A program made the position numbers and the translations under genes. The notes under the pieces are model-generated. The model was given only the letters and a program-made list of their open reading frames with translations, had not been told where the DNA came from and ran no database searches. A stretch of 30,386 nt of DNA from a virus, in IMG/VR virus record IMGVR_UViG_3300025889_000620, positions 1 to 30,386 of that record; one strand, 5' to 3'. This document shows, one piece after another, positions 1 through 30,386 of this stretch (its first letter is position 1; each line of letters starts with the position of its first letter).

Positions 1-384
1 GCAATGGAGTTCTTTGTAAGTTTTGAACTTGACGAAAACTTCGAAGAGATTATTAAATCCAGGCATAGAGACTCATTTAGTTATGCATCATTTAGTGAAG
101 GTGAAAAAATGAGAATCGACCTATCTCTACTATTGACCTGGCGTTCCATTGCAAAAATGAAAAACTCTACCAATACCAATCTATTGATTCTGGATGAGGT
201 CTTTGATGCCTCTCTGGATTCCAATGGTTGTGATGAGTTTCTAAAACTACTTGATGAACTGGGTAAGGATACCAATGTCTTTGTTATCAGTCACAAGGGG
301 GATGTGTTACAGGACAAGTTCCGTTCTGTAATTAGATTTGAAAAACATAAAAATTTCTCACGTATTGCGAGGATGGCAGCATGA
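1..384 (+). CDS. 46: Recombination endonuclease subunit gp46 (SbcC/Rad50-like), C-terminal fragment
   Basis: Only the last 127 codons are inside the window; the frame is open from base 1, so the gene begins upstream. The visible part is the second half of an ABC-type ATPase head: signature motif FSEGEKMRIDLSLLL, a Walker B strand NLLILDEVFDASLD, and the H-loop VISHKG. This arrangement is characteristic of the SbcC/Rad50 family, and T4 gp46 pairs with gp47 to resect DNA ends for recombination-dependent replication. The stop overlaps the next start by 4 bp, which suggests translational coupling. The assignment to gp46 rather than a host SbcC rests on the neighbouring T4 replication genes. Confidence 0.9.
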   Translation, partial: AMEFFVSFELDENFEEIIKSRHRDSFSYASFSEGEKMRIDLSLLLTWRSIAKMKNSTNTNLLILDEVFDASLDSNGCDEFLKLLDELGKDTNVFVISHKGDVLQDKFRSVIRFEKHKNFSRIARMAA

Positions 385-827
385 TTTTCCGTGAAGTAAC
401 AGAGGATAGAAGTTATATAGTTGATGATGATCCAGTTCGACCAGAGTTAAGTTATGCATTTAGGACAGGATTTAATCGGCAAATGTTCATGATTGAAAAT
501 GAATTCACTGGCGATCCGTCAGCAGTAATTTGTGTCGCATATACAGATCGGGTTCCAGAAACAGTTTCTGACTTAATTCGTTTTCCAGATTATGGAGATG
601 CTCCTCGGATTGCTGTATTTTATACGGTATGGTCCTATGAAAAAGGCGCTGGTCGTAAGATTGTATTTGAAGCAGTAAAATGGATTAAAGAAAATAAACC
701 AGAAGTTATGCGGTTTGTGACATTGAGTCCAAAAACTGAAATGGCTAGACGATTCCACCATTCTAATGGTGCAATTACTTTAAGTGAAAATGAGAAATCT
801 GACAATTATGAATATAGGAATGTGTGA
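381..827 (+). CDS. GNAT-like small protein, function unknown
   Basis: A 148-aa protein overlapping gp46 by 4 bp. Its second half (about residues 75-145) looks like a GNAT acetyltransferase fold: a hydrophobic strand AVFYTVWSYEKGAGRKIV, an amphipathic helix (FEAVKWIKEN), then a strand FVTLSPKTEMARRFHHSNGA in which the SP-TE-A-FH-NGA pattern resembles the C-terminal part of GNAT enzymes. The N-terminal half is not recognisable. The acetyl-CoA loop (R/Q-x-x-G-x-G/A) is present only loosely as KGAGRK. I therefore call it GNAT-like by pattern. The substrate is unknown and activity is not established. It is followed by a 4-bp overlap with the MazG-like gene, so these genes are probably co-transcribed. 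Confidence 0.55.
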   Translation: MIFREVTEDRSYIVDDDPVRPELSYAFRTGFNRQMFMIENEFTGDPSAVICVAYTDRVPETVSDLIRFPDYGDAPRIAVFYTVWSYEKGAGRKIVFEAVKWIKENKPEVMRFVTLSPKTEMARRFHHSNGAITLSENEKSDNYEYRNV

Positions 828-1204
828 TGACAAACTTTGAAAAAGTAGCAGAGTTCATGAATGCCTTTGGACAAACTGTTGAGACTGAACCAACATGGAC
901 GAGTGTATCTGAATTACGATATGACTTGATTGATGAAGAATTGAAAGAACTGCGGCGGGCATTGATCGAACGTGATATTGTCGAAGTTGCGGATGCTCTC
1001 ACCGATCTCCTTTATGTTGTCTATGGCGCAGGACATTCTTTCGGATTAGACCTTGACAAATGTTTTGAAGAGGTGCATAATAGTAACATGACAAAACTTG
1101 GTCCAGAAGGAAAGCCAATCTATCGTGAGGATGGTAAGGTGATGAAGGGTCCAGGTTATCGCGCACCTGATTTGAAAACACTACTTGGCCTCAAAGGTGT
1201 GTAA
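824..1204 (+). CDS. MazG-like nucleotide pyrophosphohydrolase
   Basis: A 126-aa all-alpha protein. The metal-binding pattern of the MazG/HisE/dUTPase-like superfamily is visible: DEELKELRRAL (an E-x-x-E-type helix near residues 37-47) followed about 15 residues later by EVADALTDLLYVVYG (E..D pair). The family hydrolyses (d)NTPs to (d)NMP and pyrophosphate. In phages these enzymes are thought to clean non-canonical nucleotides or affect alarmone levels. The tail YRAPDLKTLLGLKG is shared by phage MazG-like proteins that act as small stand-alone enzymes. It overlaps its neighbours by 4 bp and 1 bp. Substrate cannot be inferred from sequence alone. Confidence 0.8.
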   Translation: MMTNFEKVAEFMNAFGQTVETEPTWTSVSELRYDLIDEELKELRRALIERDIVEVADALTDLLYVVYGAGHSFGLDLDKCFEEVHNSNMTKLGPEGKPIYREDGKVMKGPGYRAPDLKTLLGLKGV

Positions 1205-1728
1205 TGGCTGCTTATATGTTAGTTGATCCAAATGATCCGATTCTCAAACAACCGACAGAAAAATTTGATTTTGAAAACCCTCAAATCCCACCTGATCAAT
1301 TAGTTGAACAACTTGCCGAAACAATGATTCAGCATTCTGGTGTTGGTCTTTCAGCACCTCAAGTAGGTATTCCTTATTCTGTGTTTGTAGTTGGTGATCC
1401 GACAAATCGTGAATCCATTATGGGCTTCTTTAATCCAATTATTGTTGATTATTTTGGTGAGGAAACTTATTATGATGAAGGTTGTTTGACCTTTCCTGGA
1501 TTGTATATTCATATTAAACGACCAGCTGGTGTTCGACTTCGATTCCAAGATGCAACTGGTGAATTTGCAACCACTAAATACTCTGGGTTTACCGCTCGGG
1601 CAATTCAACACGAATTTGATCATCTCGACGGTATTATCTATAAGAAAAGAGCAAATCGTATCCACCTAGAAAGGGCACAAAAAAAATATAAACAGATGAT
1701 GCGTCGTAGGAAAAAATCTGCGAAGTAA
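1204..1728 (+). CDS. def: Peptide deformylase
   Basis: A 174-aa protein with all three deformylase motifs in order: GVGLSAPQVG (residues 46-55), EGCLTFPG (92-99) and QHEFDHLDG (135-143). The metal ligands would be Cys94, His136 and His140, with Glu137 as catalytic base. The enzyme removes the N-formyl group from nascent proteins. Phage copies are known from marine T4-like phages, where they are thought to support high-rate phage protein synthesis in infected cells. Length is normal for the family, with a basic C-terminal tail (about residues 148-174). The ATG start overlaps the MazG-like stop (TAATG). The last codons overlap the upstream element of the next promoter. Confidence 0.95.
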   Translation: MAAYMLVDPNDPILKQPTEKFDFENPQIPPDQLVEQLAETMIQHSGVGLSAPQVGIPYSVFVVGDPTNRESIMGFFNPIIVDYFGEETYYDEGCLTFPGLYIHIKRPAGVRLRFQDATGEFATTKYSGFTARAIQHEFDHLDGIIYKKRANRIHLERAQKKYKQMMRRRKKSAK

Positions 1729-1781
1729 TTGATTTCTCTACATAAAAAAGTATTTACATTTTCGGTTTGGTGTGATAGTAT
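1719..1781 (+). promoter_or_regulatory. Early-type promoter with upstream element (34-bp variant)
   Basis: TTTACA (1753-1758), 17-bp spacer, TAGTAT (1776-1781) with extended -10 TG at 1773-1774. The upstream element TGCGAAGTAATTGATTTC begins at 1719, 34 bp before the -35; three other promoters here carry it at exactly 44 bp. The ATG of the next gene lies at 1788, the expected +1, so the transcript would be leaderless. Confidence 0.75.
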
Positions 1782-1787
1782 TAAAAC

Positions 1788-2480
1788 ATGATGAACGAAC
1801 CAATACCTATGGCATTCTTCGATACTCTCGGCGACTACGTTTATATGTACCGAGATTCCGACGGAAACCCAAAATATACTGGCAAGGGTCATGGTAACCG
1901 TTGCCTGTCGCATCTAAATTCTAAAGGTTACAATACCGATGATCTTTGGATTATTGCTTGTAATCTTGAAAAGTTTAGACTTGAGGAAAAAGACGCATCC
2001 TTTGTTTTGGAATCGTATCTTATTTCCACATTACAACCAACTGACAATGCCGTTGCTGGACATTATAAGGAGTGTTTTATTATGGCAAAATTTTCTGAAC
2101 TGTTTGAAAAGTATCAGAGCGAACAGTATGATAACTTCGAATCTTTTCCGGATTGGTATACCGAAAATTATGACAAACTTCGTGGTCGTGTTAATGTTGT
2201 GGCTATAAAGAGTGATAACATTTTTATTGAGAGCAAGACTCGTGAAACAATTCAGATGCAATTTTATGTAGATGTATCTGGAACACCAACACAGGTTCGA
2301 TTCTGTATATGGCAAAAGGGAGATAAGTTTGAACAGCGTAAAAAAGAACTCTATACTTTCCTAGAGTCATGCGGTTATACCGAGGAGATGATTACTCCAG
2401 TGGGCAAGCGTGAAATTTTTGAGGTTGCCGTTGACGATATTGAATCTGTTATTTCCCTTTTTGATGATTTTATGGGGTAA
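1788..2480 (+). CDS. GIY-YIG nuclease-like protein
   Basis: A 230-aa protein. The N-terminus matches the GIY-YIG nuclease pattern: YVYMYR (residues 17-22), KYTGKGHGNRCLSHL (29-43, with YTG in place of YIG), and a candidate metal-ligand glutamate at Glu75 in LESYLISTLQPTDN. The K-G-x-G-x-R spacing resembles the LEM-3/ANKLE1-like GIY-YIG branch more than phage homing endonucleases. Residues 95-230 are unrecognised. The ATG is placed at the predicted transcription start with no Shine-Dalgarno sequence upstream, so translation is probably leaderless. No intron or split gene is seen nearby, so a homing role is not supported. DNA cleavage is inferred from the family only. Confidence 0.6.
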   Translation: MMNEPIPMAFFDTLGDYVYMYRDSDGNPKYTGKGHGNRCLSHLNSKGYNTDDLWIIACNLEKFRLEEKDASFVLESYLISTLQPTDNAVAGHYKECFIMAKFSELFEKYQSEQYDNFESFPDWYTENYDKLRGRVNVVAIKSDNIFIESKTRETIQMQFYVDVSGTPTQVRFCIWQKGDKFEQRKKELYTFLESCGYTEEMITPVGKREIFEVAVDDIESVISLFDDFMG

Positions 2481-2482
2481 AA

Positions 2483-2791
2483 ATGAATTCAAAAGTAGCT
2501 GATACATCAAAAGATTATGATGACATGGTCGGTTATAAGGCAGAGGAAAATCTGCCTACCGATCTATCGTCGTTTCTTGGGGAGGACTCAAATCAAGATC
2601 CTCAAATTAGACCAAAACCAGTTGATCCTGAATTTCCGGAACCTTGGCAAAGTATTTTTGTAAACTTTCGTAGCAAGGATGACTATATAAAATTCATGCA
2701 TTTGCTCGGTGAGGTACCTGGTCCAAAAACTAAAAAACTTACTTTTCAAACCGAAAAGGATAACGGCATATTGGATTTTTTCAATGATTGA
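2483..2791 (+). CDS. Small phage protein, paralogue of the next gene
   Basis: A 102-aa protein of unknown function. Residues 1-50 are polar and low in hydrophobics. Residues 53-100 form a compact domain beginning EPWQSIFVNFRSKDDYIKF, then a leucine/glycine segment and KTKKLTF. The adjacent gene carries the same pattern (EPWRQLTVNFKTREDRQKF ... KTNVVWYP). This small domain recurs in phage and bacterial proteins, sometimes beside ParB-like domains; that association is from memory and not tested. It follows the GIY-YIG-like gene by 2 bp and overlaps the next gene by 8 bp, so the three are likely one transcript. Confidence 0.6.
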   Translation: MNSKVADTSKDYDDMVGYKAEENLPTDLSSFLGEDSNQDPQIRPKPVDPEFPEPWQSIFVNFRSKDDYIKFMHLLGEVPGPKTKKLTFQTEKDNGILDFFND

Positions 2792-3053
2792 AATTGATAC
2801 ACTTGAAGAACTTCAAAATGAATGGCGTAATCCATACCTACAGTGGTGGGCGGCTGGTATGCCATCATTTGAAACTCTTAATCTTGAACCTTGGCGACAA
2901 CTTACCGTTAATTTTAAAACACGAGAGGATCGTCAAAAATTTGCAGAACTTTTTGGATATGAAATTACAGATAAAACAAATGTTGTCTGGTATCCAGAAA
3001 AAGAACGTGAACGTAATAACATGAATAGGTATGTCGATGACAGTGAAGTTTGA
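2784..3053 (+). CDS. Small phage protein, tandem paralogue
   Basis: An 89-aa protein starting at the ATG at 2784, inside the end of the preceding gene. A longer open frame upstream (from 2709) lies wholly inside that gene and is not needed. Residues 1-30 are an unrecognised segment rich in Trp and Leu (NEWRNPYLQWWAAGMP). Residues 39-75 repeat the domain of the upstream gene: EPWRQLTVNFKTREDRQKF followed by KTNVVWYPEKE. The conserved W, V-N-F, F and K-T positions suggest a recent or functionally constrained tandem duplication. No function can be assigned. Confidence 0.6.
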   Translation: MIEIDTLEELQNEWRNPYLQWWAAGMPSFETLNLEPWRQLTVNFKTREDRQKFAELFGYEITDKTNVVWYPEKERERNNMNRYVDDSEV

Positions 3054-3981
3054 AACTCGGTATCCCATTTATATCCTATCAAAAGGTAGATGGGAATCCA
3101 GAATTACAATGAAGGCTCTGGACGGTATGGGTGTTCCATATCGTATTGCCGTTGAGCCACAAGAATTTGATAATTATGCGGCAACCTGTGGTGAGGATAA
3201 ACTACTAGAGTTGCCTTTCAGCAATCATGGTAAAGGTTCAGGTCCCGCTCGTAATTGGTGCTGGGAACATTCCATTTCTGAAGGTTATGACCGACATTGG
3301 TTGATGGATGATAACCTATATGAATTTTGGAGACTACACAAAAATAAACGCTATCGTGTTGAACGTGGTTCTGGTATTTTTAGAGCGGCTGAGGATTTTG
3401 TAGACCGATATGAAAATATTGCTCTATCTGGTTTTCAGTATAAATTTTTCTGTGTTGATGATTATCCATATCCTCCATATCTTCTCAATACCCGGATTAT
3501 GTCATGCTTTCTAATTGATAATAAAATCCCACATCGGTGGCGCGGTCGATACAATGAGGATGTTGATCTATCAATTCGTGTATTAAAGGATGGATTATGC
3601 ACAATGTTGTTTTATGCTTTTCTTTGCGGTAAGGCCAGAACTGGTACTGTAAAGGGTGGTAATACAACAGAGGTTTATAATAATTACCAAGAAGATGCAT
3701 CTCTAAATAAATCTAAAATGTTAATGGAAATGCACCCAGATGTAGTTACTCTTGCTGAACGATATGGTAGAGTTCATCACCTTGTTGATCTTAATGCAAT
3801 CAAAACAAAAGATGGAAATCCAGCAAGAAGTAATCCACTTGTTCTCAAGAAATCCGTTGACATTGTCAACAAAGTAGATAATTATGGTATGAACTTAGTC
3901 CGTGAGTGGGGAACAGATGATTCATTTGTTGACCCATCATTTTCTGATAATGCATTTCCTTTGGGAAGGAAACACGTATGA
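3037..3981 (+). CDS. Glycosyltransferase of the TET-associated (TAGT) type, candidate DNA-modifying enzyme
   Basis: A 314-aa GT-A-like glycosyltransferase. Features that recall the TAGT family are: YPIYILSKGRW (9-19), the segment GVPYRIAVEPQEFDNYAA (32-49), GSGPARNWCWEHS (67-79), a DxD-like metal site MDDN (90-93), and the later block RWRGRYNEDVDLSIRVLKDG, which is typical of an acceptor/catalytic region. TAGT enzymes are predicted or shown in phages to add sugars to modified cytosines. I chose ATG 3037 because AGG at 3027-3029 is spaced correctly for it; ATG 3031 is also possible. The two sugar-nucleotide enzymes directly downstream support a sugar-transfer role. That DNA is the acceptor is inference from family recall; no TET or hydroxymethylase gene lies in this window. 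Confidence 0.7.
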   Translation: MTVKFETRYPIYILSKGRWESRITMKALDGMGVPYRIAVEPQEFDNYAATCGEDKLLELPFSNHGKGSGPARNWCWEHSISEGYDRHWLMDDNLYEFWRLHKNKRYRVERGSGIFRAAEDFVDRYENIALSGFQYKFFCVDDYPYPPYLLNTRIMSCFLIDNKIPHRWRGRYNEDVDLSIRVLKDGLCTMLFYAFLCGKARTGTVKGGNTTEVYNNYQEDASLNKSKMLMEMHPDVVTLAERYGRVHHLVDLNAIKTKDGNPARSNPLVLKKSVDIVNKVDNYGMNLVREWGTDDSFVDPSFSDNAFPLGRKHV

Positions 3982-4811
3982 GAATTTTGGTAACCGGAGG
4001 TGCAGGGTTTGTAGGCTCTCACCTTTGTGAAAGACTAGTTGCCGATGGTCATCATGTTGTCTCGGTTGACAATTATTATGCTGGTTCGGAAAATAATCAT
4101 GTAGATGGTGTGATTTATCTTGAATCTGATACACAATGGATGTCGAGTATTCTAGTACCAAATTTTGATATGGTATATCATCTTGGTGAATATTCTAGAG
4201 TCGAACAATCATTCGATGCTTTTGAAACAGTTTGGGAATATAATAAACTTGGAACAAAGGCGGTACTTGACTTTGTGAAAGAGTCAAATGCAAAACTCAT
4301 TTATGCTGGCAGTAGTACTAAATTTGCATTTGAACATCCCGGTTATGTAAAAAGTCCATATACCTGGTCGAAGGAATCAAATACTGAATTTGTAAAATTA
4401 TTCTGTGAATGGAATAATATTGACTTTGCCATCACATATTTTTATAATGTATATGGTCCAAGGGAAATTGAATATGGTTCATATGCAACACTCATTGCTC
4501 TATTCAAAAGAAAAATGGAAAATGGTAAACCTTTAACTGTGGTTTCTCCTGGAACACAACAACGTAATTTTACTCATGTCAGTGATATTGTTGATGGACT
4601 TATTCTAGTTGGTATGAACGGTCATGGCGATGAATATGGAATCGGTCATCCAACTGCATATACTATATTAGAGGTTGCCGAAATGTTTGGTGGTGAGATT
4701 GAAATGCTACCAGAGCGAAAAGGTAATCGCCTATCGGCAAAAGTAATTACTGATAAAACAAAAGAACTTGGTTGGAATCCAAAATACGAACTCAAGGATT
4801 ATATTGGATGA
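3978..4811 (+). CDS. NAD-dependent epimerase/dehydratase (extended SDR), sugar-nucleotide enzyme
   Basis: A 277-aa extended short-chain dehydrogenase. The NAD-binding loop is TGGAGFVGSH (6-15), an acidic residue follows the second strand (VDNYY, Asp31), GSST (111-114) supplies the catalytic Ser/Thr, and Y128-x-x-x-K132 (YTWSK) is the catalytic pair. NVYGPRE and the RNFTHVSDI block are typical of UDP-sugar epimerases and decarboxylases. It is somewhat short for the family (usually 300-340 aa). The exact reaction (4-epimerase, UDP-xylose synthase or dehydratase) cannot be told by eye. It overlaps the upstream glycosyltransferase and downstream UDP-glucose dehydrogenase by 4 bp each, so the three are likely made together and may act in one pathway. 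Confidence 0.85.
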   Translation: MRILVTGGAGFVGSHLCERLVADGHHVVSVDNYYAGSENNHVDGVIYLESDTQWMSSILVPNFDMVYHLGEYSRVEQSFDAFETVWEYNKLGTKAVLDFVKESNAKLIYAGSSTKFAFEHPGYVKSPYTWSKESNTEFVKLFCEWNNIDFAITYFYNVYGPREIEYGSYATLIALFKRKMENGKPLTVVSPGTQQRNFTHVSDIVDGLILVGMNGHGDEYGIGHPTAYTILEVAEMFGGEIEMLPERKGNRLSAKVITDKTKELGWNPKYELKDYIG

Positions 4812-5629
4812 AAATTGCTATAGTTGGGCATGGTTTTGTGGGTAAAGCCGTTGATTATGGTTTTCCAGATACCATGTGTGAAAAAATTATTGTCGATCCT
4901 ATAATCGGTGTTGATATTGAAACACTCGACAAAGAGGATATTGATTTCTCTTTTGTCTGTGTTCCTACACCTATGGGTAAGAATGGCTCGATTGATTCAA
5001 AAATTATTGAATCAGTAGTTGATCATTTAAAGAAAAATGTAAAAGGTGTGATCATCATTAAATCTACGGTCACTCCTCAAGTACTTAAAAAACTTATCAA
5101 AGGACCTGCCGCGGACCGTATTGTTTATAATCCAGAATTTCTAACCGAAAAAAGTGCAAATGAAGATTTCGTAAATCCTTTTATGCATGTTCTAGGTGGG
5201 AACCACGAATCAACTCGTAAGGTAGAGGAACTCTACAAATTTTTCAGTCTGTGTAAACCGTGCCCGACATATCATATGTCAATCATCGATGCCAGTTTTG
5301 TAAAATATGGGATTAATTGCTATTTGGCTACGAAGGTATTATGGTTTAATCAATTCCATGATATCGTTGTTGAAAATGGTGGTAATTTTGGTAAGGTAGT
5401 AAGTGCAGTTACCCACGATGATAGAGTCGGTAGGTCCCATACAACGGTGCCTGGGTTTGATGGCAAAAGAGGATTCGGTGGTGCCTGTTTTCCAAAGGAT
5501 ACATCTGCCTTTCTAAATATGGCAAAATCATTTAGTGTTCTATCTGAGGTAATTAAAGTAAATAATGAATATAGGAAAGATTATGAAAAAGACTCCCGTG
5601 AAAAAGAACAAAACATCCACTATGATTGA
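4808..5629 (+). CDS. UDP-glucose/GDP-mannose 6-dehydrogenase, short form
   Basis: A 273-aa nucleotide-sugar dehydrogenase. It shows a Rossmann loop GHGFVG (7-12), VCVPTP, IIIKSTV, the conserved YNPEFLTEKSANEDF segment, and the catalytic cysteine block GFGGACFPKDT with Cys227. These enzymes oxidise UDP-glucose to UDP-glucuronate (or GDP-mannose to GDP-mannuronate) in two NAD-dependent steps. The chain ends about 45 residues after the catalytic cysteine, so the C-terminal UDP-binding domain of cellular enzymes (usually about 400 aa in total) is absent. I start at ATG 4808; a frame extension to 4772 lies in the previous gene. The product would feed the neighbouring SDR or glycosyltransferases. 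Confidence 0.85.
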   Translation: MKIAIVGHGFVGKAVDYGFPDTMCEKIIVDPIIGVDIETLDKEDIDFSFVCVPTPMGKNGSIDSKIIESVVDHLKKNVKGVIIIKSTVTPQVLKKLIKGPAADRIVYNPEFLTEKSANEDFVNPFMHVLGGNHESTRKVEELYKFFSLCKPCPTYHMSIIDASFVKYGINCYLATKVLWFNQFHDIVVENGGNFGKVVSAVTHDDRVGRSHTTVPGFDGKRGFGGACFPKDTSAFLNMAKSFSVLSEVIKVNNEYRKDYEKDSREKEQNIHYD

Positions 5630-5897
5630 GTATAAATACAATGAAGGCAATCTGATTGCCGAAATTCAAGACTATATTAATGGTACTTACGGTGAACACT
5701 ATTCCACAAACAAATACCAAGCAACTGAGTTCATCATCGACAGTGGTCATGGTGAAGGTTTTTGCATTGGTAACGTAATGAAGTATGCTCAGCGTTACGG
5801 TAAGAAGGATGGATATAACCGAAAAGATTTAATGAAGATCATCCATTATGCAATTATTGCCATGCACGTACATGATCTAGAACATGAGGGGAAGTAA
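5583..5897 (+). CDS. DUF3310-like small phage protein
   Basis: A 104-aa protein. The centre matches the DUF3310 (SaV-like) pattern: IDSGHGEGFCIGNVMKYAQRYGKKDGYNRKDL, here visible as FCIGNVMKYAQRYGKKDG followed by KDLMKIIHYAI. This family is common in tailed phages, often near nucleotide-metabolism genes, and has no firmly settled function. I chose ATG 5583 because AGGAAAG at 5573-5579 precedes it at a usable distance; ATG 5565 lacks a site. The first 20 residues are very lysine-rich (KKTPVKKNK). It overlaps the end of the dehydrogenase gene by 47 bp in another frame and abuts the next gene. Confidence 0.7.
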   Translation: MKKTPVKKNKTSTMIEYKYNEGNLIAEIQDYINGTYGEHYSTNKYQATEFIIDSGHGEGFCIGNVMKYAQRYGKKDGYNRKDLMKIIHYAIIAMHVHDLEHEGK

Positions 5898-6737
5898 ATG
5901 GCTGAAATTACTATTGATATTGAGGAACTAAGAAAAAGAAAGATTTTTGTAGCTACACCAATGTACGGTGGTATGTGTGGCGGTCAGTATACAAAATCAA
6001 CAGCTGAGCTTGCAAAACTTTGTCAGGCATATGGTATTACCATTGATTTCTTTTATCTTTTCAACGAATCGCTAATTACAAGAGCACGTAATTATTGTGC
6101 TGATGAGTTTCTTCGTCAGAAGGATTTTACTCATCTTATGTTTATTGATTCAGATATTGGTTTTAATCCAAACGATGTTCTTTCTCTCGCCGCACTTGCG
6201 GTAGATGATAAGGATATTATTTGTGCTCCATATCCAAAGAAGACCATTTCTTGGGAAAAAATTAAAAAGGCAGTGGATAAAGGATTTGCCGACGAAAATC
6301 CACATGAACTACAGAACTTTGTTGGCGACTTTGTGTTTAATCCAGCCGAAGGTCAGACGGAAATTCCACTTAATGAACCAGTTGAAGTTCTTGAGGGTGG
6401 TACTGGATTTATGATGATTCAAAGAAAAGCATTTGAAAAGTTTGAGGAAGCATATCCGGAACTTCATTATAAACCAGATCATGTACGATCCGCAAATTTT
6501 GATGGCACCCGTGAGATCATGTGTTACTTTGATGCTCTTATTGATCCAAAGTCAAAGCGGTATTTATCAGAAGACTATATGTTCTGTCAGTGGTCACGTG
6601 AGATCGGTCTGAAGGTTTGGATGTGTCCTTGGATGCAACTATCACATACAGGTACATATACCTTTGGTGGATCTCTTACTCATCTTGCTCAGGTTGGTGC
6701 ATCTGCTACTGCTGATCCAAATGAAAAAATTAGATAG
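5898..6737 (+). CDS. GT-A type glycosyltransferase
   Basis: A 279-aa protein with a GT-A nucleotide-sugar transferase core. The strand KIFVATPMYGG (15-25) starts the fold, the helix SLITRARNYCADEFL follows, and HLMFIDSDIGFNP holds the DxD metal/nucleotide-binding motif (Asp85-Ser-Asp87). GGTGFMMIQRKAFEKF and the later SEDYMFCQWSREIGLKVW block resemble the acceptor side of family 2 enzymes. Proteins of this kind are common in T4-like environmental phages. The acceptor is unknown: DNA, a virion protein or a host glycan are all possible. It ends the sugar block, right before the promoter for gp45. Confidence 0.75.
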   Translation: MAEITIDIEELRKRKIFVATPMYGGMCGGQYTKSTAELAKLCQAYGITIDFFYLFNESLITRARNYCADEFLRQKDFTHLMFIDSDIGFNPNDVLSLAALAVDDKDIICAPYPKKTISWEKIKKAVDKGFADENPHELQNFVGDFVFNPAEGQTEIPLNEPVEVLEGGTGFMMIQRKAFEKFEEAYPELHYKPDHVRSANFDGTREIMCYFDALIDPKSKRYLSEDYMFCQWSREIGLKVWMCPWMQLSHTGTYTFGGSLTHLAQVGASATADPNEKIR

Positions 6738-6745
6738 TATTTTTG

Positions 6746-6774
6746 TTTACTTAACCAATGATTTGTGGTATTAT
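6746..6774 (+). promoter_or_regulatory. Promoter of the gp45 replisome operon
   Basis: TTTACT (6746-6751), 17-bp spacer, TATTAT (6769-6774) with extended -10 TG at 6766-6767. Predicted start is near 6781, giving a leader of about 39 nt. The upstream element seen at other promoters is absent. The leader carries GTGAGGATAAG just before ATG 6820. Confidence 0.7.
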
Positions 6775-6819
6775 TATTAAGTTAACCGTGAATATTTGTC
6801 ATTTATGTGAGGATAAGAA

Positions 6820-7470
6820 ATGAACATCTCAACCAACACTCTTTCTGTGCTAAAGAGTTTTACTTCCATCAATCCATCTCTTTATATAAATTCGGGAAAT
6901 GTCATCAAGACTATTTCACCTCAGAAGACCATCATTGGTCGGGCCGAGGTTGACGACAGTTTTGATGTGCCGTTCGGTATCTATGATCTGAATCAGTTCC
7001 TGAGCACCGTGAGTATTTTTGAATCGCCTGACTTTGAATTCAGTGATCGTTCGGTTGAAATCAAGAATGGTGTGTCGTCTGTAACCTATGGTTATGCCGA
7101 TGCCAATATGATTATGCAGGCTCCAGAAAAGGATCTAGATTTACCTGATACTGTCGTTGAATTTGAACTCAAGGACGCGGTATTCAAGAAGACCATGCAG
7201 GCGGCTAGTGTTCTTCAGCTTCCTAACTGGTCTGTTATTGGCGCCGGCGGTGATGTGACTCTGGTTGTTGGTAACTCTAAGGATGAGTCATCTAATACCT
7301 TCCGTCACGTTGTCGGTTCGACCGACCTTGACTTTGAACTTGTTTTCAAGGTAGAGAATCTTCGGTTTATGCCCGCTGATTATAACGTAAAGATTTCTTC
7401 GAAGGGGATTAGCCACTTCTCAACTAATGGAGGTAAGTTACAGTATTACATTGCTACAGAATCCCGCTAA
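6820..7470 (+). CDS. 45: DNA polymerase sliding clamp gp45
   Basis: A 216-aa protein, close to T4 gp45 (228 aa). The sequence has the two-domain clamp pattern: N-terminal MNISTNTLSVLKSFTSINPS, IYDLNQFLSTVSIF (the typical D-L-N-x-F-L segment), FEFSDRSVEIKNG, and a C-terminal half with DLDFELVFKVENLRFMPADY. It forms the trimeric ring that tethers gp43 to DNA and, in T4, also activates late transcription from TATAAATA promoters, which fits the three such sites in this window. It is the first gene after its own promoter and starts the 45-44-62-regA set. A putative AGGAT Shine-Dalgarno sequence lies before ATG 6820. Confidence 0.95.
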   Translation: MNISTNTLSVLKSFTSINPSLYINSGNVIKTISPQKTIIGRAEVDDSFDVPFGIYDLNQFLSTVSIFESPDFEFSDRSVEIKNGVSSVTYGYADANMIMQAPEKDLDLPDTVVEFELKDAVFKKTMQAASVLQLPNWSVIGAGGDVTLVVGNSKDESSNTFRHVVGSTDLDFELVFKVENLRFMPADYNVKISSKGISHFSTNGGKLQYYIATESR

Positions 7471-7489
7471 TTGAAAGGTACTTTATATT

Positions 7490-7816
7490 ATGAAACCCCG
7501 TCGTGGATCTACAGGTATATCACATCGGCGATTACCTAAAAGTTCAAATAATGTTGTAGGTACTCTATTTGGAACAGATGTGAAAGTTTATTGCTGTTCT
7601 GCTTGTGGTGAAGTTAAGAATTGGTCCGAATTTTATTATCCTCCTTCATATGGAGAAAAATACGGAGAACCTATTCCAATGTCCGAATGTTGTGTATGCA
7701 ACGATCAAAAGAGACTTCATAATGCCAAATTGAAGCGTAGAAAAGATAATGGAATCTACGTAGATAAAGACACAGTATTGCCTAATGAAAATACACTTGC
7801 GGAATTTATACTATGA
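7490..7816 (+). CDS. Small zinc-ribbon-like protein
   Basis: A 108-aa basic protein placed between the clamp and clamp-loader genes, where T4 has none. It contains two cysteine pairs: C-C-S-A-C (around residue 35-40, in VYCCSACGEVKNW) and C-C-V-C-N (in SECCVCNDQKRLHN, about residues 67-80), giving a CxxC-x(~27)-CxxC treble-clef or ribbon pattern followed by a lysine/arginine-rich stretch KLKRRKDNG. This looks like a nucleic-acid-binding zinc finger, similar to the finger found next to phage HNH domains, but no HNH motif is present. It overlaps gp44 by 4 bp. Function unknown. Confidence 0.6.
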   Translation: MKPRRGSTGISHRRLPKSSNNVVGTLFGTDVKVYCCSACGEVKNWSEFYYPPSYGEKYGEPIPMSECCVCNDQKRLHNAKLKRRKDNGIYVDKDTVLPNENTLAEFIL

Positions 7817-8745
7817 ATGAACTTTGGGTAGAGCGATATCGTCCGTCCAAGATCGACGATTGTATTCTTCCAGCAGAGCTTAAGCAAACATTTGTCAACT
7901 TCGTGGGCAAAAACTATGTGCCAAATCTTCTCCTCACCGGCGGTCCTGGTGTTGGCAAGACTACGGTTGCAAGGGCGATGCTGGAAGAATGCGGCTTTGA
8001 TTATATCGTAATTAATGGTTCGATGAATGGTAACATCGACACACTCCGAGTCGAGATCAAAAACTTTGCATCGACTGTATCACTTACCGGTGCTCGTAAA
8101 TATGTAATCCTTGACGAGGCCGACTATCTTAATCCTCAGTCGACTCAGCCTGCTCTCCGTAACTTCATGGAAGAGTATTCTAAGAACTGTGGATTTATTC
8201 TGACCTGTAACTTCAAGAATCGGATCATCGAGCCACTACACTCTCGGTGCTCGGTTGTTGAGTTCAAGATTCCAGGTAAGGAAAAGGCAAATCTTGCTTC
8301 ATCATTTATGGCAAGAGTTCAAAATATTCTTAAGAGTGAGAATATCACTTTTGATCCACAGGTGGTTGCAGAGCTTATCAAGAAACATTTTCCTGACTGG
8401 AGAAGAGTGCTCAATGAATTACAACGATATAGTGCTACTGGTAATATTGACACTGGCATTCTTGTCAATTTGGGTGATGACAATTTTAAGAAACTCATCT
8501 CCCTTCTGAAGGATAGAAACTTCAAAGAAATGCGGAAATGGGTTGGTCAGAACTCTGATATTGAATCAACAGTTCTTTATCGTCGTTTATATGATACAGC
8601 ATCTGAATATATTGTTGATCGTTCCATTCCTCAACTTGTTCTATATATTGCTGACTACTCTTATAAATCGGCATTCGTTGCAGATCAAGAGGTTAACCTC
8701 GTTGCATGTCTCACTGAAATTATGACAGATTGTGAGTTCAAGTAA
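7813..8745 (+). CDS. 44: Clamp loader large subunit gp44 (AAA+ ATPase)
   Basis: A 310-aa AAA+ protein of the RFC/clamp-loader type. The start LWVERYRPSKIDD is the clamp-loader N-terminal signature. Walker A is GGPGVGKT (43-50), Walker B is VILDEADYL, and the SRC motif is HSRCSVVEF with the arginine finger. Length matches T4 gp44 (319 aa). Four gp44 subunits and one gp62 open and load gp45 onto primer-template junctions. In T4 gene 62 follows directly; here three unrelated sugar-type genes lie between. Start ATG overlaps the previous stop. Confidence 0.95.
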   Translation: MNELWVERYRPSKIDDCILPAELKQTFVNFVGKNYVPNLLLTGGPGVGKTTVARAMLEECGFDYIVINGSMNGNIDTLRVEIKNFASTVSLTGARKYVILDEADYLNPQSTQPALRNFMEEYSKNCGFILTCNFKNRIIEPLHSRCSVVEFKIPGKEKANLASSFMARVQNILKSENITFDPQVVAELIKKHFPDWRRVLNELQRYSATGNIDTGILVNLGDDNFKKLISLLKDRNFKEMRKWVGQNSDIESTVLYRRLYDTASEYIVDRSIPQLVLYIADYSYKSAFVADQEVNLVACLTEIMTDCEFK

Positions 8746-8747
8746 GA

Positions 8748-9407
8748 ATGAAGCTAAACAAGAGTGAATGTGCGATTATTTTAGGAAATGGAGAATCACG
8801 CTTAAATATTGAATTACCAGATCTGGTAAGAACATATGGCTGTAATGCAATTTATAGAGATCAGAAGGTTGACGATTTAATTGTTGTGGATCCTGCAATA
8901 CAGCATGAGATTTATTCATCTGGATATGTAATGGATAGAAGATGCTGGTTTGCCTCATGGAGTCCAGTTCACAATAGTCGTGAGGTGAAGGCTCTAATGG
9001 AGTTTACGCCAGCTGATAATATTATACAAAATAAAAGAACAACTGATCTTTGTTCCATTGCTGGTATGGGCAAAAAATTCTATATCACCTGGATTTTCGA
9101 TAAAGATATGGTTACCAACATTGGATCGGTTGACAAATCATCCGGTGAGGTTGCAATTGAGATGGCTATAAAACATAAAAAGAAACATATCTTTATGCTT
9201 GGTTTTGATGGTGAGGGAAACATATATCGCGGTACAGATCATTACTATGATGAAGATGGGCCTTACGATGAATGGTACGATGGTCACGAACAGATTTATG
9301 CAGACAATTCAGATATAACGTTTTATCGTGTAAATTGTGATATGAAGGAATCAGTTTTACCAAACTGTCTATATATCACAGAGGAGACCTTTAGGGAGTT
9401 TTTATAA
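8748..9407 (+). CDS. DUF115/MptE-like Rossmann protein, function uncertain
   Basis: A 219-aa protein. Near the N-terminus it reads CAIILGNGESRLNIELPD (8-25) then YGCNAIYRDQKVDDLIVVDP, a glycine-rich loop followed by a second strand ending in an acidic Asp-Pro, as in the DUF115/MptE-like proteins tied to sugar or pterin diphosphate transfer. A later strand HIFMLGFDGEG is followed by an acidic/aromatic region DHYYDEDGPYDEWYDGHEQIY. The fold guess is moderate and the function is unknown. It begins a three-gene insert between gp44 and gp62. Its TAATG junction with the cupin gene suggests coupled translation. Confidence 0.5.
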   Translation: MKLNKSECAIILGNGESRLNIELPDLVRTYGCNAIYRDQKVDDLIVVDPAIQHEIYSSGYVMDRRCWFASWSPVHNSREVKALMEFTPADNIIQNKRTTDLCSIAGMGKKFYITWIFDKDMVTNIGSVDKSSGEVAIEMAIKHKKKHIFMLGFDGEGNIYRGTDHYYDEDGPYDEWYDGHEQIYADNSDITFYRVNCDMKESVLPNCLYITEETFREFL

Positions 9408-9733
9408 TGCATTATGCGGCATGGAATATTGGTGGTGATGTGATTAAAATGGATGATCGGTATACTGTAAAGGATAATCAGTTACTGAATAATCTTATTT
9501 TAAGTTCTACCGACTTAAAACCTACAAAAAGTACCAGTGGTCATACCCATCCTGGTCAAGAGGAGGTTTATATTTTCGTACGCGGAAGTGGTACAATGGA
9601 ACTTGATGAAGAAAAATTTATTGTAAAAGAAGGAGATACTGTTCTAGTAGAGGACGGTAAATATCATCGGGTTCATGCCGGTCCAGAAGGTTGTTATTTT
9701 ATTTGTGTGTTTGATGGCAAAAGGTCTCACTGA
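9407..9733 (+). CDS. Cupin-domain protein
   Basis: A 108-aa single-domain cupin. Motif 1 is SGHTHPGQEEVYIFVRGSG (about residues 44-62), giving His-x-His plus Glu metal ligands, and motif 2 is EGDTVLVEDGKYHRVHAG (75-92), giving the last histidine. Small cupins of this sort are often sugar-phosphate isomerases or epimerases, or metal-dependent sensors. Its position between a DUF115-like gene and a cytidylyltransferase suggests a sugar-phosphate step, such as isomerisation before nucleotide activation; this is inference. It overlaps both neighbours by a base or so (TAATG upstream, TGATG downstream). Confidence 0.8.
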   Translation: MHYAAWNIGGDVIKMDDRYTVKDNQLLNNLILSSTDLKPTKSTSGHTHPGQEEVYIFVRGSGTMELDEEKFIVKEGDTVLVEDGKYHRVHAGPEGCYFICVFDGKRSH

Positions 9734-10149
9734 TGATTATAGGATTTACTGCCTCAACATTTGATCTTTTGCATGCTGGTCATATTCAGATGTTGCGAGA
9801 GGCGAAGAGTCACTGTGATCATTTAATTTGTGCGCTACAAACCGATCCTACAATAGATAGACCAAAGGAAAAGAATAAACCAATCCAGACTATGGTCGAA
9901 CGATATATTCAATTATCTGCGGTAAAATATGTGGATGAAATTATCCCATATACAACAGAACAAGATTTGGAAGATATTTTAGAGGCTTTCGATTTACATA
10001 TCCGTATACTTGGTGTAGAATATAAGGATAAGGATTTTACTGGTCGTGATATATGTAAACGTCGCGGCATTGAATTGTATTTCAATACAAGAGACCATCG
10101 GTTCTCTACCACAGAATTGAGAAAGAGAGTATGTGATGAATCCGTTTGA
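9733..10149 (+). CDS. Cytidylyltransferase-like nucleotidyltransferase (TagD/RfaE type)
   Basis: A 138-aa member of the HxGH nucleotidyltransferase superfamily. It shows GFTASTFDLLHAGHIQML (4-21) with His-Ala-Gly-His, the RYIQLSAVKYVDEI helix-strand, VEYKDKDFTGRD, and FSTTELRKRV near the C-terminus, equivalent to the ISSTxLR motif. Size and pattern match glycerol-3-phosphate cytidylyltransferase (TagD) and the small RfaE-type enzymes, which activate alditol or heptose phosphates with CTP or ATP. The true substrate cannot be read. Its product could be an activated group for the glycosyltransferases upstream. It overlaps gp62 by 14 bp. Confidence 0.8.
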   Translation: MIIGFTASTFDLLHAGHIQMLREAKSHCDHLICALQTDPTIDRPKEKNKPIQTMVERYIQLSAVKYVDEIIPYTTEQDLEDILEAFDLHIRILGVEYKDKDFTGRDICKRRGIELYFNTRDHRFSTTELRKRVCDESV

Positions 10150-10525
10150 TTATATTAATGCAATCAATTCTGGTAAGGATATTATGTCTGGTACCGATAA
10201 TGATGCATTGGCCGAAAAGGGATATAATCCATTCCTGACAAATCGTCAGTTATCATATTTTGAGGATACAATCCACGTTGCCAATGCAATGAATATGCAT
10301 TCCAACCTAGAAAATAAACTACAGTTCTCCTTTTTAATAAATATAGTGAGGCCTAAAAAGCGATTTGCCAAATGGGCCAAGACTGAACATCATGATGATC
10401 TTGAGGCGGTGGTAGAATATTATGGTTACAGCTATGAAAAAGCCAAACAGATCATGGATATTCTGTCTTCTCAACAGATAAAAGATATAAAAACAAAGCT
10501 TGAGAAGGGTGGAGTGAAAAAATGA
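10136..10525 (+). CDS. 62: Clamp loader small subunit gp62
   Basis: A 129-aa protein, smaller than T4 gp62 (187 aa) but in the expected place right before regA. The sequence NPFDYINAINSGKDIM at the start, LTNRQLSYFEDTIHVANAMN, and the FLINIVRPKKRFAKWAK segment are typical of phage gp62 proteins. It forms the 4:1 clamp loader complex with gp44. I start at ATG 10136; a GTG two codons earlier position (10133) is also in frame but has nothing to recommend it. The 14-bp overlap with the cytidylyltransferase and the 4-bp overlap with regA indicate one transcript. Confidence 0.85.
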   Translation: MNPFDYINAINSGKDIMSGTDNDALAEKGYNPFLTNRQLSYFEDTIHVANAMNMHSNLENKLQFSFLINIVRPKKRFAKWAKTEHHDDLEAVVEYYGYSYEKAKQIMDILSSQQIKDIKTKLEKGGVKK

Positions 10526-10929
10526 CTTTTGATATTAACAATCTAGTCGAAGTACGACTACGTAACGAAGACGATTTCCTTAAAGTGAGAGAGACACTTA
10601 CTCGGATTGGTGTCGCCTCTAAGAAGGAAAAGACCCTATATCAGTCTTGTCATATACTGCACAAGCAGGGACGTTACTATATTACTCATTTTAAAGAACT
10701 TTTTGCTCTCGACGGCAAACCATCCAATATGTCAGAGTCGGATATTGCCCGACGGAATACCATTGCCAACCTACTCAAGGAATGGGAACTAGTCGACATA
10801 CTAAAATCGGAGCAGACCGAAAATCCGATCGCTCCGATTAGCCAGATTAAGGTTCTACCCTATAAGGAGAAGAACGACTGGGAGTTAGTCGCCAAGTATA
10901 ATATCGGCAAGAAGAAGACGGTTAACTAG
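10522..10929 (+). CDS. regA: Translational repressor RegA
   Basis: A 135-aa protein close to T4 RegA (122 aa) in length and position. Matching features include the N-terminal LVEVRLRNEDDFLKVRETLTRIG, the central SCHILHKQGRYYITHFKELF segment, and RRNTIANLLKEWELV. RegA binds the initiation regions of several early phage mRNAs, including those of 45, 44 and its own, and blocks translation. The stop codon TAG (10927-10929) overlaps the stop of the convergent minus-strand gene, so the two tail-to-tail transcripts share an overlap of 8 bp with no terminator between them. Confidence 0.93.
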   Translation: MTFDINNLVEVRLRNEDDFLKVRETLTRIGVASKKEKTLYQSCHILHKQGRYYITHFKELFALDGKPSNMSESDIARRNTIANLLKEWELVDILKSEQTENPIAPISQIKVLPYKEKNDWELVAKYNIGKKKTVN

Positions 10930-11464
10930 CAACCGCGTAGATTTCTGCATCTGTATCGAATAAGTCAAACATATTCGATACCAATTCGCGTTTGCCAGGC
11001 TTAGGGAAATCCATGATCTTAGAGTATTTGGATTTTCGAGCCATCACGACAATCGAACTATCCTTCGCTAACTCATTCCAGACATAACGACCACCGGGTG
11101 ACTGTGAGTCACCGGCACGAAGGTTATAGCCTTTCTTGAGTAGGAACGAATAGAGCCGTTTGGCTAGTTTCTGACCACGGTAACGAGAGTCGACCTGAGT
11201 CAGATCCACGTGCCAATGGCGCTTGTCCTTGGACAGCTCGATGTGAGCAACAATCTTGAACCTAGTCGTCACCACATTGTCGAATGCTGATCGCATACGC
11301 TTAGAGGTGTCCATATCGTAGGCCCAGATCTCGACGTAGTTCTTGTCTGTGCTGTTATCCATATAGATCTTGAACCCACCACGAGAACCGAGATATGTCT
11401 GATGCCGGTGGAAAAGGCCGTAGCCGAGAGCTACGCGTTTGTTCATTTTGATCTTACTGGGCAT
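10922..11464 (-). CDS. GNAT-family acetyltransferase-like protein
   Basis: A 180-aa protein on the minus strand. The middle of the chain reads HWHVDLTQVDSRYRGQKLAKRL, i.e. beta4 with a Q/R-x-x-G-x-A acetyl-CoA loop (YRGQKLAK, 95-102), followed by LYSFLLKKGYNLRAGDSQSPGG and YVWNELAK, the usual GNAT C-terminal half. I chose the ATG at 11464, preceded by GGAG seven bases upstream on the minus strand; a longer frame to 11485 overlaps the upstream gene and has no ribosome site. It is co-transcribed with the 54-aa gene from the divergent promoter. A target is unknown; phage GNATs may modify host proteins, which is inference. Confidence 0.65.
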   Translation of the reverse strand: MPSKIKMNKRVALGYGLFHRHQTYLGSRGGFKIYMDNSTDKNYVEIWAYDMDTSKRMRSAFDNVVTTRFKIVAHIELSKDKRHWHVDLTQVDSRYRGQKLAKRLYSFLLKKGYNLRAGDSQSPGGRYVWNELAKDSSIVVMARKSKYSKIMDFPKPGKRELVSNMFDLFDTDAEIYAVAS

Positions 11465-11618
11465 CGATGATCTCCATCTCGACATATTTCATAAGGTCAA
11501 GAACCTTACGCTTCTCGTCGGAGGTCAGCCGATTGAGCTGACGACGGATGTGGCGAGGGCTGTCATCCTCTGCGATCCGCTTGATGACGTCAATCATCGT
11601 GGTGTAGGTGTATTCCAT
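11454..11618 (-). CDS. Small early protein (54 aa), unknown
   Basis: A 54-aa minus-strand protein, MEYTYTTMIDVIKRIAEDDS at its start, followed by a helical, charged C-terminus (RRQLNRLTSDEKRKVLDLMKYVEMEII). It has a strong ribosome site (AAGGAG, eight bases before the ATG on the minus strand). An in-frame ATG at 11639, which is exactly at the predicted transcription start, would add MIDKETS to the N-terminus. It overlaps the GNAT-like gene by 11 bp. No family is recognised; size, strong promoter and position suggest an early host-takeover gene. Confidence 0.6.
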   Translation of the reverse strand: MEYTYTTMIDVIKRIAEDDSPRHIRRQLNRLTSDEKRKVLDLMKYVEMEIIDAQ

Positions 11619-11645
11619 AGATGTCTCCTTATCAATCATAGTTAT

Positions 11646-11718
11646 ATACTACCATCAAATCAGAAATATGTAAACAAAAAAGTGCAAAAAAATATGTAAC
11701 AAAATCAACCACTTAGCA
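11646..11718 (-). promoter_or_regulatory. Early-type promoter with upstream element, minus strand
   Basis: Read on the minus strand: TTTACA (11674-11669), 17-bp spacer, TAGTAT (11651-11646) with TGG before it. The upstream element TGCTAAGTGGTTGATTTTG starts at 11718, exactly 44 bp before the -35. Its TGCTAA forms an inverted repeat with that of the divergent promoter (11735-11740). Predicted start is the ATG at 11639. Confidence 0.8.
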
Positions 11719-11734
11719 TTTTTTTTCATTTTTC

Positions 11735-11807
11735 TGCTAACGTGTTGAAATGCAACAAAACTTTTTTGAACAAAGTTGTTTACTTTTTTTATAGCTTGGT
11801 ATAGTAT
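11735..11807 (+). promoter_or_regulatory. Early-type promoter with upstream element, plus strand of divergent pair
   Basis: TTTACT (11779-11784), 17-bp spacer, TAGTAT (11802-11807). The upstream element TGCTAACGTGTTGA starts at 11735, exactly 44 bp before the -35. Predicted +1 is 11814, the first base of an ATG in frame with the downstream gene. The 222-bp gap between the two divergent genes is AT-rich and holds only these two promoters and their leaders. Confidence 0.8.
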
Positions 11808-11840
11808 GTACATATGATGATTGATAAGGAGACAAACACC

Positions 11841-12239
11841 ATGTACACCTACAGCGAAGAGCTTTTCTCCGACTTCCACAAGGACGCCTACGGGTTCCGT
11901 CCTACGGGAGATCATTGGTTCTACAGTGCCACCCCTGCTGAGAAGCAGGAAATCTGGGATGCCGTTGGTCGTGCTTTCGACCGTCGTCAGGCCGAGGAGG
12001 CTGAAATCGAAGCTCAGTCCCTCATCGAATTCGAGAAAGAGGTTCAGTCCTACATCGAGCTCGGTGCTGGTGACCGTCAGACCGCTCTGCGTTGGATGAC
12101 GCAGAACGAGACATTCTACCACAGTCAGGATATTGAGCACTGGGTTTGGAAACAGGGTATCCTGTTCACAGACGAGGGCCGGAAGCTCGTTGAAGAGTTG
12201 AAGACCATCATCGTCTACAAGGGGGACGACAATGTTTGA
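11841..12239 (+). CDS. Hypothetical early protein (132 aa)
   Basis: An acidic 132-aa protein starting MYTYSEELFSDFHKDAYGF. It is rich in aromatic residues and charged helices, for example QAEEAEIEAQSLIEFEKEV, and has a GDRQTALRWMTQNETFYHSQ segment with an H-W-x-W cluster after it. I recognise no catalytic motif. Codon use is noticeably more GC-ending than the late genes, suggesting strong expression. AAGGAG at 11826-11831 serves the ATG at 11841. An in-frame ATG pair at the predicted transcription start (11814, 11817) would add about nine residues. Its stop overlaps the start of the next gene. Confidence 0.7.
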   Translation: MYTYSEELFSDFHKDAYGFRPTGDHWFYSATPAEKQEIWDAVGRAFDRRQAEEAEIEAQSLIEFEKEVQSYIELGAGDRQTALRWMTQNETFYHSQDIEHWVWKQGILFTDEGRKLVEELKTIIVYKGDDNV

Positions 12240-12399
12240 AGGTGATCTAGCAGCCGCATGGGATGTGGCAAAATGGCTTATTATTGCCGCCTTTACCCTC
12301 GGCATCATGGTCTCTGTAATCACCTCAGCCTTTAAGCTTGGACTGAAGCTGTGGTGGGTCGTGTTTATCGGTGCTGCATTATTGTGGTTTTATGGTTGA
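12232..12399 (+). CDS. Small two-helix membrane protein (55 aa)
   Basis: A 55-aa protein, too short for a default ORF list. A short amphipathic start (MFEGDLAAAWDVAKW) is followed by a hydrophobic segment LIIAAFTLGIMVSVITSAF (16-34) and a second WWVVFIGAALLWFYG (41-55), separated by KLGLKL. This predicts two membrane helices with the short basic loop between. It overlaps the upstream stop and ends with TGA that also forms part of the next -35 box. No homology is recalled; small early membrane proteins in phages often act on the host envelope, which is only inference here. Confidence 0.6.
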   Translation: MFEGDLAAAWDVAKWLIIAAFTLGIMVSVITSAFKLGLKLWWVVFIGAALLWFYG

Positions 12400-12424
12400 C
12401 ATAATTACCATATTGTGATAGTAT
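12396..12424 (+). promoter_or_regulatory. Early-type promoter
   Basis: TTGACA (12396-12401), 17-bp spacer, TAGTAT (12419-12424), with extended -10 TG at 12416-12417. Predicted +1 is 12431, again the A of an in-frame ATG. A weak match to the upstream element (TGC-N7-TTG at 12372) lies 24 bp upstream; this may be chance. Confidence 0.75.
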
Positions 12425-12451
12425 ATACATATGATGAATAAGGAGATGATT

Positions 12452-12664
12452 ATGATCAGTGAATGGAAGAAGTCGGATTGGCGTTCAACGGAAACGTGGG
12501 AGTCGGTCAACTGCTCAAGCGGTGATGTGACGATCACTAAGATTGGTGAAAACTTTGTTGCTCGTGATCCCAACGGCATGCTGGTTTCTCAGTTTCCCGA
12601 TACCTGGGAAAATACTGTTCGGATGATGGAATGTTGCTTTACTTGGCACATCAAGGTTGCGTGA
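12452..12664 (+). CDS. Hypothetical small protein (70 aa)
   Basis: A 70-aa protein beginning MISEWKKSDWRSTETWESV. It has a tryptophan-rich start and a beta-type middle (GDVTITKIGENFVARDPNG) ending with MMECCFTWHIKVA. AAGGAG at 12440-12445 precedes ATG 12452 by 6 nt, so I use this start; an in-frame ATG at 12431 at the predicted +1 would extend it by seven residues. No family is recognised. It is followed within a few bases by another small gene. Confidence 0.6.
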   Translation: MISEWKKSDWRSTETWESVNCSSGDVTITKIGENFVARDPNGMLVSQFPDTWENTVRMMECCFTWHIKVA

Positions 12665-12665
12665 A

Positions 12666-12863
12666 ATGGGTGACATTATCAAAATCCGTGGATTGACACG
12701 ACACGGTAAGAACCGTGTTCGTGAGCACGGTGAGATGTGGGAAGTGACTGAATGGAAGTCCGACCTGCGTCCTGGTCAACAGTCGATCCGCTCTCTTAAA
12801 ACTGGAGAAGAGCGTTGGCTAGATCCTGATAATTTCGAGGTAGTGTTACCTGAAAGGTTTTGA
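12666..12863 (+). CDS. Hypothetical small protein (65 aa)
   Basis: A 65-aa basic protein, MGDIIKIRGLTRHGKNRVRE at the start, and a beta-rich remainder with W-E-V-T and GEERWLDPDNFEVVLPERF. The pattern of short strands and many Arg/Lys suggests a small beta-barrel, possibly nucleic-acid binding; this is weak. I prefer ATG 12666 with AAGG at 12653-12656; an upstream TTG at 12657 overlaps the previous gene's end. tRNA-Asn starts 5 bp after the stop. Confidence 0.55.
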   Translation: MGDIIKIRGLTRHGKNRVREHGEMWEVTEWKSDLRPGQQSIRSLKTGEERWLDPDNFEVVLPERF

Positions 12864-12868
12864 ATTAT

Positions 12869-12943
12869 TCCTCAGTAGCTCAGCGGTAGAGCAGACGGCT
12901 GTTAACCGTCCGGTCGGTGGTTCGAATCCATCCTGAGGAGCCA
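12869..12943 (+). tRNA. tRNA-Asn (GTT anticodon)
   Basis: Complete cloverleaf: acceptor TCCTCAG/CTGAGGA, D arm GCTC/GAGC, anticodon stem GACGG/CCGTC with loop CTGTTAA (anticodon GTT), and T arm GGTGG/CCATC with TTCGAAT loop. The discriminator is G and the CCA end is encoded. It reads AAC/AAU codons. Confidence 0.95.
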
Positions 12944-12960
12944 TTTTTAAGGAGACGTAT

Positions 12961-13134
12961 ATGGAATATGCGATTATTATTTTGAGTCTTGCTGTAATCT
13001 GCTTAGTTGTAGTGAATGTGATTGATTATTTTTGGCATAAGCGCATTGAGCATCGTCTTGACCGATTAGATGGTGCAGCACAAAATAACATGCGCCGCCA
13101 GAAAAATATGCAATATGAGGATTTGTTGAAGTAG
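12961..13134 (+). CDS. Small single-pass membrane protein (57 aa)
   Basis: A 57-aa protein lying between two tRNA genes and below the length of usual ORF calls. AAGGAG sits a few bases before ATG 12961. Residues 4-24 are a hydrophobic helix (AIIILSLAVICLVVVNVI), followed by DYFWHKRIEHRLDRLDGAA and a charged amphipathic tail with NMRRQKNMQYEDLLK. This predicts one membrane helix with a cytoplasmic coiled tail. No family is recognised. The ribosome site and intact reading frame make it a real gene. Confidence 0.65.
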   Translation: MEYAIIILSLAVICLVVVNVIDYFWHKRIEHRLDRLDGAAQNNMRRQKNMQYEDLLK

Positions 13135-13141
13135 TCTAGAT

Positions 13142-13217
<76 letters not shown>

Positions 13218-13239
13218 CTAAAAAAGATTAGAAAATTTA

Positions 13240-13268
13240 TTTACAAATAATATAATATATGGTAGTAT
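13240..13268 (+). promoter_or_regulatory. Promoter of the hammerhead-winged-helix unit
   Basis: TTTACA (13240-13245), 17-bp spacer, TAGTAT (13263-13268) preceded by TGG. Predicted +1 near 13275, about 12 nt before the ribozyme. No upstream element was found at 24, 34 or 44 bp. Confidence 0.75.
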
Positions 13269-13286
13269 ACAAACATAATAATTAAT

Positions 13287-13335
13287 CTGTCTCTGATGAG
13301 TCCGTAGGGACGAAACCCCGAAAGGGGTCAGACAG
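13287..13335 (+). ncRNA. Type I hammerhead ribozyme in the 5' leader of an mRNA
   Basis: All invariant core parts of a hammerhead are present in order. Stem I is CTGTCT (13287-13292) with AGACAG (13330-13335). The core is CTGATGA (13293-13299). Stem II is GTCC (13300-13303), loop GTAG, GGAC (13308-13311). The second core strand is GAAA (13312-13315), whose last A pairs with T13328. Stem III is CCCC (13316-13319), loop GAAA, GGGG (13324-13327). The cleavage-site base is C13329. All stems are fully paired. Ends lie in stem I, so type I topology. Cleavage would leave a 5'-hydroxyl at A13330, 47 nt before the winged-helix ATG. Hammerheads are known in some phages; activity here is inferred from the intact core. 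Confidence 0.9.
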
Positions 13336-13345
13336 CAATACTGTC
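13331..13345 (+). other. Alternative post-cleavage 5'-terminal hairpin
   Basis: GACAG (13331-13335), loop CAATA, CTGTC (13341-13345): a 5-bp hairpin that uses the 3' strand of ribozyme stem I. CTGTC is a second copy of the stem I 5' strand. After cleavage and release of the upstream fragment, this hairpin would sit one base from the new 5' end. Confidence 0.6.
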
Positions 13346-13376
13346 AATTTTGAAACTGAAAAGAAAGTGACTTATT

Positions 13377-13622
13377 ATGACAAAGACTGAACGCGTTCTC
13401 ACCGCACTACAGAATGGTGAGCAGCTTACTGTGAAGCAGATCCGTGCACGTTTTGGCGTTGCCAATCCGACCGCACTGATTAACCACCTTCGTCAGAACG
13501 TCGGTATTGCTATTTATAGCAATGCTCGTACGAATAAGGGTGGCGAGACACGGAACTTCTACCGCATCGGTACTCCTTCTCGTGCAGTCGTTGCAGCAGG
13601 CTATCGCGCACTAGCTGCATAA
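13377..13622 (+). CDS. Small winged-helix-like DNA-binding protein (81 aa)
   Basis: An 81-aa basic protein. MTKTERVLTALQNGEQLTVK is helix 1 and the lead-in; QIRARFGVANPTALINHLRQ gives a helix-turn-helix, and GIAIYSNARTNKGGETRNFYRIG forms the wing. Fold and size resemble small phage winged-helix proteins, common in marine T4-like phages, with no assigned role known to me. Codons are mostly C- or T-ending in a style that suggests strong expression. It is the only gene in a unit bounded by its own promoter (13240-13268), a self-cleaving leader and a terminator (13627-13689). The ribosome site is weak (AAGAAAGTG before ATG), so leader processing could matter for its translation. Confidence 0.75.
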   Translation: MTKTERVLTALQNGEQLTVKQIRARFGVANPTALINHLRQNVGIAIYSNARTNKGGETRNFYRIGTPSRAVVAAGYRALAA

Positions 13623-13626
13623 TCAA

Positions 13627-13689
13627 AATAGGGGAGCGGAAACATCATTCTCCTTATCATCAACTTTTCCGCTCCCCTATTGACTTTTT
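13627..13689 (+). terminator. Rho-independent terminator with a long loop
   Basis: A perfect 16-bp inverted repeat: AATAGGGGAGCGGAAA (13627-13642) and TTTCCGCTCCCCTATT (13666-13681), with a 23-nt loop, followed by ACTTTTT (13683-13689). It lies just after the winged-helix stop. The loop bases 13645-13656 are complementary to 13689-13700 over 12 nt. The minus-strand side has an adjacent AAAA run, so it may work in both directions. Confidence 0.8.
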
Positions 13690-13707
13690 AAGGAGAATGA
13701 TTATATA
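13680..13707 (+). promoter_or_regulatory. Probable hsp20 promoter
   Basis: TTGACT (13680-13685), overlapping the terminator's right arm, a 16-bp spacer and TATATA (13702-13707). Predicted +1 near 13714, which would put the transcript start immediately before the two leader hairpins of hsp20. Confidence 0.5.
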
Positions 13708-13714
13708 TAGTAAT

Positions 13715-13766
13715 GAGGATGCCTGATGGGTCCTCTACTATTAACCTTGCTAATTAGGAGGTAACT
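13715..13766 (+). promoter_or_regulatory. ROSE-like RNA thermometer in the hsp20 leader
   Basis: First hairpin: GAGGA (13715-13719) with TCCTC (13731-13735), extended by two C-G pairs. Second hairpin: TTA/TAA (13741-13743 with 13762-13764), a bulged A, CC/GG, T-A, T-G, a G-G mismatch (13749/13757), a bulged C and T-A around the loop AATT. The Shine-Dalgarno AGGAGG (13756-13761) is wholly inside this hairpin. TTGCT (13747-13751) facing the Shine-Dalgarno with a G-G pair is the hallmark of ROSE elements (UYGCU). These melt on heating and allow translation of small heat-shock genes. Function here is inferred. Confidence 0.7.
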
Positions 13767-14255
13767 ATGGTTACTAAGCAAAATATTGCGACTCTTCGCA
13801 ATCTCGATCCATTCTTTGTCGGCTTTGACCGCTTTTTTAAACAAATCGAATATCTTGACCGGGTAGACGCGTTCACTCGGCCTCAATCATATCCACCCTA
13901 TAATATTATTAGCATGGATGATGATCGTTATCAGATCGAACTGGCAGTTGCTGGTTTTTCTGAGGATGATCTTGATATCGTTTATCAAGACAGCAAAATC
14001 TCAGTTATAGGGGAGATAAAAAGAGAGGATGGAGAATCAGGAAGCGTACTACACAAAGGAATTGCAAACAGGCATTTCGCCCGACAGTTCACTCTTGCCG
14101 ACACTATCGAAGTGGAGGGAGCGGAACTTAAAAACGGTATGCTCATCATCTCACTCAAAAACATCATCCCAGATAGTAAGAAGCCTCGCCAAATTAAAAT
14201 CGCGGCCGGAGGTCAGACTATTGAAGGGAAAAAGGAACTCTTAACTGAAGGATAG
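13767..14255 (+). CDS. Small heat-shock protein, Hsp20/alpha-crystallin family
   Basis: A 162-aa protein. Residues 12-30 (LDPFFVGFDRFFKQIEYLD) match the N-terminal segment of IbpA-type small heat-shock proteins (F-VGFDR). The alpha-crystallin domain covers about 43-145, with YQIELAVAGFSEDDLDI, RHFARQFTLADTIEVEGAELKNGML and ISLKNIIP, the last strand ending before a short charged tail. These chaperones hold unfolding proteins and are common in marine T4-like phages. The start ATG 13767 has a strong AGGAGG five bases away, buried in a ROSE-like hairpin, implying heat-regulated translation. Near the C-terminus the usual I-x-I motif is approximated by IKI. Confidence 0.93.
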   Translation: MVTKQNIATLRNLDPFFVGFDRFFKQIEYLDRVDAFTRPQSYPPYNIISMDDDRYQIELAVAGFSEDDLDIVYQDSKISVIGEIKREDGESGSVLHKGIANRHFARQFTLADTIEVEGAELKNGMLIISLKNIIPDSKKPRQIKIAAGGQTIEGKKELLTEG

Positions 14256-14261
14256 AAACTA

Positions 14262-14290
14262 TTGACCTTTATCATGCTTCGTGATATAAA
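14262..14290 (+). promoter_or_regulatory. Promoter of gp43, possibly leaderless transcript
   Basis: TTGACC (14262-14267), 17-bp spacer, TATAAA (14285-14290) with extended -10 TG at 14282-14283. The gp43 ATG is at 14298, seven to eight bases after the -10, so +1 is at or next to the start codon. No Shine-Dalgarno sequence fits between. Confidence 0.65.
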
Positions 14291-14297
14291 TTAGACT

Positions 14298-16793
14298 ATG
14301 GTGACATTCTACACTTCAGTCGAGAGAACGGCCAACGACATTCTGTATGTTGGCTATGACGGGAAACGGAGAGTGGTCGAGAAGGTTCGCTTTCAACCGA
14401 CCCTCTTCGTTCCTACTCGTAATAAAACAAAATATCGTACCCTCGATGGTTATACCGTCGATTCTATTCAACCTGGCAGCATGATGGATTGCCGGGACTT
14501 TATCCGTGAGACAGAGGCGGATAACTTCCGTATTTATGGCAACCGTGACTACGTTGCTCAGTTCATTGGTGATAAATTTCCCAATGGATGTATTCCAGAT
14601 ACCTCGGTGATGAATATCACCTATATCGACATTGAGGTACAATCCGACCAAGGTTTTCCAGAGCCTTCTCTGGCTCAACAACCAGTCACTGCCATTACAA
14701 TTAAAAATAATCTTGATGATACCTTCTATACTTGGGGTATCGGTGGCTTTGATGCAGATAATTCTATTGTGTGTGATAAACACATTGAATATATTCGATG
14801 TCAGGATGAATATGTTCTGCTGAAGAGTTTTCTTACTCACTGGCAGAAAAACGTACCAGACATTGTCAGTGGTTGGAACTCTGAAGAGTTCGACATACCA
14901 TATCTTGTCAATCGTGTTGCTCGAGTACTCGGCGAGGATCAAACTCGTAAATTTTCTATCTTTAATATCAAACCAGAAGCTCGAGATACATCCTATAATA
15001 TCCTCGGTACAAGTCAACTTGACTTTATGCTTCTGTTCAAGAAGTTTGGATATACCTATGGCAATCAGGAGTCATATAAACTAGACAATATTGCAAATGT
15101 GGTACTCGGCGAAAAGAAACTCGACTATTCTGAGTACTCCTCCCTTGCGGCTCTATACCGTGAAAACCACCAGAAGTTTATTGATTATAATATCCGGGAC
15201 ACTCAACTTGTCGAGCGTATGAACGAAAAGACCGGTCTAATTGATCTTGCATTGACTCTTGCTCATAAAGCAAATGCAACATATGTGACCGCGTTTGGCT
15301 CGGTGAAAATTTGGGACACATACATCTACAATGTTCTCAAGAAACATGATGTTGTTCTCAGTCCACAGGACGAGGTATCCGGTGATCGCCGCATTGAAGG
15401 TGCGTATGTCAAGGATCCCCAAAAAGGCATGCACGAGTGGGTCTGTTCATTTGACTTGAACTCTCTGTATCCACATCTCATCATGCAGTATAATATGTCA
15501 CCTGAAACTATCATGGATGGTGTGCTGCCTGGTGTCGATGTCGAAACTCTACTGCGACGAGTGGATCTTAATATTCCTAAGGATACCTGTGTTGCTTCTA
15601 CTGGCCAATTGTTCAGTACTAAATCGCATGGTGTTTTCCCGCAAATCGTTGACAGTCTCTATAATGAGCGCACGGTTGTCAAGAAAAAAGCGCTTGATGC
15701 CAAACAACGACTTGAAAATACCGCCAAGGATCAGGTCTTTGAGAGAGGTCAGATTGAAAAGGATATTGCCAGGTTCGATAATGAACAAATGGCAGTTAAA
15801 ATTATGATGAACTCTCTCTATGGTGCCATGTCAAATAAATGGTTCCGATATTACGACATTCGTATGGCAGAGGCAATTACCATTTCCGGACAGCTTACAA
15901 TTCGTTGGGCTGAAAATACAATTAACAAATATCTTAACAATCTGCTTAAAACAGATGGTGTGGATTATGTCATTGCAATTGACACCGACAGCTTATATGT
16001 TCGTATGGGTGATCTTGTAAAGCAGGTTATGCCTGATGAAACCGACCAGGATAAAATCTGTAAATTCATCGATAAGGTTGCTGAACAGAAAATCGAACCT
16101 CTACTTGCTAAAACATATGAAACTCTCAAGGAATATGTGCATGCCTATGACCAACGTATGCATATGAAACGAGAGGTCATTGCATCGAAGGTTATCTTTA
16201 CTGGTAAAAAACGGTATATTGCAAATGTACTCAATAATGAGGGTGTACAATATGCCAAACCAAAGATCAAGATTACCGGTATTGAATCAGTTCGATCCTC
16301 GACCCCTCAGGTGTGTCGTAAACTCATTGAAAAGACTCTATCACTCATCATGAACGAGGATGAATTTGCCGTACAAAAATTCATTGAAATCGCCAGAGGT
16401 GAGTTCCAAAAACTAAATCCAGAGGACGTTGCCTTTCCTCGTGGTGTATCCAATCTATGGAAACAGCAAAAGGAAGGTGTTGGTATTCCCATTCACGTTC
16501 GTGCGTCTCGTCGCTATAATCAACTCATAAAAGAGTTGAATATAAATAATAAGTACGAAGAGATTAAAAACGGTGATAAGGTTAAATTTACATATCTGAA
16601 AATGCCGAATCCGGCAAAACAAAATGTAATTGCCTTTCCTATTATTTTGCCACCCGAATTTGATCTGAAACGATTTGTAGACTATGATACTCAATTTGAT
16701 AAATCATATGTCGATCCAATTCGCCATATTTTGGATGCTATTGGATGGTCGGTAGAAAGAACAAATACTTTAGAGGATTTTTTTAATGGCTGA
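14298..16793 (+). CDS. 43: DNA polymerase gp43, family B
   Basis: An 831-aa polymerase (T4 gp43 is 898 aa). The 3'-5' exonuclease Exo I motif is TYIDIEVQS with Asp111 and Glu113, equivalent to T4 Asp112/Glu114. Exo II is SGWNSEEFDIPYL and Exo III reads YNIRDTQLV. Polymerase motif A is SFDLNSLYPHLI (Asp386), motif B is KIMMNSLYGAMSN, and motif C is AIDTDSLYV (Asp562, Asp564). It lacks introns or inteins. It works with gp45/44/62 and gp41 at the fork. The gene has its own promoter rather than following regA directly. The end overlaps the next start by 8 bp. Confidence 0.97.
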   Translation: MVTFYTSVERTANDILYVGYDGKRRVVEKVRFQPTLFVPTRNKTKYRTLDGYTVDSIQPGSMMDCRDFIRETEADNFRIYGNRDYVAQFIGDKFPNGCIPDTSVMNITYIDIEVQSDQGFPEPSLAQQPVTAITIKNNLDDTFYTWGIGGFDADNSIVCDKHIEYIRCQDEYVLLKSFLTHWQKNVPDIVSGWNSEEFDIPYLVNRVARVLGEDQTRKFSIFNIKPEARDTSYNILGTSQLDFMLLFKKFGYTYGNQESYKLDNIANVVLGEKKLDYSEYSSLAALYRENHQKFIDYNIRDTQLVERMNEKTGLIDLALTLAHKANATYVTAFGSVKIWDTYIYNVLKKHDVVLSPQDEVSGDRRIEGAYVKDPQKGMHEWVCSFDLNSLYPHLIMQYNMSPETIMDGVLPGVDVETLLRRVDLNIPKDTCVASTGQLFSTKSHGVFPQIVDSLYNERTVVKKKALDAKQRLENTAKDQVFERGQIEKDIARFDNEQMAVKIMMNSLYGAMSNKWFRYYDIRMAEAITISGQLTIRWAENTINKYLNNLLKTDGVDYVIAIDTDSLYVRMGDLVKQVMPDETDQDKICKFIDKVAEQKIEPLLAKTYETLKEYVHAYDQRMHMKREVIASKVIFTGKKRYIANVLNNEGVQYAKPKIKITGIESVRSSTPQVCRKLIEKTLSLIMNEDEFAVQKFIEIARGEFQKLNPEDVAFPRGVSNLWKQQKEGVGIPIHVRASRRYNQLIKELNINNKYEEIKNGDKVKFTYLKMPNPAKQNVIAFPIILPPEFDLKRFVDYDTQFDKSYVDPIRHILDAIGWSVERTNTLEDFFNG

Positions 16794-17184
16794 TATACCA
16801 GCAGAATATGCAAATCTGGACTATGGCTTTAGTGCAGTAGACGAAGCCACATTTCAAGCAAATCAAGATTCAGCAGAATCCACACCGCCATCTATTGACG
16901 AAAATGATCTCACACGTGTAGTGCTCAACGCGCTTGCTCCACTTGAAGATAAATTAGATACGTTGCTGACTCGACGTAATGTCGAGGAATCAGATGATGT
17001 ACAACTTGCAATTGCACAGGCTCAGTCAGAGATTTCTGGCAAGGTTGTAGAGCTTGAAAAATTAGTCATGCCATTGCTCGTAAATTTACTTAAGACATCC
17101 GATAAGGAATATATTTATTGGCCCGATAGAGCCACTAAGGTTCAGGCAACGATTGATAAAGTCTTAGCTATCACTCGAGGCTAA
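16786..17184 (+). CDS. Acidic phage protein between gp43 and uvsX
   Basis: A 132-aa acidic protein. The N-terminus (MADIPAEYANLDYGFSAVDE) is disordered-looking. Residues 40-95 form a likely coiled coil (LNALAPLEDKLDTLLTRRN, QSEISGKVVELEKLV). The end carries a motif YIYWPDRATKVQAT that I recall from proteins next to gp43 in T4-like marine phages, where function is unknown. It overlaps gp43 by 8 bp and leads by one base into the membrane protein gene, suggesting the pair act together. Confidence 0.65.
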   Translation: MADIPAEYANLDYGFSAVDEATFQANQDSAESTPPSIDENDLTRVVLNALAPLEDKLDTLLTRRNVEESDDVQLAIAQAQSEISGKVVELEKLVMPLLVNLLKTSDKEYIYWPDRATKVQATIDKVLAITRG

Positions 17185-17185
17185 T

Positions 17186-18160
17186 ATGGCTTGGTTAACT
17201 CTTATTGTGGCATTAGCCATCTCAGGCGTTGCTGCATGGTATAGTATTGTCGGTTTGATGGCAATCTTTGCCGCCGCTGCACTTCCCATTGCGATTATGG
17301 GTGGGGTTCTGGAGGTAGGTAAATTACTTACTGCCTCTTGGCTGTATCAAAACTGGAAGACAGCTCCGAAGCTGTTGAAAAGTTATTTAACAACAGCAGT
17401 TATTGTGCTGATGTTTATTACATCGATGGGCATATTTGGTTTTCTATCCAAAGCTCATATCGATCAGACGTTGGTTGGGGGAGATAATTCTTTAGAAATT
17501 CAATCACTCGATCAACAGATCGAACAGGAGCAAAGGAGAATTAAAGATGCCGAAATGGTCATCAGACAGCTTGACACGGCAGTCCAGACGCTTATTGACT
17601 ATGACCGTATACGCGGAAGAGATGGCGCTATCGCCGTGCGCCAAAGCCAAGCTGTGGAACGTACCTCACTCTCCGGAATCATTTCTGAAGCTAGCAAAAA
17701 CATTAAACAACTCAGAGATGAAAAACAGCCATTACAAAGGCAACAGCTCCAACTAGAAGCTGAAGTTGGGCCTATTAAATATATTGCAGCTCTTTTCTAT
17801 ACTGATACAAATAAAAATGTGTTAGAGGAAGCAGTAAGATGGGTTATTATTACCATCATTTTTGTATTTGATCCATTGGCGGTTTTATTGGTAATCGCTG
17901 CTAATATGAGTTTATCAAAGCCTAAGAGAATTAAAACAGCAGTTAATGTAGCAAAGGATTGGGAACCAGTTGAAGTAGAAACTGATGAACTAATGGCTGT
18001 AGATGAACCCGAAACAGATCAGGTTGAAACATGGAAAGAACCATTATATAACGATAAGTCTCTTCGTGAAAAACAAAATGAGCAATCATTAAAAAATAAT
18101 GGTACATACGGTCCAAATAAAACTGTAACTGCATATGGATCTAAACAGGAAAAGGATTGA
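17186..18160 (+). CDS. Multi-pass membrane protein with coiled coil
   Basis: A 324-aa protein. Hydrophobic segments lie at about 2-22, 24-43 (IFAAAALPIAIMGGVLEVGK), 67-88 (LTTAVIVLMFITSMGIFGFL) and 217-240 (WVIITIIFVFDPLAVLLVIAA). Between the third and fourth is a long charged helical region (residues 100-205, LDQQIEQEQRRIKDAEMV onwards), probably a coiled coil outside or inside the membrane. The C-terminal 80 residues are polar. Similar proteins occur next to uvsX in T4-like marine phages with no assigned function. A hairpin (18147-18168) overlaps the stop codon. Confidence 0.7.
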   Translation: MAWLTLIVALAISGVAAWYSIVGLMAIFAAAALPIAIMGGVLEVGKLLTASWLYQNWKTAPKLLKSYLTTAVIVLMFITSMGIFGFLSKAHIDQTLVGGDNSLEIQSLDQQIEQEQRRIKDAEMVIRQLDTAVQTLIDYDRIRGRDGAIAVRQSQAVERTSLSGIISEASKNIKQLRDEKQPLQRQQLQLEAEVGPIKYIAALFYTDTNKNVLEEAVRWVIITIIFVFDPLAVLLVIAANMSLSKPKRIKTAVNVAKDWEPVEVETDELMAVDEPETDQVETWKEPLYNDKSLREKQNEQSLKNNGTYGPNKTVTAYGSKQEKD

Positions 18161-18185
18161 CTTTTCCTACAATAAAATATAAAAT
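18157..18185 (+). promoter_or_regulatory. uvsX promoter
   Basis: TTGACT (18157-18162), 17-bp spacer, TAAAAT (18180-18185). An 8-bp inverted repeat (AGGAAAAG 18147-18154 / CTTTTCCT 18161-18168) with a 6-nt loop overlaps the -35, either a weak terminator or an operator. GGAG before ATG 18217 is a clear ribosome site. Confidence 0.6.
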
Positions 18186-18216
18186 ACACTATACTTTGTT
18201 TTTATAGGAGACGTGG

Positions 18217-19296
18217 ATGACTGACTTTTTTCGCAATATTGTAAAAGAACTAAACGACGAGAATACAAATGTCGCAGCTGACGGAATGGGGAGCAGTGAG
18301 TTTGGGGATACTATTGATACCGGCTCTTATATTTTTAACGCCGCTCTATCTGGCTCCCTTTTTGGTGGTGCACCAAATAATAAAGTACTTGCGCTCGCTG
18401 GCGAAAGCTCCACCGGAAAAACTTTTTTCGCTCTTGGCATGGTCAAGCGTTTTCTTGATGATAATCCCACTGGTGCTTGCTTCTATTTTGATACTGAAGC
18501 AGCTGTAACTAAGGATATGATGGAATCACGAGGTATTGACTCTAAGCGAGTTATTATCTCTGAGCAAGAAACAATTCAAAAGTTTCGCCACACAGCAATT
18601 CAGATCCTCGACAATTATGCAAAGGCTGATGTTTCAACTCGGCCTCCTATGCTGATGGTACTTGACTCTCTCGGTCAGCTTTCAACTACCAAAGAGGTAG
18701 AGGATACCACGAGTGGTGCAGAGACTCGTGATATGACTAAGGCACAGCTGATTAAGGCTACATTCCGAGTTCTGAATCTAAAGCTTGCCAAGGTCGATGT
18801 ACCACTTATCGTAACAAATCACGTATATGATGTAATTGGCTCATATGTACCCATGAAGGAAATGGGTGGTGGTTCTGGTCTCAAGTATACGGCCTCACAG
18901 ATCGTATTCCTATCCAAGAAGAAGGATAAGGATGGCAAGGATGTTGTTGGTAATATTATCCGTTGCCGTATGATCAAGTCTCGTTTCACAAAAGAGAATA
19001 AGGATGTTGAGGTTAAACTGCGGTATGATACTGGGCTTGACCGATACTATGGTCTGCTTGATCTTGCCGAAAAATACGATATTATTAAGAAGGTGAGTAC
19101 ACGCTACGAACTGCCTGATGGCCGTAAGGTTTTCGGTAAGGCAATTAATGAAAATCCAGAAGAATATTTTACCGATGAAATCCTACAGCAGTTGGAAAAG
19201 GCGGCTCAAAAGGAATTTCTTTATGGTAAGGGAGATGATGAAATGCCGGCAATGATGGATACAGTCGAAGAAGAGCTTGAAAATGCTGAAGTATGA
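18217..19296 (+). CDS. uvsX: RecA-like recombinase UvsX
   Basis: A 359-aa RecA-family ATPase (T4 UvsX is 391 aa). Walker A is GESSTGKT (62-69), and the Walker B strand is MLMVLDSLGQLS. VPLIVTNHVYDVIGSY and the block MGGGSGLKYTASQIVFLSKK are the RecA/UvsX L2-region pattern. It catalyses strand exchange for recombination-dependent replication, together with gp46/47, gp41 and others. The acidic C-terminal tail is typical of the family and modulates DNA binding. The gene has its own promoter and a good GGAG ribosome site. Confidence 0.95.
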   Translation: MTDFFRNIVKELNDENTNVAADGMGSSEFGDTIDTGSYIFNAALSGSLFGGAPNNKVLALAGESSTGKTFFALGMVKRFLDDNPTGACFYFDTEAAVTKDMMESRGIDSKRVIISEQETIQKFRHTAIQILDNYAKADVSTRPPMLMVLDSLGQLSTTKEVEDTTSGAETRDMTKAQLIKATFRVLNLKLAKVDVPLIVTNHVYDVIGSYVPMKEMGGGSGLKYTASQIVFLSKKKDKDGKDVVGNIIRCRMIKSRFTKENKDVEVKLRYDTGLDRYYGLLDLAEKYDIIKKVSTRYELPDGRKVFGKAINENPEEYFTDEILQQLEKAAQKEFLYGKGDDEMPAMMDTVEEELENAEV

Positions 19297-19597
19297 AGTC
19301 CTTTATGACGAATATAAAAATGAAGATTTAGCCAGAGTTCTATTGACAGACGAAAAATGGAATGGTATAATCTATCATTATCAGACGGTAAAATTTCTCG
19401 ATGAAGATGAGGATGATGCCGTCATGCAATTTGAATATGATGTTGTAGAGGCACCACCTGATTTTAATGTGGAAACACTCACACCTGAAGATCAGAAAGA
19501 GTTTGAAACAATGTTGGGTGATATTTTGGTTGAAATCATTAGGGAGGCATTAGAGAGTGAGAATAGAACAAACGATACTGAGCAATCTGATCTATGA
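19283..19597 (+). CDS. Small acidic phage protein after uvsX
   Basis: A 104-aa very acidic protein: MLKYEVLYDEYKNEDLARVL at the start, a beta-like middle (WNGIIYHYQTVKFLDEDEDDA), FEYDVVEAPPDFN, and an acidic helical C-terminus (TPEDQKEFETMLGDILVEII). I use ATG 19283, although an in-frame TTG six bases upstream is possible; both overlap the end of uvsX. Proteins of this size and position are conserved in T4-like marine phages without assigned function. It overlaps gp41 by 41 bp. Confidence 0.65.
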   Translation: MLKYEVLYDEYKNEDLARVLLTDEKWNGIIYHYQTVKFLDEDEDDAVMQFEYDVVEAPPDFNVETLTPEDQKEFETMLGDILVEIIREALESENRTNDTEQSDL

Positions 19598-20975
19598 TGA
19601 ATCATATGCAAGGAGAGTACTTCCTTTCCTAAAGGATGATTATTTTCAAGATCAGACTGAAAAGATTCTGTTCTCTGAAATTGATAATTTTATTGATAAG
19701 TATAATGGTATTCCTACCAAGGAAACTCTTTTAATTGAACTAAATAAAAAGGAAAATATACCCGAACAGATTTTTAAAAATCTGATTGAATATGTTGAGC
19801 AAATCACATTTGAGAAAAAAGATTCGACATGGCTCATTGATAACACGGAACAATTCTGCCAAGAGAGGGCTGTGTATAATGCAATTATGGAATCCATTTC
19901 GATCATTGAAGGTCGATCCCAAAATAAAGAAAAGGGTGGAATACCTACTATACTGGCTGATGCTCTTGGTGTGTCTTTCGATGATCATATTGGTCATGAT
20001 TTCCTTCTAGATGCCGAAGAGCGATTTGAGTTTTACAACAAGAAAGAGGATCGCATCCCGTTCGATCTTGACTACTTTAATACAATCACCAAAGGTGGTC
20101 TGCCACGTAAAACTCTGAACGTATTCATTGCTGGTACTGGTGTTGGTAAAACACTTGCGATGTGTCACATGGCCGCGGCTAATATGTTAAATGGCCAGAA
20201 TGTATTGTATATCACATTGGAAATGGCTGAGGAACGTATTGCCGAACGGGTTGACTCAAATCTGTTGAATATACCTGTAAATGAACTCGAGGGGTTTCCG
20301 AAAAAGATCTATGATGACAAGATCAATAAACTGAGGAAGAAGACCTCTGGTAAACTCATCGTTAAGGAATTTCCAACTGCAACGGTCGGATCAAATCACT
20401 TCCGACATCTACTTAACGAACTGAGTCTTAAAAAGAACTTTCAGCCTGATATTGTCTACATCGACTATATTAATCTGTGTACATCAAGCCGACTCAAGTA
20501 TGGATCAAACGTAAATAGTTATAGTTATATAAAGGCCGTAGCTGAGGAACTTCGTGGCTTGGCAGTTGAGAAAAATATACCGATTGTCAGTGCAACTCAG
20601 CTTAACAGAACCGGTTTTACCAACAGCGATCCTGGCCTTGAGGATACATCTGAATCGTTTGCTCTACCGGCAACGGTCGACTTTATGTGTGCTCTTATCT
20701 CGACCGAAGAGATGGAACAACTTGGTCAGATTATGATTAAACAGCTTAAAAACCGATATGGTGATCCAACCCAGAACCGTCGGTTTGTTGTCGGAGTAGA
20801 CAGAGCCAAAATGAGACTCTACAACGTAGAGCAATCGGCACAGAGTGATATTGTGGACGATCGACCAGTTATGGATAAATCAGAATTTGCTGAGAGATTT
20901 GACGAAGAGGAGAACATGAAATGGATGACAAAGAAGGCGGGCCGAAAAGACTTCAGCAAGCTATTCTCCAGTTAA
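19557..20975 (+). CDS. 41: Replicative DNA helicase gp41 (DnaB-like)
   Basis: A 472-aa hexameric helicase (T4 gp41 is 475 aa). The N-terminal domain, MRIEQTILSNLIYDESYARR, matches the DnaB primase-binding domain. Walker A is AGTGVGKT (about 192-199), Walker B is PDIVYIDYINL, and AEERIAERVDSNLL and SATQLNRTGFTNSDPG correspond to later helicase motifs (H3/H4). It unwinds ahead of gp43. The start is GTG 19557, served by AGGGAGG at 19541-19547; no suitable ATG is available. Together with gp43 and UvsX it completes the replisome and recombination set of this region. Confidence 0.96.
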   Translation: MRIEQTILSNLIYDESYARRVLPFLKDDYFQDQTEKILFSEIDNFIDKYNGIPTKETLLIELNKKENIPEQIFKNLIEYVEQITFEKKDSTWLIDNTEQFCQERAVYNAIMESISIIEGRSQNKEKGGIPTILADALGVSFDDHIGHDFLLDAEERFEFYNKKEDRIPFDLDYFNTITKGGLPRKTLNVFIAGTGVGKTLAMCHMAAANMLNGQNVLYITLEMAEERIAERVDSNLLNIPVNELEGFPKKIYDDKINKLRKKTSGKLIVKEFPTATVGSNHFRHLLNELSLKKNFQPDIVYIDYINLCTSSRLKYGSNVNSYSYIKAVAEELRGLAVEKNIPIVSATQLNRTGFTNSDPGLEDTSESFALPATVDFMCALISTEEMEQLGQIMIKQLKNRYGDPTQNRRFVVGVDRAKMRLYNVEQSAQSDIVDDRPVMDKSEFAERFDEEENMKWMTKKAGRKDFSKLFSS

Positions 20976-21097
20976 AAATGATGGATCCCCTGAAGCAAAA
21001 TGAATGGCTACGTATTTGTGAGATCGAACTCAATGATGCAGATAGTGAAAAAGTGGATGAATATCTTAAATTTTTGGAGGCAGCTAAGTATGTATGA
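20921..21097 (+). CDS. Small protein overlapping gp41 end (58 aa)
   Basis: A 58-aa protein in another frame across the end of gp41. GAGGAG (20907-20912) precedes ATG 20921 by eight bases, which decides the start. The sequence is helical: MDDKEGGPKRLQQAILQLKM, MDPLKQNEWLRICEIELND, DSEKVDEYLKFLEAAKYV. It looks like a small helical bundle or adaptor, and position after the helicase hints at a fork-related role, but no family is recognised. Its stop overlaps the next start (ATG 21090). Confidence 0.6.
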   Translation: MDDKEGGPKRLQQAILQLKMMDPLKQNEWLRICEIELNDADSEKVDEYLKFLEAAKYV

Positions 21098-21293
21098 GAT
21101 TCGTAAGGCTGGTAACGTATACCGAGTTTATGATCGTACCAACAAACGGTATATCGCAAACACTAAGTCAAAACAGATCGCTGATGAACTGGTTACAGAT
21201 ACCCTGCACCACTGTGGGTTCGAAGGTTTCATCCCAAATTTCTTTTTGAGAGACCTCGAGTACGGCATAAAAATTCAAAAAAATGCTAAGTGA
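21090..21293 (+). CDS. Small basic protein (67 aa)
   Basis: A 67-aa protein beginning MYEIRKAGNVYRVYDRTNKR. It is a beta-type start (two strands, V-Y-R-V-Y and Y-I-A-N-T) followed by helix KQIADELVTDTLHHCGF and a C-terminal IPNFFLRDLEYGIKIQK. Ribosome site GGAGG (21076-21080) lies nine bases before the ATG. No family is recognised. The end of this gene contains the upstream element of the next promoter. Confidence 0.55.
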   Translation: MYEIRKAGNVYRVYDRTNKRYIANTKSKQIADELVTDTLHHCGFEGFIPNFFLRDLEYGIKIQKNAK

Positions 21294-21356
21294 TTGATTT
21301 CGTTACTTTTTTAATTGCATTTTTTTATTTACATATTTCCTAACATATGGTATTAT
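21284..21356 (+). promoter_or_regulatory. Early-type promoter with upstream element
   Basis: TTTACA (21328-21333), 17-bp spacer, TATTAT (21351-21356) with TGG before it. The upstream element TGCTAAGTGATTGATTTCG starts at 21284, exactly 44 bp before the -35, and overlaps the upstream gene's end. Similarity to the minus-strand promoter at 11646-11718 is high across most of the interval. The ATG at 21364 lies at about the predicted +1. Confidence 0.8.
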
Positions 21357-21381
21357 ATACATAATGGTTAAGGAGATGAAT

Positions 21382-21471
21382 ATGTCTAAGGTTATCGAAA
21401 TCGTTGGAAGCATTGCTTTCTTCACCGCCCTCTTCGGCGCTTGCTGGTTCGTACTCGTGGTGACCGGCTAA
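21382..21471 (+). CDS. Micro-membrane peptide (29 aa)
   Basis: A 29-residue ORF with AAGGAG (21370-21375) before ATG 21382. Residues 4-27 are almost entirely hydrophobic (VIEIVGSIAFFTALFGACWF, then VLVVT), so it is a single membrane helix. An in-frame ATG at 21364 at the predicted +1 would add six residues (MVKEMN). The codons are GC-rich and unlike the surrounding AT-rich leader, suggesting a coding sequence under selection. The stop TAA overlaps the start of the next gene, typical of coupled genes. Function unknown. Confidence 0.55.
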   Translation: MSKVIEIVGSIAFFTALFGACWFVLVVTG

Positions 21472-21962
21472 TGATGGACATTACCATCAGGGGTGGATCT
21501 AAAACCCAGCGTGAACTGATCGCTGATGTGACAGATCATATGGCACCTATCATTCTTGGCTCACGAATGGCTAAAGTCGTTCAGATCGACTACTTAATCA
21601 AGCGTAAGCTCGATGCTGATGGCTGGTGTGAGTGGATGGATGATAACCTCCGACCCCGTGAGTTCAAGATTCAAGTTCGTGCTGAACAGACCTATATTGA
21701 TCTGATTCTCACAATCTGTCATGAACTGGTACATGTTCGGCAGATGGCTAAACGAGAACTGTATGAGATTTTCTCACCTAGACAGATGCAGGTATGGAAA
21801 GGTAAACGTATGAAAAAGGCAATTCCATACGCCAAGCAACCTTGGGAGGCCGAGGCATATAAATTACAGGAAGGCCTTGCAAAGAGGTTTGTGCAGGAAA
21901 CTGGTTTCGTCTATACCCGCGCAATGAAGGCTAGAGATAAACAATATGCAGAACAAGCATAA
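21471..21962 (+). CDS. Zinc metallopeptidase-like protein (SprT-like pattern)
   Basis: A 163-aa protein. Around residues 80-92 it reads LTICHELVHVRQMA, giving HELVH (84-88), the HExxH zincin motif with a catalytic glutamate. A later PWEAEAYKLQEGLAKRF could supply the third ligand (Glu). Upstream, REFKIQVRAEQTYIDL forms the strand before the active helix, as in SprT/WLM-type peptidases. The target is unknown; a regulatory or host-protein cleavage role is possible. Start ATG 21471 overlaps the preceding stop (TAATG); longer frames lie inside the membrane peptide. Confidence 0.65.
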   Translation: MMDITIRGGSKTQRELIADVTDHMAPIILGSRMAKVVQIDYLIKRKLDADGWCEWMDDNLRPREFKIQVRAEQTYIDLILTICHELVHVRQMAKRELYEIFSPRQMQVWKGKRMKKAIPYAKQPWEAEAYKLQEGLAKRFVQETGFVYTRAMKARDKQYAEQA

Positions 21963-22395
21963 AATTGCACATATGAAGGCAGCATTTGTTTATGCCGAAT
22001 GCAGTACCGCCGTCCGTGCAAAGGTCGGATGCGTCATCGTAAAGGATAACCGCATTATCAGTATCGGTTACAATGGAACACCAAGCGGTTGGGATAATCA
22101 ATGTGAGGAGCTAGTATTTTTTAATGACCGGGGTGTACAGTTATTAAATCCTCAATTAAAAACTAAAAAAGAGGTTCTGCACGCCGAAACAAATGCTATT
22201 GCTAAATTAGCAAGATCAAGTGAAAATGGTGATGGTGCAACGGCTTTTATTACACATGGTCCATGTATGGACTGTTCTAAAATTATGTACCAAAGTGGTA
22301 TTACAGAGGTTTTCTATAATGTCCAGTACCGGGATTCAACCGGGGTGGATTTTCTTCGTCAATGCGGAATAAAAGTGGAGCAAATGGATGTCTGA
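21946..22395 (+). CDS. cd: dCMP deaminase
   Basis: A 149-aa cytidine/deoxycytidylate deaminase. The zinc motifs are HAE (79-81) in EVLHAETNAIAKL and PCMDC (106-110) in HGPCMDCSKI. KVGCVIVKDNRIISIGYNGTPSG is the conserved substrate-side segment of dCMP deaminases. It converts dCMP to dUMP for dTMP synthesis, and T4 gene cd plays the same part. It overlaps the metallopeptidase-like gene by 17 bp and the next gene by 8 bp. Confidence 0.92.
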   Translation: MQNKHKIAHMKAAFVYAECSTAVRAKVGCVIVKDNRIISIGYNGTPSGWDNQCEELVFFNDRGVQLLNPQLKTKKEVLHAETNAIAKLARSSENGDGATAFITHGPCMDCSKIMYQSGITEVFYNVQYRDSTGVDFLRQCGIKVEQMDV

Positions 22396-22603
22396 TTATG
22401 GTGAAATGATCTACAATGTCACTCGTGATATTGCCCGGTGGGACTTAAAGCGCAAAGGGTTTAATACCGACTCAGATAGTGTTGAGGCTTGGGTCGAAGG
22501 AATTCAAACGTATTCCAAGACTGCTGAATGGGAAGCGCTTTGTAAGGAATATTGGGCTGAATATCATGATAATGCGGAACGATCGCGACAGTCGTATCAT
22601 TAA
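22388..22603 (+). CDS. Hypothetical small protein (71 aa)
   Basis: A 71-aa acidic, mainly helical protein, MSDYGEMIYNVTRDIARWDL at the start, then WVEGIQTYSKTAEWEALCKEYWAEYHDNAE. Tryptophan and tyrosine are frequent, giving an amphipathic helical look. No family is recognised. It starts inside the end of the dCMP deaminase (8-bp overlap) and overlaps the next deaminase-like gene by 32 bp, so it belongs to the same operon. Confidence 0.5.
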   Translation: MSDYGEMIYNVTRDIARWDLKRKGFNTDSDSVEAWVEGIQTYSKTAEWEALCKEYWAEYHDNAERSRQSYH

Positions 22604-22985
22604 CAACCTCTTCCGGTTGGCTCAAGATATAGAACCTGTGAAGTCGAGTCGGCTTGCGGCTTGTCTTATTCTCAAGAATAGTGTATTAGGGTATGGCTTC
22701 AGTCAAATGAAGAGCCATCCCTTTCAGGCTGAGTTTGCAAAGAATCCTGATGCCATCTTTCTCCATGCCGAGACTGATGCGATTAAGAATTCTCTAAAAA
22801 GAGCATCACCAGAGGATGTAAGCAAGGCAACTCTATATATCGCAAGAGCGAAGATAGATCACAGTACAAGAAAATGGATATATGGAATGGCAAAACCCTG
22901 CATTGGTTGTGCCAGAGCCATTGCAACATTCGATATTTCAAATGTTGTGTATACTTTGGATGGGGAGGATTATAAATATATGTAA
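22572..22985 (+). CDS. Second deaminase-fold protein
   Basis: A 137-aa protein of the cytidine deaminase superfamily: HAE at 65-67 (FLHAETDAIKNSLK) and PCIGC at 109-113 (KPCIGCARAIATF) supply zinc ligands and the catalytic glutamate. The SRLAACLILKNSVLGYGFSQ strand-turn-strand lies where the substrate pocket starts. It is shorter and more diverged than the dCMP deaminase next door, so its substrate may be different (a modified pyrimidine nucleotide, or a base in nucleic acid); this is inference. The start at ATG 22572 is uncertain (22566 also possible); neither has a strong ribosome site. The TATAAATA late promoter overlaps the end. Confidence 0.75.
   Translation: MRNDRDSRIINNLFRLAQDIEPVKSSRLAACLILKNSVLGYGFSQMKSHPFQAEFAKNPDAIFLHAETDAIKNSLKRASPEDVSKATLYIARAKIDHSTRKWIYGMAKPCIGCARAIATFDISNVVYTLDGEDYKYM
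22971..22978 (+). promoter_or_regulatory. T4-type late promoter
   Basis: TATAAATA, identical to the T4 late-promoter consensus, with predicted +1 near 22984, at the end of the second deaminase gene and 21 nt before ATG 23005. It starts the module of likely virion genes. Confidence 0.7.
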
Positions 22986-23004
22986 ACAAACGTAGGGATT
23001 TTTG

Positions 23005-23958
23005 ATGCCTATATCCAAAAGTGCTTTAGAAAACCAGTTGAAAAAATTTGGTAAGGTCAAAGTTTCAGGCAACTCATTTAAAGTTTTGCTTGAAGATGGA
23101 TCTGCTAAATCTAGAATTGATTTTTTAAAAACAATCAATGATGTTTTAATTGGTTATAAACCGAGAATAATGAATGACAATCCAAACTTCAGCAGCGTTG
23201 GATATGTAAAAATAGATAATTTTCGTGTTGCAGGCAAACCAGCAAAACGCCAAGGAATGGGATCTGCTGGATTAGGTAACGAAGAAACTTTTATAAACAG
23301 TATCAACAAAGCAATTAAACAAGCTGGTGGGTCAATTGATGTTTGTTTGATTGGTAAAAACAATGTTAAATTTACAGCAAAAGAAGTAACAAAAGCTGTA
23401 GAAATGGGTCGGCAAACTTCAGGCGGTGCAAAGTCTGATGTTGATTTAATAGGAGCAGAAGTTTACAAAATTTCCTTAAAACAAGATAATGCTGAAATGT
23501 GGGAGTCTGCAGATACTCGATATGGTGCTTTCATAAAGGGAAAAATAGAAGAAGCACAAAGAAAAGGTTCCGTTACATTAGAACCAGTTTTAGATGTTAC
23601 TGGTAAACCTAAAACGAATGGCGGCAAGACTGTTGTTAAGTTGGTTCCAGAATCTAAAATTAAAATTTCTGATGCTGAGCAAAAATCTGTAGTTTTTGGT
23701 AGTGATATAAAAGAAGGTAAAGGCGCTGTGGTCAAAAGAACTTTCTCTCAAAATGATTTTGTTTATGAAAACGATTGTTTAAATATATCTTGCACAAAAG
23801 TTTTTAGAAAACTTTCTGATGTTAAAGCGGCAGGAGAAACTCCAACCATTTTAATCCGAAGCGATGCCAGTAGAAATAGTAAAGAATTGGGAATACCAGG
23901 TCTGAGAATCATTGTTTCTATTGAAAATTCTAGAGTTCAAAGAGCATTATCAATATGA
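23005..23958 (+). CDS. PD-(D/E)XK nuclease-like protein, late gene
   Basis: A 317-aa protein. A restriction-endonuclease-type core is suggested near residue 145-165: GGAKSDVDLIGAEVYKISLKQD, with Asp (in SDVDL) followed after about 11 residues by the S-L-K strand, the usual (P)D...(D/E)XK spacing. A helix EETFINSINKAIKQAG precedes it, in the place of the conserved alpha-N helix. I read the start as ATG 23005, with a TTG at 23002 ignored. Base composition is more AT-rich than flanking genes and codons favour A/T endings. The next gene shares the same SLKQ motif, so the two may be related. Cleavage activity is not shown. Confidence 0.5.
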   Translation: MPISKSALENQLKKFGKVKVSGNSFKVLLEDGSAKSRIDFLKTINDVLIGYKPRIMNDNPNFSSVGYVKIDNFRVAGKPAKRQGMGSAGLGNEETFINSINKAIKQAGGSIDVCLIGKNNVKFTAKEVTKAVEMGRQTSGGAKSDVDLIGAEVYKISLKQDNAEMWESADTRYGAFIKGKIEEAQRKGSVTLEPVLDVTGKPKTNGGKTVVKLVPESKIKISDAEQKSVVFGSDIKEGKGAVVKRTFSQNDFVYENDCLNISCTKVFRKLSDVKAAGETPTILIRSDASRNSKELGIPGLRIIVSIENSRVQRALSI

Positions 23959-25157
23959 AAACATTTAAAACATATTTAGAAGAAGGTGGTAGTTCTACTG
24001 GAGCTACTGATATGGAACAGTATATTGTGATAGCCTTCAATGGTGGATACGAAAAAGCACCTGATACATTTGGTGTAAAAAAAGAAAAGTATGAAGCTAG
24101 TCGCAAAATTGCAGAAAATATTGCAAAAGATATCAGATCAAAAACTAACGCACCACCAAATTCAATGATACATTTTGGCAAGGGTAATGGCAAAATGGTT
24201 AAATGGTGGGAAGGGAATCCCACACCTAAAACAGATTTATATTCATCAAAAGGAAATGTAAATATCTCGCTAAAACAGCAGGGTGGTTCACAAGTCATGT
24301 CTGGACTTGCAGGCGAGACTAGGTCGACATTTAGAGCAGCTGTTAAATACATGGGAGACAAAGCACCTGATGATATTGAAAAGTTGATAAGCGACCTAGA
24401 ACCTGTGTTAACAAAAATTACGGTTCAGGGTAATATCAACAGTATGGCGGCCGCTGTCAAAAGTAAAATTATTCCACAACGACAAGATATAAAAACGACT
24501 TCTAAAAAAGACATAACGGTGGTTATAGATAAAAAGAAATACGAAGAGGAAATGAAACAATTTGTTGATTGGAAACAAAAGATGAAAGAACTACAACCAT
24601 TCTTTCAAAATTATTTCCAAACCAATAAAGAATTTGCGAAATATTTTGTTTACGAGGCTGCTACAGGAGAAACTAAATTTTCACCAGATAAGTTTGCTTA
24701 TTCAAATTGGGTTGTTGAATTTGATCCAAAAACAGGCACAAAAAATAAAATTAACAGGTTATCAGATGGAAAAGGTATTCCGTCTGTGTACTGTGAGAGT
24801 TTAGCAAAAAAAGTAAAAATTCGTATAAGTCCGAAGACACCAACGGGATCAAAGGTCAACGCTGCTGGTAGAGGAATTTCTTCTGGATCATTTAGGTTGG
24901 ATCTAAGGGAAAATTTTGCAACTTTTATGGAAAACGAAACTAGGGTTTTTACTGACTCATTATTGTTGACCGAAGAAAATCTTAATGAAATTAAACTTTT
25001 TCAAAAAATTAAAAACTGGTTCAAAGAATTATTTGAAAAGATTTGGAGTAAAGTAAAAGCTCTTGCAAAAAAAGGTCTTGAGTATGTCCTAGATTTTTTT
25101 GAATATGAACCTAAAATCGTTCGAACCTCTGGATTAGAATTGTTTGGGTATAAGTAA
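23955..25157 (+). CDS. PD-(D/E)XK-like late protein with capsid-targeting-like N-terminus
   Basis: A 400-aa protein. The first residues MKTFKTYLEEGG closely match the T4 capsid-targeting sequence (MKTYQEFIAE) and the gp21-type cleavage rule (L/I-x-E). A possible nuclease core lies at about 92-110: PKTDLYSSKGNVNISLKQ with an Asp followed by S-L-K, and a preceding helix EASRKIAENIAKDIRSK. Residues 345-390 form amphipathic helices (NWFKELFEKIWSKVKALAKK). The ORF overlaps the upstream gene by 4 bp. I infer a protein packed in the head and perhaps delivered with DNA; the sequence shows only the motifs. Confidence 0.6.
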   Translation: MKTFKTYLEEGGSSTGATDMEQYIVIAFNGGYEKAPDTFGVKKEKYEASRKIAENIAKDIRSKTNAPPNSMIHFGKGNGKMVKWWEGNPTPKTDLYSSKGNVNISLKQQGGSQVMSGLAGETRSTFRAAVKYMGDKAPDDIEKLISDLEPVLTKITVQGNINSMAAAVKSKIIPQRQDIKTTSKKDITVVIDKKKYEEEMKQFVDWKQKMKELQPFFQNYFQTNKEFAKYFVYEAATGETKFSPDKFAYSNWVVEFDPKTGTKNKINRLSDGKGIPSVYCESLAKKVKIRISPKTPTGSKVNAAGRGISSGSFRLDLRENFATFMENETRVFTDSLLLTEENLNEIKLFQKIKNWFKELFEKIWSKVKALAKKGLEYVLDFFEYEPKIVRTSGLELFGYK

Positions 25158-26386
25158 TGATTAACTTCAAATCGTTTATCGCTGAAGAGAAAAATACTCA
25201 TATGACTCACATCGAGGAGCTTTTGTTCCTTGGTGGTGTTAATGGTACTCGTCAGGCAATTAACTTCCTTCGTGATCTAAGAGATATGCTGAAGGGTAAT
25301 GCAAAGTCAGCCGTTGATATTACAGTAAAATGGGATGGTGCGCCTGCCGTATTTGCTGGTGTAGATCCTGCCGATGGTAAGTTCTTTGTGGCAAAGAAGG
25401 GTCTGTTCGCCAAAACTCCTAAGATGTACAAGACTCAGGGTGATATTAAAAAAGAACTGAGTGGTGAACTTGCCAAAAAGTTTTCGATTGCTCTCACAGA
25501 GTTTTCAAAACTAGGAATTAAGTCTGGTGTATATCAAGGTGACCTGATGTTCACGAGGGGTGATGTCAAAGTAGAAACCATTGATGGTCAGAAATATTAT
25601 ACCTTCCAACCTAATACGATCGTCTATGCCGTACCAGTAAAAAGTAAATTAGGTCAGCAGATTGCCAAGGCCAAAATTGGAATTGTTTGGCACACCACTT
25701 ATACTGGTCGGTCCATTCAAGGAATGAGCGCATCCTTTGGTAAAGGTATCGTAAAGAAATTTAAATCCTCTCCTTCAATTTGGATGGATGATGCAAACTA
25801 CCGTGATGTATCTGGTAAGGCATTATTTAATGCAAAGGAATCTGCTCAGTTTGATTCTCTATTATCTCAGGCCGGTAAATTATTCCGAAAGGTTGATGGT
25901 GATGCATTCCGAATGATTGTGGCCGACGAGGAACTACGCGAAAAGACAATGACCTTTGTCAATACATATGTTCGTGGTGGTCAGAATTTTCCTTCATCAG
26001 ATAAGATGACAAAAGGTCTGGTCGATTATTTAAATCAATGGTTCCAAAAGGAAATTGATAAAAAGAAAACTGATAAGGCAAAAGCTGATTGGTCGAAACG
26101 TCGTGATGCTATTGTTCAAAAAGTAATTATGAATAAAGATCAGCTGACAGCAATGTTTGAGCTCATGGAGATATTGGTTCAGGCAAAAGGCATGGTAATT
26201 GCACAGTTTAATAAGACACAGGAATTGAATACTCTCTTAAGAACAGCAAATGGTTTTCAGGTGACAAGACAGGAAGGTTTTGTTGCTATTGATAAACTAA
26301 AAGGTGGTGCAGTTAAACTTGTCGATCGCCTTGAGTTCAGTAAAGCAAACTTCTCACCGGAGATTATTAAGGGCTGGCAAAAATAA
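25157..26386 (+). CDS. DUF6267-type ligase-like nucleotidyltransferase with capsid-targeting-like N-terminus
   Basis: A 409-aa protein. The start MINFKSFIAEEKN resembles the capsid-targeting peptide of T4 internal proteins, with I-A-E as a prohead protease-type cleavage point. Then MTHIEELLFLGGVNGTRQAI and, at 56-63, TVKWDGAP: K58-x-D60-G61 is the nucleotidyl-lysine motif of ATP-dependent ligases and capping enzymes. KSGVYQGDLMFT and GIVWHTTYTG could be motifs III and IIIa. Proteins of this kind (DUF6267) occur in T4-like marine phages. The actual substrate, nick or RNA end is unknown. The start codon overlaps the stop of the preceding gene (TAATG). Confidence 0.7.
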   Translation: MINFKSFIAEEKNTHMTHIEELLFLGGVNGTRQAINFLRDLRDMLKGNAKSAVDITVKWDGAPAVFAGVDPADGKFFVAKKGLFAKTPKMYKTQGDIKKELSGELAKKFSIALTEFSKLGIKSGVYQGDLMFTRGDVKVETIDGQKYYTFQPNTIVYAVPVKSKLGQQIAKAKIGIVWHTTYTGRSIQGMSASFGKGIVKKFKSSPSIWMDDANYRDVSGKALFNAKESAQFDSLLSQAGKLFRKVDGDAFRMIVADEELREKTMTFVNTYVRGGQNFPSSDKMTKGLVDYLNQWFQKEIDKKKTDKAKADWSKRRDAIVQKVIMNKDQLTAMFELMEILVQAKGMVIAQFNKTQELNTLLRTANGFQVTRQEGFVAIDKLKGGAVKLVDRLEFSKANFSPEIIKGWQK

Positions 26387-26392
26387 TTTTTT

Positions 26393-26400
26393 TATAAATA
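26393..26400 (+). promoter_or_regulatory. T4-type late promoter with 5'-end hairpin
   Basis: TATAAATA (26393-26400), predicted +1 near 26406. A perfect 7-bp hairpin follows at once: ACTAACT (26407-26413), loop ACTCCC, AGTTAGT (26420-26426), so the mRNA would begin with a stem. GAGGAG precedes ATG 26451. Confidence 0.75.
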
Positions 26401-26450
26401 ATAAAAACTAACTACTCCCAGTTAGTGTACGCAAAACCTGAGGAGAAAGA

Positions 26451-29366
26451 ATGAGTAAAACAGTTATTACGTGGGGGCGTATGAATCCTCCCACGGTCGG
26501 CCACCAAAAATTAGTTGACAAGGTCAAAGCGGAAGCCAAAAAGCGTGGGGCAATGCCTCATGTTTATATTACGCATACACAGGATAAGAAAAAGAATCCA
26601 CTCGACTATAATACTAAATATAAAATTGCTCGTAAAGCCTTTGGTACATCAGTCACCAAATCAAATTCAAAAACTATCATTCAAGTTATGCAAGAGCTTG
26701 AGAAGATGGGTCACACCGAAGTGACTCTCGTCGTAGGCTCAGATAGACTGAATGAATTCAAAACATTTCTCAATAGGTATAATGGTAAAGATTTCAAGTT
26801 CGATAAACTTGAGATCGTGTCGGCTGGTGATCGTGATCCAGATGCCGAGGGTGTGTCTGGCATGTCGGCTTCGAAGATGAGAGCCGCAGCACAGTCTGGT
26901 GACTACGATTCATTTAAAAAGGGGACACCTCGATCAATGTCCGAAAAAGAAAAGAAAGATATGTACGATAAGATCCGATCCGTAATGGGCGCTACAAATG
27001 AAGCCATTGAATGGGATGAAACTGATTTTGATTTTACCGACGAGGAACTAGACGCCTTTATTGAAATGACAGACCTCGAGGAACTCGATGAAGATTTAGA
27101 AATTGATGAAGAGTTTGAAGAATATATTGAAGAGGTTCGTAAACCACTGACCATTCAACAGCGTATGCAAATTGCCCGGCGTATGAAGCGTCTTGCTCCT
27201 CGTATGGCTCGTATGCGTAAGATCCGCGCAAAGAGAATGGCGGACCCAAAACGACTTGAAAGAAGATCACGTAAAGCTGCAATTAAGATTCTTCGTAAGA
27301 GATTTGCCGGTAAACAAGGTGCAAATTATGCATCACTCTCACCAGGCGCTAAGATGTCTGTCGATAGAATTCTTCAGAAGAAGATGGCCCTTATTGGTCG
27401 TCTCTCAAAGCGAATTATGCCAAAAGTCCGTAAGGCAGAAATGGAAAGGCTCAAAAGAGCTCGTGGTGGTAGTGCTGCACCAAATCTATCACCAAAGCCA
27501 TTAATTAAAAAAGAATCAGTTGAAAAAGTAGAAATGATTTTAACTGAAGAATCAGTCAATGTAAACACCAGACTGATGGCAATGCTACGTGTAGGTATAC
27601 CAGATACAACTCAGAGAAATCTTATCATTCGTGCTCTACGTGGTGGCAAGGACGCTCTCAAGAATCCATACCTACGCCCATATCTTATGAATCTTTTAAT
27701 TCGTTTGGTTGACGTCACTCAGTCAGATCCAAACATTTATAATAAGGTAAAAGAGCGTATGCGTGTTATGGGTCTTGAAGATCCTATTTTACCCACAACA
27801 GTAGATACAGGACAAATTAAAGAGGCTCAGGATCCAGACATTAAAGATCGACCAGGTGCACAACCAGCCGGTTATCATAGAGGTCTGAGTAAGAGTACAA
27901 AAATTGCTCGTGATCGTCACTTTAAAAAGTACGAGGAAAAGCCCGAAGATAAAGGTAAGAAGGATAAACAGTCAAATTATAAACCTGCACCTGGTGATGC
28001 TAGGGCAAAGACAAAACCGTCAGTACATACACAAAAGTATAAGGCAATGTACGGCGAGGGTCTTGATGCTGCCTTTAATAATTTTATGGCCGAACAATAT
28101 ATTGAAGAAAAGGCAATCGAAGGTCTAAAAAAGAAGGCTGAAAAGTCTGGTATCCCATACGGTATTCTCAAGACAGTATATGACCGTGGAATGGCTGCAT
28201 GGAAGTCCGGTCATCGCCCCGGTGCAACACCACAGCAATGGGCTTTTGCTCGTGTAAATTCTTTCATTACGAAGGGAAGTGGTACATGGGGTAAAGCCGA
28301 TAAGGATCTTGCAGCAAAGGTTCGTAAAGAAGAAGTACAAAACGAAGATGCAGTTGCTAATGCCCGTGCGGCTATCAAAAGAGAAAAGGAAGCTGATAAG
28401 CGCAAGCATGATGCAATGTTGGATCGTGCAAGACTCCAAAAGGCACAGACAAAGAATAGAGCTACAGAATCCATAGATGAAAAGTTCGAATCTATGCTCT
28501 CTGAAAGTTTTGTTGCCGGTATCTCTGATACAATGTACGCAAAAGATTTTGAGGAGCATAAAGTCCATGGTGGGTTTGCTTTACATCCATCTGTTATGGA
28601 GCAAGGCGGCGCTGGTGAGGAGGGCACCACAAAACTTGTTAAGAAATATAAGAAAGACACTCCTGGCGAAATTTCAGAAGCCATAGAATTTATGAAGAAG
28701 CACGATATTGATATTGTTGAAAATATCTATCGTCCTCTGTCAGAAAAGTATTTTGAGTTCTTCCGTGAAGCTCGTCGTATGATGCAAGAAGGAGAGATGG
28801 AATTTTCCGGACTCGACAAACAGATCCTAGAGACTGATCTCGGTGAGTTTGACTGGTATGAGGATATGGAAGTTCCACTTGACTGCCCAATGGTTGCTAT
28901 CGAAGATACGATAGACGAAAAAATGTATTATGCTATTGCTACAAAATCTGCTAAATCTAAATCTGGTTGGAGAAGAGTACCAGATACTAGATTCGACACG
29001 AAGCAATCCGCTGAGAGATATGGCGATAAGTATCATACAGACAAGTATGGTTCAAAAATGTACAAAGTCGTTACATTTAGTGAGGAAGCGGAACCAGAAC
29101 TCAATAAACCAAAACGTGGTGGTTCTAAGAAGTACTACGTCTACGTGCGGAACCCAGATACAGGAAATATAAAGAAAGTTGAGTGGGGTGATACCACCGG
29201 CCTCAAAGTAAAAATTAATGATCCTGCCGCACGTAAATCTTTTGCCGCAAGGCATCAATGTGATACACGGAATGATAAGACCAAGGCTTCATACTGGGCT
29301 TGTCGTCTGCCTCGTTATGCTAAATCATTAGGTTTACAGGTAGATAATCCGGGGAGTTGGTGGTAA
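26451..29366 (+). CDS. Large multidomain late protein with N-terminal NMN-adenylyltransferase-like domain
   Basis: A 971-aa protein, the longest in the window. Residues 1-175 form a nucleotidyltransferase: ITWGRMNPPTVGHQKLV with T-V-G-H (15-18), VVGSDRLNEF and GMSASKMRAAAQSGD (an ISGTxxR-like motif), as in NadM-type enzymes. Then comes a strongly acidic hinge (about 185-225), a basic helical region (about 230-345) with many Arg/Lys, a DUF5872-like segment (GIPYGILKTVYDRGMAAWKSG), and a C-terminal unit with YYVYVRNPDTGNIKKVEWGD and CDTRNDKTKASYWACRLPRY, probably a zinc or structural domain. Several L/I-x-E sites could be cut by a prohead protease. It follows a late promoter and GAGGAG. A virion or polyprotein role is inference. 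Confidence 0.65.
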   Translation: MSKTVITWGRMNPPTVGHQKLVDKVKAEAKKRGAMPHVYITHTQDKKKNPLDYNTKYKIARKAFGTSVTKSNSKTIIQVMQELEKMGHTEVTLVVGSDRLNEFKTFLNRYNGKDFKFDKLEIVSAGDRDPDAEGVSGMSASKMRAAAQSGDYDSFKKGTPRSMSEKEKKDMYDKIRSVMGATNEAIEWDETDFDFTDEELDAFIEMTDLEELDEDLEIDEEFEEYIEEVRKPLTIQQRMQIARRMKRLAPRMARMRKIRAKRMADPKRLERRSRKAAIKILRKRFAGKQGANYASLSPGAKMSVDRILQKKMALIGRLSKRIMPKVRKAEMERLKRARGGSAAPNLSPKPLIKKESVEKVEMILTEESVNVNTRLMAMLRVGIPDTTQRNLIIRALRGGKDALKNPYLRPYLMNLLIRLVDVTQSDPNIYNKVKERMRVMGLEDPILPTTVDTGQIKEAQDPDIKDRPGAQPAGYHRGLSKSTKIARDRHFKKYEEKPEDKGKKDKQSNYKPAPGDARAKTKPSVHTQKYKAMYGEGLDAAFNNFMAEQYIEEKAIEGLKKKAEKSGIPYGILKTVYDRGMAAWKSGHRPGATPQQWAFARVNSFITKGSGTWGKADKDLAAKVRKEEVQNEDAVANARAAIKREKEADKRKHDAMLDRARLQKAQTKNRATESIDEKFESMLSESFVAGISDTMYAKDFEEHKVHGGFALHPSVMEQGGAGEEGTTKLVKKYKKDTPGEISEAIEFMKKHDIDIVENIYRPLSEKYFEFFREARRMMQEGEMEFSGLDKQILETDLGEFDWYEDMEVPLDCPMVAIEDTIDEKMYYAIATKSAKSKSGWRRVPDTRFDTKQSAERYGDKYHTDKYGSKMYKVVTFSEEAEPELNKPKRGGSKKYYVYVRNPDTGNIKKVEWGDTTGLKVKINDPAARKSFAARHQCDTRNDKTKASYWACRLPRYAKSLGLQVDNPGSWW

Positions 29367-29518
29367 TGGCATCAAAAATGGTAAAACAAACAACATCTGT
29401 TTATGTTGGTACAAAAAAGAAAACATCAATTGGTCGTACTCATTCGATGATTGGTTTTGGTACTATGAATAAAGCAAAACGCCGTAGCTATAAAAAGTAT
29501 CGTGGGCAGGGCAGATAA
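29366..29518 (+). CDS. Small basic protein (50 aa)
   Basis: A 50-aa, strongly basic protein, starting MASKMVKQTTSVYVGTKKKT and ending MNKAKRRSYKKYRGQGR. The C-terminal Y-K-K-Y-R-G-Q-G-R tail recurs in very small proteins of T4-like marine phages, as I recall. The start overlaps the upstream stop (TAATG) and the stop directly abuts the next ATG. It could bind nucleic acid because of its charge; function is unknown. Confidence 0.65.
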   Translation: MASKMVKQTTSVYVGTKKKTSIGRTHSMIGFGTMNKAKRRSYKKYRGQGR

Positions 29519-29941
29519 ATGTATGAGTACAGATGTAAAATAATAAAAGTGGTAGATGGAGACACGGTTGACGTTGATATTGATCTTGGTTTTGGTGTAT
29601 GGCTTAATGATGAACGTGTGCGCATTATGGGAATTGACACTCCTGAATCGAGAACTAGCGACGCAGTTGAAAAGAAGTTTGGACTCGCTGCCAAGAAACG
29701 TCTCAAAGAATTACTCGGCCCGACAGCAATTCTTAAAACGCAGGTCTCTAAATCTGGAGAGGATCTTAAAGGTAAGTTTGGTAGGATTCTTGGTGATTTT
29801 GTTGTTGGAGATCGTACAGTTACCGAGATTCTAGTTGAAGAGGGACATGCAGTTCCTTACTTTGGTGGATCAAAAGAAGATATCCAAGAGCAACATATGA
29901 GAAACAGGGAGAAGCTAATCGAAAATGGAACCGTATTGTGA
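29519..29941 (+). CDS. Thermonuclease-like (SNase) nuclease
   Basis: A 140-aa protein of the staphylococcal nuclease (SNase) family. DGDTVDVDIDLGFG (13-26) gives the first barrel strands with calcium-binding aspartates. VRIMGIDTPESRT (34-46) carries the catalytic Arg35 and Glu43 with Asp40/Thr41, and GKFGRILGDF includes the second catalytic arginine (Arg89). The length fits a bare SNase domain without a signal peptide, so it acts in the cell or virion and is not secreted. It degrades DNA or RNA with Ca2+. Its place in the late module suggests a head or packaging-related role, which is inference. It overlaps the next gene by 17 bp. Confidence 0.9.
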   Translation: MYEYRCKIIKVVDGDTVDVDIDLGFGVWLNDERVRIMGIDTPESRTSDAVEKKFGLAAKKRLKELLGPTAILKTQVSKSGEDLKGKFGRILGDFVVGDRTVTEILVEEGHAVPYFGGSKEDIQEQHMRNREKLIENGTVL

Positions 29942-30191
29942 TGAAGTCAGAGATGGCTTTTTTATTCGTCAGTTTGATGAAAATGTAGGACAAGATGCAT
30001 TGGTTTGGCACCGAGATCGACGTTCTCGGTGTGTAGATGTCTTAGAGGGTGAAGGGTGGCAAGTTCAATTTGATAATCATTTACCCATTAATATTGTAGC
30101 AGGTGATCATTTTACAATTAAAGCAAACGAATATCATAGATTGATTAAAGGCAGTTCCAAGTTAAAGCTTCGTATCACAGAATTATTATAA
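29925..30191 (+). CDS. Cupin-like small protein (88 aa)
   Basis: An 88-aa protein with the small-cupin feel: RCVDVLEGEGWQVQFDNHLP, INIVAGDHFTIKANEYHRLIKGS and KLKLRITELL. The G-D-x-F-x-I...Y-H-R-L segment corresponds to cupin motif 2, but motif 1 lacks the usual H-x-H, so metal binding is doubtful. The opening MEPYCDEVRDGFFIRQF is not typical. Similar short proteins are known in marine T4-like phages. Start ATG 29925 lies within the SNase gene's end. Confidence 0.55.
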   Translation: MEPYCDEVRDGFFIRQFDENVGQDALVWHRDRRSRCVDVLEGEGWQVQFDNHLPINIVAGDHFTIKANEYHRLIKGSSKLKLRITELL

Positions 30192-30194
30192 ATA
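30187..30194 (+). promoter_or_regulatory. T4-type late promoter
   Basis: TATAAATA (30187-30194), overlapping the stop of the cupin-like gene; predicted +1 near 30200. TAACT (30202-30206) and AGTTA (30220-30224) could pair around the ribosome site GAGGAA and reach the A of the next ATG. Confidence 0.7.
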
Positions 30195-30223
30195 ATAAAA
30201 ATAACTCGAAAAGAGGAAAAGTT

Positions 30224-30386
30224 ATGGATCAGAATAACCCATTTAGAAATAGAGATCAGGATAGTCTTGTTGCCGCTGTTCGTGCAGTACTATCTGGTAA
30301 ACCAAATGAGGCACAGGAAAAAGTCGAGCAGGAACTGGAAAAGGCTGAGGCCATGGATCCAGTAAATCCTCAGGCTGTTAAAAAGA
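30224..30386 (+). CDS. Start of a late gene, 3' end beyond the window
   Basis: 54 codons are visible, starting MDQNNPFRNRDQDSLVAAVR, continuing to a charged helical stretch (NEAQEKVEQELEKAEAMD). It is preceded by GAGGAA and a TATAAATA late promoter. The sequence does not let me choose between head, core or scaffold functions; a late virion-assembly gene is the likeliest class because of the promoter and neighbours. Confidence 0.55.
   Translation, partial: MDQNNPFRNRDQDSLVAAVRAVLSGKPNEAQEKVEQELEKAEAMDPVNPQAVKK

What the first reader, a model, noticed from the sequence alone, without database searches (positions are those of the whole stretch)
13240..13689. Self-cleaving hammerhead leader on a monocistronic phage mRNA, with a 5' hairpin that forms after cleavage
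The window shows a complete type I hammerhead (13287-13335) about 12 nt after a predicted start site, then an 81-aa winged-helix gene and a strong terminator. The 3' strand of stem I (GACAG 13331-13335) is also complementary to a second CTGTC at 13341-13345. So cleavage after C13329 could release the leader and let the new 5' end refold into a 5-bp hairpin, with a 5'-hydroxyl and one unpaired base. Known: 5' hairpins and non-triphosphate ends affect RNase E/RppH-type decay. Inference: the ribozyme converts the primary transcript into a stabilised mRNA, or exposes the weak ribosome site.
Basis: partly seen in the sequence, partly recalled or inferred. Interest (0 to 1): 0.92.

Follow-up and report, generated by a model that had tools for sequence, protein, structure and literature searches.

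The report
Self-cutting RNA leader with swappable caps
A marine phage places a tiny self-cutting RNA (a hammerhead ribozyme) just before a small DNA-binding-protein gene, and in relatives the piece that becomes the new front end of the message is either a short hairpin or a larger, apparently undescribed structured RNA that also sits alone among phage tRNA genes, which gives phage ribozymes a testable job as RNA end-makers.

Summary
The hammerhead is real. All core positions and three helices are present at 13287-13335, random windows almost never give one, and relatives show compensatory changes. It scores below Rfam's cut-offs. The CTGTC duplicate is real too: in nine distinct relatives CTGTC is invariant while the hairpin loop changes from 5 to 8 nt, always directly upstream of the winged-helix gene. 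So both halves of the observation hold. The mechanism is only partly supported. Folding shows a switch: the hammerhead is the best fold while transcription has reached 13335-13344, then the hairpin fold wins, so cutting must be fast and co-transcriptional. Start-codon accessibility is predicted to rise after cutting. The same CTGTCT/AGACAGC hammerhead also heads a covarying, pseudoknotted 110-190 nt RNA, absent from Rfam. It is found upstream of this gene in some relatives and, one copy per phage record, inside phage tRNA arrays. Leaders are swapped between genes encoding identical proteins. Best reading: the ribozyme makes a defined 5'-OH end on an exchangeable structured 5' cassette; the window carries the minimal hairpin version. 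Stabilisation or translation control is inferred, not shown.

The parts
13240..13268 (+). sigma-70-like promoter, TTTACA-17 nt-TAGTAT with TG before the -10; predicted start near 13275
   Evidence: 9 of 12 matches; the ATAAACATRATGA-like segment after the -10 is kept in relatives with unrelated upstream DNA
13287..13335 (+). type I hammerhead ribozyme, cleavage predicted after C13329
   Evidence: covariation over 15 relatives, score 0.203 against at most 0.062 when slid
13287..13292 (+). stem I, 5' strand CTGTCT
   Evidence: compensatory CTGCCT/AGGCAG in L017 and G-U in L223
13330..13335 (+). stem I, 3' strand AGACAG; becomes the new 5' end after cleavage
   Evidence: sequence almost invariant even where stem III varies freely
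13331..13345 (+). post-cleavage 5' hairpin GACAG-CAATA-CTGTC (5 bp, one unpaired 5' base)
   Evidence: -5.7 kcal/mol; CTGTC invariant in nine distinct short-form leaders while the loop is 5 or 8 nt
13377..13622 (+). 81-aa winged-helix protein (PHROG 4973, unknown function)
   Evidence: Pfam HTH_39, just under cut-off; pLDDT 85
13627..13681 (+). strong GC hairpin followed by GACTTTTT, likely terminator
   Evidence: self-complementary stretch; kept in relatives

Best explanation
A type I hammerhead at the very start of the transcript cuts itself during transcription and thereby makes the mature 5' end of the RNA: a 5'-hydroxyl end that folds at once into a structured 5' element. In the window that element is a 5-bp hairpin which captures the 3' strand of stem I. 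This makes cutting effectively irreversible, hides the new end, and removes the upstream strand that could otherwise pair with the start region of the winged-helix message. In relatives the same ribozyme makes the 5' end of a larger pseudoknotted RNA, used either as leader of the same gene or as a separate RNA in tRNA arrays. Shown by sequence: the ribozyme, the hairpin, their conservation, and the exchange of cassettes. Inferred: in vivo cutting, protection of the end, and the effect on translation.
For: The hammerhead core is complete and helices covary. CTGTC is invariant in all short forms while loop and flanks change; of 96 distinct places matching the hairpin pattern, only nine have a hammerhead core, and all nine read into the winged-helix gene family. 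Folding of growing transcripts: the hammerhead is the best fold for ends 13335-13344, and the hairpin fold from 13345 on. Predicted unpaired probability of the start codon region rises after cleavage in the short forms tested (window 0.34 to 0.66; L003, L005, L006, L088 similar). The long RNA always follows a hammerhead, including hits from a scan that did not ask for one, has covarying helices (score 0.319 against at most 0.100 slid), and occurs once per record in 13 phage records. Precedent: the halovirus HF1/HF2 hammerhead lies 13 nt upstream of a start codon and the mapped mRNA 5' end falls within 3 nt of its cleavage site (PMC3088659). 5' hairpins stabilise some bacterial mRNAs by blocking 5'-end-dependent decay (PMC3997798).
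Against: No experiment. Stem I is a plain 6-bp helix with no identified loop I-loop II contact, so cutting at cellular Mg2+ may be slow, and the hairpin would then win first. Long-form leaders show no clear gain in start-region accessibility (L007, L015, L074). The downstream CTGTC did not change with the compensatory stem I change in L017; it pairs there only through a G-U. Many relatives of the gene have no ribozyme. Fold energies ignore tertiary structure and pseudoknots.
Confidence: 0.5

Rival explanations
1. A timing or regulatory switch: the hairpin is mainly an anti-ribozyme element. If transcription outruns cleavage, CTGTC captures stem I and leaves an uncut, poorly translated RNA; if transcription pauses or a factor helps, the ribozyme cuts and the message is translated.
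For: The best fold flips exactly when the CTGTC arm is completed at 13345. The uncut short-form RNA is predicted to pair its 5' part with the start region.
Against: No pause site or ligand domain was identified in the window form; the long-form leaders lack the CTGTC arm yet keep the same ribozyme.
Confidence: 0.2
2. RNA separation: the ribozyme cuts read-through transcripts of the upstream tRNA genes away from the following RNA or mRNA, as theta ribozymes are proposed to do next to phage tRNAs.
For: In the window a tRNA-Thr ends 70 nt upstream; in tRNA arrays the ribozyme often starts a few nt after a tRNA. tRNA-adjacent theta ribozymes are known in phages (PMC10879173).
Against: A promoter lies between tRNA and ribozyme in the window and relatives; L003, L007, L015, L016, L017 and L088 have no tRNA directly upstream; the cleavage site is about 40 nt inside the downstream RNA, not at the tRNA end.
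Confidence: 0.15
3. The window leader is a decayed remnant: the hammerhead belongs to the larger structured RNA, a deletion removed that RNA, and the hairpin is residual.
For: Short and long forms share AGACAGC at the 5' side and TTTTGAAACTG at the 3' side; L094, L223 and L404 look intermediate.
Against: The CTGTC arm is invariant across short forms that differ in flanks and protein clade, and the ribozyme core is intact in all, which a remnant would not need.
Confidence: 0.15

Closest known systems
Type I hammerhead ribozymes of bacteriophages and prophages (PMC3088659)
   Same: Same core, same helix order, phage setting, near gene starts
   Different: Scores below Rfam cut-offs; plain 6-bp stem I; followed by a conserved re-pairing arm or by a conserved structured RNA
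HHphage of haloviruses HF1/HF2 (PMC3088659)
   Same: Hammerhead in a 5' leader directly before a phage gene; mapped 5' end near the cleavage site
   Different: Archaeal virus, variant hammerhead analogous to one that needs high Mg2+, before a helicase operon; no exchangeable cassette reported in the passages read
Theta ribozymes of gut phages (PMC10879173)
   Same: Self-cleaving ribozymes associated with phage tRNA genes
   Different: HDV-like fold, cleavage next to the tRNA, proposed role in tRNA maturation
5' stem-loop stabilisers of bacterial mRNAs such as ompA (reviewed in PMC3997798)
   Same: A hairpin at the extreme 5' end
   Different: Those keep the primary triphosphate end; here a ribozyme would make a 5'-OH end first

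Membership tests
Hammerhead ribozyme (sequence definition) | CUGANGA and GAAA core, NUH cleavage site, paired N1.1-N2.1, N10.1-N11.1, A15.1-U16.1, three helices | tested here: met
Hammerhead ribozyme (sequence definition) | helices maintained by compensatory change | tested here: met
   99.5% of cells paired, four pairs with two-sided change; stem II never varies in that set (L204 has a paired change there)
Rfam Hammerhead_1 / HH9 / Hammerhead_3 | score at or above the curated gathering threshold | tested here: not met
   best 24.5 bits (HH9) against 52
Tertiary-stabilised (fast) hammerhead | loop I-loop II contact or pseudoknot | tested here: inconclusive
   no conserved contact seen by inspection; no 3D test available
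Hammerhead ribozyme (functional) | self-cleavage after H17 giving 5'-OH and 2',3'-cyclic phosphate | not testable with these tools
   needs in vitro transcription
5' stem-loop mRNA stabiliser | longer mRNA half-life that depends on the 5' hairpin | not testable with these tools
   only the hairpin itself was tested
Theta ribozyme | HDV-like double pseudoknot fold | tested here: not met
   hammerhead core instead; no HDV-type Rfam hit

The most novel reading that the evidence does not exclude
Large tRNA-rich phages carry a previously undescribed family of ribozyme-born RNAs: a CTGTCT/AGACAGC hammerhead that makes the 5' end of a compact pseudoknotted RNA. It serves as a stand-alone non-coding RNA in tRNA arrays and has been co-opted, in long or minimal hairpin form, as an exchangeable 5' cap for a winged-helix mRNA.
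Probability: 0.5. Interest if true: 0.78.

Novelty: new variant of a known kind. Interest (0 to 1): 0.64.

Why it matters
What phage hammerheads are for has been open since they were found in large numbers. Here one is tied to a single gene family, to a conserved element just behind the cut, and to leaders that naturally swap with the protein unchanged. These natural variants (ribozyme plus hairpin, ribozyme plus long RNA, no ribozyme) permit direct comparison of RNA stability and translation. The long RNA is not in Rfam and looks like a new phage RNA family.

Tried and rejected
Generality of the stem I duplicate over 84 hammerhead families: 8 hits against 5.9 after swapping downstream DNA, so not general. 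Duplicate as a target-site duplication of an inserted element: not favoured, because tRNA-array copies lack it. Long RNA in bacterial genomes: 11 pattern matches, none with a hammerhead next to it and model scores at most 18.6 bits, so treated as chance. Long RNA in named phages: only a 26-base chance-level match. Long-RNA model on the window's own record: no match. Rfam on loci with the long RNA and with the other leaders: no family match to those elements. Close named relatives of the window: none by megablast; the DNA polymerase is 45% identical to marine T4-like and Synechococcus phages. Solved-structure search by sequence: no hit. Outer extension of stem I beyond 6 bp: not kept between relatives by inspection.

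Full report
Observation. The sequence at 13287-13335 is a complete type I hammerhead: stem I CTGTCT/AGACAG, core CTGATGA, stem II GTCC-GTAG-GGAC, GAAA, stem III ACCCC-GAAA-GGGGT, cleavage after C13329. The same scan on 400 first-order-Markov random windows, both strands, gave one hit. Rfam does not call it: the best clan score is 24.5 bits for HH9, threshold 52. The hammerhead label therefore rests on the sequence definition and on covariation, not on Rfam.

Covariation of the ribozyme. Across 15 relatives (14 distinct) 99.5% of pair cells are standard pairs; four pairs have two-sided changes; the covariation score is 0.203, against at most 0.062 when the partner strand is slid. Stem III varies freely. 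Stem I shows CTGCCT/AGGCAG in L017 and a U-G in L223. L204, outside that set, has a paired change in stem II (GTTC/GAAC).

Setting. The window is a 30-kb virus record with a T4-like replication module: clamp, clamp loader, translation repressor, DNA polymerase, UvsX-like recombinase, DnaB-like helicase. The polymerase is 45% identical to marine T4-like and Synechococcus phages; no close named phage was found. Upstream are tRNA-Asn and tRNA-Thr and a promoter-like site. Downstream is an 81-aa protein with a predicted winged-helix fold, then a strong hairpin, then hsp20.

The hairpin. GACAG 13331-13335 can re-pair with CTGTC 13341-13345 (-5.7 kcal/mol). Nine distinct leaders carry hammerhead plus AG(A/G)CAGC-N-ACTGTC, with loops CAATA, CAAGA, CGAAGTGA and CAAATTGA; all nine lead into the winged-helix gene family. 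In an eight-sequence alignment ACTGTC is invariant although the DNA around it is not. Pairing is kept in L017 and L223 through G-U pairs. This is good evidence that the arm is selected. It is not general: among 84 hammerhead families in the fetched phage DNA, 8 have a 5-nt re-pairing arm, against 5.9 (sd 2.2) expected.

Folding order. For transcripts ending at 13335-13344 the hammerhead is the minimum-energy fold (-20.0 kcal/mol). From 13345 on, the hairpin together with an alternative pairing of the stem I 5' strand wins; the full leader also folds that way. So the ribozyme has a short window in which to cut, or the hairpin limits it. After cutting, the hairpin should prevent religation. Predicted accessibility of the 18 nt around the start codon goes from 0.34 to 0.66 on cutting in the window and changes similarly in L003, L005, L006 and L088, but not in the long-form leaders L007, L015 and L074. 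These are secondary-structure estimates without tertiary energy, and the first four loci are near copies.

The larger family. In other relatives the segment after the same cleavage site is not the hairpin but a structured RNA of about 110-190 nt: AGACAGC-P2-ACCTTRTGGTGTA ... AGGTNCTGAGGTTAGA..ATCCGATA-P4-GTGTAGGCATCC..AAACCAYA. The TGTGGT in the P2 loop pairs with the 3' ACCACA and covaries (GGTGGT/ACCACC, TATGGT/ACCATA). For the whole structure, 84% of cells are paired and the covariation score is 0.319, against at most 0.100 slid. It lies upstream of the winged-helix gene in L007, L015, L074, L075, L081, L083 and copies, and within tRNA clusters in L102, L109, L133, L188, L198, L204, L207 and L211. 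A covariance model finds exactly one copy in each of 13 phage records, no good match in the fetched bacterial loci, and none in the window's own record. Every good copy follows a hammerhead, including those found by a pattern that did not include one; in L204, L209, L211, L075 and L175 stem III of that hammerhead is greatly enlarged. It matches no Rfam family, and no paper listed by the searches made here is about it; the library holds only open-licence papers, so prior description elsewhere cannot be excluded.

Cassette exchange. On a tree of 46 winged-helix proteins the five leader classes need 14 changes (least possible 4). Identical proteins carry different leaders: L212 (hammerhead plus long RNA) and L213 (hammerhead plus hairpin); L218 (another structured leader) and L221 (hammerhead plus long RNA). 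Some ribozyme-less relatives carry other structured leaders at the same place, such as H-type pseudoknots in L012, L073 and L215. Hence the leader is an exchangeable module.

Mechanism. The common denominator is a hammerhead that sets the 5' end immediately before a structured element. The most economical reading is that the ribozyme manufactures a 5'-OH, structured end, which would not be a substrate for RppH and would lack the monophosphate that stimulates RNase E (established knowledge; 5' hairpins are reported to impede RppH and to stabilise some mRNAs, PMC3997798). In the window it also detaches the 5' leader that could pair with the start region. HF1/HF2 give a precedent for a hammerhead-defined mRNA 5' end (PMC3088659). 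I put this at 0.5; the rivals are a kinetic switch, separation from tRNA transcripts, and a remnant of the long RNA.

Unexplained. The stem I sequence CTGTCT/AGACAGC is nearly invariant in phages whose P2, P4 and stem III differ widely, although any complementary pair would serve the ribozyme. This suggests that the AGACA end itself has a role.

Limits.

Noticed in passing
L102, L109, L133, L188, L198, L204, L207, L211, L175, L007, L015, L074, L083: Hammerhead-headed, covarying pseudoknotted RNA of 110-190 nt, single copy per phage record, mostly in tRNA arrays, not in Rfam.
   Followed up: yes
L148 4112 (counted on the minus strand), L151 1284, L101 996: A second hammerhead-headed conserved RNA (GGCCCATTA..TGTGAATGGGACAAGGCC..GGATACGAAGCC) in phage contigs where no tRNA was found; its P2-like loop can pair with the 3' end (GAGAGG/CCTCTC, GCTGGG/CCCAGC), the same layout as the first one.
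   Followed up: partly
13644-13655 and 13690-13701: The loop of the hairpin after the winged-helix gene (ATCATTCTCCTT) is perfectly complementary to AAGGAGAATGAT just downstream; relatives L007, L074, L019 and L073 keep such complementarity with other sequences and registers, so a terminator-spanning pseudoknot is likely.
   Followed up: partly
13713-13772: Leader of the phage hsp20 gene matches the ROSE_3 RNA thermometer below threshold (28.3 bits, E 0.001 over 701 bases); the stem covaries in relatives (GAGGATGCC/GGGTCCTC versus GAGAATGCC/GGGTTCTC).
   Followed up: partly
L012, L014, L073, L215 (just upstream of the winged-helix gene): Alternative leaders without ribozyme form an H-type pseudoknot (CCGAGA..GAAGTAAGG..TCTCGG..CCTTACTTC) followed by a T-rich run.
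   Followed up: partly
L078, L218-L228 (upstream of the winged-helix gene): Another conserved structured leader (ACACG..CCTGC..CGTGT..GCAGG..GACG..CGTC) with a strand order reminiscent of a pistol ribozyme; no Rfam match in L078.
   Followed up: partly
L129, L137, L155, L156: Phage contigs with several hammerheads each, spaced between genes, often a few nt before a start codon; this resembles the clustered hammerheads reported in prophages.
   Followed up: no
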